Source of the DNA: Psychroflexus aestuariivivens
Lineage (GTDB): Bacteria; Bacteroidota; Bacteroidia; Flavobacteriales; Flavobacteriaceae
Reading direction: 5' to 3'
Length of the DNA: 57,654 nt
NCBI RefSeq assembly: GCF_004010055.1
Contig: NZ_RQVT01000013.1
Coordinates: 1-57,654 of the forward strand
Part shown: positions 1 to 57,654 of the stretch, piece after piece
How the letters are laid out: every line of letters begins with the position of its first letter
How positions within the stretch are numbered: the first letter of the stretch is position 1
Notes under the pieces: generated by a model
What the model was told of the DNA's origin: nothing
Databases searched by the model: none
The model's input: the letters and a program-made list of their open reading frames with translations, nothing else
Made by a program: the position numbers and the translations under genes

Positions 1-625
1 TTATATTCCACGTATTGTAAGGGAATTGGTCTGACATTGCTGCCTGAGCATCACTTACATTTATACAAACCGTATACGTGCTTGGCGGATCCCAATATTC
101 ATGCGATAAATCTATGGTTAAGTTTTCATAAGTGGAGTCTGGGTTATCTAGATTAATAGTATTAATTTGATTACTTGTCCGTAAATTTATATGTTCTAGA
201 TTATCAAGATTACTAAAATCTAAGTAAGGAATATAAATATTAGATCCTACATCAAAAACCGTATTTTCTGCTATGAATTCTTTAAGGTTTAAATTGGAAT
301 TAAATATATCTGATTGATTTTCTGGAAGATTGACATCTGAGTCAGTTAAGTTAATTACCTCAAGACTTACAAAATCCTCAATACCAGTAAAGTCTGTAAG
401 TTGAATATAGTATCCGTATGAATCATTGAGAACTGAAAAATCCAATTCCACTATATTTTCAATATCAGCGGTTAAAACTTGTCCGTTGACAACACCATCA
501 CTATCAATACTGAGATCAATGAGGGCTTGTTCAAAGTTTTCATCGGGAATGACTGTGGTTTGGGCTATTGTTGAATTGACAAACAATACAACAAAGACGC
601 TAAATAATTTTACATTTAGTTTCAT
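1..625 (-). CDS. Secreted leucine-rich-repeat-like protein, C-terminus off the window
   Basis: An open frame begins with ATG at 625-623 and runs without a stop to the left edge, giving about 208 residues of an incomplete protein. Residues 1-20 form a signal peptide ending in STIAQ. The mature start (VIPDENFEQALIDL) is the opening typical of flavobacterial secreted leucine-rich-repeat proteins. It is followed by short beta-strand-like units such as VELDFSVL, LEVINLTD and LEHINLRT. Proteins of this kind usually end in a type IX secretion sorting domain, but that part lies outside the window. The cell-surface role is inferred from the family, and no specific ligand can be named. Confidence 0.8.
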   Translation of the reverse strand, partial: MKLNVKLFSVFVVLFVNSTIAQTTVIPDENFEQALIDLSIDSDGVVNGQVLTADIENIVELDFSVLNDSYGYYIQLTDFTGIEDFVSLEVINLTDSDVNLPENQSDIFNSNLNLKEFIAENTVFDVGSNIYIPYLDFSNLDNLEHINLRTSNQINTINLDNPDSTYENLTIDLSHEYWDPPSTYTVCINVSDAQAAMSDQFPYNTWNI

Positions 626-1039
626 AATGATTGGTTAAGGTTAATTAAAAAATTTGTATACTATTTAATAAATATATGTATATTTTATATAGAAAAGCAA
701 ATTTTACAATATTAAATTTATTCTCTAAAGGGTTTACGCATCTTCACTTAAAAGCCTTAAAAATAATATTTTTAGTGACCTTCTACTATTTTTAAAATTT
801 GTGACAGCCAATCAATTGTCAATATTTTACTTAGGTTTTAATATGTTCGTCAACTTTATGTTTTCGTTGGTCTTTTACGGTATTTTCACCCACAATACGA
901 ACTATGACAATTTTCAAAATTATGACCAAGGTTTGGCGTACAATAATTTATTTAAACATTTTATTGAACAATCTCAATTCAATTTGAGTTGGTGCTTGTT
1001 TTAGATAAAATTTGTTATTTCGTAAGGTTTTCGGTTAGG

Positions 1040-1145
1040 GATTAAGGCATTTGTTGGAGCTCTTTTCGATTTTTTTTAAATCGGAAAAGCGACTGCCGAA
1101 AGCCCGCCGGAATTGCTTTTTCTGCAATTCCGGAACCGCCAAAAA
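1040..1145. repeat. Putative interspersed palindromic repeat
   Basis: This block is clearly more GC-rich than its surroundings and holds two inverted repeats. One is TTTTCGATTT, a TTTT loop, then AAATCGGAAAA. The other is a perfect 10-bp stem, CCGGAATTGC at 1107-1116 with GCAATTCCGG at 1124-1133, around a 7-nt loop. It resembles small noncoding repeats that recur in intergenic regions of Flavobacteriaceae; that likeness is from memory. No second copy is visible in this window. Confidence 0.45.
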
Positions 1146-1185
1146 ACATTGCACAAAACTTTCCTGCTAAATTGTTCCTAATGTG

Positions 1186-1193
1186 TATTTTTG
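1186..1193 (+). promoter_or_regulatory. Promoter -7 element of xth
   Basis: TATTTTTG matches the Bacteroidota TAnnTTTG element and lies 13 nt before the xth start codon, implying a very short leader. Confidence 0.55.
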
Positions 1194-1206
1194 AATAAAA
1201 AGTAGA

Positions 1207-1971
1207 ATGAAAGTAATTTCTTATAACGTCAACGGAATTCGCGCTGCATTGAAAAAAGATTTGGTCGGTTGGCTGCGTGCTGCCGATGCCGATGTGGTTT
1301 GTTTTCAGGAAACAAAAGCGCAACCCGAGCAAATTGATGATCAGATTTTTAAAGATTTGGGTTACGAATTTTGCTATTGGTTTTCAGCAGAAAAAAAAGG
1401 TTATAGTAGCGTTGGTATTATTTCAAAAACCAAACCTAAGCATGTAGAATATGGCGTTGGCATAGATTATATGGATCGGGAAGGACGCAATTTGCGCGCT
1501 GATTTTGAAGATGTTTCGGTCATGAGTTTGTATCTGCCTTCTGGCACTAACGACAGCAGATTGCAGTTCAAATTGAATTATATGGACGATTTCAAAATTT
1601 ATATCGAAGATTTGAAACGCGATTATCCGAATTTGGTGATTTGCGGCGACTACAATATTTGCCATGAACCGATTGACATTCACGATCCTGTGCGTTTGAA
1701 AACCGTTTCGGGATTTTTGCCAATTGAACGCGAATGGCTGAGTGCGTTTTTGGAAGAATCTGGATTTGTGGATTCTTTCCGAAAGCTGAATGAAGACGTG
1801 GTGCAGTATTCGTGGTGGAGTTACCGTGCCAATGCTCGCGCCAATAATAAAGGCTGGCGTTTGGATTATCATTTGGTGTCGGCGTCTTTGGAGGACAAAA
1901 TCGTGCGGTCTGTAATTTTGCCTGAGGCTAAGCACAGCGATCATTGCCCAGTTTTACTGGAATTGAAATAA
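1207..1971 (+). CDS. xth: Exodeoxyribonuclease III (AP endonuclease)
   Basis: The 254-residue product is an Exo III/APE1-type nuclease. It cleaves the backbone at abasic sites and removes 3' blocking groups in base-excision repair. Family motifs are in order: MKVISYNVNGIRAA at the N-terminus, the metal-binding glutamate in CFQETKAQ, GDYNICH in the middle, and the C-terminal LDYHLVS and KHSDHCPVLL containing the catalytic Asp-His pair. Length is normal for the bacterial family. The gene is monocistronic, with its own -7 element. The third base of codons is richer in G and C than in many neighbours, which is unremarkable for a housekeeping gene. Confidence 0.95.
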   Translation: MKVISYNVNGIRAALKKDLVGWLRAADADVVCFQETKAQPEQIDDQIFKDLGYEFCYWFSAEKKGYSSVGIISKTKPKHVEYGVGIDYMDREGRNLRADFEDVSVMSLYLPSGTNDSRLQFKLNYMDDFKIYIEDLKRDYPNLVICGDYNICHEPIDIHDPVRLKTVSGFLPIEREWLSAFLEESGFVDSFRKLNEDVVQYSWWSYRANARANNKGWRLDYHLVSASLEDKIVRSVILPEAKHSDHCPVLLELK

Positions 1972-2072
1972 ATCGAAATTCAATAATCTGAAATTTAAAG
2001 AAAAATCGAATAACTTAGTATAAACATACTTAAAACCAATATTTCAACGTTTACAAGCAAAACCTGAACCTA

Positions 2073-3032
2073 ATGAAAATTATAAAATTTGTATTTGTAA
2101 GTATCTTACTCGCCAGCTTATTTGGTTGTGTGAGCCAGAAAAAATTTACTGAGTTGGAGGAGCAAGTCAATAATTTGAAACGAAATAATTCGCAACTTGA
2201 GCAGAAACTCGAAGAAGTAAATTCAGAAAAAACTGCTTTGGAAGATGAAATAAAATACGCCAACGATAGGATTTCCATTTTGAAAGAACAGCGTGATGAA
2301 CTTGCCAAGGAATTGGAAAGTCTTCAGGATGCGCATTCTAAACTCAACGAATCTTACGACGCTTTGGAACAAAACAGCTCTCAGGCTTTAGCTGAAAATT
2401 CCAAACAAAACCGCGAGTTGCTAAAAAAATTGGAAGATAAGGAGAAAGCTTTGGCCGAAGATCAAGCCCGTTTGGAAAAACTTCAGAAAGATTTGAAATC
2501 ACGATCAGACAGAATCGAAGAATTGGAATCTTTAATTGCTGAAAAAGAAAGCAAAATGCGAAACCTGAAGGATAATTTATCCAAAGCTTTAATGAATTTT
2601 GAAGGCAAAGGTTTGAGCGTAGAATTACGTGATGGCAAAGTTTACGTATCTATGGAAAACAAATTGCTTTTTGCTTCCGGCAGTTGGAATGTTGGTAGCG
2701 AAGGGACAAAAGCTGTGAACGAGTTGGGTAAAGTCTTGGCTGAAAATCCAGATATCGCTGTGCTCATCGAAGGTCACACCGATGATGTACCATTCGGTGG
2801 TAACGGTCCTTTGAAAGACAATTGGGATTTATCGACTAAACGTGCCACAGAAGTTTTGAAATTGTTGCTTCAGAACAGTGATATCGATCCACAAAATTTG
2901 ACGGCTGCTGGAAAAGGCGAATTCGACCCTGTGGCCAGTAATGAAACTAAAGAAGGAAAAGCTAAAAATAGACGTATAGAAGTTGTATTAACACCAAAAC
3001 TAGACGAGATTTCGAAGATGTTGAGTGAATAA
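2073..3032 (+). CDS. OmpA-family lipoprotein with long coiled coil
   Basis: A lipoprotein signal (ASLFGC, Cys at about residue 19) anchors this 319-residue protein to a membrane. Residues 25-175 are a nearly uninterrupted charged heptad pattern (ELEEQVNNLKRNNSQLEQKL and similar), a long coiled coil. Residues about 200-310 form an OmpA C-terminal domain that binds peptidoglycan, with the motifs LIEGHTDDVPFGG, STKRATEVL and GEFDPVASNETKEGKAKNRRIEVV. The likely role is to tie the outer membrane to the cell wall. Spacing to the next gene (26 nt) allows cotranscription with the two unknown membrane proteins. I see no clear promoter motif. Confidence 0.92.
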   Translation: MKIIKFVFVSILLASLFGCVSQKKFTELEEQVNNLKRNNSQLEQKLEEVNSEKTALEDEIKYANDRISILKEQRDELAKELESLQDAHSKLNESYDALEQNSSQALAENSKQNRELLKKLEDKEKALAEDQARLEKLQKDLKSRSDRIEELESLIAEKESKMRNLKDNLSKALMNFEGKGLSVELRDGKVYVSMENKLLFASGSWNVGSEGTKAVNELGKVLAENPDIAVLIEGHTDDVPFGGNGPLKDNWDLSTKRATEVLKLLLQNSDIDPQNLTAAGKGEFDPVASNETKEGKAKNRRIEVVLTPKLDEISKMLSE

Positions 3033-3058
3033 ATTGTTTTGTTTAAATCTAACCAATT

Positions 3059-3457
3059 TTGAAAAGAAAAAAGTTTATTCAATACTGGAGCGTGCCAACT
3101 TTGTTGTTTCTGGTGGCTTGTTTCCAGATTTACCAAGTCGAATTTGAAGAAAAATCTAGGTGGAAAGGTGGTGGATTTGGCATGTACACCACCATCCATC
3201 CATTTAACGATGAAATCTGGATTGATGATGAATTTGTGTCTACTAAAAATTTATCCAAGCGAGATTCATTAGAACTACAAATTCTGACTTTAAAAGTCAA
3301 AGTGCATCCCTCAAAACATCAGATTAAAAACCTTGTAAATTGGTTGGATATTGAAAAAGATTCGGTGAAAATTCAAATTTTCAAACCGCAATTTGATTTA
3401 GAAAATTCTGTTTATACCAAAACGCTCCGTTATGAAACAACTTATAAACAGGATTAA
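3059..3457 (+). CDS. Unknown single-pass membrane protein, TTG start
   Basis: The 132-residue product has a basic N-terminus (MKRKKF) and one hydrophobic helix (about residues 11-27), followed by a soluble domain with the unusual stretch RWKGGGFGMYTTIHPFNDEIW. There is no in-frame ATG before residue 42, and the upstream stop is at 3050-3052, so the start is TTG at 3059 (or the ATT before it). Its 3' end overlaps the next membrane-protein gene by 26 bp, so the two are probably translated together and may form a complex. I do not recognise the family. Confidence 0.75.
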   Translation: MKRKKFIQYWSVPTLLFLVACFQIYQVEFEEKSRWKGGGFGMYTTIHPFNDEIWIDDEFVSTKNLSKRDSLELQILTLKVKVHPSKHQIKNLVNWLDIEKDSVKIQIFKPQFDLENSVYTKTLRYETTYKQD

Positions 3458-4283
3458 TCAAATCCCGATTTTCAAGCTGGTCGCCACTTGTTTTCTCTTG
3501 TTTTTGGCGATTTACAGCCCACGGCTGAAAGCTATTTATGTTACTTATTTGGTTTTTGCTGCTTTAGCATACGTGATCATCGATCGTGATTTTTTCAAAA
3601 AAACTTACTTCTGGTTAATTGTTCTTGGACTTTTGATTCCACGTCTATATGCCAGTTTCCTTTTTATTGGAAACCATTATTTTGTGATGATTTATATGAT
3701 TCTATTATTTCTCATCGTATCGTTTTATCAAGATAATGCAGAGAAAATATTTTCACGTAATGCGACTGTAATTTTGGTTTTAATAATGGGGTTTGCTGTT
3801 CTCCAAAAATTATTGGTGCCTGACTACCTCAATGGCACTTCTTTGGCATATCTAGGATATTCAGGTAAGATTTTTAAATACGTTTTTTATTTCAATGAAG
3901 AATATCGAGATATTTTTTATGAAAACGCCGTAAAAATGTCAGAACTCTACAAGTATCCTATTAGCGAAAATCCTAGAGTTCAACTTGAACCTATTTTCAA
4001 AAATTTCCCTCAAGTCATTATTTGGTTTTCATATCTGACATTAATTGCTGAAATACTATTCATTGTGGCTCTATTTATTAAAAAACAATGGATCAAACAC
4101 GGATTTATAATTTTCTTTTTACTCAGTCTTTTAGTAACTAGAGAAGAAACGGGATTTTTATCCATGCTTTGCATCTTGCTGATGATGCATATCGAAAAGC
4201 AAAACACTTTGTATAGAGCAGCTTATCTCGGGATTTTCATATTATGCCTTTCGTTGATAATCGTCGGTAAAGGTGAATTATAA
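3432..4283 (+). CDS. Unknown polytopic membrane protein
   Basis: This 283-residue protein has about seven to eight hydrophobic segments (for example LVATCFLLFLAIY, VIDRD then YFWLIVLGLLI, VMIYMILLFLIVSFY, ATVILVLIMGFAVLQ, FIIFFLLSLLVT and GIFILCLSLIIVG). A soluble loop at about residues 130-190 is rich in aromatic and charged residues. It starts inside the end of the preceding gene, and its 3' end overlaps the convergent response-regulator gene by 6 bp. The arrangement is faintly reminiscent of HTTM-type membrane proteins, but I cannot confirm a family or function. Confidence 0.8.
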   Translation: MKQLINRINQIPIFKLVATCFLLFLAIYSPRLKAIYVTYLVFAALAYVIIDRDFFKKTYFWLIVLGLLIPRLYASFLFIGNHYFVMIYMILLFLIVSFYQDNAEKIFSRNATVILVLIMGFAVLQKLLVPDYLNGTSLAYLGYSGKIFKYVFYFNEEYRDIFYENAVKMSELYKYPISENPRVQLEPIFKNFPQVIIWFSYLTLIAEILFIVALFIKKQWIKHGFIIFFLLSLLVTREETGFLSMLCILLMMHIEKQNTLYRAAYLGIFILCLSLIIVGKGEL

Positions 4284-4943
4284 AAAGCCACGTTCCTTGG
4301 CCTTTTCAATCAGGATCTTGTCGTTTCGGTCAGGAATATTGAAAAATAATTTTAATTGCTTTTTTCTTTTTTCAACAGAACTCAGTGATAAGTTCATATT
4401 TTCAGGGATATTTTTTGTCAGAATACCTTGAGACAGTAAGTACAGAATTTTTCTATCTTCTTCGTCTAACTCATGCGCATACTCGATGGTTTGCTTCATC
4501 ATGCGCTGAACCGTATTGCTATGGTAAGACTTGCCCAAAAATAAGCTTTGCATGGCCTGCATGAGAATTTCTGGGTTGGTATCGGATTTTACTAGCAAGC
4601 TATCTGGATCTAAGCGTTTCATCACATTAAGCACTTTGTAATTGTTTTCTAACATTGTGCAAATCATTATTTTAGCTTGTGGTTGCTTTTTTCTAGCCAG
4701 AAGCGCCAAATCTTCACCAGAATTGTATTTTTTATCAGGAGAACCTGGTAGAGAAAGATCTAAACTAATCAAATCATACTTGATATTTTGATTTTTAATA
4801 AGTTCAGCAGCGTCTTCACAATTCAGAGCAGAATCTGAAGAATATGTAGTATTTCTATCTTCTGCAATAATATCGAGAGCCTGGGTAAATCCAGCGACAA
4901 TCATTGGATGATCATCTACAATTAAAACTTTATAATGTGCCAT
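4278..4943 (-). CDS. NarL/FixJ-type response regulator
   Basis: Residues 1-130 are a receiver domain: acidic pair DDHP at 10-13, phosphoacceptor Asp62 in LISLDLSLPG, the Thr/Ser region ICTML and Lys118 in LLVKSD. Residues 150-215 match the place and length of a LuxR-type helix-turn-helix (EDRKILYLLSQGI...SSVEKRKKQLKLFF), but the usual conserved positions are degenerate. The gene lies 6 nt after the sensor kinase gene in the same operon, so it is almost certainly the kinase's partner. It is the best candidate to bind the tandem palindromes upstream of the operon. Confidence 0.88.
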   Translation of the reverse strand: MAHYKVLIVDDHPMIVAGFTQALDIIAEDRNTTYSSDSALNCEDAAELIKNQNIKYDLISLDLSLPGSPDKKYNSGEDLALLARKKQPQAKIMICTMLENNYKVLNVMKRLDPDSLLVKSDTNPEILMQAMQSLFLGKSYHSNTVQRMMKQTIEYAHELDEEDRKILYLLSQGILTKNIPENMNLSLSSVEKRKKQLKLFFNIPDRNDKILIEKAKERGFL

Positions 4944-4949
4944 AAATAA

Positions 4950-6968
4950 TTAGTAAATGGGTATGAAAATAGTAATTTTTGTGCCTTGTCCTGCTTTTGA
5001 ATCAATATTTATTTCACCATTAACCTCATCGACACGATTGCGAATATTCTTCAAACCAATACCTGGCTTTTTGTTGCTATTGAAGCCTATTCCATCATCT
5101 TGGATTTCTATATTTAAACCGTCTTTTCCTTTATCATAAGCGAAAGAAAAACTTATGAAATTAGCATTAGCGTGTTTCTGAATATTCCTGATTGATTCTT
5201 GTAAAACTCTATAAACATGCATCTTGATAACAGAAGAAACTTTTGTCCAATTGACATCATCATCTACTGTTACTTTATGCGACTCTAAAATATTTTGCTT
5301 TTCTAATAAATCCTGAATAAGTCCGCTGAAATCTTTTTGATCTTCAAAATAAGTATTGGAAAGTTCGTGAGATAAACTTCTGATTTGGCTTTCAATATTC
5401 ATGAGATTATCTGTCATCTCACCAAACTTTTTATCGCCTTTAATTCCAATTTTATATTTATAAAACATCAAATTCATCCGGTTGGCATAAAGTTCTGTTA
5501 GAATGTGATCGTGGAGTTCTCTGGCGATCCTATCTCGTTCTTCTTTTCTTCCCTCATCTTTTCTCGTTTTTTGACTCAACATCAATTCGTAGATTTTTTC
5601 ATCTGCGACTTTTTGGTCACGCTCCAAGGACAAGGCTTTATTTCTGGAACGTTGCATGAAAATTATAAAAATAGATGAGCCAACTAAAATTACTAATGAA
5701 GAAACTATAAAAATCATAGTTTGTCGCTCTTCAAGTAACTGTGCGCGTTCTATTACTTCATCGGTTTCAAAGCGAATTCGCTCAAACTTGTTTCGTATTT
5801 TACGCTCATCAATTTGTAAACTGTCACTTAAATTGATGTAAGCTTCTGTAAACCTGAAACTTTCTTCTGGCTGAAGTTCTGCCAGTAGTTTCCAAGACGC
5901 CAAAATATCTCGGTTATTGTTGTTAGATTTTGCCGTTAAGTTAGCACGTTTGGCATATTCAATAGCGGTTGAAGTGTCGCCAACTGCTACATAAAATTGT
6001 GCAAGGTGAATCTGATTGATAGCAATCCCACTGACATGATTAATTCGCTTTCTGATTTCTAAAGCTTTTTTCATATCTTCAGAAACGTTTTCGGTTTCCC
6101 CTGTTTCTAAACGATTGAAAGATAAATTATCCAAAGCCATGGCATATAACTCAGGATCACGCTCTTCAAGATTTTTAGTGGATAATGTGCGTCGGTAATA
6201 TTTTATAGCTTCCTTAAAATCTCCATCTTTTTCATAAACATTGCCTAAGTTATTAAAAGATGCAGCAATAAGCAGTTCATTGTTGTCAACTTTACCAAGT
6301 GCCTGCATGGCGTTTTGATGATAGCGTTTTGCGACTTCGAAATTTTCTAAATTGTAATTGACAATCCCCAACAAATTATAGCATCTATACAATAACCTGT
6401 AATTCTTAATTTTTTGTGCGAGTTCAACTGATTGTATCAAATTAATTTCAGAACCAATAAAGTCTTTGACTTTACTCTGAACAAGCGCTAAGTTGTAAAT
6501 TACATTAGATAGTATCTCTGTTTCATTAATTAATTCAAGATCTTTTCTAGCTTTACTATAGGCAAAATAGGCACTATCATTTTCAGACCGAAATAAATGA
6601 TAATCTCCTAAATCCCAATTGAATCTAGCATTATTAATCGTGTCATTGTATAATTTTGATAAGTTTAATCCACGTTGATTAGTCGATTTAAAATCCTTAA
6701 GATGTCTTTGATCTAAATACTCTTTTGATATAAATTTTAAGTATTTGATCTTAAGACTGTCATTATCAATCTGATCGATTAAACCAACAACATTATCAAA
6801 ATATTTTTTTTTCTCTGAAGAATTATTCGTCTCTTCGGCTAAATTGACATTTGAGATTATTTTTTTTCTAATATTTTGAAATTCTGGATTCGATTCAGTT
6901 TGTACTTGCTCATTTTGACAAGAGAGCAAAAGTAAAATACCAGCAAAAATTAGAATATAATATTTCAA
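4950..6968 (-). CDS. TPR-containing lipoprotein sensor histidine kinase
   Basis: The 672-residue protein begins with a lipoprotein-like signal (ILLLLSCQ). It then has tetratricopeptide repeats (about residues 110-375, e.g. ASFNNLGNVYEKDGDFKEAIKYYRR), a transmembrane helix at about 418-438, and a short linker. The dimerisation/phosphoacceptor region of HisKA_3 type has RERDRIARELHDHI with His486. An HATPase domain occupies the last 110 residues, with motifs QESIRNIQKHA, IQDDGIGF, GIGLKNIRNR and GQGTKITI. It should sense an extracytoplasmic signal through the TPR domain and phosphorylate the adjacent NarL-type regulator. The signal is unknown. Confidence 0.92.
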   Translation of the reverse strand: MKYYILIFAGILLLLSCQNEQVQTESNPEFQNIRKKIISNVNLAEETNNSSEKKKYFDNVVGLIDQIDNDSLKIKYLKFISKEYLDQRHLKDFKSTNQRGLNLSKLYNDTINNARFNWDLGDYHLFRSENDSAYFAYSKARKDLELINETEILSNVIYNLALVQSKVKDFIGSEINLIQSVELAQKIKNYRLLYRCYNLLGIVNYNLENFEVAKRYHQNAMQALGKVDNNELLIAASFNNLGNVYEKDGDFKEAIKYYRRTLSTKNLEERDPELYAMALDNLSFNRLETGETENVSEDMKKALEIRKRINHVSGIAINQIHLAQFYVAVGDTSTAIEYAKRANLTAKSNNNNRDILASWKLLAELQPEESFRFTEAYINLSDSLQIDERKIRNKFERIRFETDEVIERAQLLEERQTMIFIVSSLVILVGSSIFIIFMQRSRNKALSLERDQKVADEKIYELMLSQKTRKDEGRKEERDRIARELHDHILTELYANRMNLMFYKYKIGIKGDKKFGEMTDNLMNIESQIRSLSHELSNTYFEDQKDFSGLIQDLLEKQNILESHKVTVDDDVNWTKVSSVIKMHVYRVLQESIRNIQKHANANFISFSFAYDKGKDGLNIEIQDDGIGFNSNKKPGIGLKNIRNRVDEVNGEINIDSKAGQGTKITIFIPIY

Positions 6969-7009
6969 ATGTGTTTGGTTCTATAGGAACGCAAATATAT
7001 AATTAAATA

Positions 7010-7189
7010 TTAAAGTTCAATATCTTTATTACTATCAGCGCTTGATACTTCCGCTTTATTTTCACCACCGCCACCAAAAATTTCTTCTGGAGTTTGACCT
7101 TCGTATTGGTCGTCGTTAAAGGTTTCTGGTGAACAAGCTGAGATAAAAATTAAGCATAATAACGTGAAAATTCCAATAAACTTTTTCAT
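7010..7189 (-). CDS. Small lipoprotein of the two-component operon
   Basis: A 59-residue frame starts at ATG 7189-7187 and ends at TAA 7012-7010. Residues 1-19 are a textbook lipoprotein signal (FISACS, lipidated Cys19), followed by a short acidic tail with a GGGG stretch. It lies 41 nt upstream of the sensor kinase gene on the same strand and directly after the promoter with tandem palindromes, so it is the first gene of the lipoprotein-kinase-regulator operon. It could be a sensing accessory of the kinase, but that is inference; I recognise no family. Confidence 0.7.
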   Translation of the reverse strand: MKKFIGIFTLLCLIFISACSPETFNDDQYEGQTPEEIFGGGGENKAEVSSADSNKDIEL

Positions 7190-7231
7190 GACTCTGTGTT
7201 TTAAGTATTAATATTTGTTTTTTGTTTAATA

Positions 7232-7239
7232 CAAATTTA
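7232..7239 (-). promoter_or_regulatory. Promoter -7 element of the two-component operon
   Basis: Read on the minus strand this is TAAATTTG, a match to TAnnTTTG. It lies 42 nt upstream of the small lipoprotein start codon and 21 nt downstream of the proximal palindrome. No good -33 motif is present, which fits activator dependence. Confidence 0.65.
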
Positions 7240-7260
7240 GAGCATGGAGAAAGTTTAGAA

Positions 7261-7299
7261 TTACGGTTCAACCGTAAAATAGTTACGGTTTTCCCGTAA
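7261..7299 (-). promoter_or_regulatory. Tandem palindromic operator
   Basis: Two 17-bp inverted repeats lie here: TTACGGTTCAACCGTAA at 7261-7277 and TTACGGTTTTCCCGTAA at 7283-7299. They are separated by 5 nt, so centres are 22 bp apart (two helical turns). With the -7 element at 7232-7239, the proximal site is centred near -41 and the distal near -63, class II activator positions. The same arrangement recurs at 43476-43514. The adjacent NarL-type regulator is the obvious candidate ligand. Confidence 0.7.
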
Positions 7300-7401
7300 A
7301 TATTTTCATAATTATTGCTAAAATGTAGCTTATTTGTAGTATTTGTAGATTTTAATACCAGAAATGTTAAAAACTGAAGTCAATAATCTAATAGAAATAG
7401 A

Positions 7402-8346
7402 CTATAAGGCAAAGTCTTTCAAAATTTTATCTGTAATGGTTTGGGCGAGTTTTACTTCACTTTCAAAAGTCCAACCAGCAATATGTGGAGACAATAACAC
7501 TTTGTTCGATTTGGTTAAGAATTCCATGGCTTCTGGCATTTGCTCACCTTCAGAAAACAAATTCTCAAAGGAAGTTTTTTCAAATTCTAAAACATCCAAA
7601 GCCGCACCACAAATTTTATTAGCTTGTAAAGCTTCAACTAAATCTTCTGTTACGACACTCTGACCTCTAGCCGTATTAATAAACCAAAATGGTTTTTTGA
7701 ATTCTGAAATAAAATTAGCATTAACCATATTTTTAGTTTCCGAAGTCAATGGCGTGTGTAGACTCAACACATCAATTTCATTCTGAAGAGTTTTTAAATC
7801 AACTTGTTCTGCAAATTCGTCGCCGATATTTTGTTTCAAATCGTAACACAACACACGGCAATCAAAACCCTGTAGTTTTTTTGCAAAAGCTTTTCCCATA
7901 TTTCCATAACCAATGATGCCTACAGTTTTTCCTTCCAATTCAAATCCTCGATTCTCTTCGCGTTTCCAAAGACCGTTACAGACCTCTTGATGTGCTTTTT
8001 GCATGTTGTTCATCAAATTCAACAACATTCCTAAAGCGTGCTCACCAACAGCATTTCGATTACCTTCTGGCGCATTGTACAATTTTATGCTTTGCTGTTG
8101 GGCATATTCAACATCAATATTTTCTAAGCCTGCTCCTACTCTGCCAATGAATTTCAATTTTTTTGCTTTTTCAAGAAATTCACGATCAAGTTGAAAGCGA
8201 CTGCGAATTATAATGCCATCATAATTATGAATTTCTTCTGCAATCACAGATTTTGAATCTGAATAATTTTCTACATTTTCAAAACCTTGCTCGGACAAAG
8301 TTTCTAGCATCAACGGATGATTTGAATCTATATGTAAAATTTTCAT
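7402..8346 (-). CDS. D-3-phosphoglycerate dehydrogenase-like 2-hydroxyacid dehydrogenase
   Basis: The 314-residue protein belongs to the NAD-dependent D-isomer-specific 2-hydroxyacid dehydrogenases. Visible features are the substrate loop IGRVGAGLENID, the Rossmann fingerprint GIIGYGNMGKAFA, the catalytic Arg in INTARGQSVV and the catalytic His in SPHIAGWT. It lacks the C-terminal ACT domain of full-length SerA. The start MKILHIDSNHP at 8346 is preferred; an upstream in-frame codon at 8373 would add nine residues. Either start overlaps or touches the thioesterase gene, indicating an operon. Serine synthesis is likely, but related hydroxyacid substrates cannot be excluded. Confidence 0.85.
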   Translation of the reverse strand: MKILHIDSNHPLMLETLSEQGFENVENYSDSKSVIAEEIHNYDGIIIRSRFQLDREFLEKAKKLKFIGRVGAGLENIDVEYAQQQSIKLYNAPEGNRNAVGEHALGMLLNLMNNMQKAHQEVCNGLWKREENRGFELEGKTVGIIGYGNMGKAFAKKLQGFDCRVLCYDLKQNIGDEFAEQVDLKTLQNEIDVLSLHTPLTSETKNMVNANFISEFKKPFWFINTARGQSVVTEDLVEALQANKICGAALDVLEFEKTSFENLFSEGEQMPEAMEFLTKSNKVLLSPHIAGWTFESEVKLAQTITDKILKDFAL

Positions 8347-8356
8347 CGCAGTAAGT

Positions 8357-8764
8357 TTAATCAATTTTTTCAAAAAAAGCTTGTAAAATATCGTCAGTAA
8401 TCAATGTTGGTTTTTGTGTATTTCTATCTATAAAACACCAGGTGCTTTTTGCTTCAACTATAACTTTTTGATCGGATTTCCGAATAATATTCACACAGCG
8501 AATAGACTTCACAAGACCGCAACTTTCCACCCAGGTTTTGAGTATCAATTGTTCATCTAAAAAAGCTTGTTGCTTGTATTTTATATAATGGTCTACCACA
8601 AACCATGCAAACTTCTCTCTGGTTTTTGCATCGGTTTGTTTAACCCAATGTGATTCGGAAACATCCACAACCCACTCCATAAAACGCAAATTGTTGACAT
8701 GGTTTTGAATATCTAAATCGCCAGCAGTAACTTTTATTTCTTTTTTAAATTCTAAAGCTTTCAT
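8357..8764 (-). CDS. Acyl-CoA thioesterase, 4HBT hotdog family
   Basis: The 135-residue protein has the size and pattern of a single hotdog-fold thioesterase. Near the N-terminus is the active-site motif DLDIQNHVNNLRFMEWV, with the Asp and the Asn-His region expected for 4-hydroxybenzoyl-CoA/YbgC-type enzymes. Later segments alternate beta strands (QLILKTWVES, SIRCVNIIRK, STWCFID). It probably hydrolyses a short- or medium-chain acyl thioester in the cytoplasm, but the substrate is not predictable. It lies 8 nt after mgtE in a minus-strand run. Confidence 0.85.
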   Translation of the reverse strand: MKALEFKKEIKVTAGDLDIQNHVNNLRFMEWVVDVSESHWVKQTDAKTREKFAWFVVDHYIKYKQQAFLDEQLILKTWVESCGLVKSIRCVNIIRKSDQKVIVEAKSTWCFIDRNTQKPTLITDDILQAFFEKID

Positions 8765-8772
8765 GGTGAAAT

Positions 8773-10122
8773 TTAAAATCCTAATATCAGTTTAGCGATA
8801 TAAAAATAGGCTAGAATCCCAAGTATATCATTGCTTGTTGTGATAAATGGTCCTGTCGCAATCGCTGGATCTATGCCGCGCTTATTCAAAATAATAGGAA
8901 TAAAAGTGCCAATAAGCGCCGCCATAATTATGACCGACAATATTGAAACCGCAATGGTAATACTTACTAAAATAGACATAGAAGTTACAAAACCAAAAAC
9001 CATAACCAAAATCGCAAGTGCAGTTCCGTTTATGACACCAAGTCCTATTTCTTTCAGCAAACGTTTGATCAGACTGTCTTTAACAGAATCGTTTGCCAAA
9101 CCTTGAACAATAATTGCCGAAGATTGAACGCCAACATTTCCTGCCATTGCCGCTATTAGTGGCGTAAAAAAGAATAAAACCTCGTATTTTTCTAAAGCAG
9201 TATCGAAACCTTGCATAACGTAAACTGCTCCCAAACCACCAAATAGCCCGAGAATTAGCCATGGTAACCTGGCTCGAGTAAGTTGCCAAACACTACTATC
9301 CGCTTCTACATCTTCAGAAATACCGGCTGCCATTTGGTAATCTTTCTCTGCTTCTTCTTTTATAAAATCGATGATGTCATCTACTGTAATTCTTCCAACT
9401 AAACGCCCAAATTCGTCGACTACGGGAATGGCTTCCAAATCGTATTTCTGCATGACTCTTGCTACCTCATCTCCTGGCGTATGTACATCTACATAATCTA
9501 CGTTAGTAATATAAACATCAGCGATTTCTGCATCATTTGGGGCGGTGATCAAATCTTTGAGTGACAAACGTCCTTTGAGCTTGCCTTTGTTGTCAACTAC
9601 ATAAATAGAATGCACGCGAGTCACGTTTTCAGCTTGATTTCGCATTTCGGTCATACAGCCGGTTACACTCCAATTTTCGTTAACTTTTATCAATTCTTTC
9701 GCCATCAAACCACCAGCAGAATCTTCATCGTAACGCAATAATTCAACAATGTTTTCGGCGTGTTCCTTGTCTTGAATATTGGAAATGACCTGAGTTTTGA
9801 TGTCGTCAGATAGTTCAGAAATGATATCAGCCGCATCATCAGTATCCATTTCAGAAATTTCGTCAGCAATTTCTTGAGCGTTGAGATTACTCAAAATTTT
9901 CTCCCGATCGTCTTCATCCATCTCCATCAAAACCTCAGAAGTTTGTTCACTACCAAGTAATTTGATGATATAAGTTGCCTCGTCCATACTTAACTCATCA
10001 AGAATTTCTGCAATATCTGCGTGGTGAAATTCTTCTAGGTGAAAAGCCAGTTCTTGGTCGTCTCTTTCTTCGACCAATGCCTGAATTTTCTCAATGAGTT
10101 CTTTAGTGAGTTGAAATGGCAT
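8773..10122 (-). CDS. mgtE: Magnesium transporter MgtE
   Basis: The 449-residue protein has the full MgtE architecture. An acidic superhelical N-domain (residues 1-130, many DE pairs such as [13 protein letters not shown]) is followed by two CBS domains (about 135-255) and five transmembrane helices (about 285-449, including [20 protein letters not shown] and [15 protein letters not shown]). The N and CBS domains sense cytosolic Mg2+ and close the pore. The start overlaps the end of rsmA by 20 bp, a common arrangement in Flavobacteriia. Confidence 0.95.
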
Positions 10123-10975
10123 CTTTGCTTATTTTAATGGTCAAGTCTATAAATTCTTCAACCTTAAGTTGTTCAGGTCGCATGGCAAAGATAGAATCTT
10201 CTCTTAATTCTGGAGATAAATTAAATTTTTTCAAACTATTTCGCATCGTTTTTCTACGTTGCTGAAAAGCGGTTTTAACGACATCGAAAAATAATTTTTC
10301 ATCACATTTCAATTCAAAATTAGCCTTACGTTGAAGTCGAAGAACGCCACTTTGGATTTTAGGTGGTGGATTGAAAGCAGATGGCGGAACAGAAAATAAA
10401 TATTCTGCTTCGTAAAAAGCTTGTGTTAAAACAGATAAAATTCCATAAACTTTACTGCCTTCAGAAGCACAAATTCGCTCTGCCACTTCTTTTTGAAACA
10501 TTCCTGAAAATTCTGGAATTTGAGTTCTGTTATGCAAAGTTTTAAAAACGATTTGTGTTGAAATATTATAAGGGAAATTACCAATAATTGTGAATTCTTC
10601 GTTTTGAAAAAAAGTTGACAAATCTGCTTTTAAAAAATCTGCTTCAACAACTTTTAAATCACTTGAGTCTTGAATTCTATGTTCTGTTTTGAAATTAGAA
10701 TTCAAATAGGCAATAGATTCTCTGTCCAAATCCATAGCAACAAAGTTATCGTATTTGCCAAGTAAATATTTTGTCAGAACGCCCATGCCCGGACCGATTT
10801 CTAATAGGTTTGCACAATCTTTCAATTGAAGTGTATCTGCAATTTTTTTTGCAATATCTTCATCAGTCAAAAAATGTTGACCGAGGTGTTTTTTAGCTTT
10901 TACTGCTTGATATCCAGCATTGAAATTGGCTTTAAAAACCTCGTCGTCGATATGCGTTTTTTTTGACTTTCCCAT
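10103..10975 (-). CDS. rsmA: 16S rRNA (adenine1518/1519-N6)-dimethyltransferase
   Basis: RsmA/KsgA dimethylates two adjacent adenines in helix 45 of 16S rRNA late in 30S assembly. Motifs are the start-proximal KKHLGQHFL, the SAM-binding [11 protein letters not shown], the acidic VAMDLD, and the catalytic motif [11 protein letters not shown]. The C-terminal domain includes [14 protein letters not shown] and [12 protein letters not shown]. The 290-residue length includes about 28 extra residues ([21 protein letters not shown]) before the usual start. No internal Met offers an alternative, and the ATG directly abuts the stop codon of the DUF4286 gene. Confidence 0.95.
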
Positions 10976-11287
10976 TTACTCTTGTTCGTCTACAATTTCC
11001 AATTCAGTTCTGAATGCCACAAATTTCCCCTCAAAAGGTTTGGATTCTGCTCTCATTTTTGGAGCATCTTCTTCATAATACTGATTTAAAGTCTCTTGAT
11101 CCGGAGTTTTGTATTGAACGGAGTACGTGATGCCTCCCATTTCTTCTTTCACATTAACTTTTGACATCAAAGCATTTAGAAATTTGCCAGTTTTTAGCAT
11201 GGCTGGAATATGTTCATTCTTCATCCAATCCAACCATTGGTCATGAATACTTTCTTCTACATTTATAGTAACATTATATATGTACAT
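10976..11287 (-). CDS. DUF4286 family protein
   Basis: The 103-residue product matches the DUF4286 pattern: MYIYNVTINVEESIHDQWLDWM at the N-terminus (an alpha/beta ferredoxin-like start), MLKTGKFL, a GGITYSVQYK strand and an acidic C-terminus. The family is widespread in Bacteroidota, usually beside rsmA as here, and its function is unknown. Its stop codon is immediately followed by the rsmA ATG, and it starts 2 nt after the TPR gene stop, so all three are cotranscribed. Confidence 0.88.
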   Translation of the reverse strand: MYIYNVTINVEESIHDQWLDWMKNEHIPAMLKTGKFLNALMSKVNVKEEMGGITYSVQYKTPDQETLNQYYEEDAPKMRAESKPFEGKFVAFRTELEIVDEQE

Positions 11288-11289
11288 TG

Positions 11290-13092
11290 TTATTGAATTT
11301 TATCACCACGAAGTTTTCTGAATTGTTTTCTAGCATCCACAAAATATATGCTGTCAGGATGATTAAAAATTATATATTCAAAATAAGATTTGGCTTTTTC
11401 TGGTTGTTCTAGATTTTTCAGATAAATATTACCTAGTGCAAAATTAGCATTATCTGAAAGTATCTCATCTGAATGTTCATCCACTATTTTTTGGAAATAT
11501 GGTATAGCTTTCTGAAACTCTTCTTTTCTAAAATAGATATTTCCAATTCTAAAAAAAACTTCGTCGAGGATACTTTCTGTGGTGTGATCTTCTACCAAAG
11601 ATTCTAAAATACTTAAGGCATTTTCAGTTTGATTTTGAAATTGCTTCAAGTCGGCTTTAGCAACAAGTTTTAAATCTGTTCTGGTAGAATCTTCCTGAGA
11701 ATTATCTTTTATAAGTAAAGATAACTCCATAGCATCGTTTGCAGTAAGTTGAGAAGCTGAAGTTTTCAAAACTTCAAGTTGGGTCAACGCCCAATCAAAA
11801 TCAGCTTTAAAATAACTAGTTTTGGCTACTTTGAATTTCGCTTCTCTTGCCAAATCGCTATTCGGAATAAGCTTTTCAACTTGTGTGTAAAGCAATAAAG
11901 CGCGACTAAATTTGGATTGTCGAACCAATAAATCAGCATTCAATAGTTTCAGCTCAGCGGTTTGTTGCTTATACAATTCCTGATTTTCTATTTTGTTGAT
12001 TTCTGCTAAGCCGGCATTGATGTCATCTCTCAGAAAAGCGATAAATTCTACCAAATCTTTTTGAATAAGAAAAGTGTCTTTGTTTCTACCCACATCTTTC
12101 AAAAACTGTTCGTAAGTGAATTCGATGTTTTCATATTCTGAAGGTTCAGCAATAGCTGATTTAACCAACAGAAACTCTCGCATTGCAGAAATTAATTGGC
12201 GTTTGGAATTTGTGTTTTCTACGGCAAACTTCAACATTTCTTTTGCTGAATTCAATTTAGATTCTGCCTTTGCAATTAGGGCTAAATCGATAATTCGTTC
12301 TAGGTTTTTTTGCTCACTTCTTTGAAAAATGGCACGTTCCTGAGCAAAAGCTTTGTCAAAATCGTTTTGCTGAACAAACAACCAACTCAACATTTCGTTA
12401 AACAAAATATTGGGATTCTCTTGGTTTCTGCGTAAAAGTATTGTTCGTAAAGCTTTGTTGGCTTCATTACTTGGATCTTCGGTAATGTAGTCACCAAAAT
12501 TCCTATTCAGAATGTCGAAATAATGGGGATTTTCTACAAGCAAACTCACATAATTGTCGAACATCTTATCAAACTGGCTTTGTTCACCATAAATTTTTGC
12601 AAGTTGTATGGTATTATTTGTACTCGGTTTTATGGCTTGAGCCTTTTCGTAAGTTTTAGTTGCATAATCTAAAAGGCTATATTTTTGAAAAGTTTTACCT
12701 AAAGAATATGCTAGATTCGGTTGATTTTCTATTTGTTGCAAAGCTTTTTGATAATAGGCTTTCGCATTCACAGTATCATTTTGTTTCTGGTACAAGTAGC
12801 CTAACTCTACCTGAATATTGGGATAATCATTTACATTTTCCAGATAGTTTTTGAGCACAAGTTCTGCAGATTCAAAATCTTCTAAAGCCTGAAGCGACTC
12901 TACATAACCTAATAAAATTTGTTGATTTCTAGGGTTTTTCTTTAAAAGGCTTTCAAAAACAGATTTTGCTTTTTCATATTCACCTTGGTCAAGGTAATTC
13001 TGCGCTAAATTTTGAGATTGCCCCTGACTTATCGCACCAATCATTAAAAAGATTACTAAAAGAAATATGTGTCGCATTCGTTTTGAATTCAA
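11290..13092 (-). CDS. Secreted or periplasmic TPR protein
   Basis: The 600-residue protein has an N-terminal signal (IFLLVIFLMIGAISQGQ, cleavage near residue 25). Tetratricopeptide repeats follow through most of its length, clearest at residues 28-150 (YLDQGEYEKAKSVFESLLKK and similar) and at the C-terminus (RKEEFQKAIPYFQKIVDEH, YLKNLEQPEKAKSYFEYII). It is probably a periplasmic or outer-membrane-associated scaffold. It is the first gene of the run to DUF4286, rsmA, mgtE, the thioesterase and the dehydrogenase. The partner is unknown. Confidence 0.88.
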   Translation of the reverse strand: MNSKRMRHIFLLVIFLMIGAISQGQSQNLAQNYLDQGEYEKAKSVFESLLKKNPRNQQILLGYVESLQALEDFESAELVLKNYLENVNDYPNIQVELGYLYQKQNDTVNAKAYYQKALQQIENQPNLAYSLGKTFQKYSLLDYATKTYEKAQAIKPSTNNTIQLAKIYGEQSQFDKMFDNYVSLLVENPHYFDILNRNFGDYITEDPSNEANKALRTILLRRNQENPNILFNEMLSWLFVQQNDFDKAFAQERAIFQRSEQKNLERIIDLALIAKAESKLNSAKEMLKFAVENTNSKRQLISAMREFLLVKSAIAEPSEYENIEFTYEQFLKDVGRNKDTFLIQKDLVEFIAFLRDDINAGLAEINKIENQELYKQQTAELKLLNADLLVRQSKFSRALLLYTQVEKLIPNSDLAREAKFKVAKTSYFKADFDWALTQLEVLKTSASQLTANDAMELSLLIKDNSQEDSTRTDLKLVAKADLKQFQNQTENALSILESLVEDHTTESILDEVFFRIGNIYFRKEEFQKAIPYFQKIVDEHSDEILSDNANFALGNIYLKNLEQPEKAKSYFEYIIFNHPDSIYFVDARKQFRKLRGDKIQ

Positions 13093-13115
13093 ACTTCAAT
13101 TATAAAAAAGTTATA

Positions 13116-13123
13116 CAAATTTA
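13116..13123 (-). promoter_or_regulatory. Promoter -7 element of the TPR-DUF4286-rsmA operon
   Basis: TAAATTTG on the minus strand fits TAnnTTTG and lies 23 nt upstream of the TPR gene ATG. Confidence 0.55.
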
Positions 13124-13236
13124 TTTAAATTTATGTCACAGCATCTTGCTTTGGTAAAGTTTTAGTAAGTCAATTCAAAAATCAATTCTAAATAAAAATT
13201 TATGATTTCTGAAACATAAATTAAAAGCAATACTTT

Positions 13237-13244
13237 TATATTTG
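13237..13244 (+). promoter_or_regulatory. Promoter -7 element of the export operon
   Basis: TATATTTG, a match to TAnnTTTG, lies 19 nt before the tetR-like start codon. The promoter should serve the four-gene tetR-ABC-hlyD-tolC operon. Confidence 0.55.
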
Positions 13245-13263
13245 CGATTCTAAATATTGAAAC

Positions 13264-13938
13264 ATGGAGTCCTTACTTCCAAACTTTAAAATAAACATCA
13301 ACGATAGTCTTTATCTAAAAGATCCTGAGAGTTCTGAATTAGGCCGAAAAATCATCTCAAATGGTATTCAACTTATTGAAAAACTTGGTATCGAAGATTT
13401 TACATTCAAAAAACTAGCCTCTCAAATTCATTCAAACGAAAGTTCAGTTTATCGCTATTTTGAAAACAAGCACAAACTACTACTTTACCTTTCAACCTTG
13501 TATTGGGGAATTTTGGAATACCATTTGGTTTTTGAAACGACCGGAATGAAAGATGATAAAAAAAAGCTAATAAAAGCTGTTGAAATTATCATCAGTAATC
13601 CTGAGGAGTTTTTCACAACTTTCGAGATAGATGCTAATAAATTGAAAAAAATCATCAACTCAGAATTCGTCAAAGTTTACCATAATAAAAGTGTGGAAGA
13701 AGAGAATAAATCTCGCTATTTCGCCACTTACAAACGTTTGATTTTCAGAATTTCAAAAATGATTGAAACTGTAAAGCCAGACTACCAGTATAGTCAAAGT
13801 TTGGCTTCTCTAATTGTTGAAGGCTCGTTGAGTCATTACTTTTTGTCAGAACATTTTGAAAATCTTACAGATTGTCATTCTACGAAACATATTCGTCTTT
13901 TTTACCAAGATTTATTAACCAAAACTCTGAAAATTTAA
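13264..13938 (+). CDS. TetR/AcrR family transcriptional regulator
   Basis: Residues about 25-75 form a TetR helix-turn-helix: GRKIISNGIQLIEKLGIEDFTFKKLASQIHSNESSVYRYFENKHKLLLYL, whose core is the SSVYRYFENK recognition segment. The rest (to residue 224) is a helical ligand-binding domain without recognisable specificity. The gene is the first of a tightly packed export operon (3 nt to the ABC gene) and probably controls it. Many TetR proteins repress their neighbouring efflux genes until a substrate binds; that role is inferred from position. Confidence 0.88.
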   Translation: MESLLPNFKININDSLYLKDPESSELGRKIISNGIQLIEKLGIEDFTFKKLASQIHSNESSVYRYFENKHKLLLYLSTLYWGILEYHLVFETTGMKDDKKKLIKAVEIIISNPEEFFTTFEIDANKLKKIINSEFVKVYHNKSVEEENKSRYFATYKRLIFRISKMIETVKPDYQYSQSLASLIVEGSLSHYFLSEHFENLTDCHSTKHIRLFYQDLLTKTLKI

Positions 13939-13941
13939 ATT

Positions 13942-15603
13942 ATGGCTACAGATGTAAAATCGCCTTGGGTAAGATTATGGCGTTTGCTGAAACTAGAACG
14001 CAAATCGGTATACAAAATATTTTTCTACGCCATTTTCGCAGGTTTGGTAGAGCTCGGTTTACCACTTGGTATACAGGCAATTGTAAATATTATTATTGGT
14101 GGTCAATTCAATGCTTCCGTAATAGTATTGACACTCGTCGTTCTTACTACTGTTGGATTTGCAGGGATTTTACGTTATATGCAAATGCGTATTGCCGAAG
14201 ATTTGCAACAAAGAATCTTTGCCCGTTCGTCCTTTGAATTGGTCTATCGATTTCCTAAAATGAAATATTCTGAACTTCAAAATGAATATCCACCAGAATT
14301 AGCAAATCGCTTTTTCGATGTGATGATTATTCAAAAAGGCATACCAAAATTGCTGATCGACTTTTCAGGAAGTCTCATCCAGATTCTCTTTGGACTCATT
14401 TTATTATCTTTTTATCATCCGTTTTTTATTCTTTTCGGATTTTTATTAGTGCTTTTATTTTATGTTGTTTTTAAATTTTCTTTAGATGATGGTGTCAGGG
14501 AAAGTTTACACGAATCTACTCATAAGTACAAAGTGGCGCATTGGATTCAGGAAGTCGCAAGAAGTATAGAAGGCTTCAAAGTCTCAGATAGCTTCCCCTA
14601 CTCATCGCTTAGAAATGACGAAAGCACCTACGATTACCTAAATGCCAGAGAACGACATTTCCGAGTGTTGCGTTTTCAGTTTTTCAAAATGATTGGGTTC
14701 AAGTTAATTGTTACCGCTGTTTTACTAATTGTTGGGGGCTTACTTGTCATCAATCAACAGATGAATATCGGTCAATTTGTTGCTGCAGAAATTATTATTG
14801 TATTGATGATCAATTCTGTGGAAAAGCTCATTTTAGGACTTGAAAATTTATATGATGTGTTGGCTTCTCTAGAAAAATTCGGAAGAGTGACAGATATTCC
14901 TCTGGAAAATCAAGATGGTGAAGAATTGCTGAGCAAAGATGATGAATTCAGTTTTGAATATAATAATGTTAACTTGACTTTGGAAAACAGAACTATTCTG
15001 AAAAACATCAACCTAACTATAAAACCGAAAGACAGAATTTTAATTCAGGGCGTACCAGGTTCAGGAAAAACACTTTTATTACGTGTTTTAGCTGGACTTA
15101 TTGAAGAAATTGATGGAAATATTTTTGTCAATGAAATTAATTTAAAGAATATTAGCATTACACATTTCAGGGGATTTGTAGGACATTTTTTTCCAAATAA
15201 CAGAACATTCGAAGGCACTATTTTGGAAAACATTACACTTGATAATCCTGATATTTCACTAGATTACGTCCAGTATATTGTTGACAAATTGGAACTTAGA
15301 AGTTTTGTAAAAAATCAAGACAAAGGTTTGAAATCAAAAATTCATACTGACGGAAAAAAACTACCTTACACAGTTACCAAGAAAATAATGATTGCCAGAG
15401 CTTTGGCTTCTAAACCAAAACTACTTATTTTGAAAGAACCAACGGAAGATTTCTTATCTGAACAAGAAAGCAATGTCATGGATTTCTTGTCTGATCCAGA
15501 AAATCCTTGGGCTTTAGTCGTTGTAAGTCGAAGTGATAAATGGAAAAAAAGATGCAATAGATTTTTCGAAATTGATAATGGTGAATTGATCTCAAAAACA
15601 TAA
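13942..15603 (+). CDS. HlyB-like ABC transporter with degenerate ATPase
   Basis: The 553-residue half-transporter has a six-helix exporter domain (about residues 20-310) and a C-terminal ATPase domain. There is no N-terminal peptidase domain. Walker A is intact (GVPGSGKT, 370-377). Other motifs are altered: the Q-loop Gln is missing (VGHFFPNNRTFEGTI); the signature LSGGQ is replaced by LPYTV (474-478); the Walker B Asp is Lys498 (LLILKEPT) while the following Glu499 remains; and the H-loop His is replaced by Arg530 (VVVSRSDKW). The frame is intact and the partner genes look normal. It is therefore probably functional, though ATP hydrolysis by a homodimer looks unlikely. It is predicted to be the inner-membrane part of a type I-like exporter. 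Confidence 0.9.
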   Translation: MATDVKSPWVRLWRLLKLERKSVYKIFFYAIFAGLVELGLPLGIQAIVNIIIGGQFNASVIVLTLVVLTTVGFAGILRYMQMRIAEDLQQRIFARSSFELVYRFPKMKYSELQNEYPPELANRFFDVMIIQKGIPKLLIDFSGSLIQILFGLILLSFYHPFFILFGFLLVLLFYVVFKFSLDDGVRESLHESTHKYKVAHWIQEVARSIEGFKVSDSFPYSSLRNDESTYDYLNARERHFRVLRFQFFKMIGFKLIVTAVLLIVGGLLVINQQMNIGQFVAAEIIIVLMINSVEKLILGLENLYDVLASLEKFGRVTDIPLENQDGEELLSKDDEFSFEYNNVNLTLENRTILKNINLTIKPKDRILIQGVPGSGKTLLLRVLAGLIEEIDGNIFVNEINLKNISITHFRGFVGHFFPNNRTFEGTILENITLDNPDISLDYVQYIVDKLELRSFVKNQDKGLKSKIHTDGKKLPYTVTKKIMIARALASKPKLLILKEPTEDFLSEQESNVMDFLSDPENPWALVVVSRSDKWKKRCNRFFEIDNGELISKT

Positions 15604-15605
15604 TT

Positions 15606-16973
15606 ATGTTAGATATATCCAATTTTAACCTAAATGATAAAGTTGATATTTCACGATTCAAATCTGTGAAATTCACTATCCACAAGAAACGTTTTCTGAC
15701 TTTCAACAAAATAATGACTGCATTAGGAATTATTTTTGTTATTGTTATGTTTTTACCTTGGACGCAAAACGTTCAGGGCAAAGGTTTTGTGACTACTCTA
15801 GAACCTAATCAAAGACCGCAAGCCATAGAATCTGCTATTTCTGGTCGTATTGAAAAATGGTATGTTCGTGAAGGACAAATTGTCAACAAAGGCGATACAA
15901 TTATTCATATTTCAGAAATTACTGATAAATATTTTGATCCAAATCTACTGGATAGAACAGAATCCCAACTGAAAGCTAAAACTTTTTCGTTAAGTTCATA
16001 CATAGAAAAAGTGAATGCGCTCAATTTTCAAATCTTAGCACTCAAAGAAGAGCGAGAACTAAAATTGGAACAAGCCCAAAACAAGTTGCTCCAAGCGAAA
16101 CTTAAAGTTGAAAGCGACAGTATTGATTTGGAAGCTGCAAAAACCCAATTATCAATTGCAGAACGACAGTTTGAAAGAACCTCAGCACTTGAGGCAGAAG
16201 GTCTGAAAGCAGTCACTGATGTTGAAGCTAAAAGGCTTCAGCTTCAAAAAAGTCAAGCCTCTGTTATTTCAGGAAAAAACAAATTGTTGTCCAGCAGAAA
16301 TGAAGTCATTAATGCTAAAATTGAAATTTCGAGCTTAGGAGCCAATTACCAAGAGAAAATTTCAAAAGCCGAAAGTGAAAAATTCACTGCACTTTCTGGT
16401 CAATATGATACTGAAGCCCAAAAAACCAAACTCGAAAATGAATTAACTAACTATGTAGTGCGTTCAGGAATGCGTTTCATCACTGCTCCACAAGATGGAT
16501 TCATCAACAAAGCAGTGCAAAAAGGCATTGGCGAAACATTTAGCTCAGGTACTGAAATTGTAACCATTATGCCTTTAGACATAGATTTGGCAGTAGAAAC
16601 TTATGTAGATCCTATCGATTTACCGCTTTTGCATCCAGGGGAAGATGTTCGAATTATTTTTGACGGATGGCCGTCCATTTTCTTCTCTGGTTGGCCAAAT
16701 TTATCTTATGGAACTTATGGTGGAGAAATTGTAGCAGTAGAAAGAAGTATTAGTCCTAATGGAAAATTCCGTGTACTTGTCAAACCAGACCCTAAAGGAC
16801 CAGAATGGCCAGACGCCATACGAGCAGGTTCTGGCGCAAGAACATTAGCTTTGCTGGAAAACGTACCTATTTGGTACGAAATCTGGCGACAAATCAACGG
16901 TTTCCCACCAGATTATTATGCGCCAAGCAGTGAAAATAAAAGTTCTGACAAAACTCAAAAACAAACTAAATGA
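15606..16973 (+). CDS. HlyD-like periplasmic adaptor (membrane fusion protein)
   Basis: The 455-residue protein has one transmembrane helix (about residues 37-54, ALGIIFVIVMFLPW). A first half-lipoyl segment follows (QAIESAISGRIEKWYVREGQIVNKGDTI), then a long coiled-coil hairpin (about 115-280), a second lipoyl half (RFITAPQDGFINKAVQKGIGETFSSG) and a beta-barrel region near the C-terminus. This is the HlyD/EmrA architecture linking an inner-membrane transporter to an outer-membrane channel. It is 2 nt downstream of the ABC gene and overlaps the tolC-like gene by 4 bp. Confidence 0.92.
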   Translation: MLDISNFNLNDKVDISRFKSVKFTIHKKRFLTFNKIMTALGIIFVIVMFLPWTQNVQGKGFVTTLEPNQRPQAIESAISGRIEKWYVREGQIVNKGDTIIHISEITDKYFDPNLLDRTESQLKAKTFSLSSYIEKVNALNFQILALKEERELKLEQAQNKLLQAKLKVESDSIDLEAAKTQLSIAERQFERTSALEAEGLKAVTDVEAKRLQLQKSQASVISGKNKLLSSRNEVINAKIEISSLGANYQEKISKAESEKFTALSGQYDTEAQKTKLENELTNYVVRSGMRFITAPQDGFINKAVQKGIGETFSSGTEIVTIMPLDIDLAVETYVDPIDLPLLHPGEDVRIIFDGWPSIFFSGWPNLSYGTYGGEIVAVERSISPNGKFRVLVKPDPKGPEWPDAIRAGSGARTLALLENVPIWYEIWRQINGFPPDYYAPSSENKSSDKTQKQTK

Positions 16974-18382
16974 TGCGATTTTGCTTATGTTTTTGGCTAC
17001 TCATCGGTTCATTTGCAAATGCTCAAGACAATTTCAACGAAAACATCTTGACTTTGGATGAATATTTGGCTTATGTGAAAAATTACCATCCGATAGCCAA
17101 AATTGCTGATTTTGAAATTTCTTCAGCACAAGCCTATTTGCTGAAATCTCGTGGTGCTTTTGACCCTAAAGTTGAAGTCGATTGGAACACAAAAGAATTC
17201 AAAAACACAGAATATTATGATGTTTTGAATTCAACCTTCAAAATTCCAACTTGGTTTGGTATCGAAGTTCAGGGTGGATTTGAAAAAAATCAAGGTGAAT
17301 TTCTAAACCCGCAAAACAGTGTGCCAGACGACGGCTTATATAATGCAGGAGTATCCGTGCCAATTGGACAAGGATTATTTATCAATCAGCGCATGGCAGA
17401 TTTGAAACAAGCTAAAATCATGCAAGATTTGAATCAAGCACAGAGAGATTTACGCTTGAACCAATTGCTTTACGATGCTGTAATTGCTTACCTAGATTGG
17501 TATTTAGCAAATCGTGAGGTTGAATTATTTAGAAATTTTAGCGAAAAAGCTGAAGTGCGTTTTCAAGGAATTAAAGAAAGTGCTTTGGCTGGAGATATTC
17601 CTACGATTGATACTTTAGAAGCAGGCATTATTGTTCAAAATAGAAATTTGAGTCTTGAAAAAGCCAACTTAAAACTCATCAAAAGCAGATTGAAATTATC
17701 AAATTTTCTATGGTTTGAAAATAACATACCACTACAATTGAATGAAAATATCAACCCAGAAGACCTTCAACCCAACAGTATTGATAATGTTTTAGGGACG
17801 AATTTACTTCAGTTGGATGATTTCGTTTTAGAAAACCATCCAAAAATTGTAGCCTTAGATAATAAAATTGAACAAATGGAGGTTGATCGAAGGTTAAAAG
17901 CTGAAATGCTGAAACCTCAACTGGATTTGAAATACAATTTTATAAATGAACAGGTCAATGAATTCCAGAGCTTCAACACCAATGATTTTAAAGCAGGACT
18001 ATATTTCAAATTGCCATTATTTTTAAGAAAGGAACGTGGTGAATTAAAACTAGCGAAAATTAAACTTCAGGAAGCTGAACTAGATTACGATTATGAAAGT
18101 TTTCAACTTCAAAATAAAATTGAAGCTTCCAGAAGTGAAATAGAATCTTACTTGGTTCAACTTGAAACTTACGAATCTATTGTCAAGGATTATGAACAAT
18201 TACTGAAAGCCGAAGAACGAAAATTCAGTTTTGGAGAAAGTTCAGTTTTTTTAATAAATTCTCGTGAAGTGAAATTAATCGATGCCAGATTGAATGAAAT
18301 CGGAGTTTATGAAACGCTTTTGAAATCCAAAGCTAAACTCTTTAATGTATTAGTAAATGAAGTTGATGTTGAAAATGATTAA
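16970..18382 (+). CDS. TolC-like outer-membrane efflux protein
   Basis: The 470-residue protein has a signal peptide (LCFWLLIGSFANAQ) and two outer-membrane efflux protein repeats. Their helices appear as DLKQAKIMQDLNQAQRDLRL and, in the second half, KLAKIKLQEAELDYDYESFQLQNK. It should form the trimeric outer-membrane and periplasmic channel for the preceding ABC/HlyD pair. Its start overlaps the adaptor stop (ATGA). The 3' end is 3 nt from the convergent ribE stop, with no terminator hairpin between. Confidence 0.92.
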   Translation: MMRFCLCFWLLIGSFANAQDNFNENILTLDEYLAYVKNYHPIAKIADFEISSAQAYLLKSRGAFDPKVEVDWNTKEFKNTEYYDVLNSTFKIPTWFGIEVQGGFEKNQGEFLNPQNSVPDDGLYNAGVSVPIGQGLFINQRMADLKQAKIMQDLNQAQRDLRLNQLLYDAVIAYLDWYLANREVELFRNFSEKAEVRFQGIKESALAGDIPTIDTLEAGIIVQNRNLSLEKANLKLIKSRLKLSNFLWFENNIPLQLNENINPEDLQPNSIDNVLGTNLLQLDDFVLENHPKIVALDNKIEQMEVDRRLKAEMLKPQLDLKYNFINEQVNEFQSFNTNDFKAGLYFKLPLFLRKERGELKLAKIKLQEAELDYDYESFQLQNKIEASRSEIESYLVQLETYESIVKDYEQLLKAEERKFSFGESSVFLINSREVKLIDARLNEIGVYETLLKSKAKLFNVLVNEVDVEND

Positions 18383-18385
18383 ATC

Positions 18386-18976
18386 TTAAGCATTTAAGTC
18401 CATCAACCTTTTGACGTATTTTCCAATCACGTCAAACTCTAAATTAACTGTATCGCCTTCTTTCAAATGTCTGAAATTAGTGTGTTCGTAGGTAAATGGA
18501 ATAATTGCTACGCTAAAGGCATTGGGTTTAGAATTTACAACTGTTAAACTCACGCCGTTTACCGTAATCGAACCTTTTTCGATGGTTACATTCATCAATT
18601 TCGGGTCATATGAAAATGTAAAGACCCAACTGCCATTTTTAGTTTCAATAGATTCACAAATTGCAGTTTGATCAACGTGTCCTTGCACAATATGTCCATC
18701 CAAATGGGCATTCATTTTCATGCCGCGTTCAAGATTGACCAAGTCGCCAACATTCAGTTGATTGAGACTTGTTTTATTTAAGGTTTCTTCAATAGCGGTA
18801 ACTTTGTATTTATCTTCAGAAATATCTACAACAGTCAGGCAGACGCCGTTGTGAGCCACACTTTGGTCAATTTTTAGTTCGTTGGTGAATTGAGCTTGAA
18901 TTGTAAAATCTTTATTGCCCTGATTGACTTCAATCTTATCGATTTTGCCGAGTTCTTCTATGATTCCTGTAAACAT
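18386..18976 (-). CDS. ribE: Riboflavin synthase alpha subunit
   Basis: The 196-residue enzyme converts two 6,7-dimethyl-8-ribityllumazine molecules into riboflavin and a pyrimidine. It begins with the invariant MFTGIIEELG and contains two lumazine-binding repeats, with HNGVCLTVV in the first and VNGVSLTVV in the second, plus HLDGHIVQGHVD between them. Length is typical. The gene is divergent from pdxA (49 nt between starts). No FMN riboswitch is present in that short gap, so expression looks unregulated by FMN at this site. Confidence 0.96.
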   Translation of the reverse strand: MFTGIIEELGKIDKIEVNQGNKDFTIQAQFTNELKIDQSVAHNGVCLTVVDISEDKYKVTAIEETLNKTSLNQLNVGDLVNLERGMKMNAHLDGHIVQGHVDQTAICESIETKNGSWVFTFSYDPKLMNVTIEKGSITVNGVSLTVVNSKPNAFSVAIIPFTYEHTNFRHLKEGDTVNLEFDVIGKYVKRLMDLNA

Positions 18977-18993
18977 TATGCAGAATATTTCGT

Positions 18994-19001
18994 TACCTTT
19001 G
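18994..19001 (+). promoter_or_regulatory. Promoter -7 element of pdxA
   Basis: TACCTTTG fits TAnnTTTG and lies 24 nt before the pdxA ATG, in the short gap between ribE and pdxA. Confidence 0.5.
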
Positions 19002-19025
19002 TTTCAACAAAAATAGACGAATTTT

Positions 19026-20075
19026 ATGAGAAATCAATCAAATATACGAGTTGGAATTAGCATTGGCGATATGAATGGCATCGGACCAGAAATTATTTTA
19101 AAATCCCTTGAAGACAGCCGTGTGCTAGAAATGTTTACACCTGTGATTTTTGCCAATTCCAAAATGATGTCGTTTTTCAGCAAATATTTTAAAATTAAAT
19201 TAAAATTCAACGGAATTTCCTCTGCAAGTGAAGCCATTGAAGGTAAAATAAATGTTGTAAATACTTGGAAAGAAAATGTAAAAGTCAATTTTGGTGAAGA
19301 AGAGAAAAAAATTGGCGAATACGCCATAAAATCTTTAAAAGCAGCAACAGAGGCTTTGAAAAATAAAGAAATTGATACTTTGGTCACTGCACCGATTAAT
19401 AAAAATAGTATTCAATCTGAGGATTTCAACTTTCCAGGACACACAGATTTTCTAGCCCAAGAATTAGAGGGCGACAGTTTGATGTTTATGGTTTCAGAAA
19501 ACATCAAAGTTGGATTGCTTACCGATCATGTTCCTGTAAAACAAGTGGCAGACAAAATAAACGAAGAACTGATTCAGAAAAAAGTAAATGCTATACATGA
19601 ATCATTAAAAAAAGATTTCAACATCAGGGAACCAAAAATTGCGGTTCTTGGCATCAATCCGCATTCTGGAGACGGCGGCGTAATTGGTAGTGAGGATGAT
19701 GAAATCATAAAACCAGCGATTAAAAGATTTGTTGACGATGGCAAATTTGTTTTTGGCCCGTATGCAGCAGATAGCTTTTTCGGTTCTAAAAATCATAGCA
19801 ATTTTGACGCTATTATAGCTGCCTATCACGACCAAGGTTTAATTCCTTTCAAAACGCTTTCATTTGGGAAAGGAGTAAATTTCACTGCTGGTTTGAATCG
19901 TATTCGCACTTCTCCAGATCACGGAACTGCTTTTGATATTGCAGGAAAAGGTGAAGCGGATGGCAATTCTTTTACTGAGGCAATCTACATGTCTATTAAA
20001 ATCTTCAAAAACAGAATTGAGTACATTCAACTGAATAAAAATTCATTAGAAAAACAAACTCAAAAATCATTCTAA
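19026..20075 (+). CDS. pdxA: 4-hydroxythreonine-4-phosphate dehydrogenase
   Basis: PdxA oxidises 4-phosphohydroxy-L-threonine in the DXP-independent branch of pyridoxal phosphate synthesis. The 349-residue protein carries GISIGDMNGIGPEIILK, VTAPINKNSI, FPGHTDFLAQ, LGINPHSGDGG, AAYHDQGLIPFK and the C-terminal RTSPDHGTAFDIAGK, covering the metal-binding His/Asp residues and substrate site. Length is normal. The downstream DUF177-rpmF pair has its own promoter element in the 60-nt gap. Confidence 0.96.
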   Translation: MRNQSNIRVGISIGDMNGIGPEIILKSLEDSRVLEMFTPVIFANSKMMSFFSKYFKIKLKFNGISSASEAIEGKINVVNTWKENVKVNFGEEEKKIGEYAIKSLKAATEALKNKEIDTLVTAPINKNSIQSEDFNFPGHTDFLAQELEGDSLMFMVSENIKVGLLTDHVPVKQVADKINEELIQKKVNAIHESLKKDFNIREPKIAVLGINPHSGDGGVIGSEDDEIIKPAIKRFVDDGKFVFGPYAADSFFGSKNHSNFDAIIAAYHDQGLIPFKTLSFGKGVNFTAGLNRIRTSPDHGTAFDIAGKGEADGNSFTEAIYMSIKIFKNRIEYIQLNKNSLEKQTQKSF

Positions 20076-20106
20076 TATATTTTATTCTTATTTGAATATT
20101 TTTTGA

Positions 20107-20114
20107 TATATTTG
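20107..20114 (+). promoter_or_regulatory. Promoter -7 element of DUF177-rpmF
   Basis: TATATTTG matches TAnnTTTG and lies 21 nt upstream of the DUF177 gene ATG. Confidence 0.6.
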
Positions 20115-20135
20115 CACGCTCAAAACTGATGTTGT

Positions 20136-20672
20136 ATGAGGAAGTTTAAGGCGTATGCCATACCTTTTGTAGGATTGAAAGTTGGACAGCACAGATTTGA
20201 GTATGACGTAAATAACTCGTTCTTTGAACTTTTTGACTTTCAGGAATTTAATGATGTAGATGTAAAAGCTGAGCTTTTACTGACCAAAAAAGCTAATATG
20301 CTGGAGTTAGATTTTGAATTTAAAGGCATGGTCAATGTCAATTGTGACGTGACTTTAGAACCTTTTGATCAACCAATTTCTAATACCTTATCATTAGTTG
20401 TAAAGTTTGGTGAAGTCTTCAATGATGATAACGAGGAACTTTTGATTTTGCCACATGGCGATCATGAAATCGAAATTCAACAATATATTTACGAAGGCAT
20501 CATACTTGGCTTACCAGCAAAAAGAGTGCATCCAGGTGTTGAAGATGGCACATTAGATTCTGAAATTTTAGAAAAGTTAGACGAATTGAAACCGAATAAA
20601 GAAGAAGAGAATACGAAAGACGAGGATACAGATCCGCGTTGGGATAAATTAAAGGAATTACTAAACGAATAA
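20136..20672 (+). CDS. DUF177 (YceD-like) protein
   Basis: The 178-residue protein is of the YceD/DUF177 family, linked to 23S rRNA and large-subunit accumulation in other organisms. Family features are the conserved central NCDVTLEPFDQPI segment, the ILPHGDHEIEIQQYIYEGIILGLPAKRVHP motif with the invariant Pro region, and an acidic C-terminus ending in DPRWDKLKELL. It is 12 nt upstream of rpmF, the standard pairing for this family, so the two are cotranscribed. Confidence 0.92.
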   Translation: MRKFKAYAIPFVGLKVGQHRFEYDVNNSFFELFDFQEFNDVDVKAELLLTKKANMLELDFEFKGMVNVNCDVTLEPFDQPISNTLSLVVKFGEVFNDDNEELLILPHGDHEIEIQQYIYEGIILGLPAKRVHPGVEDGTLDSEILEKLDELKPNKEEENTKDEDTDPRWDKLKELLNE

Positions 20673-20684
20673 TAAACTTGAGCA

Positions 20685-20888
20685 ATGGCACATCCAAAGA
20701 GAAGAACCTCGACCACAAGAAGAGATAAAAGAAGAACGCACATCAAGGCTAAAATGCCTCAAATCGCGACAGATACAACTACTGGCGAAGCGCATTTATA
20801 CCACAGAGCCCACTGGCACGAAAGTAAACTCTACTACAGAGGTCAAGTTTTGATTGACAATACAGAAGATGCAGAAGTTGTAGAATAA
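20685..20888 (+). CDS. rpmF: Ribosomal protein bL32
   Basis: The 67-residue protein begins with the family signature [19 protein letters not shown] and is strongly basic at the N-terminus. It lacks the four zinc-binding cysteines found in some L32 proteins, so it is a C-minus form. It follows DUF177 closely and is followed by a strong intrinsic terminator. Confidence 0.95.
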
Positions 20889-20916
20889 TTTACAATTCTC
20901 ATTTTTAAATAAATTT

Positions 20917-20946
20917 ACTCCTTCATTAATTTGAAGGAGTTTTTTT
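20917..20946 (+). terminator. Intrinsic terminator of DUF177-rpmF
   Basis: The stem is ACTCCTTC at 20917-20924 with GAAGGAGT at 20933-20940, with an 8-nt loop and a following run of six T. Confidence 0.88.
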
Positions 20947-21183
20947 GTTTAATCTTGATAAAGATTTCAAATTCCCGATTCAATACAAATTAATTTATTT
21001 GCAACTATCTATATCATTGAATTCAATTTTTTCTGAATATTGAAAAAAAGCATAGAAATATTTATTTGAGGAAGAAATCAGGATGATATAAACAAGCGAA
21101 AGATTTACCTACTTTATGTTCTCATTAAAATGCCAATAAAAACTTTTTAACAATTTTCATAAGAGTTTTTTAATTTTAAGCAT

Positions 21184-21211
21184 AAAAAAACGCCATCTTT
21201 TCAGATGGCGT
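21184..21211 (-). terminator. Intrinsic terminator of csp
   Basis: A perfect 9-bp stem (ACGCCATCT at 21190-21198 with AGATGGCGT at 21203-21211) and a 4-nt loop are followed on the minus strand by seven T. It lies 30 nt after the csp stop. Confidence 0.9.
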
Positions 21212-21241
21212 AAGGTTTTGAAAAAAAAATGTTTTATATGA

Positions 21242-21433
21242 TTAGATCAAACGTACATCTGTAGCGTTCATTCCTTTTCTTCCTTCTTCTTCAGCGTACT
21301 CAACTTCGTCACCTTCGTTTAAAGTTTCTCCGTTAAGTCCTGTGACGTGAACAAAAATATCTTCTCCTGTTTCGTCGTTTGTAATGAATCCATAACCTTT
21401 AGACTCATTGAAAAATTTTACTTTACCTTGCAT
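21242..21433 (-). CDS. Cold-shock-domain protein
   Basis: The 63-residue protein is a single cold-shock domain that binds single-stranded RNA and DNA. RNP1 is KGYGFI and RNP2 is DIFVHV, both intact; the start MQGKVKFFNESKGYGFI is the family consensus. It is monocistronic, with its own promoter element and terminator. The predicted leader is short, so a long cold-shock-type 5' UTR is not indicated. Whether it is cold-induced cannot be told from the sequence. Confidence 0.95.
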   Translation of the reverse strand: MQGKVKFFNESKGYGFITNDETGEDIFVHVTGLNGETLNEGDEVEYAEEEGRKGMNATDVRLI

Positions 21434-21462
21434 AATAATAAATAATAATTAATAATATGCAA

Positions 21463-21470
21463 CAAAAATA
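21463..21470 (-). promoter_or_regulatory. Promoter -7 element of csp
   Basis: TATTTTTG on the minus strand fits TAnnTTTG, 29 nt upstream of the start codon. Confidence 0.5.
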
Positions 21471-21596
21471 AATAAAATTAATGAGCTGAAACTCATTTTG
21501 TTGAATTTTTTTAAAATAAAATTTGGATCATTAAATTAAAATATTTATAGCCCCTTCTATGGCTGAATCTTAAGGCTTTAACAGCAAAAAAAATAA

Positions 21597-21845
21597 TCAA
21601 GATTTGTCATCGAGACCTTTATCTTTCATTCGATCCATATTTTCTTTGGTGAGTGTATAATCTTTCAATTTTTTACCTTTCCAGCGATGCGCTAAAAACA
21701 GTGGCATCAGTATAAAGGCTGAGGCTAAAACACAAATTCCAATAATGCGTTCTCCGATTATTTCTTCTTCATAAAGGTTGAAATAAGCACCGACACAAAA
21801 GCCGATTAGAATAAAGAAAAAGACAATTTTTATTAAAATTCTCAT
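21597..21845 (-). CDS. Small two-helix membrane protein
   Basis: The 82-residue protein has two predicted transmembrane helices (about residues 4-22, IKIVFFFILIGFCVGAYF, and 34-53, IGICVLASAFILMPLFLAH) and a basic, charged cytoplasmic tail rich in Lys and Asp. It starts 11 nt after the ClC gene stop on the same strand and is probably cotranscribed with it. No family is recognised, and a role beside the anion transporter is only a guess. Confidence 0.75.
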   Translation of the reverse strand: MRILIKIVFFFILIGFCVGAYFNLYEEEIIGERIIGICVLASAFILMPLFLAHRWKGKKLKDYTLTKENMDRMKDKGLDDKS

Positions 21846-21856
21846 ATTGAATAATT

Positions 21857-23653
21857 TTAAACCGTTACTTCTATCAGTTTTTGTCTGTAAGCTGTAAGCA
21901 GTTTTGATTTTGAAATAAAACCTACATATTTTTCATCGCGAACAACTGGCAAATTCCAAGCTTCGGTATCTTGAAATTTTTGCATAATATCCTTCATTTT
22001 GCAAGTTTTAAGGTCGATTACATCTGGTGCACGCTGCATCAATCCAGAAACTTTCACTTCATCATACAAGGATCGATCAAACATAATTGTGCGAATATCA
22101 TCTAGCAAAATAATTCCTTTAAAGATATTATCCTTATCAACTACGGGAAAAATATTACGTCTAGATTTTACCACGCCTTCATTTACAATTTCTCCAAGAT
22201 TCATTTCATAATCCAATATCGTGAAATTAGTTTCAATAACTTGCTCGATATCCATAAAAGTTAAAACTGCCTGATCCTTATTATGCGTGACCAAATCACC
22301 ACGTTCAGCCAATTCCATGGTGTAGACCGAATGTGGTTGAAATCTACTCGTAATAATGTAAGAAATTGCTGCAGTAATCATCAATGGAATGAACAAACTA
22401 TAGCCGCTGGTGATTTCAGCAATAAGGAAGATCGCGGTAAGCGGTGCATGCATTACACCCGCCATTAGTCCTGCCATACCAACTAAAGTGAAGTTTCCAA
22501 CTGAAATATCGCTTTTAGTGATTTGAAGCGCATTTACAACAAGCGCATAACAATGTCCTATCATACTACCAATAAATAAAACCGGCGCGAAAATTCCACC
22601 GATTCCGCCGGCAGCAATTGTTACCGAAGTCGCAATCATTTTGAAAACAATCAATACAAATAGAAACAAAATTACTAACCAAATGATATCAAAATCCATG
22701 AAAAATTCATTTTTGGTCACCAAATCATGATTTCCTGCTAGCAATTCGTTGATAGTAGTGTAGCCTTCGCCATAAATCTGTGGAATAAAGAAAATTATAA
22801 TCCCTAAAATCAAACCGCCTATTAAAATTCTATTTATTTTATTTTTAATGTTATTGAATCTCTTAAAAGTCGTAATGTAAACCTTTGTAAACACAATGGA
22901 AGTCAAGGCTGTGAACAATCCTAGCGCTATGTAAAACGGCACATCACTCATCGTAAAAGATTCAGAAAGTTGGGTGTGCAAAATAATATCTGAACCGAAG
23001 AAAAAGTAAGACGTTAAAATAGACGAGACCGAAGCTACCAAAAGTGGAATCATCGATATAAGGGTTAAATCCAAACTAAAAATTTCTATTGCAAAAATAA
23101 TAGCGGCGATCGGCGCTTGAAATATGGATGACATTGCTCCAGCAGCCGCACAACCGATCAGCAAAGTCCTCGAAGCTTGGTTCAGCTTAAGATACTTAGA
23201 GAAATTTGTACTTAAAGCTGCACTAGAGACAACTGTTGGTGCTTCCAAACCTGCAGAACCTCCAAAACCTAGAGTAATTGGTGCCGTAATTATTGAAGCA
23301 TAATTCTGAAAACTTTTAATAAAGCCTTTTCGCTTTGATATAGCAAATAATGTCGTCGAAATTCCTTGTCCAATTGGTCTTTTCAAAATGAATTTTACAA
23401 ATGAATAAACCAATAACAGACCCAAAAGTGGAAAAATAAAATAATATGCATTGTGGTAATTTGAAATATAACCACCACCCAAAACCGACTGAATAAGATA
23501 AGTTAAGTTTTTTATTACAACCGCAACTAAACCAGACAAAAAACCAACCAAAGCACTAAGTAAAATCAAGAACTGTTGGTTGGTCAAATATGTTCTTAGC
23601 CAAGTTTTGACTTTTGTTCCCAGTAGAAATAATTTTGATTTTTGTTCAGCCAT
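21857..23653 (-). CDS. ClC-family anion transporter with CBS domains
   Basis: The 598-residue protein has about ten membrane helices (residues 25-445) and two C-terminal CBS domains (about 465-595). ClC signature regions are GQGIS (classical GSGIP), GSAGLEAPTV (classical GREGPxV, gating Glu retained), FQAPIAAIIFAIEIF, and GGIGGIFAPVLFIGS. By eye alignment, the position of the E. coli proton glutamate (second Glu of IEE) is Ile here, so coupling may differ from a 2:1 Cl-/H+ exchanger. The CBS pair suggests nucleotide regulation. Confidence 0.92.
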   Translation of the reverse strand: MAEQKSKLFLLGTKVKTWLRTYLTNQQFLILLSALVGFLSGLVAVVIKNLTYLIQSVLGGGYISNYHNAYYFIFPLLGLLLVYSFVKFILKRPIGQGISTTLFAISKRKGFIKSFQNYASIITAPITLGFGGSAGLEAPTVVSSAALSTNFSKYLKLNQASRTLLIGCAAAGAMSSIFQAPIAAIIFAIEIFSLDLTLISMIPLLVASVSSILTSYFFFGSDIILHTQLSESFTMSDVPFYIALGLFTALTSIVFTKVYITTFKRFNNIKNKINRILIGGLILGIIIFFIPQIYGEGYTTINELLAGNHDLVTKNEFFMDFDIIWLVILFLFVLIVFKMIATSVTIAAGGIGGIFAPVLFIGSMIGHCYALVVNALQITKSDISVGNFTLVGMAGLMAGVMHAPLTAIFLIAEITSGYSLFIPLMITAAISYIITSRFQPHSVYTMELAERGDLVTHNKDQAVLTFMDIEQVIETNFTILDYEMNLGEIVNEGVVKSRRNIFPVVDKDNIFKGIILLDDIRTIMFDRSLYDEVKVSGLMQRAPDVIDLKTCKMKDIMQKFQDTEAWNLPVVRDEKYVGFISKSKLLTAYRQKLIEVTV

Positions 23654-23706
23654 AATTTTTTACTCAATCTTCATTATTAACCAAAACCAAAAATTTCAGT
23701 TCAAAC

Positions 23707-25455
23707 TTATGATCTAAGTTGCAATTCTAATTCTTTCAATTGTGCGTCATCAATAGGTGCTGGTGCATCTATCATTACATCTCGACCTGCATTGTTTTTA
23801 GGAAATGCAATAAAATCGCGTATGCTTTCTTGTCCACCTAAAATAGCGACTAAACGATCTAAACCAAAAGCAATACCGCCATGAGGTGGTGCGCCATATT
23901 TGAAGGCATTCATTAAAAATCCAAATTGCGCCTGCGCTTCCTCTTCTGAAAAGCCAAGATAATCGAACATCATAGCTTGGGTTTTTTTATCGTGAATTCT
24001 TATTGATCCACCCCCAATCTCATTTCCATTTAGAACTAAATCGTAAGCATTTGCTTTTACAGATCCAGGATCTGTAGCTAGTAATGGAATTTGTCCGACT
24101 TTTGGGGAAGTAAACGGATGGTGCATAGCGTGATATCTTTGCGTGTCTTCATCCCACTCCAAAAGTGGGAAATCTACAACCCAAAGTGGTGCAAATTCAT
24201 TCGGTTTTCTCAAACCTAGTCGTTTGCCCAATTCCATTCTCAAAGCGCTAAGTTGTGCTCTTGTTTCTGAAGTTGAGCCTGACAGAACACAAATTAAGTC
24301 TCCTGGTTTAGCATTGGTTCGTTCTGCCCAAGCTTTTAAATCTTCGGCATCATAAAATTTGTCTACGGAAGATTTAAAACTTCCGTCTTCATTATATTTT
24401 ACGTAAACCATGCCTTTAGCACCAATTTGTGGACGTTTCACCCATTCTATGAGTTTATCAATTTCTTTTCTAGAATAAGATGCAGCTCCTGGAACCGCAA
24501 TCCCAACAACAAGTTCTGCTTCATTGAAAATTTTGAAATCTTTGTGTTGTGCCATTTCATTTAACTCACCAAATTTCATCCCAAATCTGATGTCAGGCTT
24601 GTCATTTCCATAGGTTTTCATGGCATCATCGTAAGTCATTCTAGGAAATTCATCTACTTCAACGCCATTGATTTCTTTGAGTAAATATTTAGTTAAACCT
24701 TCAAATGTATTGAGAATATCTTCTTGATCGACAAAAGTCATTTCGCAGTCAATTTGGGTAAATTCTGGTTGACGATCAGCGCGCAAATCTTCATCTCTAA
24801 AACATTTTACGATTTGAAAATATTTATCCAAACCACCAACCATTAATAGTTGTTTAAAAGTTTGTGGTGATTGTGGCAAGGCATAGAATTGACCAGCATT
24901 CATACGACTTGGGACAACAAAATCTCGAGCGCCTTCTGGTGTGGATTTTATAAGATATGGCGTTTCAACTTCAACAAAATCTTGATTAGATAAGAAGTTA
25001 CGGACAGCCATTGCCACTTTACTTCTGAAAATAAGTTTGTTTTGAACCGGCTTACGGCGAATATCCAAATAACGGTATTTCATTCTTAAATCCTCACCTC
25101 CATCAGTATCGTCTTCAATTGTAAATGGTGGTGTTTCTGAAGAATTCAAAACAATTAAATTTTTCACCAACACTTCAATATCTCCAGTCGGAATATTTTC
25201 ATTCTTTGATTCACGTTCGATTACTTCACCTTCGACTTTTATTACAAACTCACGTCCGAGTTCTCGGGCTTGATCCATAATTGATTTAGGTGTTCGTTCA
25301 GCGTCAAAAACCAACTGAGTTATACCATAGCGATCACGAAGATCAACCCAAATTATAAATCCTTTATCTCGGATTTTTTGAACCCAACCCGACAAAACCA
25401 CGTTTTCATTAAGATGGTCTAAACTTAAGGCGTTATTTTTATGACTTCTGTACAT
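23707..25455 (-). CDS. aspS: Aspartyl-tRNA synthetase
   Basis: The 582-residue class II synthetase has an N-terminal OB-fold anticodon domain ([26 protein letters not shown]), the catalytic core with motif 2 ([24 protein letters not shown]), a bacterial GAD insertion (about residues 290-420) and motif 3 ([13 protein letters not shown]). The start [12 protein letters not shown] at 25455 is chosen: an upstream in-frame codon at 25479 lies within or before the promoter element at 25477-25484, so it cannot be on the mRNA. The gene stands alone, 53 nt from the ClC gene. Confidence 0.96.
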
Positions 25456-25476
25456 TCTTATTTTTTTAATGAAGTG

Positions 25477-25484
25477 CAAAAATA
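25477..25484 (-). promoter_or_regulatory. Promoter -7 element of aspS
   Basis: TATTTTTG on the minus strand fits TAnnTTTG and lies 21 nt upstream of the chosen aspS start. It rules out the longer N-terminus. Confidence 0.55.
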
Positions 25485-25716
25485 AGAAGTTAAACTTAGT
25501 TTACACAGCCTGAAAATCATTTAGTTTCATTTATCTCAACTTCTTTATTTAAGAGATCGAATGGCGTTGATTTATCTTATAATAAAATGCCTTGAACTAA
25601 ATAATAAAGCGAATTCATTCAAGTATTAAATCACTAATAATCCAGCACTTATGGTATTTATGACGTTTAATGTTAATTTAATGTTACCTGAATGTGTTTT
25701 AAATGTAAAATATCTG

Positions 25717-25724
25717 TATATTTG
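25717..25724 (+). promoter_or_regulatory. Promoter -7 element of the MORN-like gene
   Basis: TATATTTG fits TAnnTTTG, 18 nt before the ATG at 25743. Confidence 0.55.
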
Positions 25725-25742
25725 TAACATAAAACAACGATT

Positions 25743-26102
25743 ATGAAGACGATAAGCACATTATTTTTTGCATTTCTTATGAGTTTCAGCCTTTTTGCTC
25801 AAGATGGAAATGACAACGTGAAACTAGAAAAAGAGGGCGAATTAACGAAAGTTACGATGTATTATGAAGATGGAATCGTTCATCAAATTGGATACACGAA
25901 GAACAATAAATTGCACGGCGAATGGAAGTCTTTTGATAAAGATGGAAACAAAATCGCTAAAGCCAACTACGAAAACGGCAACAAAGTCGGGAAATGGTTT
26001 TTTTGGAACGACGGAAAACTTTCTGAAGTAGATTATGATACTAATCGTATTGTGAAAGTGAGTACTTGGGATAAAAAAGACACTTATGTCGTAAGTAAAT
26101 AA
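25743..26102 (+). CDS. Secreted MORN-like repeat protein
   Basis: The 119-residue protein has a signal peptide (LFFAFLMSFSLFAQ) followed by three to four MORN-like units: GIVHQIGYTKNNKLHGEWKS, FDKDGNKIAKANYENGNKVGKW and WNDGKLSEVDYD. The type is common in Flavobacteriaceae and is often mis-named after unrelated nucleotide enzymes. A periplasmic or extracellular location follows from the signal peptide, and the function is unknown. It has its own promoter element and terminator, so it is a single-gene unit. Confidence 0.82.
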   Translation: MKTISTLFFAFLMSFSLFAQDGNDNVKLEKEGELTKVTMYYEDGIVHQIGYTKNNKLHGEWKSFDKDGNKIAKANYENGNKVGKWFFWNDGKLSEVDYDTNRIVKVSTWDKKDTYVVSK

Positions 26103-26121
26103 TCGATTTTAATTTGGTTTG

Positions 26122-26157
26122 AAAAAGCATCAGAATTTATTTTCTGGTGCTTTTTTG
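26122..26157 (+). terminator. Intrinsic terminator inside the tag 3' end
   Basis: The stem AAAAAGCATCAGAA at 26122-26135 pairs with TTCTGGTGCTTTTT at 26142-26155 (14 pairs with one G-U) and ends in a T run. It serves the MORN-like gene. The right part overlaps the last codons and stop of the convergent tag gene. Confidence 0.82.
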
Positions 26158-26708
26158 TGCTTAAAACATTTGGTAAGATGGTCATTCACCAAACCAACCG
26201 CTTGCATAAATGCATAAACTGTGGTTGGTCCCAAAAATTTAAATCCTCGTTTTTTTAAATCTTTACTAATTCTTTGACTCAATTCTGTTTGAGCAGGAAC
26301 TTCATCCAAAAATTCAAACTGATTGAGTTTAGATCTATGATTTAAGAAATTCCAAATATAATCTGAAAAACTACCGAATTCATTTTGGATTTCTATAAAA
26401 GCTTTAGCATTTTGAATCGTTGCTTCAATTTTAGCACGGTGTCTTATTATTCCAGAGTCTGTAAGTAATTCTTCAACTTTACCTGAATTGTAATTTGCAA
26501 TTTTAGTATAATCGAAATCTTCAAAAGCTTGCTTAAAATTATCTCGCTTTTTTAGAATTGTAATCCAACTCAAGCCTGCTTGAAAACTTTCCAACACTAG
26601 AAATTCGAAAAGCTTTCTGTCGTTTCTCACAGGTTCGCCCCATTCTGAATCGTGATAATTTTCATAAAGTTCATCGCCAACACACCAATCGCATCGTATT
26701 TTTGTCAT
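26130..26708 (-). CDS. tag: DNA-3-methyladenine glycosylase I
   Basis: The 192-residue enzyme removes 3-methyladenine from alkylated DNA as the first step of base-excision repair. The zinc-ligand set of the Tag family is present: an N-terminal Cys in IRCDWC, His in YENYHDSEWGEPV, and the C-terminal His and Cys in VNDHLTKCF. The central ESFQAGLSWITILKKRDNF and KFLGPTTVYAFMQAVG segments are family hallmarks. The 3' end overlaps the terminator of the neighbouring gene. Confidence 0.95.
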   Translation of the reverse strand: MTKIRCDWCVGDELYENYHDSEWGEPVRNDRKLFEFLVLESFQAGLSWITILKKRDNFKQAFEDFDYTKIANYNSGKVEELLTDSGIIRHRAKIEATIQNAKAFIEIQNEFGSFSDYIWNFLNHRSKLNQFEFLDEVPAQTELSQRISKDLKKRGFKFLGPTTVYAFMQAVGLVNDHLTKCFKHKKAPENKF

Positions 26709-26755
26709 TGTAAAATATTAATGAAATTATCGACTAATTTAGTAAATATCAAGTT

Positions 26756-27385
26756 ATGACAGATAAAAAAAAGCTTCAACTAATTGAAAAGCATTTGGAC
26801 AAATCCGTAACCTATGATTCATATAAAAAAATGGTTGAAGACCTACTAAATGAAGGAAAGTCTACAGGTTTAACCCAAAATGAAACCTACCTCAACTATT
26901 CCAAACTTGGACTAAGCCGAATGAAACGTTGGGAGAAAACAGCTAAACTTACAGAACGACAGCAAGAAATTATCAAAAATGTAAAACAATCTCAAACATG
27001 GTTAGTGATAGCTGAAGGCTGGTGTGGAGATGCGGCTCCTGTATTACCTATTCTGCAAAAAATTGCAGACCTCAATGACTATATCGATTTTAAAGTTATT
27101 TTGAGAGACGAGAATGACGATTTAATGCAAGCATTTTTAACCAATGGAGGGAAATCTATTCCAAAGTTAATTGCCTTCAATCTTGAGCAAGAAAAAATAT
27201 TTTTCACTTGGGGACCGCGACCTTTTGAAGCTGCAAAAATGGTCGCTGAAGAAAAGGAAAAACACGGCGTACTTTCAGATGAATTCAAGACAAAACTTCA
27301 GCAGTGGTACAATAAAGATAAAGGTGAAAATATTTCGAATGATTTAATCGAAAACTTAAAGCAAACTGAACTAGATATGAAATGA
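26756..27385 (+). CDS. Thioredoxin-fold protein with WCGD active-site motif
   Basis: The 209-residue cytoplasmic protein has a helical N-terminus (residues 1-80) and a thioredoxin-like fold (about 80-185). The active-site position reads GWCGDAAP, with only the first of the two usual cysteines, while the cis-Pro motif SIPKLIAF is present. Single-Cys (monothiol-like) thioredoxin relatives of this kind are common in Bacteroidota. A dithiol oxidoreductase role is unlikely; thiol binding or glutathione-linked chemistry is possible. Its end overlaps the convergent truB gene by 15 bp. Confidence 0.85.
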   Translation: MTDKKKLQLIEKHLDKSVTYDSYKKMVEDLLNEGKSTGLTQNETYLNYSKLGLSRMKRWEKTAKLTERQQEIIKNVKQSQTWLVIAEGWCGDAAPVLPILQKIADLNDYIDFKVILRDENDDLMQAFLTNGGKSIPKLIAFNLEQEKIFFTWGPRPFEAAKMVAEEKEKHGVLSDEFKTKLQQWYNKDKGENISNDLIENLKQTELDMK

Positions 27386-28069
27386 TTCTTCAAATTCTGA
27401 AATGCTCAAAGCATCTTCAACTTTGAAATCACCAATTTTCGTACGACGCAGTTCAGACAAATATGCGCCAGAATCTAGGGCTTTACCAAAATCGTGTGCC
27501 AAACTTCTGATGTAAGTTCCTTTGCTACAGATTACTTTGAAGTGAACTTCAGGGAAATTAATTTCAGTAATTTCAAACTTGGAAATATTCACCTGACGTG
27601 TTGGAATATCAACCTTTTCACCTTTTCTGGCGTATTCATATAGTCGTTTTCCATCTTTTTTCAAAGCAGAAAAGACTGGTGGTTGTTGCTGAATATCGCC
27701 AACAAAATTTGTAGCAGCATCTAAAATCATCGCTTCAGTGATATGTTCTACAGGAAAAGTTTGGTCAATTTCTGTTTCCATATCGTAAGATGGACGTGTT
27801 GCCCCAAGTGTGAAAACACCAGTATAAACTTTGGTTTGACCCATCAAATCTTCGATGGTTTTGGTAGCTTTGCCTGTACATAAAATAACTAAACCAGTTG
27901 CCAAAGGATCTAAAGTTCCGGCATGACCTACTTTTATTTTTTTGATTTCAAATTGTTTCCGAATGAGCCATCTCACTTTATTGACGACTTGGAAGGAAGT
28001 CCAATTCAAAGGTTTGTCGAAAAGTAAAACTTGCCCTGATTTTATGTTTTCTAATGTGAATTTATCCAT
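27371..28069 (-). CDS. truB: tRNA pseudouridine55 synthase
   Basis: TruB makes pseudouridine 55 in the T-loop of tRNAs. The 232-residue protein has the N-terminal LLFDKPLNWTSFQVVNKVR, the catalytic-Asp motif GHAGTLDPLATGLVILCTGKATK, the RPSYD region and the C-terminal GTYIRSLAHDFGKALD. The RNA-binding PUA tail of longer versions is missing, as is usual in this phylum. It overlaps uppP by 8 bp and ends the ftsX-DUF3098-uppP-truB operon. Confidence 0.95.
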   Translation of the reverse strand: MDKFTLENIKSGQVLLFDKPLNWTSFQVVNKVRWLIRKQFEIKKIKVGHAGTLDPLATGLVILCTGKATKTIEDLMGQTKVYTGVFTLGATRPSYDMETEIDQTFPVEHITEAMILDAATNFVGDIQQQPPVFSALKKDGKRLYEYARKGEKVDIPTRQVNISKFEITEINFPEVHFKVICSKGTYIRSLAHDFGKALDSGAYLSELRRTKIGDFKVEDALSISEFEESFHI

Positions 28070-28859
28070 TTAATTGAGTGAAAATTATGGAAATAACACC
28101 TACGATAAAACAATAAATAGCAAAATATTTCAATTTGCTTTTTTTTACAATTTTAATCATCCAAGTACAAGCAAACATCCCTGTGACAAAAGCTGCTAAA
28201 AACCCAACTCCGTAAATAAAAAAGTTGGCGTTTTCAGAAGAAATCTCACCACTAAGAATGTCTTTGGCAATTTTTCCAAAAATTAATGGCACAACCATCA
28301 AAAATGAAAATCTTGCGGCTTTTGACTTGTCATTTCCCAATAAAACTGAAGTTGCAATAGTAGCACCACTTCTTGAAATTCCTGGTAAAATCGCAATAGC
28401 TTGTGCTACACCAATAACGAAGGAATTACTGTAAGAGACAGGTTTTTGTGTGTTTTTGGCTTTATCTGTCAGCCATAATAATAAAGCTGTAACTATTAGC
28501 ATAAAACCAACTAAAACAATATTATTACCAAAAAGCACTTCCATTTGGTCGTTGAAATAATAACCAACAAAACCAGCTGGAATCATAGATATTACAATCT
28601 TTAATGAAAATTTAGTTTCATCATTCCATTTAAATGAAAAAAGCCCTTTTAGTATTTCTAAAATATCTTTTCTGAATATTACAACTGTACTCAAAGCAGT
28701 TGCAAAATGCAAAATAACTGTAAAAAGAAGAGATTCTTTGGGTAAACTGTCGTTACCTAAAACAGCTTTACCGATTTCTAAATGACCACTTGAAGATACT
28801 GGAAGAAACTCTGTTAATCCTTGAATGACACCAAGAATAGTAGCATCTAGAATATCCAT
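28062..28859 (-). CDS. uppP: Undecaprenyl-diphosphatase
   Basis: The 265-residue membrane protein removes a phosphate from undecaprenyl diphosphate to regenerate the lipid carrier for peptidoglycan. The two BacA/UppP signature regions are intact: GVIQGLTEFLPVSSSGHLEIG near the N-terminus and AIAILPGISRSGATIATSVLLG in the middle. About eight hydrophobic helices are visible. It overlaps truB by 8 bp and shares one base with the DUF3098 stop, so translation is coupled. Confidence 0.95.
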   Translation of the reverse strand: MDILDATILGVIQGLTEFLPVSSSGHLEIGKAVLGNDSLPKESLLFTVILHFATALSTVVIFRKDILEILKGLFSFKWNDETKFSLKIVISMIPAGFVGYYFNDQMEVLFGNNIVLVGFMLIVTALLLWLTDKAKNTQKPVSYSNSFVIGVAQAIAILPGISRSGATIATSVLLGNDKSKAARFSFLMVVPLIFGKIAKDILSGEISSENANFFIYGVGFLAAFVTGMFACTWMIKIVKKSKLKYFAIYCFIVGVISIIFTQLNG

Positions 28860-29119
28860 TATTTATGTTTAGGTTTAAGTAAAATGGCATAAATCTCGAT
28901 GGCAAAACCTATCAAAACCAATGTTGGCGCCAATCTTATGCGTCTCCAACTAAATATTTCTTCGTTGAATACATCTGGATTGTCGCTACCACCGCCTGCC
29001 ATCAAAACAAAACCTAGTGTAATTACACCTAAGCCAATCAGCATAAATTTGTAATTTTCCTTTTCAAAAATAAATGCATTTTTAGCTTTCTTTTCTTGTT
29101 TTCTTTTACTTTCTCCCAT
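28859..29119 (-). CDS. DUF3098 family membrane protein
   Basis: The 86-residue protein has a basic N-terminus (MGESKRKQEKKAKN) and two transmembrane helices (about 28-46, FMLIGLGVITLGFVLMAGGG, and 63-82). The GGGSDNPDVFNEEIFSWRRI loop is the DUF3098 signature. The family sits between ftsX and uppP across Bacteroidota, as here (2 nt after ftsX, overlapping uppP by 1 nt). A cell-envelope or division role is suggested by position only. Confidence 0.88.
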   Translation of the reverse strand: MGESKRKQEKKAKNAFIFEKENYKFMLIGLGVITLGFVLMAGGGSDNPDVFNEEIFSWRRIRLAPTLVLIGFAIEIYAILLKPKHK

Positions 29120-29121
29120 GA

Positions 29122-30000
29122 TTAATAATATAATTCATCTGTTTTCAAATTCAAAAATCTTTGTGTGGCAAAAAATGTACTTAACCAAGATATGATGATT
29201 CCTAATAGAAGCACTCCAGCAAAAATTGCAGCCAACATAAGTTGATCAGTGATGAGTTGTAGTTCAGGAAAACTTTTATTAAGATAATATAATACAACTG
29301 CCATTCCGATCATTGCCAAAATTGAACCGATGATTCCTAATTTTACACTTTTCCAAATAAAAGGGCGTCTAATAAATCCTTTAGTCGCCCCTACCATTTG
29401 CATTGTTTTAATTGTGAATCGTTTGGCGTAAACAGACAAACGTATAGAACTGTTTATAAGTAAAACTGCTATAAAAGTTAACAAAGAGCTTACGATCAGT
29501 ATCCAAAAACTCAAACGCTTGATATTATCATTAAGCAAGGCAATAAGTGGTTTATCATATATAATTTCATCGACAAACTTTTTTTCACTCAGGTCTCTTG
29601 ATATTTCTGCAATCTGAACTTCTGAAACATAATCTGCGTTGAAATAAATATCTATAGAATTTTGGAGCGGATTATATCCTAAAAAGTCCATAAAGTCTTC
29701 ACCAATTTCTTTACTAAATGATTTGGCTGCTTCTTCTTTGGAAACAAACTCGATACTTTTAGTATAATCGGCCAAAGCCAACGTTTTTTGCAACTGGTCA
29801 ATTTCAACTTCTTTTGCAGTATCTTTTAGATACACATTCAAAGCAATTTGTTCTTTGAAATGATCTGCTACTTTTTTGGTATTTAGCACCAATAAAGCAA
29901 GTAAACCGACCAAAAACAGAACCAAAGCAATGCTGATGACTACCGAAAAATAGGAAGTTATCAAGCGTCGTTTTTGATATTTTTCAAAAGATGAAGCCAC
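29122..30000 (-). CDS. ftsX: Cell division protein FtsX
   Basis: The 292-residue permease-like subunit of FtsEX controls peptidoglycan hydrolases at the septum. It has an N-terminal helix (about 20-42), a periplasmic loop, and three C-terminal helices (about 168-190, 216-240 and 262-284). The MQMVGATKGFIRRPFIWKS segment is the family signature for contact with FtsE. ftsE is not in the window. The gene leads the ftsX-DUF3098-uppP-truB operon. Confidence 0.93.
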   Translation of the reverse strand: MASSFEKYQKRRLITSYFSVVISIALVLFLVGLLALLVLNTKKVADHFKEQIALNVYLKDTAKEVEIDQLQKTLALADYTKSIEFVSKEEAAKSFSKEIGEDFMDFLGYNPLQNSIDIYFNADYVSEVQIAEISRDLSEKKFVDEIIYDKPLIALLNDNIKRLSFWILIVSSLLTFIAVLLINSSIRLSVYAKRFTIKTMQMVGATKGFIRRPFIWKSVKLGIIGSILAMIGMAVVLYYLNKSFPELQLITDQLMLAAIFAGVLLLGIIISWLSTFFATQRFLNLKTDELYY

Positions 30001-30191
30001 GTTAAATTTTTTGTAAAAATAAAAAACTCAATCGTATAACGCTCTATAAGCAAGTTTATTTTTTTGGGGAATACACTCATGTAATTTCCGACCAAATTGA
30101 TTCCATATTTTCTTCCTTAGAATAAAAAATTAATGCTGAAAATATTTAATTTTTAAGAATTTGAATTTGAATTTCAAATCAAAAAAAAGAA

Positions 30192-30199
30192 TACATTTG
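30192..30199 (+). promoter_or_regulatory. Promoter -7 element of the beta-barrel gene
   Basis: TACATTTG fits TAnnTTTG, 26 nt before the ATG at 30226. Confidence 0.5.
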
Positions 30200-30225
30200 C
30201 TTATTAATAACCAATAAAAGTAACA

Positions 30226-30801
30226 ATGAAAAAACTTATATTATCCTTGATGTTTTATTTTATTTTCATCATTGGATTCTCTCAAGAGTCTTCTAGCAAT
30301 GATGAAAATCAGTCGAATTCTAAATCTATCTTTGATCGAAAAAATGAAGTAAGGCTTGGAGCGATCAAAATGCTTTCAGCAACAATTTTTGAAGCAACTT
30401 ATGAAAGAATAATAAACAATAACGCTGGTTATGGCAGCAGTTTACTTATTAATCTAAATCAAAGTAATCAGTATCTTGAAGATTTTTCTATTACTCCTTT
30501 TTTCAGAATGTATTTTCAAACCTTTGAAGATTATGGTGCAAAAGGTTTTTTTGTCGAAGGATTTTCTTCATTTTTTGTAGGAAAAAACTATGACTATGTA
30601 TATTATTCTGGTGTTGAATATGGGAGAGAAGAACATGAAACCTTCTTCGATACCTCAATTGGATTGGCTATTGGTAAGAAATGGATAAACACCTCAGGAT
30701 TTGTATTTGAAATAAAGGCTGGAGCAGGTAGGAATTTGCTTGATACATCAGATATTCCTGTTTTATTTAAAGGTGATTTTTATATCGGCTATCGTTTTTA
30801 A
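30226..30801 (+). CDS. Probable small outer-membrane beta-barrel protein
   Basis: The 191-residue protein has a signal peptide (ILSLMFYFIFIIGFSQ), an acidic low-complexity linker (SSSNDENQSNSKS) and then alternating amphipathic strands (EVRLGAIKMLSATIFEATYER, GFFVEGFSSFFVGKNYDYVYY, DTSIGLAIGKKWI), ending in FYIGYRF. That C-terminal aromatic strand is typical of outer-membrane barrels, and the pattern is like DUF3575. Function is unknown. It is divergent from ftsX and convergent with the TM2 gene. Confidence 0.75.
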   Translation: MKKLILSLMFYFIFIIGFSQESSSNDENQSNSKSIFDRKNEVRLGAIKMLSATIFEATYERIINNNAGYGSSLLINLNQSNQYLEDFSITPFFRMYFQTFEDYGAKGFFVEGFSSFFVGKNYDYVYYSGVEYGREEHETFFDTSIGLAIGKKWINTSGFVFEIKAGAGRNLLDTSDIPVLFKGDFYIGYRF

Positions 30802-30870
30802 CAAAATCGATATGTATTATAAATTTTTAAATACATTGAATAACCATTCAAAGTAGGAAAAGCTTAAAAC

Positions 30871-30902
30871 AAAAAAAGCTTCCTTTAATGAAAGGAAGCT
30901 TT
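30871..30902 (-). terminator. Intrinsic terminator of the TM2 gene
   Basis: A perfect 12-bp stem (AAAGCTTCCTTT at 30875-30886 with AAAGGAAGCTTT at 30891-30902) and a 4-nt loop are followed on the minus strand by further T residues. Confidence 0.85.
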
Positions 30903-30921
30903 AACTAAAAAAATTATTTAC

Positions 30922-31296
30922 CTATTGGAAATTATCAGTCAAAATATTGATTAAATCAACAATTGCCCAAATACCAAGGCCACCAAGAGTAATAATAAAT
31001 AGTATGTTGGCCCAAACTGGCTTACCAGCATACCAACGGTGTGCAGCAAATCCACCTAAAAAGAACCACAGAGCAACTGCTACCCATTTATCATAACCTG
31101 CAACAGCTATTGGCGTTACTGCATCCTCTGATGATGGAGCTTTGATTTCTGCATTTTCTAAAGTATTAACAAAATCCGACTCCGATTGGATTTCAAATTG
31201 CTCAATGTCTTTTGCAACATTTTGCTTGTTTACTGGAAAAGAGGCGAACATTAAAGATGATGTTAGTAACATCGCAACAAATAATAAATTTTTCAT
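30922..31296 (-). CDS. TM2 domain-containing protein
   Basis: The 124-residue protein has a signal-peptide-like N-terminus (LLFVAMLLTSSLMFASF), an acidic spacer, and a C-terminal TM2 domain (about residues 70-120). The domain has two helices flanking FFLGGFAAHRWYAGKPVWANILF and the second helix LGGLGIWAIVDLINIL. TM2 proteins occur widely in Bacteroidota; their function is poorly known. The gene stands alone and ends at a strong terminator. Confidence 0.85.
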   Translation of the reverse strand: MKNLLFVAMLLTSSLMFASFPVNKQNVAKDIEQFEIQSESDFVNTLENAEIKAPSSEDAVTPIAVAGYDKWVAVALWFFLGGFAAHRWYAGKPVWANILFIITLGGLGIWAIVDLINILTDNFQ

Positions 31297-31337
31297 ATGT
31301 TTGAATTTTAAAAGTTAGCGGTAAATCTAATAATTAT

Positions 31338-32231
31338 ATGTTAAATAAAAGTATTTTTTCGATAATTTTCTTCTTAATAAATTTAAGTATTTTTGGCCAA
31401 GACGAAAAAGCACAAGAATTTATTGGAGCTATCTCCTTAGAAGACAAAACAGTAATCAGTTATAAGTTGACTTTCCAAGATATTGGAAATGGTAAAATTG
31501 AGGGTCAATCTATAACAGATTTTTCTGGAGATCATCGCACTGTTTCTAAAATTTCAGGTCAAATTGACTATGACGAAAATTTAATTTCATTCAAAGAAGT
31601 TCAAAATCTTTCTACAAAGTCTGATTATGAACCAGACAGTTTCTGCTATATTCATTTGAATGATGCAAAAGTAAAATTAAGAAATAGAAAAAGTATTATT
31701 GAAGGAAATTTCACTGGTAAATTTCCCAACGGTGAAGATTGTGTTTCGGGAGAAATTAAACTTATTGGTTCAGATTTCTTTTTCAATCGCATGGACAAAC
31801 TAAACAGGAAAATCAGTCGAGTTAAAAAAATTGATAGCATTACAAAGATCAATCTTTCATCTTCTATGTTCAAAAAGAAACTAGACGCCAATTTGTTAGA
31901 AAAAGACGATGTAGTGGCTCTTTTTATGAAAAATGAGCCAAATTTATATTTAGAAATTTGGGATGAAGAATTAGAAGATGGCGATCGCATTGATGTTTAT
32001 ATCAATAAATCTTTGTTTTTAGAGAATTATTCTATAAAAAACGAGAAAAAAATCATTAAAATCCCATTCGATTCTGAAGAAATCAGCATCACTATTATTG
32101 CTAATAATATTGGTGAAAAAGCTCCAAATACCGTCAGTCTAAATTTGAGAGACAGTCAAAACAATCATAAAATCCGCACAAAGCTCGAAGAAAATGAACA
32201 AGCTTATATAATGGTCAAGAAAGACGATTAA
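31338..32231 (+). CDS. Secreted protein of unknown function
   Basis: The 297-residue protein has a signal peptide (IFSIIFFLINLSIFGQ). Residues 25-140 are strand-rich (ISYKLTFQDIGNGKIEGQSIT and GEDCVSGEIKLIG); 145-185 form a charged helical linker; the last 110 residues are another beta-rich region (LYLEIWDEELEDGDRIDVYIN). The final part resembles a small carbohydrate- or calcium-binding beta sandwich, but I recognise no family. It lies 133 nt upstream of leuS on the same strand. Confidence 0.7.
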   Translation: MLNKSIFSIIFFLINLSIFGQDEKAQEFIGAISLEDKTVISYKLTFQDIGNGKIEGQSITDFSGDHRTVSKISGQIDYDENLISFKEVQNLSTKSDYEPDSFCYIHLNDAKVKLRNRKSIIEGNFTGKFPNGEDCVSGEIKLIGSDFFFNRMDKLNRKISRVKKIDSITKINLSSSMFKKKLDANLLEKDDVVALFMKNEPNLYLEIWDEELEDGDRIDVYINKSLFLENYSIKNEKKIIKIPFDSEEISITIIANNIGEKAPNTVSLNLRDSQNNHKIRTKLEENEQAYIMVKKDD

Positions 32232-32330
32232 TCCGTTTTCAAAATTTGTATTCTTCAGACAAATTTTGAATTATTCGTTTTTGACCGATTACAATATTCT
32301 AAAACTTACCAGTATTAATATCATAAATAT

Positions 32331-32338
32331 TACTTTTG
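32331..32338 (+). promoter_or_regulatory. Promoter -7 element of leuS
   Basis: TACTTTTG fits TAnnTTTG, 26 nt before the ATG at 32365. Transcription from here cannot include the in-frame start at 32266. Confidence 0.55.
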
Positions 32339-32364
32339 CCAAAATTGAATTTCAAGACAACGAC

Positions 32365-35300
32365 ATGGCATATAATTTTAAAGATATTGAATCCAAGTGG
32401 CAAAAAAGATGGGCGGACAACCAAACCTTTAAAGCCAAACAAAAAACAGATTTTGAAGGTGAGCCAAAGCCACCTTTTTATGTTTTAGACATGTTTCCTT
32501 ATCCGTCTGGCGCAGGTTTACATGTTGGGCATCCTTTAGGATATATTGCCAGTGATATTTATGCGAGATACAAACGCCACAAAGGTTTTAATGTTTTGCA
32601 TCCACAAGGCTACGATTCATTTGGATTGCCTGCAGAACAATATGCCATTCAAACTGGTCAGCATCCAGCTAAAACCACTGAAGTCAACATAAAGCGCTAT
32701 CGAGAACAACTCGACAAAATCGGTTTTTCTTTCGACTGGAGTCGTGAAGTGCGCACCAGCGACCCAAATTATTACAAATGGACGCAGTGGATTTTCATTC
32801 AATTATTCAATTCTTATTATTGTTTAGACAGCCAACAAGCGCGTTCCATTGATGAATTAATTTCTGTTTTTACAGAAGAAGGAAATTCAAAAATCAATGC
32901 CGCTTGCGACGATGATGTCACCGAATTTTCTGCTGAAGAATGGCTAAATTATTCTGAAAACCAACAACAAGAAATTTTACTAAAATACCGCTTGACTTAT
33001 TTAGCAGAAACCGAAGTGAATTGGTGTCCGCAATTGGGAACCGTTTTAGCTAATGATGAAATCGTAAATGGTGTTTCTGAACGTGGTGGTTATCTCGTGG
33101 TTCGCAAAAAAATGAAACAATGGAGTATGCGGATTTCAGCTTATGCAGAACGCTTGTTAAGTGGACTTGAAAAACTCGATTGGACCGATAGTTTGAAAGA
33201 ATCACAACGCAATTGGATTGGAAAATCTGTCGGCGCTCAGTTGAAATTTGAAATTCAAAATTCAAAGCATATAATTGAAACATTCACAACACGACCTGAC
33301 ACTATTTTTGGGGTATCATTTCTAACTTTAGCCCCAGAACATGAATTAGTTATGGAAATCACAACTCCAGAACAAAAATCGGTTGTTGAAGACTATATAA
33401 AAACCTCAGCCAAGCGAAGTGAACGCGAGAGAATGGCAGATGTAAAAAACATTACAGGTGTGTTTACTGGGGCATTCGCAAAACATCCACTCAGCAAGGA
33501 GCCGATTCCAATTTGGATTGGAGATTATGTTTTGGCAGGTTACGGCACTGGCGCTGTCATGGCGGTTCCTTGCGGCGATCAAAGAGATTATGATTTCGCG
33601 AAGCATTTCAATATTCCTATTCCAAATGTCTTTGAAAATATTGATATTTCTGAAAATGCACATGCTGACAAAACCCAAACTATTATTGCCAATTCTGATT
33701 TTTTAAATGGTCTGAATGTAAAAGACGCCATTTCCAAAGCCATTGAAGCTTTGGAAGAAATTGATGCAGGCAAAGCTAAAATCAATTATCGTTTGCGTGA
33801 CGCTGTATTTTCCAGACAACGTTACTGGGGCGAACCTTTTCCTGTCTATTATAAAAATGGATTGCCTAAGATGATTGAGGAAAAACATTTGCCATTGAAA
33901 TTGCCTGAAATAAATGAATATCTGCCAACCGAAGATGGCGCACCACCGCTAGGAAGAGCAACAAATTGGGCTTGGGATTCTGAAAAAAATGAAGTCGTTA
34001 GTAATGATTTGATTGACGACAAAACGGTTTTTCCTTTAGAATTGAACACAATGCCAGGTTGGGCGGGCAGTTCTTGGTACATGTTTCGATATATGGAAAC
34101 TGAAAATCGTAAAGACAATTTTGCTTCCAAAGAAGCTTTGGAATATTGGCAAAATGTAGATTTATATTTAGGAGGCAGTGAACATGCAACTGGCCACCTA
34201 CTCTATTCCAGATTTTGGACGAAATTCTTGAAAGACCGTGGTTATCTAAATGTTGACGAACCCTTTAAAAAACTCATCAATCAAGGTATGATTTTGGGTG
34301 AAAGTGCTTTTGTTTATAGAGTTGAATGGCATTATATCGGAGAAAATTGGGGAGAGGTTTCTGAAGAGGATGAGTCAGAAATTCCAAGAAAATCGGAGTT
34401 TCCTAATCTTTATGTTTCTAGAGCGTTATTTTCTGAAATGGGACGCTATGTAAAGAACTATAAAGAATCTAGCTTGAAATCAGTTCAAATTATTTCTGAA
34501 AAAATTGATAGTCTAGAAAAAGAATTGAAAATTTTCGAAAGACCAGGTAAAACTAAAATCTCTCGGTCATTGTCATTGGCAATTACACCTGTTCATGTCA
34601 ATGTTTCCTTTGTCAACACCTCCAACGAGTTAGATATTGAAGGTTTTAAAAACTGGCGACCAGAGTTTAGCGAAGCCGAATTCATTTTAGATAACGGAAA
34701 GTTATACGATGCTGACTCTTCCCCTTTGGGGAAGCCGGATGGGGCTTTTACTGTTTCTCGAGAAGTCGAAAAAATGTCGAAGTCGAAATACAATGTTGTC
34801 AATCCAGATGATATTTGTGAAGAATATGGTGCGGACAGTTTGCGCTTGTATGAAATGTTTTTGGGACCAATCGATCAAGCCAAACCATGGAATACTGCAG
34901 GTTTGTCTGGTGTTTTCAACTTCTTAAAAAAACTTTGGAAATTGTACCACCAAGATGAAGTATTTTCAATTTCAGAAGAAAAAGCCTCTAAGGAATCACT
35001 CAAGACTTTGCATAAAACCATAAGAAAAGTCACAGAAGATATTGAAAACTTCAGTTTCAACACTTCAGTGTCAACATTTATGATTTGTGTAAATGAGCTT
35101 ACCCAACAAAAATGTAATAATCGTGAAATTCTTGAACCTTTAGCTATATTAATTGCGCCTTATGCGCCACATATCGCTGAAGAACTTTGGGAAAAAATGG
35201 GTCACAAAAACAGTATTTCTACGGCAGAATACCCAGTTTTTGAAGAGAAATTTTTAAAAGAAGATACCAAAACTTATCCGGTGTCATTCAACGGTAAAAT

Positions 35301-35451
35301 GCGTTTCACTTTAGATTTGTCATTAGATTTATCCAAAGAGGAAGTTGAAAAAATCGTAATGGCTGATGAACGAACACAAAAACAATTGGAAGGACAAAAA
35401 CCTAAAAAAGTCATCGTTGTTCCTGGAAAAATTGTAAATATTGTAAAATAA
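32365..35451 (+). CDS. leuS: Leucyl-tRNA synthetase with in-frame insertions
   Basis: The 1028-residue class I synthetase carries HVGH (residues 53-56) for ATP binding, the editing domain (TFTTRPDTIFGVSFL and GTGAVMAVPCGDQRDYDF) and KMSKS (803-807), then the anticodon-binding region. The start MAYNFKDIESKWQKRW at 32365 is chosen; the frame opens 33 codons earlier, but the promoter element lies between. It is longer than the usual 940 or so residues of the phylum. A segment at 654-740 is about 60 residues longer than expected, and DSSPLGKPDGAF (784-795) is encoded by a palindromic element just before KMSKS. The frame is intact, and as an essential gene it should be functional. Confidence 0.95.
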   Translation: MAYNFKDIESKWQKRWADNQTFKAKQKTDFEGEPKPPFYVLDMFPYPSGAGLHVGHPLGYIASDIYARYKRHKGFNVLHPQGYDSFGLPAEQYAIQTGQHPAKTTEVNIKRYREQLDKIGFSFDWSREVRTSDPNYYKWTQWIFIQLFNSYYCLDSQQARSIDELISVFTEEGNSKINAACDDDVTEFSAEEWLNYSENQQQEILLKYRLTYLAETEVNWCPQLGTVLANDEIVNGVSERGGYLVVRKKMKQWSMRISAYAERLLSGLEKLDWTDSLKESQRNWIGKSVGAQLKFEIQNSKHIIETFTTRPDTIFGVSFLTLAPEHELVMEITTPEQKSVVEDYIKTSAKRSERERMADVKNITGVFTGAFAKHPLSKEPIPIWIGDYVLAGYGTGAVMAVPCGDQRDYDFAKHFNIPIPNVFENIDISENAHADKTQTIIANSDFLNGLNVKDAISKAIEALEEIDAGKAKINYRLRDAVFSRQRYWGEPFPVYYKNGLPKMIEEKHLPLKLPEINEYLPTEDGAPPLGRATNWAWDSEKNEVVSNDLIDDKTVFPLELNTMPGWAGSSWYMFRYMETENRKDNFASKEALEYWQNVDLYLGGSEHATGHLLYSRFWTKFLKDRGYLNVDEPFKKLINQGMILGESAFVYRVEWHYIGENWGEVSEEDESEIPRKSEFPNLYVSRALFSEMGRYVKNYKESSLKSVQIISEKIDSLEKELKIFERPGKTKISRSLSLAITPVHVNVSFVNTSNELDIEGFKNWRPEFSEAEFILDNGKLYDADSSPLGKPDGAFTVSREVEKMSKSKYNVVNPDDICEEYGADSLRLYEMFLGPIDQAKPWNTAGLSGVFNFLKKLWKLYHQDEVFSISEEKASKESLKTLHKTIRKVTEDIENFSFNTSVSTFMICVNELTQQKCNNREILEPLAILIAPYAPHIAEELWEKMGHKNSISTAEYPVFEEKFLKEDTKTYPVSFNGKMRFTLDLSLDLSKEEVEKIVMADERTQKQLEGQKPKKVIVVPGKIVNIVK
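34717..34749 (+). repeat. Palindromic element inserted in the leuS frame
   Basis: A 7-bp perfect stem, CTTCCCC at 34718-34724 and GGGGAAG at 34728-34734 with a TTT loop, is followed by CCGGATGGGGCTTTT. It is strikingly GC-rich for the region and encodes DSSPLGKPDGAF between a variable loop and REVEKMSKS. It resembles short palindromic repeats of Flavobacteriaceae; that likeness is from memory, and no other copy lies in the window. Confidence 0.5.
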
Positions 35452-35536
35452 CGTTTATCAATATTTAGTTTTATTTCTTGAAAATAAAATAATTTGATAA
35501 AAATGTCAGGTCAATGAATTTTGGCTAGGGTTTTGA

Positions 35537-35544
35537 TATATTTG
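35537..35544 (+). promoter_or_regulatory. Promoter -7 element of the YugP-like gene
   Basis: TATATTTG fits TAnnTTTG and lies 30 nt before the ATG at 35575. Confidence 0.55.
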
Positions 35545-35574
35545 AAAAGTAAATAACAATTTAAAAAACAAAAT

Positions 35575-36267
35575 ATGTTTGGATATTATATATTAATTGG
35601 TGCTATTTTATTGGTCAGTTGGTTAGTCAGTAATCGACTCAAAAGTAAGTTTAAAAAATACTCAAAAGTACATCTACAAAATGGTATGTCCGGTGCAGAA
35701 ATTGCGCGTAAAATGTTGGAAGATCATCATATTTATGATGTGGAAGTTATTTCTACACCAGGAAGACTTACCGATCATTATCATCCGACAAAAAAGACAG
35801 TGAACTTAAGTGAAAGTGTTTACAATCAGCGAAATGCCGCCGCCGCCGCTGTAGCTGCACACGAAGTTGGTCACGCTGTACAACATGCCAAAGCTTATTC
35901 TTGGTTAGAAATGCGCAGTCAACTTGTTCCTATTGTAAGTGTAGCTTCACAATGGAGCCAATGGGTAATTATGGGCGGATTGATTTTGATGACAATGGTT
36001 TCTTTTGGAGTTGGACAAATGGTTTTGCTTGCTGGAATTATTATGTTCGGATTAGGAACTTTGTTCAGTTTCATTACGCTTCCAGTAGAATATGACGCAA
36101 GTAATCGTGCTCTAGCTTGGTTAAAAGACAGAAATATTGTCACTCCAGAAGAATACAAAGGTTCAGAAGATTCTTTGAAATGGGCAGCAAGAACTTACGT
36201 AGTTGCCGCCATTGGTTCTTTAGCAACGCTTCTATATTTTATAATGATTTATTTAGGGAGGGAATAG
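35575..36267 (+). CDS. Zinc metallopeptidase, YugP family
   Basis: The 230-residue membrane protein has an N-terminal helix, a cytoplasmic or luminal domain with the zinc-binding motif HEVGH (His96, Glu97, His100) in VAAHEVGHAVQHA, then two to three membrane helices (about 135-175) and a last one at 205-225. This is the YugP/neutral zinc metallopeptidase 2 family, whose substrates are unknown. The downstream conserved EYDASNRAL supplies the probable third ligand region. A terminator follows directly. Confidence 0.92.
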   Translation: MFGYYILIGAILLVSWLVSNRLKSKFKKYSKVHLQNGMSGAEIARKMLEDHHIYDVEVISTPGRLTDHYHPTKKTVNLSESVYNQRNAAAAAVAAHEVGHAVQHAKAYSWLEMRSQLVPIVSVASQWSQWVIMGGLILMTMVSFGVGQMVLLAGIIMFGLGTLFSFITLPVEYDASNRALAWLKDRNIVTPEEYKGSEDSLKWAARTYVVAAIGSLATLLYFIMIYLGRE

Positions 36268-36294
36268 TTTAAACTCGATACTAAGTCAAATTAT

Positions 36295-36329
36295 AAAGTC
36301 GAAAAAATTCATTTTTTTCGACTTTTTTT
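36295..36329 (+). terminator. Intrinsic terminator after the YugP-like gene
   Basis: A 13-bp stem (AAAGTCGAAAAAA at 36295-36307 with TTTTTTCGACTTT at 36313-36325) and a 5-nt loop are followed by T residues. Confidence 0.85.
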
Positions 36330-36393
36330 ATGTTTCAAATCGAATATCTCAGATATAATAAATTGAATTCAACAAAAAAATACAATTCAGTTT

Positions 36394-37299
36394 TTATTTC
36401 ATAATCATTTCTTGTAAAGGCTTTTGATTTGCAATATATTCTCTAGCTCGAATTTTTTGTCCTGTGGTAAATACAGCACGACAAGAATGTTGAGTGTAAG
36501 CCATAAAATTTTGGATATCGCTTTTTTCTAAAGTATAAGGCGTTCCCTCACAATCGGTAGCATCGCCGATATATTCACAATTCTCATTTATTTTATGAAA
36601 TTTACCATACAATTTCGGCATGGCATTGGTATCGGTCACCCTATCTCCTGCACATTTAGCATTATAATTTGGGTCATTTTCATCTCTTGTAACACGTTCA
36701 CAATGCTGTGAGGTGTATCCAGAATGCGTGTGCATCAAACCGAAAATGTGTCCAACTTCATGCACTAAAATACCGGTGTTGTAGTTCAACATATTGACGG
36801 TCATTCTGTTATTGGACATTTTTCCACCTCTCAATTTATCATTGTTATTGGTGAATTTATAAGGAATGTAAATGTTTAATGCATTGTCTCTTGTGAAATC
36901 TCCAGACCTGATTTTGTTACCAAATTTATAGTAATTTGTCCAATATAATTCTGAATCGTTGATTAAGTCGAAGCCATCTAGCTCAAAACAAACTTTCATA
37001 TTTTTGAATGCAGAATTTAGCAATTTCAGAGATTCGTGAATCTTATCCTCTGTCAGCTTATCCTCACTACTGCCATCATCCTGATTGAAGCCCCAAAGAT
37101 GAACTCTGATTTTGATTTCTGGAAAAGAATCTAAATATTCAGGATCTGTGGAATAGGTGAAATTAGGGTCAGGATGGCAATTTTGTTGAAAAACCTCATC
37201 ATCATAAACACAATATTCAAAATTCTCTGTTTCAGAAGATGATGAATTTAAGAATAAAAGAACTGCAAAAAGAGCTGTATTTTGAAAAAAATCTAACAT
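36394..37299 (-). CDS. M43-type (pappalysin-like) zinc metalloprotease
   Basis: The 301-residue protein has a hydrophobic N-terminus (ALFAVLLFLNSSSS) suggesting export. The extended zinc motif HEVGHIFGLMHTH and the Met-turn NFMAYTQHSC place it in metzincin family M43 (cytophagalysin/pappalysin-like). Several cysteine pairs (CVYDDEV...NCHPD, QHCERV...AKCAGD, NCEYIGDATDCEG) suggest disulfides. No C-terminal sorting domain is visible, unlike many secreted flavobacterial M43 enzymes, so it may stay at the membrane or periplasm. Confidence 0.9.
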   Translation of the reverse strand: MLDFFQNTALFAVLLFLNSSSSETENFEYCVYDDEVFQQNCHPDPNFTYSTDPEYLDSFPEIKIRVHLWGFNQDDGSSEDKLTEDKIHESLKLLNSAFKNMKVCFELDGFDLINDSELYWTNYYKFGNKIRSGDFTRDNALNIYIPYKFTNNNDKLRGGKMSNNRMTVNMLNYNTGILVHEVGHIFGLMHTHSGYTSQHCERVTRDENDPNYNAKCAGDRVTDTNAMPKLYGKFHKINENCEYIGDATDCEGTPYTLEKSDIQNFMAYTQHSCRAVFTTGQKIRAREYIANQKPLQEMIMK

Positions 37300-37383
37300 G
37301 GTTTAATTTGAATTAAATCAAATTTACATATTTATGATTAAAGCTTTGATGTAATGTTAAAATTTAAAGTTAACTAACTACAC

Positions 37384-38916
37384 TTATTTTTTTCTTTGCA
37401 GCGAATACAAGTCATTACGAATATCTTTCAAGTTTTTGACGCTACCGAAATTATGAAGTTCTCTCAGCGCTAATAAATCAACATCTGCAATTAGAATCAT
37501 TTCTGTATTCGGTGTTGTTTGGGCTTTGACGCCATCGCTTGGAAAAGCAAAATCTGAAGGTGTAAAGACTGCTGATTGTGCATATTGGATATCCATGTTA
37601 TGGACTTTTGGTAAGTTTCCAACGCTACCAGCAATCGCCACATAGCATTCATTTTCAACTGCTCTGGCTTGTGCACAAAGTTTTACTCTCGAAAATCCAT
37701 TTTGCGTATCTGTCAAAAACGGCACAAATAAAATATCCATACCTTCTTTGGCTAAAATTCTGGACAATTCAGGAAATTCAACATCATAACAAATTAAGAT
37801 TCCTATTTTACCACAATCTGTATCGAAAACTTTAAATTCACTTCCGCGTTGCATTCCCCAGACTTTAGCTTCGTCTGGCGTGACATGAATTTTCTCATAT
37901 CTTTCTATGCTACCGTCTCTTTTGCACAAATAACCAACGTTATAAAGCTTTTGGTCAATGACTTCAGGCATGCTACCAGAAATAATATTGATATTATAAG
38001 CAATTGATAATTCTGCCATTTTCTGTTTGATGGGCTCAGTATATTTAGCCAATTCGCGAATGGCATCAGGTTCACTCAGATGATTATACTTAGACATTAA
38101 GGGCGCATTGAAAAACTCTGGAAAAAGGGCAAAATCTGATCTGTAACCCGATAGTGATTCTACAAAATATTCAACTTGATGTAGCAATTCTTCAAGACTT
38201 CTGTAAGATCGCATTTGCCACTGCACCAAACCTAAACGGACTTCGCTTTTTTGAACGCTAGGTTTCGGATTTTCTTTAACATAATAAATGTTGTCCCACT
38301 GCATCAAAACTGCATATTCTTTGGAATCTGCATCACCTTCCAAATAATTGGATAATATTCTCACAGGTCGAAAATCATTAGCCAGTTGAAAATTCAAAAC
38401 CGGATCGTTTATTTCTTTTGTGCGTACTTTTTGTATATATTGTTTCGGGCTAATTTCCGAAGAAAATTTATAGTAATTTGGAATTCGACCGCCAAAGACA
38501 ATGCCTTTCAGATTGAGTTGTTCAGTCAATTCTTTTCTGTAATCGTATAAGCGACGACCTAATTTCAAACCACGGTATTTTTTTTTGATAATGATGTCAA
38601 TGCCGTAAAGCATATCACCATTTTCATCGTGATTTTTGAATTTCACGTCTCCAGCGATATCATCGTAGGTGTGCTTGTCTGATATTTTGTCATAATCTAC
38701 AATAATTGAAAACGCACAACCAGCTATATCGCCATTTACAAGAATCACAACTTGACCTTCAGGAAAAATATCAATCAAACTTTTCAATTCACTTTTTTTC
38801 CAATATGCATCAGAAATATCACCATAAATTTCAATGAAAACTTCTTTTAAAGCTTCAAAATCATAAAGTGAAAGATATTTCAGCTCAACTTGTTCTATTT
38901 TATTATGTTGATCCAT
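37384..38916 (-). CDS. GNAT acetyltransferase fused to carbon-nitrogen hydrolase
   Basis: The 510-residue protein joins a GNAT-type N-acetyltransferase domain (about residues 10-200, acetyl-CoA loop in KKKYRGLKLGRRLYDYR) to a nitrilase-superfamily amidase (about 225-500). The latter has the Glu-Lys-Cys set: Glu in ALFPEFFNAPL, Lys in RYEKIHVTPDE and Cys in GILICYDVEFPEL. The fusion is found in several Bacteroidota and proteobacteria; its substrate is not established. It lies 157 nt downstream of the speA-speB-DHS-like operon on the same strand, so an N-acyl or N-carbamoyl polyamine-related substrate is conceivable. That is inference. Confidence 0.9.
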   Translation of the reverse strand: MDQHNKIEQVELKYLSLYDFEALKEVFIEIYGDISDAYWKKSELKSLIDIFPEGQVVILVNGDIAGCAFSIIVDYDKISDKHTYDDIAGDVKFKNHDENGDMLYGIDIIIKKKYRGLKLGRRLYDYRKELTEQLNLKGIVFGGRIPNYYKFSSEISPKQYIQKVRTKEINDPVLNFQLANDFRPVRILSNYLEGDADSKEYAVLMQWDNIYYVKENPKPSVQKSEVRLGLVQWQMRSYRSLEELLHQVEYFVESLSGYRSDFALFPEFFNAPLMSKYNHLSEPDAIRELAKYTEPIKQKMAELSIAYNINIISGSMPEVIDQKLYNVGYLCKRDGSIERYEKIHVTPDEAKVWGMQRGSEFKVFDTDCGKIGILICYDVEFPELSRILAKEGMDILFVPFLTDTQNGFSRVKLCAQARAVENECYVAIAGSVGNLPKVHNMDIQYAQSAVFTPSDFAFPSDGVKAQTTPNTEMILIADVDLLALRELHNFGSVKNLKDIRNDLYSLQRKK

Positions 38917-39032
38917 GATAAGATGTAGAGATTTGAATTCTGTTAGAGTGAATAATCCAAAAAGCGATTGAGAGTTACAAAAGAATTTCTTTTGACGCTT
39001 TGGTTGGTTTTCTTAAAAAATAATTTAAATAC

Positions 39033-39062
39033 CAATCCTCAAAAGTTAGGTTTCAAGGATTG
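39033..39062 (-). terminator. Possible terminator after the polyamine operon
   Basis: A 7-bp stem (CAATCCT at 39033-39039 with AGGATTG at 39056-39062) and a 16-nt loop are followed on the minus strand by an AT-rich stretch with a six-T run. It lies 12 nt after the DHS-like stop. The large loop and interrupted T tract make it a weak call. Confidence 0.4.
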
Positions 39063-39073
39063 ATATTTTAAAA

Positions 39074-40054
39074 TTACATATCCAAAAGGTAAGCAAAAAC
39101 AAGTGGAGCTACAATAGTGGCATCACTTTCTATAATAAATTTCGGGGTGTCAATATCCAACTTTCCCCATGTAATTTTTTCATTTGGCACAGCTCCTGAA
39201 TACGAACCGTAACTTGTAGTTGAATCTGAAATTTGACAGAAATAACTCCAGAATGGCGTATCAGGACGTTCCATATCTTGGTAAAGCATCGGCACCACAC
39301 AAATTGGAAAATCACCAGCAATTCCACCGCCAATTTGAAAAAATCCAATTCCTGAAGATACTTCAGGTTTAGAATTTTCTGTATACCAATCGGCTAGAAA
39401 AGTCATGTATTCTATACCAGATTTCATAGTAGAAGCTTTCAATTCACCTTTCATAACGTAGCTAGCAAAAATATTACCCATTGTACTATCTTCCCAGCCT
39501 GGTACAACTATTGGTAAGTTTTTTTCTGCTGCTGCATACATCCACGAATCTTTGAGGTCAATTTCGTAATATTCTTCCAAAACGCCTGATAATAGGAGTT
39601 TGTACATGTATTCATGAGGAAAATATCGTTCGCCTTTAGCTTCAGCATCTTTCCATATTTTTACGATGTGTTTTTGCAATCTTCGAAACGCTTCTTCTTC
39701 AGGAATGCAAGTATCGGTTACACGATTCAAGCCTTTTTCTAACAAATCCCACTCGTCCTGAGGCGTTAAATCTCTGTATTCAGGAATTCGTTTATAATGC
39801 GAATGTGCGACCAAATTCATAATGTCTTCTTCAAGATTTGCTCCTGTGCAAGACACAATATGAACTTTGTCCTGACGGATCATCTCAGCAAAAATTTTAC
39901 CAAGTTCTGCAGTACTCATAGCACCTGCTAACGAAACCAACATTTTGGATCCTTTATTGAGTTGAGCCTCATAAGCTTTAGCAGCATCTACTAAACTGGC
40001 AGCATTGAAGTGTAAAAAATATTTCTCTATGAAATCGGTAATCGGTTTACCCAT
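39074..40054 (-). CDS. Deoxyhypusine-synthase-like protein
   Basis: The 326-residue protein belongs to the deoxyhypusine synthase superfamily, which moves an aminobutyl group from spermidine using NAD. NAD-site features include LVSLAGAMSTAELGK and VSCTGANLEEDIMNL. The catalytic lysine is retained as Lys298 in SGAVPNEKITWGKLD. Bacteria lack eIF5A, the eukaryotic acceptor, and bacterial relatives have been linked to homospermidine-type polyamine synthesis. Position directly after speA and speB (17 nt after speB) supports a polyamine product from putrescine. Product identity is inferred. Confidence 0.88.
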   Translation of the reverse strand: MGKPITDFIEKYFLHFNAASLVDAAKAYEAQLNKGSKMLVSLAGAMSTAELGKIFAEMIRQDKVHIVSCTGANLEEDIMNLVAHSHYKRIPEYRDLTPQDEWDLLEKGLNRVTDTCIPEEEAFRRLQKHIVKIWKDAEAKGERYFPHEYMYKLLLSGVLEEYYEIDLKDSWMYAAAEKNLPIVVPGWEDSTMGNIFASYVMKGELKASTMKSGIEYMTFLADWYTENSKPEVSSGIGFFQIGGGIAGDFPICVVPMLYQDMERPDTPFWSYFCQISDSTTSYGSYSGAVPNEKITWGKLDIDTPKFIIESDATIVAPLVFAYLLDM

Positions 40055-40071
40055 TGTTTTTAAGTTTAAAT

Positions 40072-40947
40072 TTAAAATTCATCTTCTGTTGAAATTCTAT
40101 CGCTATAAAACTTGTAGGTTAGCATTTTGTAGTAGAGTTTAGCTGCTAAAAAATCTGATGACTTTTCTTCAGCATTTGGACAAAGTTCTACTATATCGAA
40201 ACCTACTACATTTTTCTTTTTAAAAATTAATTTCAAGAAATCTAGCGTTTCATACCAAAATAAACCTCCTGGTTCTGGTGTTCCTGTTGATGGCAATATG
40301 GAAGGGTCAAATGCGTCTAAATCTATGGTGATAAAAACGTTGGAAGTCATTTGTCCAATAGCATCTTCCATCCAATCTTCATATAAATCATGAGCAAAAT
40401 AGGTTCTGCCTTCGTCCATGTGTTCGACCTCGCTACTATCCATAGAACGAATTCCAACTTGAATCAAATTTGTATTTTTGCTGGCTTCATGTACTGCGCA
40501 AGCATGATTACACTTAGAACCGTCGTAACTTGGTCGCAAATCTGCATGTGCATCTATCTGAACAACAGTTAAATCTTCAAAGCTTTCTGAAAATGCTCGA
40601 ATACTACCAATAGACACAGAGTGTTCACCACCAAATAATGTCACAAATTTATCCTGATTTATATAATTTTTAGTGGTTTTATGTACGCTTTCAACCATTT
40701 TTTCTGGTGATGAATTCTCAGAAATTGGTGGTGCTAAATAAATTCCTTTTTTATAAACTTCCGATCGTGTTTCGATGTCATAAAGTTCCATATTTTCTGA
40801 AGCATCCAAAAAAGCTTCAGGCCCTTTGTCGGCTCCTTTTTGCCATGTACTTGTACCATCGTAAGGCACTGGAATTAACACTACTTTAGCCTCGTCTATT
40901 CCTGCATATTTAGCAGAAATTCCGGCATAATTTCTTTTAGCTGTCAT
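40072..40947 (-). CDS. speB: Agmatinase
   Basis: The 291-residue ureohydrolase converts agmatine to putrescine and urea. Manganese-binding motifs are intact: GGEHSVSIGS, VVQIDAHADLRPSYDG and FITIDLDAFDPSILPSTGTPEPGG. Length fits agmatinase better than arginase, and the speA neighbour supports it. It overlaps the 3' end of speA by 11 bp, so translation is coupled. An alternative guanidino substrate cannot be excluded from sequence. Confidence 0.93.
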   Translation of the reverse strand: MTAKRNYAGISAKYAGIDEAKVVLIPVPYDGTSTWQKGADKGPEAFLDASENMELYDIETRSEVYKKGIYLAPPISENSSPEKMVESVHKTTKNYINQDKFVTLFGGEHSVSIGSIRAFSESFEDLTVVQIDAHADLRPSYDGSKCNHACAVHEASKNTNLIQVGIRSMDSSEVEHMDEGRTYFAHDLYEDWMEDAIGQMTSNVFITIDLDAFDPSILPSTGTPEPGGLFWYETLDFLKLIFKKKNVVGFDIVELCPNAEEKSSDFLAAKLYYKMLTYKFYSDRISTEDEF

Positions 40948-42337
40948 GATAACCTAAAATTTTTAATAAATCTTCACTTTTTTGTTGTTCACTAAATAAT
41001 TTAACGGATAATTTTCCGTCACTGTTTTTGTCTATCAATAAATGTTTTGGACTTGGGATTAAGCAGTGTTGCAATCCTCCAAAACCACCAATGGTTTCTT
41101 GGTAAGCACCAGTATTGAAAAATCCAATATAAAGCGGATTTTCTTTTTCGTATTTGGGTAGATATATGGCGTTCATGTGTTGTTCGGAATTATAGTAGTC
41201 GTCGCTATCACAAGTTAGACCTCCTAGTAACACACGCTCATATCTATCGTTCCAACGATTTACTGCAAGCATAATAAAGCGCTTGCTAATTGCCCAAGAA
41301 TCTGGTAAAGTAGTGATGAAGGATGAATTAATCATATTCCATTTTTCACGATCATTTTGCTGTTTTTGGTACAAAACCTCATAAACGGCTCCACCGCTTT
41401 CCCCTACTGTGAAACTACCAAATTCAGTAAAAATATGTGGTACGGGAACGCCTTCTTCTTCACAAGTGAGTTTGATTTGGTTGATAACTTCATCTACCAT
41501 ATATTCATAATCATAATCGAAATATAACGAATTTTTGATAGGAAATCCGCCACCAATATTCAAACTGTCCAAGCTCGGACAAATTTTCTTTAATCGAGTG
41601 TAAACACGTAAACATTTTTGTAATTCGTTCCAATAATAAGCAGTATCGCGAATGCCAGTATTAATGAAAAAATGTAACATTTTCAACTCGACCTGATCGT
41701 TATTTTTGATCTGATCTTCGTAAAATGGTACAATATTTTTGTAGCCAATACCTAGCCTAGATGTGTAAAATTCAAATTTAGGTTCTTCCTCTGAAGCGAT
41801 TCTAATACCGATTTGAAAATCATCTTTTATGTTTTTTGTTAACAGGTCAATTTCTTCATAATTATCAATCACAGGAATACACTTGCGATGACCATTGTTG
41901 ATCAAATTGGCAATATTATTAATATATTGATCTCTTTTGAATCCATTGCAAATTACATATGTATTTGCGTTTATTTTACCTTTTCGTTTTAAATCATTTA
42001 CAATATCAATGTCGAAAGCAGAAGAAGTTTCAATATGAATATCGTTTTTCAGAGCTTCATGCAGAACATGTTGAAAGTGTGAACTTTTAGTGCAATAGCA
42101 ATAATTGTATTCACCCTTATAATTATGCTTTTCAATAGCTTCGCTAAACCATTTTTTGGCACGTTGAATATTTTCAGAAATTTTAGGTAAATATGTAAAT
42201 TTCAAAGGTGCACCATATTCCTCGACTAGAGACATAAGGTCTATATCGTGAAACTTGAGCTCATCGCCATTAAGTTGAAATTCTTCTTGTGGAAAGTCAT
42301 AAGTTTGACTTATCAGGTCAATGTATTTTGTATTCAT
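40937..42337 (-). CDS. speA: Arginine decarboxylase (short, PLP-dependent)
   Basis: The 466-residue protein is a fold-III (alanine-racemase-like) PLP decarboxylase of the biosynthetic SpeA type, making agmatine from arginine. The PLP lysine lies in NYCYCTKSSHF, the phosphate-binding glycine loop in SLNIGGGFP, and the active-site Cys-Asp pair in LTCDSDD. It is shorter than the 630-residue E. coli enzyme because the helical insertions are missing, as is usual in Bacteroidota. It is the first gene of speA-speB-DHS-like. Confidence 0.92.
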   Translation of the reverse strand: MNTKYIDLISQTYDFPQEEFQLNGDELKFHDIDLMSLVEEYGAPLKFTYLPKISENIQRAKKWFSEAIEKHNYKGEYNYCYCTKSSHFQHVLHEALKNDIHIETSSAFDIDIVNDLKRKGKINANTYVICNGFKRDQYINNIANLINNGHRKCIPVIDNYEEIDLLTKNIKDDFQIGIRIASEEEPKFEFYTSRLGIGYKNIVPFYEDQIKNNDQVELKMLHFFINTGIRDTAYYWNELQKCLRVYTRLKKICPSLDSLNIGGGFPIKNSLYFDYDYEYMVDEVINQIKLTCEEEGVPVPHIFTEFGSFTVGESGGAVYEVLYQKQQNDREKWNMINSSFITTLPDSWAISKRFIMLAVNRWNDRYERVLLGGLTCDSDDYYNSEQHMNAIYLPKYEKENPLYIGFFNTGAYQETIGGFGGLQHCLIPSPKHLLIDKNSDGKLSVKLFSEQQKSEDLLKILGYHDS

Positions 42338-42566
42338 TTAAAAGATTTATAAAAGTTGAAAATAAAGAATTTATCTGTGAATGTTTGCCTGAGTTACATT
42401 TTTTTAAAAGAAGTCTGGATTTCCTAAATGAAAATTTGAAAATACAGTTTTGTAAAATGTTGGATTTCAAGATTTATAGTCGAAATTAATATCTTTATTC
42501 TTTTATTTTTAACGAATACAAAATAATACCATTTTCAATTAGTAAAAAATAGCTTAGTTGTTAAAT

Positions 42567-43385
42567 TTACAACAAGCCAAGATTAATGATTTCTTGCTTT
42601 GTCAATTGTCGCATTCTGCCTCTAGGCAAATCTTTTTTCGTCAATCCACCATAAACTACGCGATCTAATTTGACAATTTCGTAACCCAATTTTTTGAAGA
42701 TTTTTTGAACAATATGTGGCCTTTGACTTTTTAACTCTATTCCTATGTTTTTTTTAGTTTTATTACTTACATAAGACACATCCTCTATTTTCACAGGAAA
42801 ACCTTCTATCATAATCCCATCTTTTATTTGCTGTAAATGTGGGTGATCTAGATTTTTATTCAACTCAACATCATAAATCTGCCTAATTCCATGTTTCAGG
42901 TTGGCTAATTTTTTTGCTAAAGTTCCATCATTAGTAAGTAAAATAAGACCTAAAGCACTTGTATCTAACTTTCCGACAGGCTTAACTTCTGCTTTAGTTA
43001 CTTTGGACGCCAAATCCAAAACCGTCATATTATTATTATCATAACTTCCCGTAGTGTAAACACTTTTCGGTTTGTTGAGCAACCAATATTCTTTAGGTTC
43101 AGGATTAATTCGTCTACCATCGAATTTTACTTCATCCTCTAGTTTCACTTTATAGCCCATTTCGGTAATCACTTTACCGTTGACAGTAACATTGCCGGCA
43201 GAAATATAAATATCTGCATCTCGTCTAGAACAAATCCCGGAATTGGCGATATATTTATTAAGTCGCATTCCAGCTGAAGGATCTTTTATTTGCTTGTCAA
43301 CTTTAGCGTCTTTAGCTTTTTTCGAAGTCTGTTTACGCGAGTTAGATGACGTATTTTGTTGTTTTTTAGACTTTTTAGAATCCAT
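42567..43385 (-). CDS. Pseudouridine synthase, RluB/RsuA family
   Basis: The 272-residue protein has a Lys- and Ser-rich N-terminal tail (residues 1-40), an S4 RNA-binding domain (MRLNKYIANSGICSRRDADIYISAG) and an RsuA/RluB catalytic domain. Its catalytic Asp lies in PVGKLDTSALGLILLTNDG. It modifies a uridine in 23S or 16S rRNA, RluB being the likelier class. The ATG at 43385 is preferred over a TTG three codons upstream. Its promoter element lies 16 nt upstream, and the tandem palindromes at 43476-43514 are farther away and point the other way. Confidence 0.9.
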   Translation of the reverse strand: MDSKKSKKQQNTSSNSRKQTSKKAKDAKVDKQIKDPSAGMRLNKYIANSGICSRRDADIYISAGNVTVNGKVITEMGYKVKLEDEVKFDGRRINPEPKEYWLLNKPKSVYTTGSYDNNNMTVLDLASKVTKAEVKPVGKLDTSALGLILLTNDGTLAKKLANLKHGIRQIYDVELNKNLDHPHLQQIKDGIMIEGFPVKIEDVSYVSNKTKKNIGIELKSQRPHIVQKIFKKLGYEIVKLDRVVYGGLTKKDLPRGRMRQLTKQEIINLGLL

Positions 43386-43401
43386 TTTAATCAATTTTTT
43401 G

Positions 43402-43409
43402 CAAAGTTA
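43402..43409 (-). promoter_or_regulatory. Promoter -7 element of the rluB-like gene
   Basis: TAACTTTG on the minus strand fits TAnnTTTG and lies 16 nt upstream of the ATG at 43385. Confidence 0.5.
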
Positions 43410-43475
43410 GGTTTTATTCGCTGAAGTTGTTGATTTAAGCTGAATTAAAAATTTAATATTAATAGTGAACCAAAT

Positions 43476-43514
43476 TTACGGTTTTACCGTAATTATTTTA
43501 CGGGCGAACCGTAA
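43476..43514 (+). promoter_or_regulatory. Tandem palindromic operator, second copy
   Basis: Two 17-bp inverted repeats lie here: TTACGGTTTTACCGTAA at 43476-43492 and TTACGGGCGAACCGTAA at 43498-43514. They are separated by 5 nt, centres 22 bp apart. The proximal edge is 21 nt from the TAAATTTG element at 43536, exactly as at 7232-7299. The same regulator should bind both, most likely the NarL-type regulator encoded at 4278-4943. Confidence 0.7.
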
Positions 43515-43535
43515 TCTTGTTCTTTTTATGGGGCG

Positions 43536-43543
43536 TAAATTTG
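43536..43543 (+). promoter_or_regulatory. Promoter -7 element of the DUF4304 gene
   Basis: TAAATTTG, identical to the element of the two-component operon, lies 24 nt before the ATG at 43568. No -33 motif is evident. Confidence 0.65.
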
Positions 43544-43567
43544 TTATATAATTTATTTCAACAAAAA

Positions 43568-44089
43568 ATGATAGCGATAAATCAACAACTTAAGATTCGT
43601 GAAGAGGTACTAAACCCGCTTCTAAAAGCAGCTGGTTTTAGTAATGATGGTGAAATGTGGTGGAAATCTTATGATGAATTTTCCCTTGTTTTGAATATAC
43701 AAAATTATTGGTGGAGCACAGATGATCAAGTTGATTTTAGAATTAATCTTGGGCTAATGATTCCGCCAATTAAAAATGCAATAGAACAAAAACCTGAGTT
43801 GACTGATTTGGCAGTTTGCGTTTCTCAAGATTGTTTTATGAAAGAAAATAGGCAATTTCATAAATTCAAAAATAGTATCGGTTACACAATAAAGACTACA
43901 GATGATTACCAAGATGTTTCAGAATTCATTAAAAAGGATTTGATTGAAGAAATTCTTCCTAAATTTTTTAGTCAAAACACTTTGGAAAAATGTATCAATT
44001 TCTATAAAGAAGTTCCATTTTGGAATAACCGTTTAGAAAGATTGATTTTAGAACAAAAGTTCAGATCCATTCAAAATATGGCGTGTTAA
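43568..44089 (+). CDS. DUF4304-like protein
   Basis: The 173-residue soluble protein fits DUF4304: an N-terminal helix (EEVLNPLLKAAGFSNDGEMWWKS), then strands typical of the family (FSLVLNIQNYWWSTDDQVDFRINLGL), and a C-terminal helical part. The function of the family is unknown. ATG 43568 is chosen; an in-frame TTG at 43517 lies upstream of the -7 element and cannot be used from that promoter. It is preceded by the second tandem palindrome promoter, so it is probably a target of the two-component system. Confidence 0.8.
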   Translation: MIAINQQLKIREEVLNPLLKAAGFSNDGEMWWKSYDEFSLVLNIQNYWWSTDDQVDFRINLGLMIPPIKNAIEQKPELTDLAVCVSQDCFMKENRQFHKFKNSIGYTIKTTDDYQDVSEFIKKDLIEEILPKFFSQNTLEKCINFYKEVPFWNNRLERLILEQKFRSIQNMAC

Positions 44090-44183
44090 AATAATTTTAT
44101 TTTTTTTTGATTAAACTTGCAATATGGAATGATATTAGCTACTTGGTTAGTATTAAAATTTCACAATCAAAAAAACATTTAAA

Positions 44184-45167
44184 ATGCGTTTACAAAATCT
44201 TTTTTTCATATTTCTAATAGCGCTTTCTATACTTTCTTGCGGAGATAATTCTAAAAATACAGCTTACAAAGCTGAATCTTCAGGAAACATAAATCAAATA
44301 TCTGTTATTATCACAAATGAAGCTTGGCAAGATTCCATTGGTGAATCTATACGAGAAATTTTTGCTGCCAATGTAGATGGACTACCACAACAGGAGCCAC
44401 TTTTTGCATTGCGCCAAATCCCACCAAAAGCTTTTAATGGTTTTGTAAGAAGAAGCAGAACATTTTTAAAGATAGAAGAAGCTAAAACTGCGGTTCACAA
44501 AATTTTGATAGATTCATTTGCTAAGCCACAAGTTGGTATTGTTGTCGGCGGACCAAATGAACGAGCAATAATTGAAACTTTGGAAGAGAATGCCAACAAA
44601 TTCATCTCAAAATTTCAAGCTGCAGAAATTAGAGAAAAGCAAAGACGGATGAGAAAATCTCCTAAAAGCACCGATGTAATTGAAAAAGAATTGGGTATTT
44701 CTATTTTATTTCCCTCTGCTTATCGTTATGCTAAACAAGAAGATGGTTTTTTCTGGATGAGAAAAGATATTCAAAATGGCAGCATGGAACTTCTCGCTTA
44801 TGAAGTGCCAACTTCCACCATAGAAAAGGACGGCAATATTATTGAAAATGTGATTAGAATGAGAGATTCGATTGGAGAAAAACACATTCCTGGGCCGAAC
44901 GAAGAAACACATATGATTACTGAAGAAGCTTACGCTCCCTATCTTTCGGAAACTAAGATTGATGGTAAATTTGCCTACGAAATCAAAGGAACTTGGGAAG
45001 TTGAAGGCTTTTTTATGGCAGGTCCATTCCTGACTTATGCCATAAAAGACGAAGCCAAAGAACGCTATGTTGTTTTAGAGGGATTTGTTTTCAAACCTTC
45101 TTCATCGAAAAGAAATCAAATTTTCGAGATAGAATCAATCTTAAAGTCAGCTAAATTTGTTGACTAA
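44184..45167 (+). CDS. DUF4837 family lipoprotein
   Basis: The 327-residue protein has a lipoprotein signal (LIALSILSCGDN). It matches DUF4837, a Bacteroidota family, with motifs such as RSRTFLKIEE, GIVVGGPNERAIIETLEENA, KELGISILFPSAYRYAKQEDGFFWMRKD and VEGFFMAGPFLTYAIKDE. The family's function is unknown; export to the outer membrane or periplasm follows from the signal. It lies 94 nt after the DUF4304 gene and ends at a strong terminator, so it may share transcription with it. Confidence 0.88.
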   Translation: MRLQNLFFIFLIALSILSCGDNSKNTAYKAESSGNINQISVIITNEAWQDSIGESIREIFAANVDGLPQQEPLFALRQIPPKAFNGFVRRSRTFLKIEEAKTAVHKILIDSFAKPQVGIVVGGPNERAIIETLEENANKFISKFQAAEIREKQRRMRKSPKSTDVIEKELGISILFPSAYRYAKQEDGFFWMRKDIQNGSMELLAYEVPTSTIEKDGNIIENVIRMRDSIGEKHIPGPNEETHMITEEAYAPYLSETKIDGKFAYEIKGTWEVEGFFMAGPFLTYAIKDEAKERYVVLEGFVFKPSSSKRNQIFEIESILKSAKFVD

Positions 45168-45188
45168 TTCTGTTTTAGAAACTAAAAT

Positions 45189-45226
45189 AAAATCCGACTG
45201 AAATAGTTTTTCCAGTCGGATTTTTT
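45189..45226 (+). terminator. Intrinsic terminator after the DUF4837 gene
   Basis: A 12-bp stem (AAAATCCGACTG at 45189-45200 with CAGTCGGATTTT at 45213-45224) with a 12-nt loop ends in a T run. Confidence 0.88.
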
Positions 45227-45251
45227 CTTTTGAAAAATATTTGTTCTTTAA

Positions 45252-47627
45252 CTAAAACTTCAGGCTTACTCCTACTAAGAAATTAGTCCCAGCTTGAGGA
45301 TAATAGCCTGCGCCTTCTACAGTTTCTACCTCACCGTTTTGGTTTTGCTGATCATAGTAGAAAAAATATCCGTTAGATTCATACTTCACATCAAAAATAT
45401 TGTTCACTAATCCAGTAAAAGTAATGGTTTCAAATAAAGGCGCATTTCTCCATTCGTAAACAATATTAAAGTCATTAACAAAGAAGCTATCTAAAATTGA
45501 GGCTTCACTATCGATATTTCCCATATATTGTTCTCCCACAAATTTTGAAATTAAAGACATTTGGAAGTTTTCAATAGGATGAAATATAAATTGATTTGCC
45601 GCAATTATTTCAGGAGAAAAAGAAATATTGGTATTTCCTAAGTCTTGCAACTCTCCATCAAGTTCAGCTACAAAGTCAATGTTTTTATTTCGACTTAAAG
45701 TTAAATTAGGCTGCATTGTAAATTGGTCAGAAATACGAACATTTGCATCCAATTCCAACCCTAAACGATAACTTTGACCGCTAGTTTCACGAATTGGTGC
45801 GCCAACATCATCTAAAGCACCCGTCAAGACCATTTGATCTTTGTAATACATATAGTACAAATTAGCACTAAAAGTAGATTGTCCAGATTCAGCACGCCAT
45901 CCCAATTCAAAATCGTCTAAAACTTCTGGATCGGTAATGCCATTTTCAAAATCAGTTCGCCTTGGCTCACGTTGGGCACGACCATAAGACGCATAAAATT
46001 GATTTTCTGAATTTAATTGAAATGTAGCTCCTGCTTTTGGATTGAAAAAATTATAATCTTGGTCTACTGGCAAATTCACTTTATCTGAGGTTAATCCTTT
46101 CATTTCATAATTCAAAAACCGCCCTTGAACGTCACCAAATACGCTCCATTCGTCACTTAGTCTAAGAGTGGCCTTAGCAAATGAGGTAAATTCTTTTTTG
46201 GTTCCTACGCCAAAGTAGTAATTATCTCTAATTTCTGAATCACCAGCAAATCTTGACCATATCACTTCTCCAAAATGGTCATTGGTGTAATAACTATAAA
46301 ATAATCCAGCGTTGAAATCTACTAAATTGTCTTTATAATTCACCGTTCCGTTAACCACGTAATAGTCGTTATCAAGCCAACGTCTTCGGATTAAATCTGA
46401 TTCTTCGATAGTTACATCTCCAACTACCACCGGACCTATTTCATGAAAGCTTAAATCTGCATTTTCTTCGTATTGTTCGAAATATCCGCGGCCATAAGTA
46501 TAGTTTAGACTTAAATTTGTTGACCAATTGTTATCAAGTTTTTGGTTCCAATGCAACTGATAGTGGTCTTGCTTGTAATTATCAACTTCGTTGTCGTAAA
46601 ATTGCGTTTCTCCATTTTCATCAGTGTACATTCCTGAAGGATTGAATGTTCGGTCTTCTTTCAAAGTTTCTAAACTGATTCCGTTCCATGCCTGATAAGT
46701 TATGTTATTTCCTCCAAAAGTCAAGGCTTTTATAAACGTGCCACCATCTTTAAATGTTCCCTGTAGGAAGTAAGATTTCAAATCTGAAAATGCACGATCG
46801 ATGTAACCATCAGATTTTATTTGTGACAAACGTCCTGAGAAAGTAAATTTATCCTCTAACAATCCAGTTCCAAATTCAACAGTATGTTTTCTAGTATTGA
46901 AAGAACCAAAAGAGTTTGAAATTTCAGCTGAAGGCGTTTCATTTTTAGTTTGTGTCAAGATATTCAAACTCGCACCGAATGCTCCAGAACCATTTGTAGA
47001 AGTTCCCACGCCTCGCTGAAGTTGCATGTTTTCGGTAGACGATGCAAAATCTGGTAAATTCACCCAAAAAGAGCCTTGGCTTTCTTGATCATTATACGGA
47101 ATACCATTTAATGTTACATTTACTCTTGAAGCATCGCTACCTCGTACACGAATAGAAGTATAGCCAACGCCATTTCCAGCATCCGAAGAAGATACTACTG
47201 AGGGAAGAACATTTAACAAAATTGGAATGTCTTGACCCAAATTTCGCTCTTCAATATCTTCTTTACTAAAATTGGAATGCGTGATTGGTGAATCTGCATC
47301 TACTCGCACAGATCTTACAAAAACCTCTCCCAGTGATTCTTGAACATCCGACATATCAACATCTAGTGTGATATTTTCAGTCAAATCAATGTCAATTTCT
47401 TTTTGATTTCCGTAAGAAAATACCAAAGTGTATTTTCCAGCTGGCAAACTCAATTGATAATTTCCATCTAAGTTTGTAATCGTGCCTGATTGGGTACTTT
47501 TAGTGTACACATTGACACCAGGAAGCGCTTCTTCTCCGTCGGTTACTTTTCCTTTGACGGTGTAGTCTTGTGAGAAACCTTGCCAACTCCAAAAGCTAAG
47601 GCAAAGTAGAAATAATTTGAATTTCAT
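45252..47627 (-). CDS. TonB-dependent receptor, predicted thiamine uptake
   Basis: The 791-residue protein has a signal peptide (FLLCLSFWSWQGFSQ). A carboxypeptidase-D-like domain follows (residues 22-95, VKGKVTDGEEALPGVNVY), then a plug domain (about 110-225, SIRVRGSDASRVNVTLNGIPYND and GVGTSTNGSGAFGASLNI) and a 22-strand barrel ending in NFLVGVSLKF. A TPP riboswitch with terminator precedes it. By the established link between THI-box control and thiamine genes, the imported ligand is probably thiamine or a precursor. No inner-membrane thiamine transporter is adjacent. Specificity is inferred from regulation only. Confidence 0.92.
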   Translation of the reverse strand: MKFKLFLLCLSFWSWQGFSQDYTVKGKVTDGEEALPGVNVYTKSTQSGTITNLDGNYQLSLPAGKYTLVFSYGNQKEIDIDLTENITLDVDMSDVQESLGEVFVRSVRVDADSPITHSNFSKEDIEERNLGQDIPILLNVLPSVVSSSDAGNGVGYTSIRVRGSDASRVNVTLNGIPYNDQESQGSFWVNLPDFASSTENMQLQRGVGTSTNGSGAFGASLNILTQTKNETPSAEISNSFGSFNTRKHTVEFGTGLLEDKFTFSGRLSQIKSDGYIDRAFSDLKSYFLQGTFKDGGTFIKALTFGGNNITYQAWNGISLETLKEDRTFNPSGMYTDENGETQFYDNEVDNYKQDHYQLHWNQKLDNNWSTNLSLNYTYGRGYFEQYEENADLSFHEIGPVVVGDVTIEESDLIRRRWLDNDYYVVNGTVNYKDNLVDFNAGLFYSYYTNDHFGEVIWSRFAGDSEIRDNYYFGVGTKKEFTSFAKATLRLSDEWSVFGDVQGRFLNYEMKGLTSDKVNLPVDQDYNFFNPKAGATFQLNSENQFYASYGRAQREPRRTDFENGITDPEVLDDFELGWRAESGQSTFSANLYYMYYKDQMVLTGALDDVGAPIRETSGQSYRLGLELDANVRISDQFTMQPNLTLSRNKNIDFVAELDGELQDLGNTNISFSPEIIAANQFIFHPIENFQMSLISKFVGEQYMGNIDSEASILDSFFVNDFNIVYEWRNAPLFETITFTGLVNNIFDVKYESNGYFFYYDQQNQNGEVETVEGAGYYPQAGTNFLVGVSLKF

Positions 47628-47681
47628 TCGTAATGATTTTTACGAATAAAAGGGGCAATTATTCTAGATTAATGATTAAAA

Positions 47682-47714
47682 TAAAAAAATCCTGAAAACC
47701 ACTTTGGTTTCAGG
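47682..47714 (-). terminator. Riboswitch-controlled intrinsic terminator
   Basis: On the minus strand CCTGAAACC pairs with GGTTTTCAGG (one bulge) and is followed by seven T. It lies just after the TPP aptamer and 55 nt before the receptor start codon, suiting transcription attenuation. Confidence 0.85.
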
Positions 47715-47741
47715 AGTCAATACAATGGTGACAATCGACTT

Positions 47742-47828
47742 GTCATTCTCCCTTGGCAACATTACTTGCCCAGGTTCATTGGGTATAATCTCAGTCCCAC
47801 TTGCGCAGAACACCCCTTTGAGATGTGG
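47742..47828 (-). ncRNA. TPP riboswitch (THI element)
   Basis: On the minus strand the conserved parts are in order: GGGGTG at 47816-47811, CTGAGAT at 47794-47788 followed by the ACCC side of its helix, GAACCTGG at 47777-47770, and AATGTTGCCAAGGGA at 47763-47749. Short flanking bases (TCTC and GAGA) close P1. This is the thiamine pyrophosphate aptamer; binding should favour the downstream terminator and switch off the receptor gene when thiamine is plentiful. Confidence 0.92.
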
Positions 47829-47830
47829 TG

Positions 47831-47838
47831 CAAAACTA
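47831..47838 (-). promoter_or_regulatory. Promoter -7 element of the thiamine receptor transcript
   Basis: TAGTTTTG on the minus strand fits TAnnTTTG and lies immediately upstream of the TPP aptamer, so the RNA would start at or next to P1. Confidence 0.6.
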
Positions 47839-48079
47839 AAATAAATGTTTTGAATATTAATCAGGCAAAGCATTTTTATTTTATTCATTTTTTGATTTTC
47901 TAAACTTTAATATTTCAGTAAATTGATATTGATTTTAATGAACGAACTCAAGCGTATTTTAAAAAATAAATGAAGGTCTTCTAAAGTCCATTCATTTTCA
48001 AAGTCTCGCCTTAATTCAGGATTAGATGCATTTTTTGTCTATTTTTAGATATTGAAAAAACTTTCAAAATAAATATAAA

Positions 48080-49021
48080 ATGAAAATTATATTAAATATT
48101 ACAATCCTATTTTTCAGTTTAGCAATTTACTCACAAAATTTTAGTGGTAAAATTGAATATAATACTGAAATTATTCTTAAAAATGATAAAGTTGACATTG
48201 ATTCGATATTGTCCACAAAAAGAACTAAAAAGAAAACTTATTTAATTACTGATAATTTTTACAAAACAAGCTACATAGATAAAGGTGAAGTTAAATATTC
48301 TTATTCATATGATAATATTTCAAAAAGAATGTACGACAACTATGCAGATAGAGAATATATAACCTATAGAGACTCGCGTAAATCCAACTACGGTAATTAT
48401 AGTTCAGAAATTTTCAAAGACAGCACGACAACCATACTTGATTTGGACTGTTTTATGGTAAAACATGAGTCTGAGTATGGAAAATCAAAAAGTTATTATT
48501 CTGATGAAATTAGAGTCAATTACTCCTCCTTTGAGGAACATAAGGTTGGGAATTGGTATGAAAAATTAAAGGATTTGAATGGTTGCTTACCACTAAAAAC
48601 AATTACTGAATTTGAAGATTATATTCAGATTACTGAAGCTACGAAAATCACTGAAATGGAGTTAAGTGAATCTGATTTCCAAATAGCTAATAACAAAATA
48701 ATTGTCGCATTTTATACAGCATTGGACGAAAGAGTTAAACTGAACAAACCGAGCAAATCTGAATCTAAGCATTATAAACAATTAATTAATGATGGTGTTA
48801 AAGGTTTAAAGCTTGAAAAAGACTATAAAATCTATGTCAGTTTTGTGCTTAGTAAAAATGGTGAAATCAAGTACGTCAAGGCTTTAAAAGAAAACAAACT
48901 CGGTTTGGATAAAATTGCTGAAAATGTCATTAAAAATTGTGAACTTAAATTTACACCAGGCAAAATAGACGGTCGATATGTGAGTTCCCAAGCATATTTT
49001 CCAGTGGAATTTAAAAAATAA
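48080..49021 (+). CDS. GLPGLI/DUF4412-like protein with TonB_C-like domain
   Basis: The 313-residue protein has a signal peptide (ITILFFSLAIYSQ). Residues 20-205 resemble the GLPGLI/DUF4412 group (FSGKIEYNTEIIL, TYLITDNFYKTSY, LDLDCFMVKHESEY). The last 70 or so residues resemble the TonB C-terminal domain (YKIYVSFVLSKNGEIKYVKAL, NVIKNCELKFTPGKIDGR, AYFPVEF). TonB_C normally contacts outer-membrane receptors or acts as a periplasmic binding module. No transmembrane anchor of TonB type is present. It is divergent from the thiamine receptor. The function is unknown. Confidence 0.78.
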   Translation: MKIILNITILFFSLAIYSQNFSGKIEYNTEIILKNDKVDIDSILSTKRTKKKTYLITDNFYKTSYIDKGEVKYSYSYDNISKRMYDNYADREYITYRDSRKSNYGNYSSEIFKDSTTTILDLDCFMVKHESEYGKSKSYYSDEIRVNYSSFEEHKVGNWYEKLKDLNGCLPLKTITEFEDYIQITEATKITEMELSESDFQIANNKIIVAFYTALDERVKLNKPSKSESKHYKQLINDGVKGLKLEKDYKIYVSFVLSKNGEIKYVKALKENKLGLDKIAENVIKNCELKFTPGKIDGRYVSSQAYFPVEFKK

Positions 49022-49229
49022 AAACTCCAGTCAATTTCAATTTTGATTAAATCAAATTCCAGTTTTCATAATTTTTTTTTTAAAAAATTCGTCTCTTTAT
49101 AACTTAGAAAAAAAATAGATTCTTAGCTACTCTTATATTTACGCGTATTTCTTTATTTTTGAAATAGAGTAGGAATTAAGTTTTGACCCTAATTCCTAAA
49201 AAATATATTAAATTTAAATTGAACTAGCC

Positions 49230-51737
49230 ATGCAAAACAACGAACGTGTAGAAAAATTCAGACAGCTTGTAAAAAATAAATACCTGATTTACAATAGTTT
49301 ATTTTTGAATTTACCTAACGAAAATACAACTTATACCGGTATTTTTATTCCGCTTTTGCATAAGCTAAGCAAGGAAGGTTACCAAAAAGATGCTGAACCA
49401 AAAGAAGTAATTGAAGACTTTTTGGCAAATCATACAGATCTTGAAACAGATCAAGAAAAATTTGATTTATTATTTAGGATGATTCAATATATTGAACGAC
49501 AAGTCGTTTTGTTCGATAGTATTGAAGATGCTGCTTTTTCAAGTTTCAAAAAGCAAAAAATTGAAGACAGTCTTCAACCTCAAAACGAAAATTCACAAGA
49601 TTTAGTCAAACATTTAAAAAGCTTTAGCTCGAGAGTAGTTTTTACCGCTCACCCTACTCAGTTTTATCCTAACAATGTACAAGGAATTATGCACGAACTT
49701 CGTAACGCTGTTCAACAAGATAGTATTACAAAGATTGACAATATTCTTCAACAACTGGCTTTTACACCTTTTATAAATAGGGAAAAACCTACGCCTTTTG
49801 ATGAGGCGCAAAGTATAATTTTCTACTTAAGATACGTCTATTATGACACATTAGGCAAAATCTATCATAAAATTGGAAAGTCTGCGAATTTGTCTCCAGA
49901 CTTCAATCCAAATTTATTAGAAATGGGATTTTGGCCTGGCGGAGATCGAGATGGAAATCCTTTTGTGACTAAAGAGACCACTTATGAAGTGGCAACTCAA
50001 TTGCGCATTACCATTATGAAATGTTACTATAATCACCTCAAAATTTTGATGCGCAAACTTACATTTAGAGAAGTTGACGAACCTCTGAATAAACTCAAAC
50101 GCAAACTTTATAAGCAGATTTTCAAAAAAAAGACAAGTCTAACTTCAGAAGAAATTTTGAAAATCATGTATCGTGTTAGGAAGTTGGTTGAAAAAAATTA
50201 TAGATCCCTAAATATTGATTTGATAGATGACTTTATAGGAAGAGTTCATCTTTTTGGAAATCATTTTGCAACATTAGATATCCGTCAAGATAGTAGTGTG
50301 CATAATCAAGTTATAAAAGAAATTTTTAAAAAGGAATTCCAGCTAAATTATGATGAATTAACTTCGGAAGAAAAAATACAGTATTTGACTCAAAAATCTT
50401 TAGAAATAAATCCAGACGATTATTCCGATGAATTGGTTGTGGATACTTTAAAGAACGTTTATCAAATCCAAGAAATCCAGAATTTGAATGGTCAGCGTGG
50501 CTTGCACCGTTATATTATTTCCAATTCCGAAAGCATTTTTGACGTCCTTCATGTGTTTGCAATTTTCAAATATTGTGCATACAAAGAAGATGAAATTCAT
50601 ATAGATATTGTTCCATTATTTGAAACTATGGAAGGCATGGACAATTCTGAATCCGTAATGAAAGCGCTATATGAAAATGAGACTTATAAAAATCATTTAC
50701 TAAAGCGAAAACAGGAGCAACACATCATGTTAGGTTTTTCAGATGGTACTAAAGACGGCGGTTATTTGAAAGCAAATTGGGAAATCTATAGAACTAAAGA
50801 ACGTTTAACGAGTTTATCTCGACAAAAAGGCTATCAAGTTGTGTTTTTTGATGGTCGTGGCGGCCCACCCGCTCGTGGCGGCGGAAAAACCCATCAATTT
50901 TATGCCGCACAAGGCAACGAAATTGCAAACGAAAAAATACAATTAACTATTCAAGGGCAAACAATAACCAGCGTTTTTGGAACCCAAGAACAAGCCACTT
51001 ATAATTTTGAACAGTTACTTTTAGCTGGCGTAAAATCAAAACAAAGTAATAGCTGGAAGCCAAACCACAAAGAATTATTGACCGATTTAGCGGATAGAAG
51101 CTATCAAAAATATATCAGTTTAAAAGAACACGAGTTGTTTATTCCTTACCTCGAAGAAATGACAACGCTTAAATATTATGGTGCAACAAATATTGGCAGC
51201 AGACCAACAAAGAGAAATCAAGATGCTAAACTTCAGCTGAAAGATTTAAGAGCCATTCCTTTTGTAGGTTCATGGAGTTTGGTTCGACAAAATGTGCCTG
51301 GTTATTACGGTTTAGGAACCGCACTAAATGCTTATGAAGATCAATTTGATTTGGTTGAAGATTTATATGAAAACTCAGCTTTTTTTAGATCATTGATATT
51401 GAATAGCATCATGTCTATGAAAAAATCTTATTTCCCATTGACCTCATACATGAAGAATGATAAAAAATATGGTGAATTTTGGAAAGAGTTACGCAAAGAA
51501 TATGAACTCACTAAAAAGTTAGTGCTTCGACTCACTAATCAAAACGAGTTGATGGAAAATGAAGAACTGGCAAGAAAATCAATTAGCATGCGCGAAAATA
51601 TTATTCTGCCTTTACTCAGTATCCAGCAATATGCATTACAGAAAATCCAAGAAAATGATCCACAAAAGGAAACTTATGAAAAAATGGTGATTAGAGCTTT
51701 GTTTGGGAATATAAATGCTAGTAGAAATTCAGCTTAA
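49230..51737 (+). CDS. ppc: Phosphoenolpyruvate carboxylase
   Basis: The 835-residue enzyme carboxylates PEP to oxaloacetate to refill the TCA cycle. The catalytic His141 lies in FTAHPTQF; GFWPGGDRDGNPFVT, GFSDGTKDGGYLKANWEIY and FFDGRGGPPARGGGKTH are the substrate and bicarbonate loops; GSRPTKR and a C-terminus ending in NINASRNSA complete the family pattern. Length is at the shorter end of the family, as in many Bacteroidota. It stands alone, with a strong hairpin downstream. I see no regulatory site. Confidence 0.95.
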   Translation: MQNNERVEKFRQLVKNKYLIYNSLFLNLPNENTTYTGIFIPLLHKLSKEGYQKDAEPKEVIEDFLANHTDLETDQEKFDLLFRMIQYIERQVVLFDSIEDAAFSSFKKQKIEDSLQPQNENSQDLVKHLKSFSSRVVFTAHPTQFYPNNVQGIMHELRNAVQQDSITKIDNILQQLAFTPFINREKPTPFDEAQSIIFYLRYVYYDTLGKIYHKIGKSANLSPDFNPNLLEMGFWPGGDRDGNPFVTKETTYEVATQLRITIMKCYYNHLKILMRKLTFREVDEPLNKLKRKLYKQIFKKKTSLTSEEILKIMYRVRKLVEKNYRSLNIDLIDDFIGRVHLFGNHFATLDIRQDSSVHNQVIKEIFKKEFQLNYDELTSEEKIQYLTQKSLEINPDDYSDELVVDTLKNVYQIQEIQNLNGQRGLHRYIISNSESIFDVLHVFAIFKYCAYKEDEIHIDIVPLFETMEGMDNSESVMKALYENETYKNHLLKRKQEQHIMLGFSDGTKDGGYLKANWEIYRTKERLTSLSRQKGYQVVFFDGRGGPPARGGGKTHQFYAAQGNEIANEKIQLTIQGQTITSVFGTQEQATYNFEQLLLAGVKSKQSNSWKPNHKELLTDLADRSYQKYISLKEHELFIPYLEEMTTLKYYGATNIGSRPTKRNQDAKLQLKDLRAIPFVGSWSLVRQNVPGYYGLGTALNAYEDQFDLVEDLYENSAFFRSLILNSIMSMKKSYFPLTSYMKNDKKYGEFWKELRKEYELTKKLVLRLTNQNELMENEELARKSISMRENIILPLLSIQQYALQKIQENDPQKETYEKMVIRALFGNINASRNSA

Positions 51738-51753
51738 TAAATTTTAAAATAAA

Positions 51754-51797
51754 AATAATTTCAGACTGATGTTATACTTTCTCAGTCTGAAATTATT
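51754..51797 (+). terminator. Large inverted repeat after ppc
   Basis: A perfect 16-bp stem (51754-51769 with 51782-51797) surrounds a 12-nt loop. The core is TCAGACTGA and TCAGTCTGA. It has A- and T-rich flanks on both sides and could stop transcription from ppc and from the opposing arfB operon. Confidence 0.75.
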
Positions 51798-51899
51798 TCA
51801 AAATCAATTCTAAGTTTATAACTTTAGTTTTGATCTAATGCTTTCTTTATCTTTTTTTAGGGAGTATATTTAGATAAAACCTTCATATAAATATGTTGA

Positions 51900-52304
51900 C
51901 TAAATCTTTGGTTTTTTCCGATTGATTTTCTTTTCGGAATGTTGTTTTTTCTTTTTTAATCTTTTCAATTTAGCTGCTTTTGAAGGTTTTGTTTTAATCC
52001 GTTTTTTCTTTTGCTTCAATGCTGAAGTTAGCATATCCAAAAATTTCTGAATAACCAATTTCTTGTTTTGCAGTTGACTTCTGGTTTGAGAGACGCTTAA
52101 TTGAATTTGTTGATCTTTATTCAGTTTTGTTTTTAATTTCTTTTGAAGTTGGCTTTTTTGAGATTCTGAAAATACATTAGATTTCTCCAAATCCCAAGTC
52201 AATATCACTTTGGTTTCAGTTTTGTTGACATGTTGTCCGCCAGGTCCGCCACTTAAAGCAGTTTTAAATTCAACTTCTTTTAAAATTTCATCCTGATCAA
52301 ACAT
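51900..52304 (-). CDS. arfB: ArfB-like peptidyl-tRNA hydrolase (GGQ domain)
   Basis: The 134-residue protein has a release-factor GGQ domain (SGGPGGQHVNKTETKV, GGQ at residues 22-24) and a very basic C-terminal tail (KLKRLKKKKQHSEKKINRKKP). This is the ArfB/YaeJ pattern: the tail enters the empty mRNA channel and the GGQ frees peptide from stalled ribosomes. Length is normal. It overlaps the DUF4301 gene by 8 bp and is the last gene of the pnuC-kinase-DUF4301-arfB operon. Confidence 0.93.
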   Translation of the reverse strand: MFDQDEILKEVEFKTALSGGPGGQHVNKTETKVILTWDLEKSNVFSESQKSQLQKKLKTKLNKDQQIQLSVSQTRSQLQNKKLVIQKFLDMLTSALKQKKKRIKTKPSKAAKLKRLKKKKQHSEKKINRKKPKI

Positions 52305-53835
52305 CGACTTTAGCTTGGTGTTCTGGTTTCAGCAAATCCAAAACAGTTTTTACAGGATTAAAAGTTTCAGCTGGAACTTCTACAAAAACTGTATTCCAAA
52401 ATGCCATGCCACCATTCCAAAGCCCAGGAAGTTCTAAAGCCTTGACCGCAGTTCCTTCAATATATTTTTCAGCTATAAAACCTTTATCTGGGTCTACAAA
52501 TTCCTTCAAATTGAAAGTTTCACCTTTGTAGTTTTTGATACCACAAACAATATCTACCGGATTGAAATGTGTAGAATTACTCAAATGTTTTTGCTGACTT
52601 TCTCTAGTTAGATCGATTTGAGATTTTTCTACAATTTGAAGTGAAATTGTACCATCATTATTCTTAATCCAAAACGGTCCACCACCTGGCGCACCTTGGT
52701 TGATTACCATCCCACAAACGCGAATAGGTCTGTTGAGAACACTTATAATCTGATCTACGTTTTCGAAATCAGAATACACATTCAATTTATTTTTTAAGAA
52801 ATCAACAGCTTTTTCTTTTAAATCTTCGTTAGGATTATCCTGTAAATTTCGAATAAATTTGAATGTTTTATTTTGAAGATTTATTAAAATTCCGGCCAAT
52901 ATTTTCTTGTAATAATTCGATTCTGAATCAGTCTTATCATTAGTTCGTAAAGAAACATTGTCAATATTTTTTATAAAAACTAAGTCGGCATCTATATTAT
53001 TCAAATTTTCAATTAATGCACCATGACCGGCTGGTCTTAAAAGTAATTTGCCATCCGATTTTCTAAACGGCTGATTATCAAAATCTACCGCTATTGTGTC
53101 TGTTGCAGGATTTTGAAAAGAAAATGAAACTTTGAATTTGGTATTGGTTTCCCGTTCAACTTTAGATTGAATATTTTCTAAAGCAGATTTAAATTTTTCT
53201 AAATGATCTTCTGAAATGGTAAAATGTAAATTCGCTAAGCCATTATTAGCTGCATATTTCGAAGCTTCATGAAAATGTTCTTCAAAAGCAGTAACTTTTT
53301 CTTTTCCGTAATTATGAAAAACAATGAGACCTTTAGGTAAGTCTGATAATCCAAAAGCTTTTGTTGAAAGCATTTCATCTACTAAGCGCAGAATCTTTTC
53401 ATCTTTAGGTAAATCATCGAAATTATCTACGGATGAATGTAATTTGTCATAAATTTCGTCATAAAATGGCAGCTTATTGATGTCGTTGAAAAAATCTTTT
53501 AACGGTTTAAATTCTGAAGATTGCAGGAAAGATTTAAGGTTTTGTTTAGATTTCGGAAATTCATCCAGAAAGCAATGCAAAAGCTTGAACATTCTTGAAG
53601 CTGCTCCACTAGCTGGAACAAATTTTAAAATTTTGAAATTACTTTTTTCAAAAACATTTGAAAACTTTTCTTTTTTAGTATTGTTGAGTTGAAAAATCCC
53701 ATTCCCAATCGTTGCAGGGTTAACGATTTCTAAGTTGGGAAAACCATTTTTGAAATGTTTCAAATCCTGCATAACTTTTTCTTCAGTTAAGTTGTGCTTT
53801 TTGAATTGTTCTAAATCCTGTTGGAGAAATTTCAT
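52297..53835 (-). CDS. DUF4301 family protein
   Basis: The 512-residue cytoplasmic protein matches DUF4301, with conserved segments KFVPASGAASRMFKLLH, LPKGLIVFHNYGKEKVTAFEEH, LLRPAGHGALIENLNNIDADLVFIKNIDN and MVINQGAPGGGPFWI. The ASGAASRM and PAGHGALI blocks suggest a nucleotidyltransferase-like fold acting on a sugar or nucleotide, but no activity is known to me. It lies 14 nt after the kinase gene. Confidence 0.88.
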   Translation of the reverse strand: MKFLQQDLEQFKKHNLTEEKVMQDLKHFKNGFPNLEIVNPATIGNGIFQLNNTKKEKFSNVFEKSNFKILKFVPASGAASRMFKLLHCFLDEFPKSKQNLKSFLQSSEFKPLKDFFNDINKLPFYDEIYDKLHSSVDNFDDLPKDEKILRLVDEMLSTKAFGLSDLPKGLIVFHNYGKEKVTAFEEHFHEASKYAANNGLANLHFTISEDHLEKFKSALENIQSKVERETNTKFKVSFSFQNPATDTIAVDFDNQPFRKSDGKLLLRPAGHGALIENLNNIDADLVFIKNIDNVSLRTNDKTDSESNYYKKILAGILINLQNKTFKFIRNLQDNPNEDLKEKAVDFLKNKLNVYSDFENVDQIISVLNRPIRVCGMVINQGAPGGGPFWIKNNDGTISLQIVEKSQIDLTRESQQKHLSNSTHFNPVDIVCGIKNYKGETFNLKEFVDPDKGFIAEKYIEGTAVKALELPGLWNGGMAFWNTVFVEVPAETFNPVKTVLDLLKPEHQAKVDV

Positions 53836-53849
53836 CTTTTGTTAGTTAT

Positions 53850-54404
53850 TTATAGATTTTCAATAATCGATTGGGCTTTTAGAATTCTTTGCTCTAAGCT
53901 TCCACTAATTACCGCAAAAGGCAGATTGTTTGCTTTCAAAAAATGCTTAAATATTTCAAACATTTCGATTCTTTCATTAGGTTTATCTCGCAAATCATCT
54001 TCTTCCCAAGGTGTATCAATGTAAGTTAAAAAATAAAAATCGTAATCGTGTTTGAACGCATATTCTTTTAAAGTTTCATTTTTAAAATCTTCAAAGTAAA
54101 CCGTTGCATATACATAAGTTTGTAATAAGTTGGTATCGCAAAATAACAAATTTTTAGCAGTTTTGGACTTTTCATTTTCCCATTTCATCTGACCTATCGC
54201 AATAGGAATTAGATCTTCTTCTTCACAAATTTCAGCAGAATCGTCGTATTTCTTTTGTAAATATTCTCTAGCAAACTCCGGAACCCATTCTGTGTTATAA
54301 GATTCTGCCAAGGCTTTGGCTAATGAAGTTTTACCAGAAGATTCTGGCCCGAAAAGTACTATTTTAGTAAGTTTTGTTTTGGTTTGTACAAGTGCTTTTT
54401 CCAT
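53850..54404 (-). CDS. NadR-type nicotinamide riboside kinase (AAA_28)
   Basis: The 184-residue P-loop kinase has Walker A GPESSGKT (residues 19-26) and the family motifs EWVPEFAREYLQKK, LLFCDTNLLQTYVYA and FLTYIDTPWEEDDLRDKP. It resembles the kinase half of NadR, which phosphorylates nicotinamide riboside to NMN. MEKALVQTKTK at 54404 is the chosen start; the frame is open further upstream, but that extension runs antiparallel to no motif and lies within pnuC. It overlaps pnuC by 46 bp, which supports joint function in NAD salvage. Confidence 0.87.
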   Translation of the reverse strand: MEKALVQTKTKLTKIVLFGPESSGKTSLAKALAESYNTEWVPEFAREYLQKKYDDSAEICEEEDLIPIAIGQMKWENEKSKTAKNLLFCDTNLLQTYVYATVYFEDFKNETLKEYAFKHDYDFYFLTYIDTPWEEDDLRDKPNERIEMFEIFKHFLKANNLPFAVISGSLEQRILKAQSIIENL

Positions 54405-54997
54405 GCTAAATATCCATATACTGCAATAATAGTAAAAAGTAAATATTGAAAAGCGGTAAAACTTAAACCTTTGTGATAATATAATGGTACTGAAATTAAG
54501 TCTCCGATGATCCAATAAATCCAGTTTTCTATGCGTTTTTTTGCCATCAGCCACATACCCACAAAGAATATAGCAGTTGTTACCACATCTGTATAAGTGA
54601 CCCAGCCGTCCCATTTTTCGAAAACTTCATAGATAAAAGCAACAAAAATAATTGTCGATATAAAAATAATTATCGACCATAAATGCTCACTTTTTGTAGC
54701 TCTTGTAATTGGTATGAAATGGTTTTTATCTACTTTTCTTGTCCAAATATACCAACCGTAAACACTCATTATAAAATAGTAAGCGTTGATCATCATATCT
54801 CCTAAAAGGCCATATTCATAAAGAATATATACAAAAATCAAAGTGCTAATAATACCTGTAGGAAACACCAGAATATTATCTTTTTTGGAAAATAAAACAC
54901 TTAAAAACCCAAAAATAATAGCTATAACTTCTAAGATTATAAAATGGAGCGGTGTATTTTGATATTCTGAAAAGATCCAGTCAAATATTTCAGTCAT
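54359..54997 (-). CDS. pnuC: PnuC-family vitamin transporter
   Basis: The 212-residue protein has about seven membrane helices with the PnuC core: IIFGFLSVLFSKKDNILVFPTGIISTLIFVYILYE, YYFIMSVYGWYIWTRK, WVTYTDVVTTAIFFVGMWLMAKKRIENWIYWIIGDLISVPLYY. PnuC proteins carry nicotinamide riboside by facilitated diffusion, trapped by a kinase; some relatives carry thiamine or riboflavin. The overlapping NadR-type kinase favours nicotinamide riboside. No TPP element precedes it, so thiamine is less likely. It is the first gene of its operon. Confidence 0.92.
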   Translation of the reverse strand: MTEIFDWIFSEYQNTPLHFIILEVIAIIFGFLSVLFSKKDNILVFPTGIISTLIFVYILYEYGLLGDMMINAYYFIMSVYGWYIWTRKVDKNHFIPITRATKSEHLWSIIIFISTIIFVAFIYEVFEKWDGWVTYTDVVTTAIFFVGMWLMAKKRIENWIYWIIGDLISVPLYYHKGLSFTAFQYLLFTIIAVYGYLAWKKHLYKPKQNLLK

Positions 54998-55225
54998 AGT
55001 TTTGATTTAATGTATAATATTTAAAAAATCCTAATCAGCAAAGTTAGGTTAATATCTGAAGGAGAAATCGGAATTTTGGAAGGAAAAGATATTATTTTTA
55101 AACACTTTATAAGTTGAGTTTACAGTCATATAAGTGCAAGTGAAAATTATTTTAAATATAGAAGATATATTTTTTTTGAATTAATTCATAAATTGAAACT
55201 TTTCTTAAAAAAATTTCATCACTAA

Positions 55226-56515
55226 TTACATTTCATCATACTTTATAACTTTACCATGTTTCATAACAAAAACAACATTTAGTAAAGTAGAAATGTCGTC
55301 AATCGGATTTTTCTTTACTGCAATAATATCTGCTTTTTTCCCTTTAGTAATAGAACCATAAAGTGAATCAACAGCAAGTAATTTTGCAGCAATAATTGTT
55401 GCTGATTGGATTGCTTCCATAGGCGGCATGCCAACTTCAACCATGAAACCGAACTCTCTAGCGTTTTCGCCATGCTTAAAAACACCAGCATCCGTTCCGA
55501 AAACAATATTGACTCCTTTTTTATAAGCTTTCTCAAAAGTGCTTTGGATTTTTGGACCAATAGCTTTTGCTTTAGGTACAACAAGTTCTGGATAATAACC
55601 ATCAATTTCTGCAAGTTCTGCAACACTTTTTCCTGCTGTTATAGTTGGCACATAATACGTTCCATGCTTGATCATCAATTCTATGGTCTCCTCTGACATC
55701 ATAGTTCCGTGTTCTATTGTTTTTATCCCAGCTTTTACAGCTCTTTGCATGCCTTCATCGCCATGAGCGTGTGCAGCTGTTAACATTCCATAATCATTAG
55801 CTGTTTCGACAATAGCTTTAATCTCGTCAGGAAAAAACTGAGGATTATGCCCACTTTTTGCAAGGCTCAAAACTCCTCCAGTGGCAGTTATTTTAATAAC
55901 ATCAGCACCATTTTTGTAACGTTGTCGCACTGCTTGTCTAGCTTGTTCTGGACTGTTAATAACGCCTTCTTTGGGTCCAGGATTTCCCATAAGGTCAGCT
56001 TTATAACCATTTGTAGGATCCGCATGACCACCAGTTGTAGCGATAGATTTTCCAGCAGAATAAACTGTAGGTCCCAAAACCAAGCCTTTATTTATTGCAT
56101 TTCTAAGACTAGTGTTGACTCCGGTCCCTCCAAGATCTCGTACTGAAGTAAATCCAGCGAATAACGTAGTCTTTGCGTGCTTTTGTGATTCGAAAGCGAT
56201 GTCTGCTTCATTTAAAGTAAAAGGTTTAATATAGTTATCTTTTGAAGTTTCAGACTCCAAATGAACATGCATATCAAACAAACCAGGAAGAATAGTAAAA
56301 TCTCTTAAATCAATTAATTCACTTTGAGAGGGTAATTCAATAAATCCATCTTCAATATCGAGAATCAAATCATCCTTCACAATAATTGTCTTATTAGACA
56401 AAACTTTTCCGGACTCGACATCTATCAAATTTCCGCAATAGATATATTGATCTTGAGCTGATAAAGGAATATAGGTAAGAAAGCTAATTAGAAAAAATAG
56501 TATTAATCTCATCAT
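55226..56515 (-). CDS. Secreted amidohydrolase (prolidase/imidazolonepropionase-like)
   Basis: The 429-residue protein has a signal peptide (ILFFLISFLTYIPLSAQ) and an amidohydrolase fold. Metal-site motifs are GLFDMHVHLE, the internal KITATGGV (carbamylated Lys region), AAHAHGDEGM, IEHGTMM and FGTDAGVF. The usual start region of an N-terminal beta sandwich (YIYCGNLIDVESGKVLSNKTI) is present. Similar proteins hydrolyse Xaa-Pro dipeptides or related amides in the periplasm. The exact substrate is not predictable. It is a single gene. Confidence 0.9.
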   Translation of the reverse strand: MMRLILFFLISFLTYIPLSAQDQYIYCGNLIDVESGKVLSNKTIIVKDDLILDIEDGFIELPSQSELIDLRDFTILPGLFDMHVHLESETSKDNYIKPFTLNEADIAFESQKHAKTTLFAGFTSVRDLGGTGVNTSLRNAINKGLVLGPTVYSAGKSIATTGGHADPTNGYKADLMGNPGPKEGVINSPEQARQAVRQRYKNGADVIKITATGGVLSLAKSGHNPQFFPDEIKAIVETANDYGMLTAAHAHGDEGMQRAVKAGIKTIEHGTMMSEETIELMIKHGTYYVPTITAGKSVAELAEIDGYYPELVVPKAKAIGPKIQSTFEKAYKKGVNIVFGTDAGVFKHGENAREFGFMVEVGMPPMEAIQSATIIAAKLLAVDSLYGSITKGKKADIIAVKKNPIDDISTLLNVVFVMKHGKVIKYDEM

Positions 56516-56760
56516 TTGATTTTTGTTTAAAAATAGGTAAATTAGGTTTAAAAATATGATAAAGATGTATTGAATTCAAGATATATAATTGGTAATTTAA
56601 AATTTAAATGCTTAAATTCATTAAATTAATCACAGCAGCTTTAATATCTTCATATTAATTAAATTTGAACATTATCAAAACTAAGTTTTAGTATCGTAAT
56701 AAATAAAATATCACCAAATTTTTAAATACCATAACAAGCAAATTATAACATATATATCAA

Positions 56761-57555
56761 ATGAATTTAAGAATATATCAAATAGATGCTTTTTCAAACA
56801 AAATATTTTCAGGAAATCCAGCGGCTGTTTGCCCTTTAGAAGAATGGTTGAGCGATGATATTTTACAGAAAATAGCACAGGAGAATAATCTTGCTGAAAC
56901 TGCATTCTACGTTAAACAAGATGATTTTTTTCAGATAAGATGGTTTACTCCAAAAGTTGAAGTTGACCTGTGCGGACACGCAACTTTAGCAACGGCTTTT
57001 GTATTATTCAATCATGAAAATTATTCTGAAAATACCATTCATTTTCATTCTTACAGAAGTGGAACATTAACCGTTTCAAAAAAAGGCACATTCTTAAGCT
57101 TAAATTTTCCAAGCGATTTGATAAAAAAAATAAACCTCTCAAATGAATTGAAAAGTTGTTTTAATATTCAACCAAAATCAGCATACAAAGGAAAATCAGA
57201 TTACATGCTTTTGTTTGAAACTGAAGAAGAGATAAATAACATCAAACCAAATTTTAATAAAATATCAAAATTGAATAGTCGAGGTATAATTATAACTGCA
57301 AAAGGAAATCATGTTGATTTTGTATCAAGATTTTTTGCACCACAAATTGGAGTTACTGAAGATCCCGTAACTGGTTCAACTCATACAACACTAACACCAT
57401 TTTGGTCAAGGCGATTATCCAAAACCAAACTTTCGGCAATTCAACTTTCAAATCGGAAGGGATATTTAGAATGTGAATATTTAAATGATCGAGTTGAAAT
57501 TAGTGGAGAAGCTGAATTGTATATGAAAGGAGAAATTTACTTAGAATTAATATGA
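56761..57555 (+). CDS. PhzF-family isomerase/epimerase-like protein
   Basis: The 264-residue protein has the PhzF fold signatures: IYQIDAFSNKIFSGNPAAVCPLEEWLSDDILQKIAQENNLAETAF at the start (with the catalytic-Glu region NNLAETAF), RWFTPKVEVDLCGHATLATAF, and the C-terminal EDPVTGSTHTTLTPFW. PhzF makes a phenazine precursor, but most homologues outside phenazine clusters have unknown isomerase functions, and no phenazine genes lie nearby. It ends before a strong terminator. Confidence 0.92.
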   Translation: MNLRIYQIDAFSNKIFSGNPAAVCPLEEWLSDDILQKIAQENNLAETAFYVKQDDFFQIRWFTPKVEVDLCGHATLATAFVLFNHENYSENTIHFHSYRSGTLTVSKKGTFLSLNFPSDLIKKINLSNELKSCFNIQPKSAYKGKSDYMLLFETEEEINNIKPNFNKISKLNSRGIIITAKGNHVDFVSRFFAPQIGVTEDPVTGSTHTTLTPFWSRRLSKTKLSAIQLSNRKGYLECEYLNDRVEISGEAELYMKGEIYLELI

Positions 57556-57607
57556 TAAATAAGACTCGAATTATTATTTATTGTCAAAGACTGTTTGATT
57601 AAAACAA

Positions 57608-57633
57608 AAAAGCCTCTATTTCTAGAGGCTTTT
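57608..57633 (+). terminator. Intrinsic terminator after the PhzF-like gene
   Basis: An 11-bp stem (AAAAGCCTCTA at 57608-57618 with TAGAGGCTTTT at 57623-57633) closes a 4-nt loop. The tail is T-rich in both directions. Confidence 0.85.
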
Positions 57634-57654
57634 ATTGCAAATAAGGAAGGCGGC

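Follow-up and report, generated by a model that had tools for sequence, protein, structure and literature searches.

The analysed stretch of DNA (hereafter the window) covers 57,654 nucleotides of the Psychroflexus aestuariivivens genome and contains a minus-strand operon of three genes preceded by two palindromes of the form TTACGG(N5)CCGTAA. The features of this locus, listed from the upstream end of the promoter to the last gene of the operon, are as follows.

7283–7299, no strand: distal palindrome TTACGGTTTTCCCGTAA, centre 7291, predicted at about -64 of the operon promoter
7261–7277, no strand: proximal palindrome TTACGGTTCAACCGTAA, centre 7269, predicted at about -42 of the operon promoter
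7240–7260, minus strand: 21-nt spacer, of equal length in most promoters of the candidate regulon and without a -33 TTG
7232–7239, minus strand: putative -7 box TAAATTTG, of the sigma-A type of Bacteroidota, consensus TAnnTTTG (available text of PMC9723704)
7010–7189, minus strand: first operon gene, a 59-aa lipoprotein-like ORF (MKKFIGIF...SACSPETF)
4950–6968, minus strand: sensor histidine kinase with a TTG start, TPR repeats, HisKA_3 and HATPase_c, and a lipobox-like N-terminus as read from the sequence
4278–4943, minus strand: NarL/RcsB-type response regulator (receiver and HTH), the proposed binder of the palindromes

The palindromes lie 22 bp apart centre to centre, the whole pair covering 39 bp, and every element of the original prediction, from the 22-bp period to the 21 nt separating the pair from TAAATTTG, was found at its place in the sequence. 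Because the sigma-A -7 box of Flavobacterium psychrophilum spans -12 to -5 (PMC9723704, available text), the palindrome centres are predicted at -42 and -64, and the proposed position near -41 proved correct to ~1 bp. The lack of a -33 motif was likewise borne out, as no TTG occurs where the spacer begins. With a TTG within the six nucleotides that open the spacer region in just 11/54 promoters of the genus and 5/45 of the family, the missing -33 element is a general trait. Two in-phase sites at -42 and -64 with rigid spacing constitute an activator geometry. The layout would fit one activator beside the polymerase and another, two helical turns upstream, facing the same side of the DNA, and the rigid 21-nt spacing with a centre at -42 appears compatible with an activator role of the predicted binder.

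The regulator's receiver domain matches PF00072 (7.7e-09, 36.1 bits versus a cut-off of 30.2), and its D62, T96, and K119 are invariant among 13 homologs. The Pfam GerE model was absent from the regulator's matches at 0.01. In the AlphaFold model (mean pLDDT 90.9, pTM 0.70), the C-terminal domain is helical, and the best full-length fold matches retrieved by Foldseek were RcsB bound to promoter DNA, spr1814, LiaR, and VraR. By sequence, the solved relatives are RcsB, NarL, and VraR, with RcsB chains nearest (8e-14). The modelled protein combines an N-terminal receiver bearing the Asp, Thr, and Lys with a C-terminal HTH, which are the defining features of NarL/FixJ (LuxR-HTH) regulators. A domain search of the kinase returned no receiver or phosphotransfer domain. 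The 59-aa ORF matched no Pfam family at 0.1; a look-alike lies behind the equivalent promoter in seven further species of the genus, and the lipoprotein gene behind the operon promoter appears decayed in two genomes (G199 and G210).

Beyond the operon, we examined the distribution of the palindromes in the window and the genome. Five single palindromes occur in the window at up to 2 mismatches, compared with a shuffle mean of 0.85, and 0/100 shuffles reach five. Four of these five form two exact pairs, at 7261–7299 and 43476–43514, the latter belonging to a second promoter:

43476–43492, no strand: distal palindrome of the exact pair
43498–43514, no strand: proximal palindrome of the exact pair
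43536–43543, plus strand: putative -7 box TAAATTTG, likewise 21 nt downstream
43568–44089, plus strand: gene for a 173-aa DUF4304 protein (Pfam 1.3e-11), a candidate regulon member

The genome (3.1 Mb, 64 contigs) holds 11 exact palindromes per strand, versus 0 for a reversed-pattern control. All 11 sit in six pairs, five exact and one with 1 mismatch, and the reversed pattern again returned 0; the pair search pattern fixed the 22-bp period beforehand. The motif scan that had been proposed as a check recovered further pairs, each with a -7-like box at 21 nt. Read on the better-matching side, the six boxes agree with TAnnTTTG at 6, 6, 6, 5, 5, and 4 of the 6 fixed positions.

Window 7261, minus strand: box TAAATTTG, before the lipoprotein-kinase-regulator operon
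Window 43476, plus strand: box TAAATTTG, before the DUF4304 protein gene
C61:23895, plus strand: box TATGTTTG, before a CA-repeat leader and then a lipoprotein-like 175-aa ORF
C20:12793, plus strand: box TTAATTTG, with a GC-rich hairpin and T run ~60–90 nt on and no ORF of 60 aa immediately downstream on the plus strand
C48:98000, minus strand: box TATTTTTA, before a 118-aa ORF
C48:71345, minus strand: box GTAATTTG, with no clear gene found

An identical element, AGCAATAATTATGAAAATAT, abuts the distal palindrome at window positions 7300–7320 and likewise at C61:23895, with a similar one at C48:71345.

Across the genus, pairs with up to 3 mismatches were retrieved from 10/27 genomes (3 to 12 per genome; control 0), and an ortholog of the regulator (at least 65% identity) is present in exactly those ten, i.e., in 10/10 genomes with pairs and 0/17 without. 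Among the other 17 genomes, six encode distant homologs alone (26–37%) and eleven have none at E 1e-20. Given that the ten regulators form one clade, this co-occurrence may reflect few events. Nine of the ten ortholog-bearing genomes carry a pair and a 6/6 box upstream of the regulator; G210, the remaining one, has a pair followed after 21 nt by TACATTTG ~3.7 kb upstream of the regulator gene (L221), slightly beyond the stretch used for that count. A DUF4304 look-alike with an equivalent promoter is found in 8/10 species, counting the window's own and seven others. These patterns bear on whether a different protein, such as a paralogous LuxR/NarL-type regulator or an unrelated palindrome binder, occupies the pair and controls the operon while the operon's own regulator acts elsewhere. 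Paralogs are indeed available, one genome having as many as 5 at E<=1e-20, but the sites track the ortholog of the operon regulator in 10/10 versus 0/17 genomes of the genus, and we regard such a binder as quite unlikely. Judging from these sequence comparisons, the operon's own regulator very likely uses the palindromes as its operator, and they mark a regulon.

Whether that regulator would activate was considered from the spacing of the promoters. We compiled 68 distinct pairs from the ten genomes, chosen on palindrome score alone (66 of the 67 scan pairs, the one at G200:C1:66499 scoring too low, and two weaker pairs from L129). A box matching at least 5/6 positions lies at 21 nt in 54/68 pairs, compared with 0–6 at spacings of 8–20 and 22–35, and in 14/68 neither side offers a good box at 21 nt. 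Repression, or mere modulation, of the promoters by the bound regulator would be conceivable from the proximal palindrome, which ends at -34 and could hinder RNA polymerase, and from the boxless pairs (14/68 in the genus). However, the scarcity of TTG at -33 (11/54 genus and 5/45 family promoters, at sites whose selection for a spacing table had partly used the 21-nt box) implies that the promoters probably need help, and in-phase sites at -42 and -64 with rigid spacing are the mark of an activator. We therefore hold a repressive or modulating role to be unlikely and activation to be the better description.

To extend the comparison, a set of 199 Flavobacteriaceae genomes, nearly one per genus, was searched. 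Pairs at up to 3 mismatches were found in 16/199 (control 0), and all 16 genomes fall among the 125 that encode a homolog of the regulator at E 1e-20. Of 15 pair loci inspected, one of them from the window's genus, 12 have the regulator gene ending 39–90 nt upstream of the pair. A weight matrix applied to 38 regulator loci from other genera, mostly the top of the similarity list rather than a random draw, found relaxed pairs behind 31 of these regulator genes. For three genomes represented among the 38 (G154, G148, and G168), a pair had been found beforehand, adjoining the regulator in G154 and G168. The count of 31/38 includes L116, where only a poor site with a poor box lies behind the gene, and misses L133, whose site is apparent in the earlier inspection of that locus. 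Three further loci (L118, L123, and L137) have a single palindrome at the proper distance, and L127, L131, and L141 have no site behind the regulator gene. The proximal palindrome is the better preserved across the family, the distal one often being worn.

The box lies at exactly 21 nt in 29/31 of these behind-gene pairs, while each of the other spacings between 5 and 39 gives 0–1, and this table is the fair one because the box was unused in picking the sites. Fixed spacing also bears on the idea of a mere repeat family without regulatory function, whether REP-like or left over from mobile elements. The motif is multi-copy, with up to 12 pairs per genome; its distance to the -7 box is nonetheless constant (54/68 in the genus, 29/31 in the family), different genes lie behind it, and look-alike promoters precede equivalent genes across species. 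The repeat-element reading was rejected on the 21-nt spacing and is scarcely credible beside that of an operator.

Outside the site-bearing lineages, Kordia, Galbibacter, Cochleicola, and others encode homologs of ~40–43% identity without good sites, and several Kordia operons carry a poor copy of the site upstream of the kinase, with 4/6 boxes. At two loci (L042 and L043), pair variants with CTGCGG and CGATGG half-sites lie ~3.5 kb upstream of the regulator, before a different gene.

In other genera, the promoter often sits directly behind the regulator gene and precedes what looks like the gene of a conserved, terminator-ended RNA of ~100 nt. After the box, a body of ~55 nt with the layout TATCAACA...AATTAATTAATCCCTC...TTTGTTGA...TAATAGCAA leads into a hairpin and T run; the conserved motifs of the body read TCAACA..AATTAATTAATCCCTC..TGTTGA..AATAGC. 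By rule, a terminator-like hairpin is present in 43/45 RNAs, compared with 6/225 dinucleotide shuffles, and its arms vary widely among genomes yet keep their complementarity. The molecule appears as one hairpin with a C-rich loop, CCCTC, plus the terminator. In the 5′ hairpin, 94.6% of cells are paired; no covariation was found in the alignment and the pairs barely vary, so the argument for this hairpin is one of sequence conservation, and the structure is plausible. The consensus body showed no ATG and has closely spaced TAA, and the family RNA is apparently non-coding.

A covariance model of the RNA body was built from 41 sequences and used to search the family at E 0.01, retrieving matches in 55/199 genomes, 14 of the 55 from outside the model. 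Coordinates compared by hand place, in each of the 55 genomes, a match 90–297 nt behind a regulator gene on the same strand. Of ten previously unexamined loci external to the model, 10/10 carry the proximal palindrome followed after 21 nt by a box matching 5/6 positions or better, and the pair scored above 5 in 9/10; the RNA therefore leads back to the operator. One genome, G109, carries a second tandem copy 417 nt behind the regulator. Its locus (L024) shows, from 1501 to ~2100, at least two copies and the start of a third, with palindrome pairs of their own. In the order, the RNA was found in 5/296 genomes, all five Flavobacteriaceae, the share of other families among the 296 not being given.

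The proximity to the regulator gene, 90–297 nt upstream on the same strand, would also suit a transcript tail, a leader, or a tiny coding gene in place of a trans-acting small RNA (sRNA). Against this, operator and box give the RNA a promoter of its own, its body is conserved, and the arms of its terminator differ yet remain complementary, while the consensus lacks ATG and has close-set TAA and G109 bears the second tandem copy. A tail, leader, or coding origin is accordingly improbable, and we treat the RNA as a candidate sRNA.

Fifteen loci carrying the RNA (12/20 sources of one scan and 3/20 of another) were compared with Rfam 15, and no match over the RNA reached the gathering threshold; the other matches in those scans were tRNAs and one Flavo-1 RNA, away from the RNA. 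That Flavo-1 RNA (RF01705, 44.2 bits, cut-off 42) lies at 5959–6032 (+) of L147, near the kinase gene of G168. A permissive search of five loci gave two overlaps with the RNA, both taken as chance: RF00079 at 22.9 bits against a cut-off of 40 (E 2.8), and RF00840 at 24.2 bits against one of 54 (E 0.89). A seed search with the reverse complement of TTAATTAATCCCTCAA in six genomes at up to 2 mismatches gave 68 matches, counting forward and reverse and including 6 that are the RNA genes themselves, versus 47 for the reversed control, and no conserved sRNA target was called from it. A literature search whose coverage lacked most subscription journals brought up no recognised report of the operator or the RNA.

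Within the window's genus, the model found no match to the family RNA at E 0.1 in any of the 10 regulator-bearing species; two matches at E 0.03–0.05 came from species without the ortholog and were taken as chance. Several other putative transcripts accompany the operator in this genus. A second, unrelated short RNA, CATAACTA..CAAAATTTCATCTGATTTTGAGACCGTTCCAACGAAAA (with variants) followed by a GC-rich terminator, lies under an equivalent promoter in 7 species (L224, L176, L183, L189, L209, L213, and L219) and is possibly the genus's substitute for the absent family RNA. Leaders with ACACAC repeats, an odd conserved feature, occur behind the promoter at L167, L170, L172, L175, L178, L186, L216, L217, and the window genome's own C61:23895 (L226), with CGCGCG in place of ACACAC at L175; wherever an ORF is visible, they precede a small lipoprotein-like gene. 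A long conserved leader, AAGAGAAAGCTCCT..GAAGCTTCTCCCGTAAAGGCATGAA..CATACACTTCACTGTG..TTTTCATGAGATG..CAACTTCT, is present at L179, L182, L191, L194, L195, L197, L214, and L220 and in part at L168 and L129, with several copies in some genomes; it had no Rfam match at gathering at L168, L182, L191, L194, L197, L220, and L129. Pairs lacking a good box on either side share a conserved AGCAATAAT-type flank (L181, L190, L196, L202, L210, and L223; similar at L177 and L180), which suggests a different promoter type or arrangement.

We also compared 95 regulators (three duplicate loci, L111, L243, and L036, were dropped). The recognition-helix pattern S.S[ASTG][IV]EKRK[KR] is present in 45/45 regulators with a downstream site and 10/12 with an upstream site, versus 0/30 without a site and 0/8 of the Kordia type with a weak site; the pattern was composed after inspecting the alignment, and the site groups also reflect descent. 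The signature is missing from two regulators whose pair lies 3.5 kb upstream. Some labels were assigned by hand: thirteen loci as downstream-site, where the automatic rule took an overlapping match or a stricter cut, L231 as upstream site, and nine Kordia-type loci as weak. In the tree, the 45 sRNA-linked regulators share a single group with only one further row, L245, whose palindrome is misshapen (46 rows in all). The window's genus forms a separate long-branched clade, and site-less regulators lie between it and the sRNA-linked group. From this topology, the binding code may be ancestral with several losses, or it may have arisen or been kept only in the genus clade and the sRNA-linked group. 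A helix signature that tracks the sites, and sites that adjoin the ortholog of the operon regulator in many other genera, argue further against a foreign binder and for the operon's own regulator.

The original prediction that the regulator binds its own promoter and switches on the operon with its regulon is supported by these comparisons: the 10/10 versus 0/17 co-occurrence, the pair upstream of the operon in 9/10 genomes and in G210, the sites behind the ortholog at 31/38 loci of other genera, and the helix signature. We conclude with considerable confidence that the regulator would bind as tandem dimers at about -42 and -64, switching on its own operon together with a small regulon, and that elsewhere in the family its output would be a small RNA. 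In such a system, the lipoprotein and the TPR kinase would sense an envelope or periplasmic cue, and the phosphorylated regulator would settle as two dimers on one helix face, at about -42 and -64. It could then bring RNA polymerase to promoters that lack a -33 element. The targets would be its own promoter, giving positive autoregulation, the DUF4304 gene, lipoprotein-like genes, and short terminator-ended RNAs. For many other Flavobacteriaceae, the conserved output would be the ~100-nt RNA made from the equivalent promoter directly behind the regulator gene; in the window's genus, where the family RNA is absent, the operator sites lie on other genes.

Operators and sRNA circuits are little known in Bacteroidota. 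Here, the operator grammar is legible (paired palindromes with a 22-bp period, a 21-nt spacer, TAnnTTTG, and no -33 element) and would predict the regulon genome by genome while assigning it to one regulator. It also leads to an sRNA family without an Rfam entry in 55/198 sampled genera. The larger finding is one operator grammar before a conserved small RNA gene behind the regulator across much of the family: the same operator stands before the sRNA in some lineages and before the system's own operon in another. Direct tests become possible for both the binding code of the regulator and the RNA's function.

Several characterized systems resemble parts of this arrangement. The ComA operator of Bacillus subtilis is TTGCGG-N4-CCGCAA; ComA is likewise a LuxR/NarL-type regulator, and its half-site is near-identical to the one here, but the spacing is N4 rather than N5 and the regulon is unrelated. 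Within the same family, Flavobacterium psychrophilum has sRNAs including Rfp18, which differs by its description in having a third stem-loop, with no regulator link given in the available text (PMC9723704). FimS/FimR of Porphyromonas gingivalis is also a Bacteroidota two-component system, and the FimS model matches the TPR-to-linker part of the kinase; at 76.4 bits versus a cut-off of 600 (NF053520), however, the kinase is not a FimS equivalog. FimR binds promoters directly, and the available text on that system describes neither a tandem palindrome nor an sRNA (PMC1974823).

In its working, the system would resemble those of the GacA-type (GacS/GacA, BarA/UvrY) and RcsB regulators. According to the accessible part of one source, NarL-type regulators of the former kind activate the RNAs RsmY, RsmZ, and CsrB, and RcsB activates the sRNA RprA (PMC7602753). 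The regulator here scores 37.8 bits versus the UvrY/SirA/GacA cut-off of 280 (NF007018) and is not an equivalog, and its RNA is an apparent single C-rich-loop hairpin with a terminator located behind the regulator gene. GacA recognises a palindromic upstream site, and the sRNAs of that system titrate CsrA/RsmA by means of repeated GGA loops. In the Rcs system of Enterobacterales, the lipoprotein RcsF acts on the input side. A lipoprotein is predicted on the input side here as well, and by both sequence and fold, the solved structures nearest to the regulator are those of RcsB. The differences are that the regulator reaches 61.7 bits versus the RcsB cut-off of 235 (NF008098) and is not an RcsB equivalog, that a plain HisKA_3 kinase with TPRs stands in place of RcsC/RcsD, that the operator differs, and that the RNA has no Rfam match reaching the cut-off. 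Being below the cut-offs for both RcsB and GacA, the system should be filed under neither despite its similar working. We lean toward viewing it as a hitherto undescribed, RcsB–RprA-like switch spread through this family of Bacteroidota, built from a lipoprotein, a TPR kinase, and a NarL-type regulator. Its ancestral main output would have been a dedicated trans-acting sRNA, bearing a C-rich loop and encoded directly behind the regulator, and the switch would have been rewired in the window's genus through loss of the RNA, placement of the operator on the system's own promoter, and recruitment of other short RNAs and lipoproteins under the same rigid promoter.
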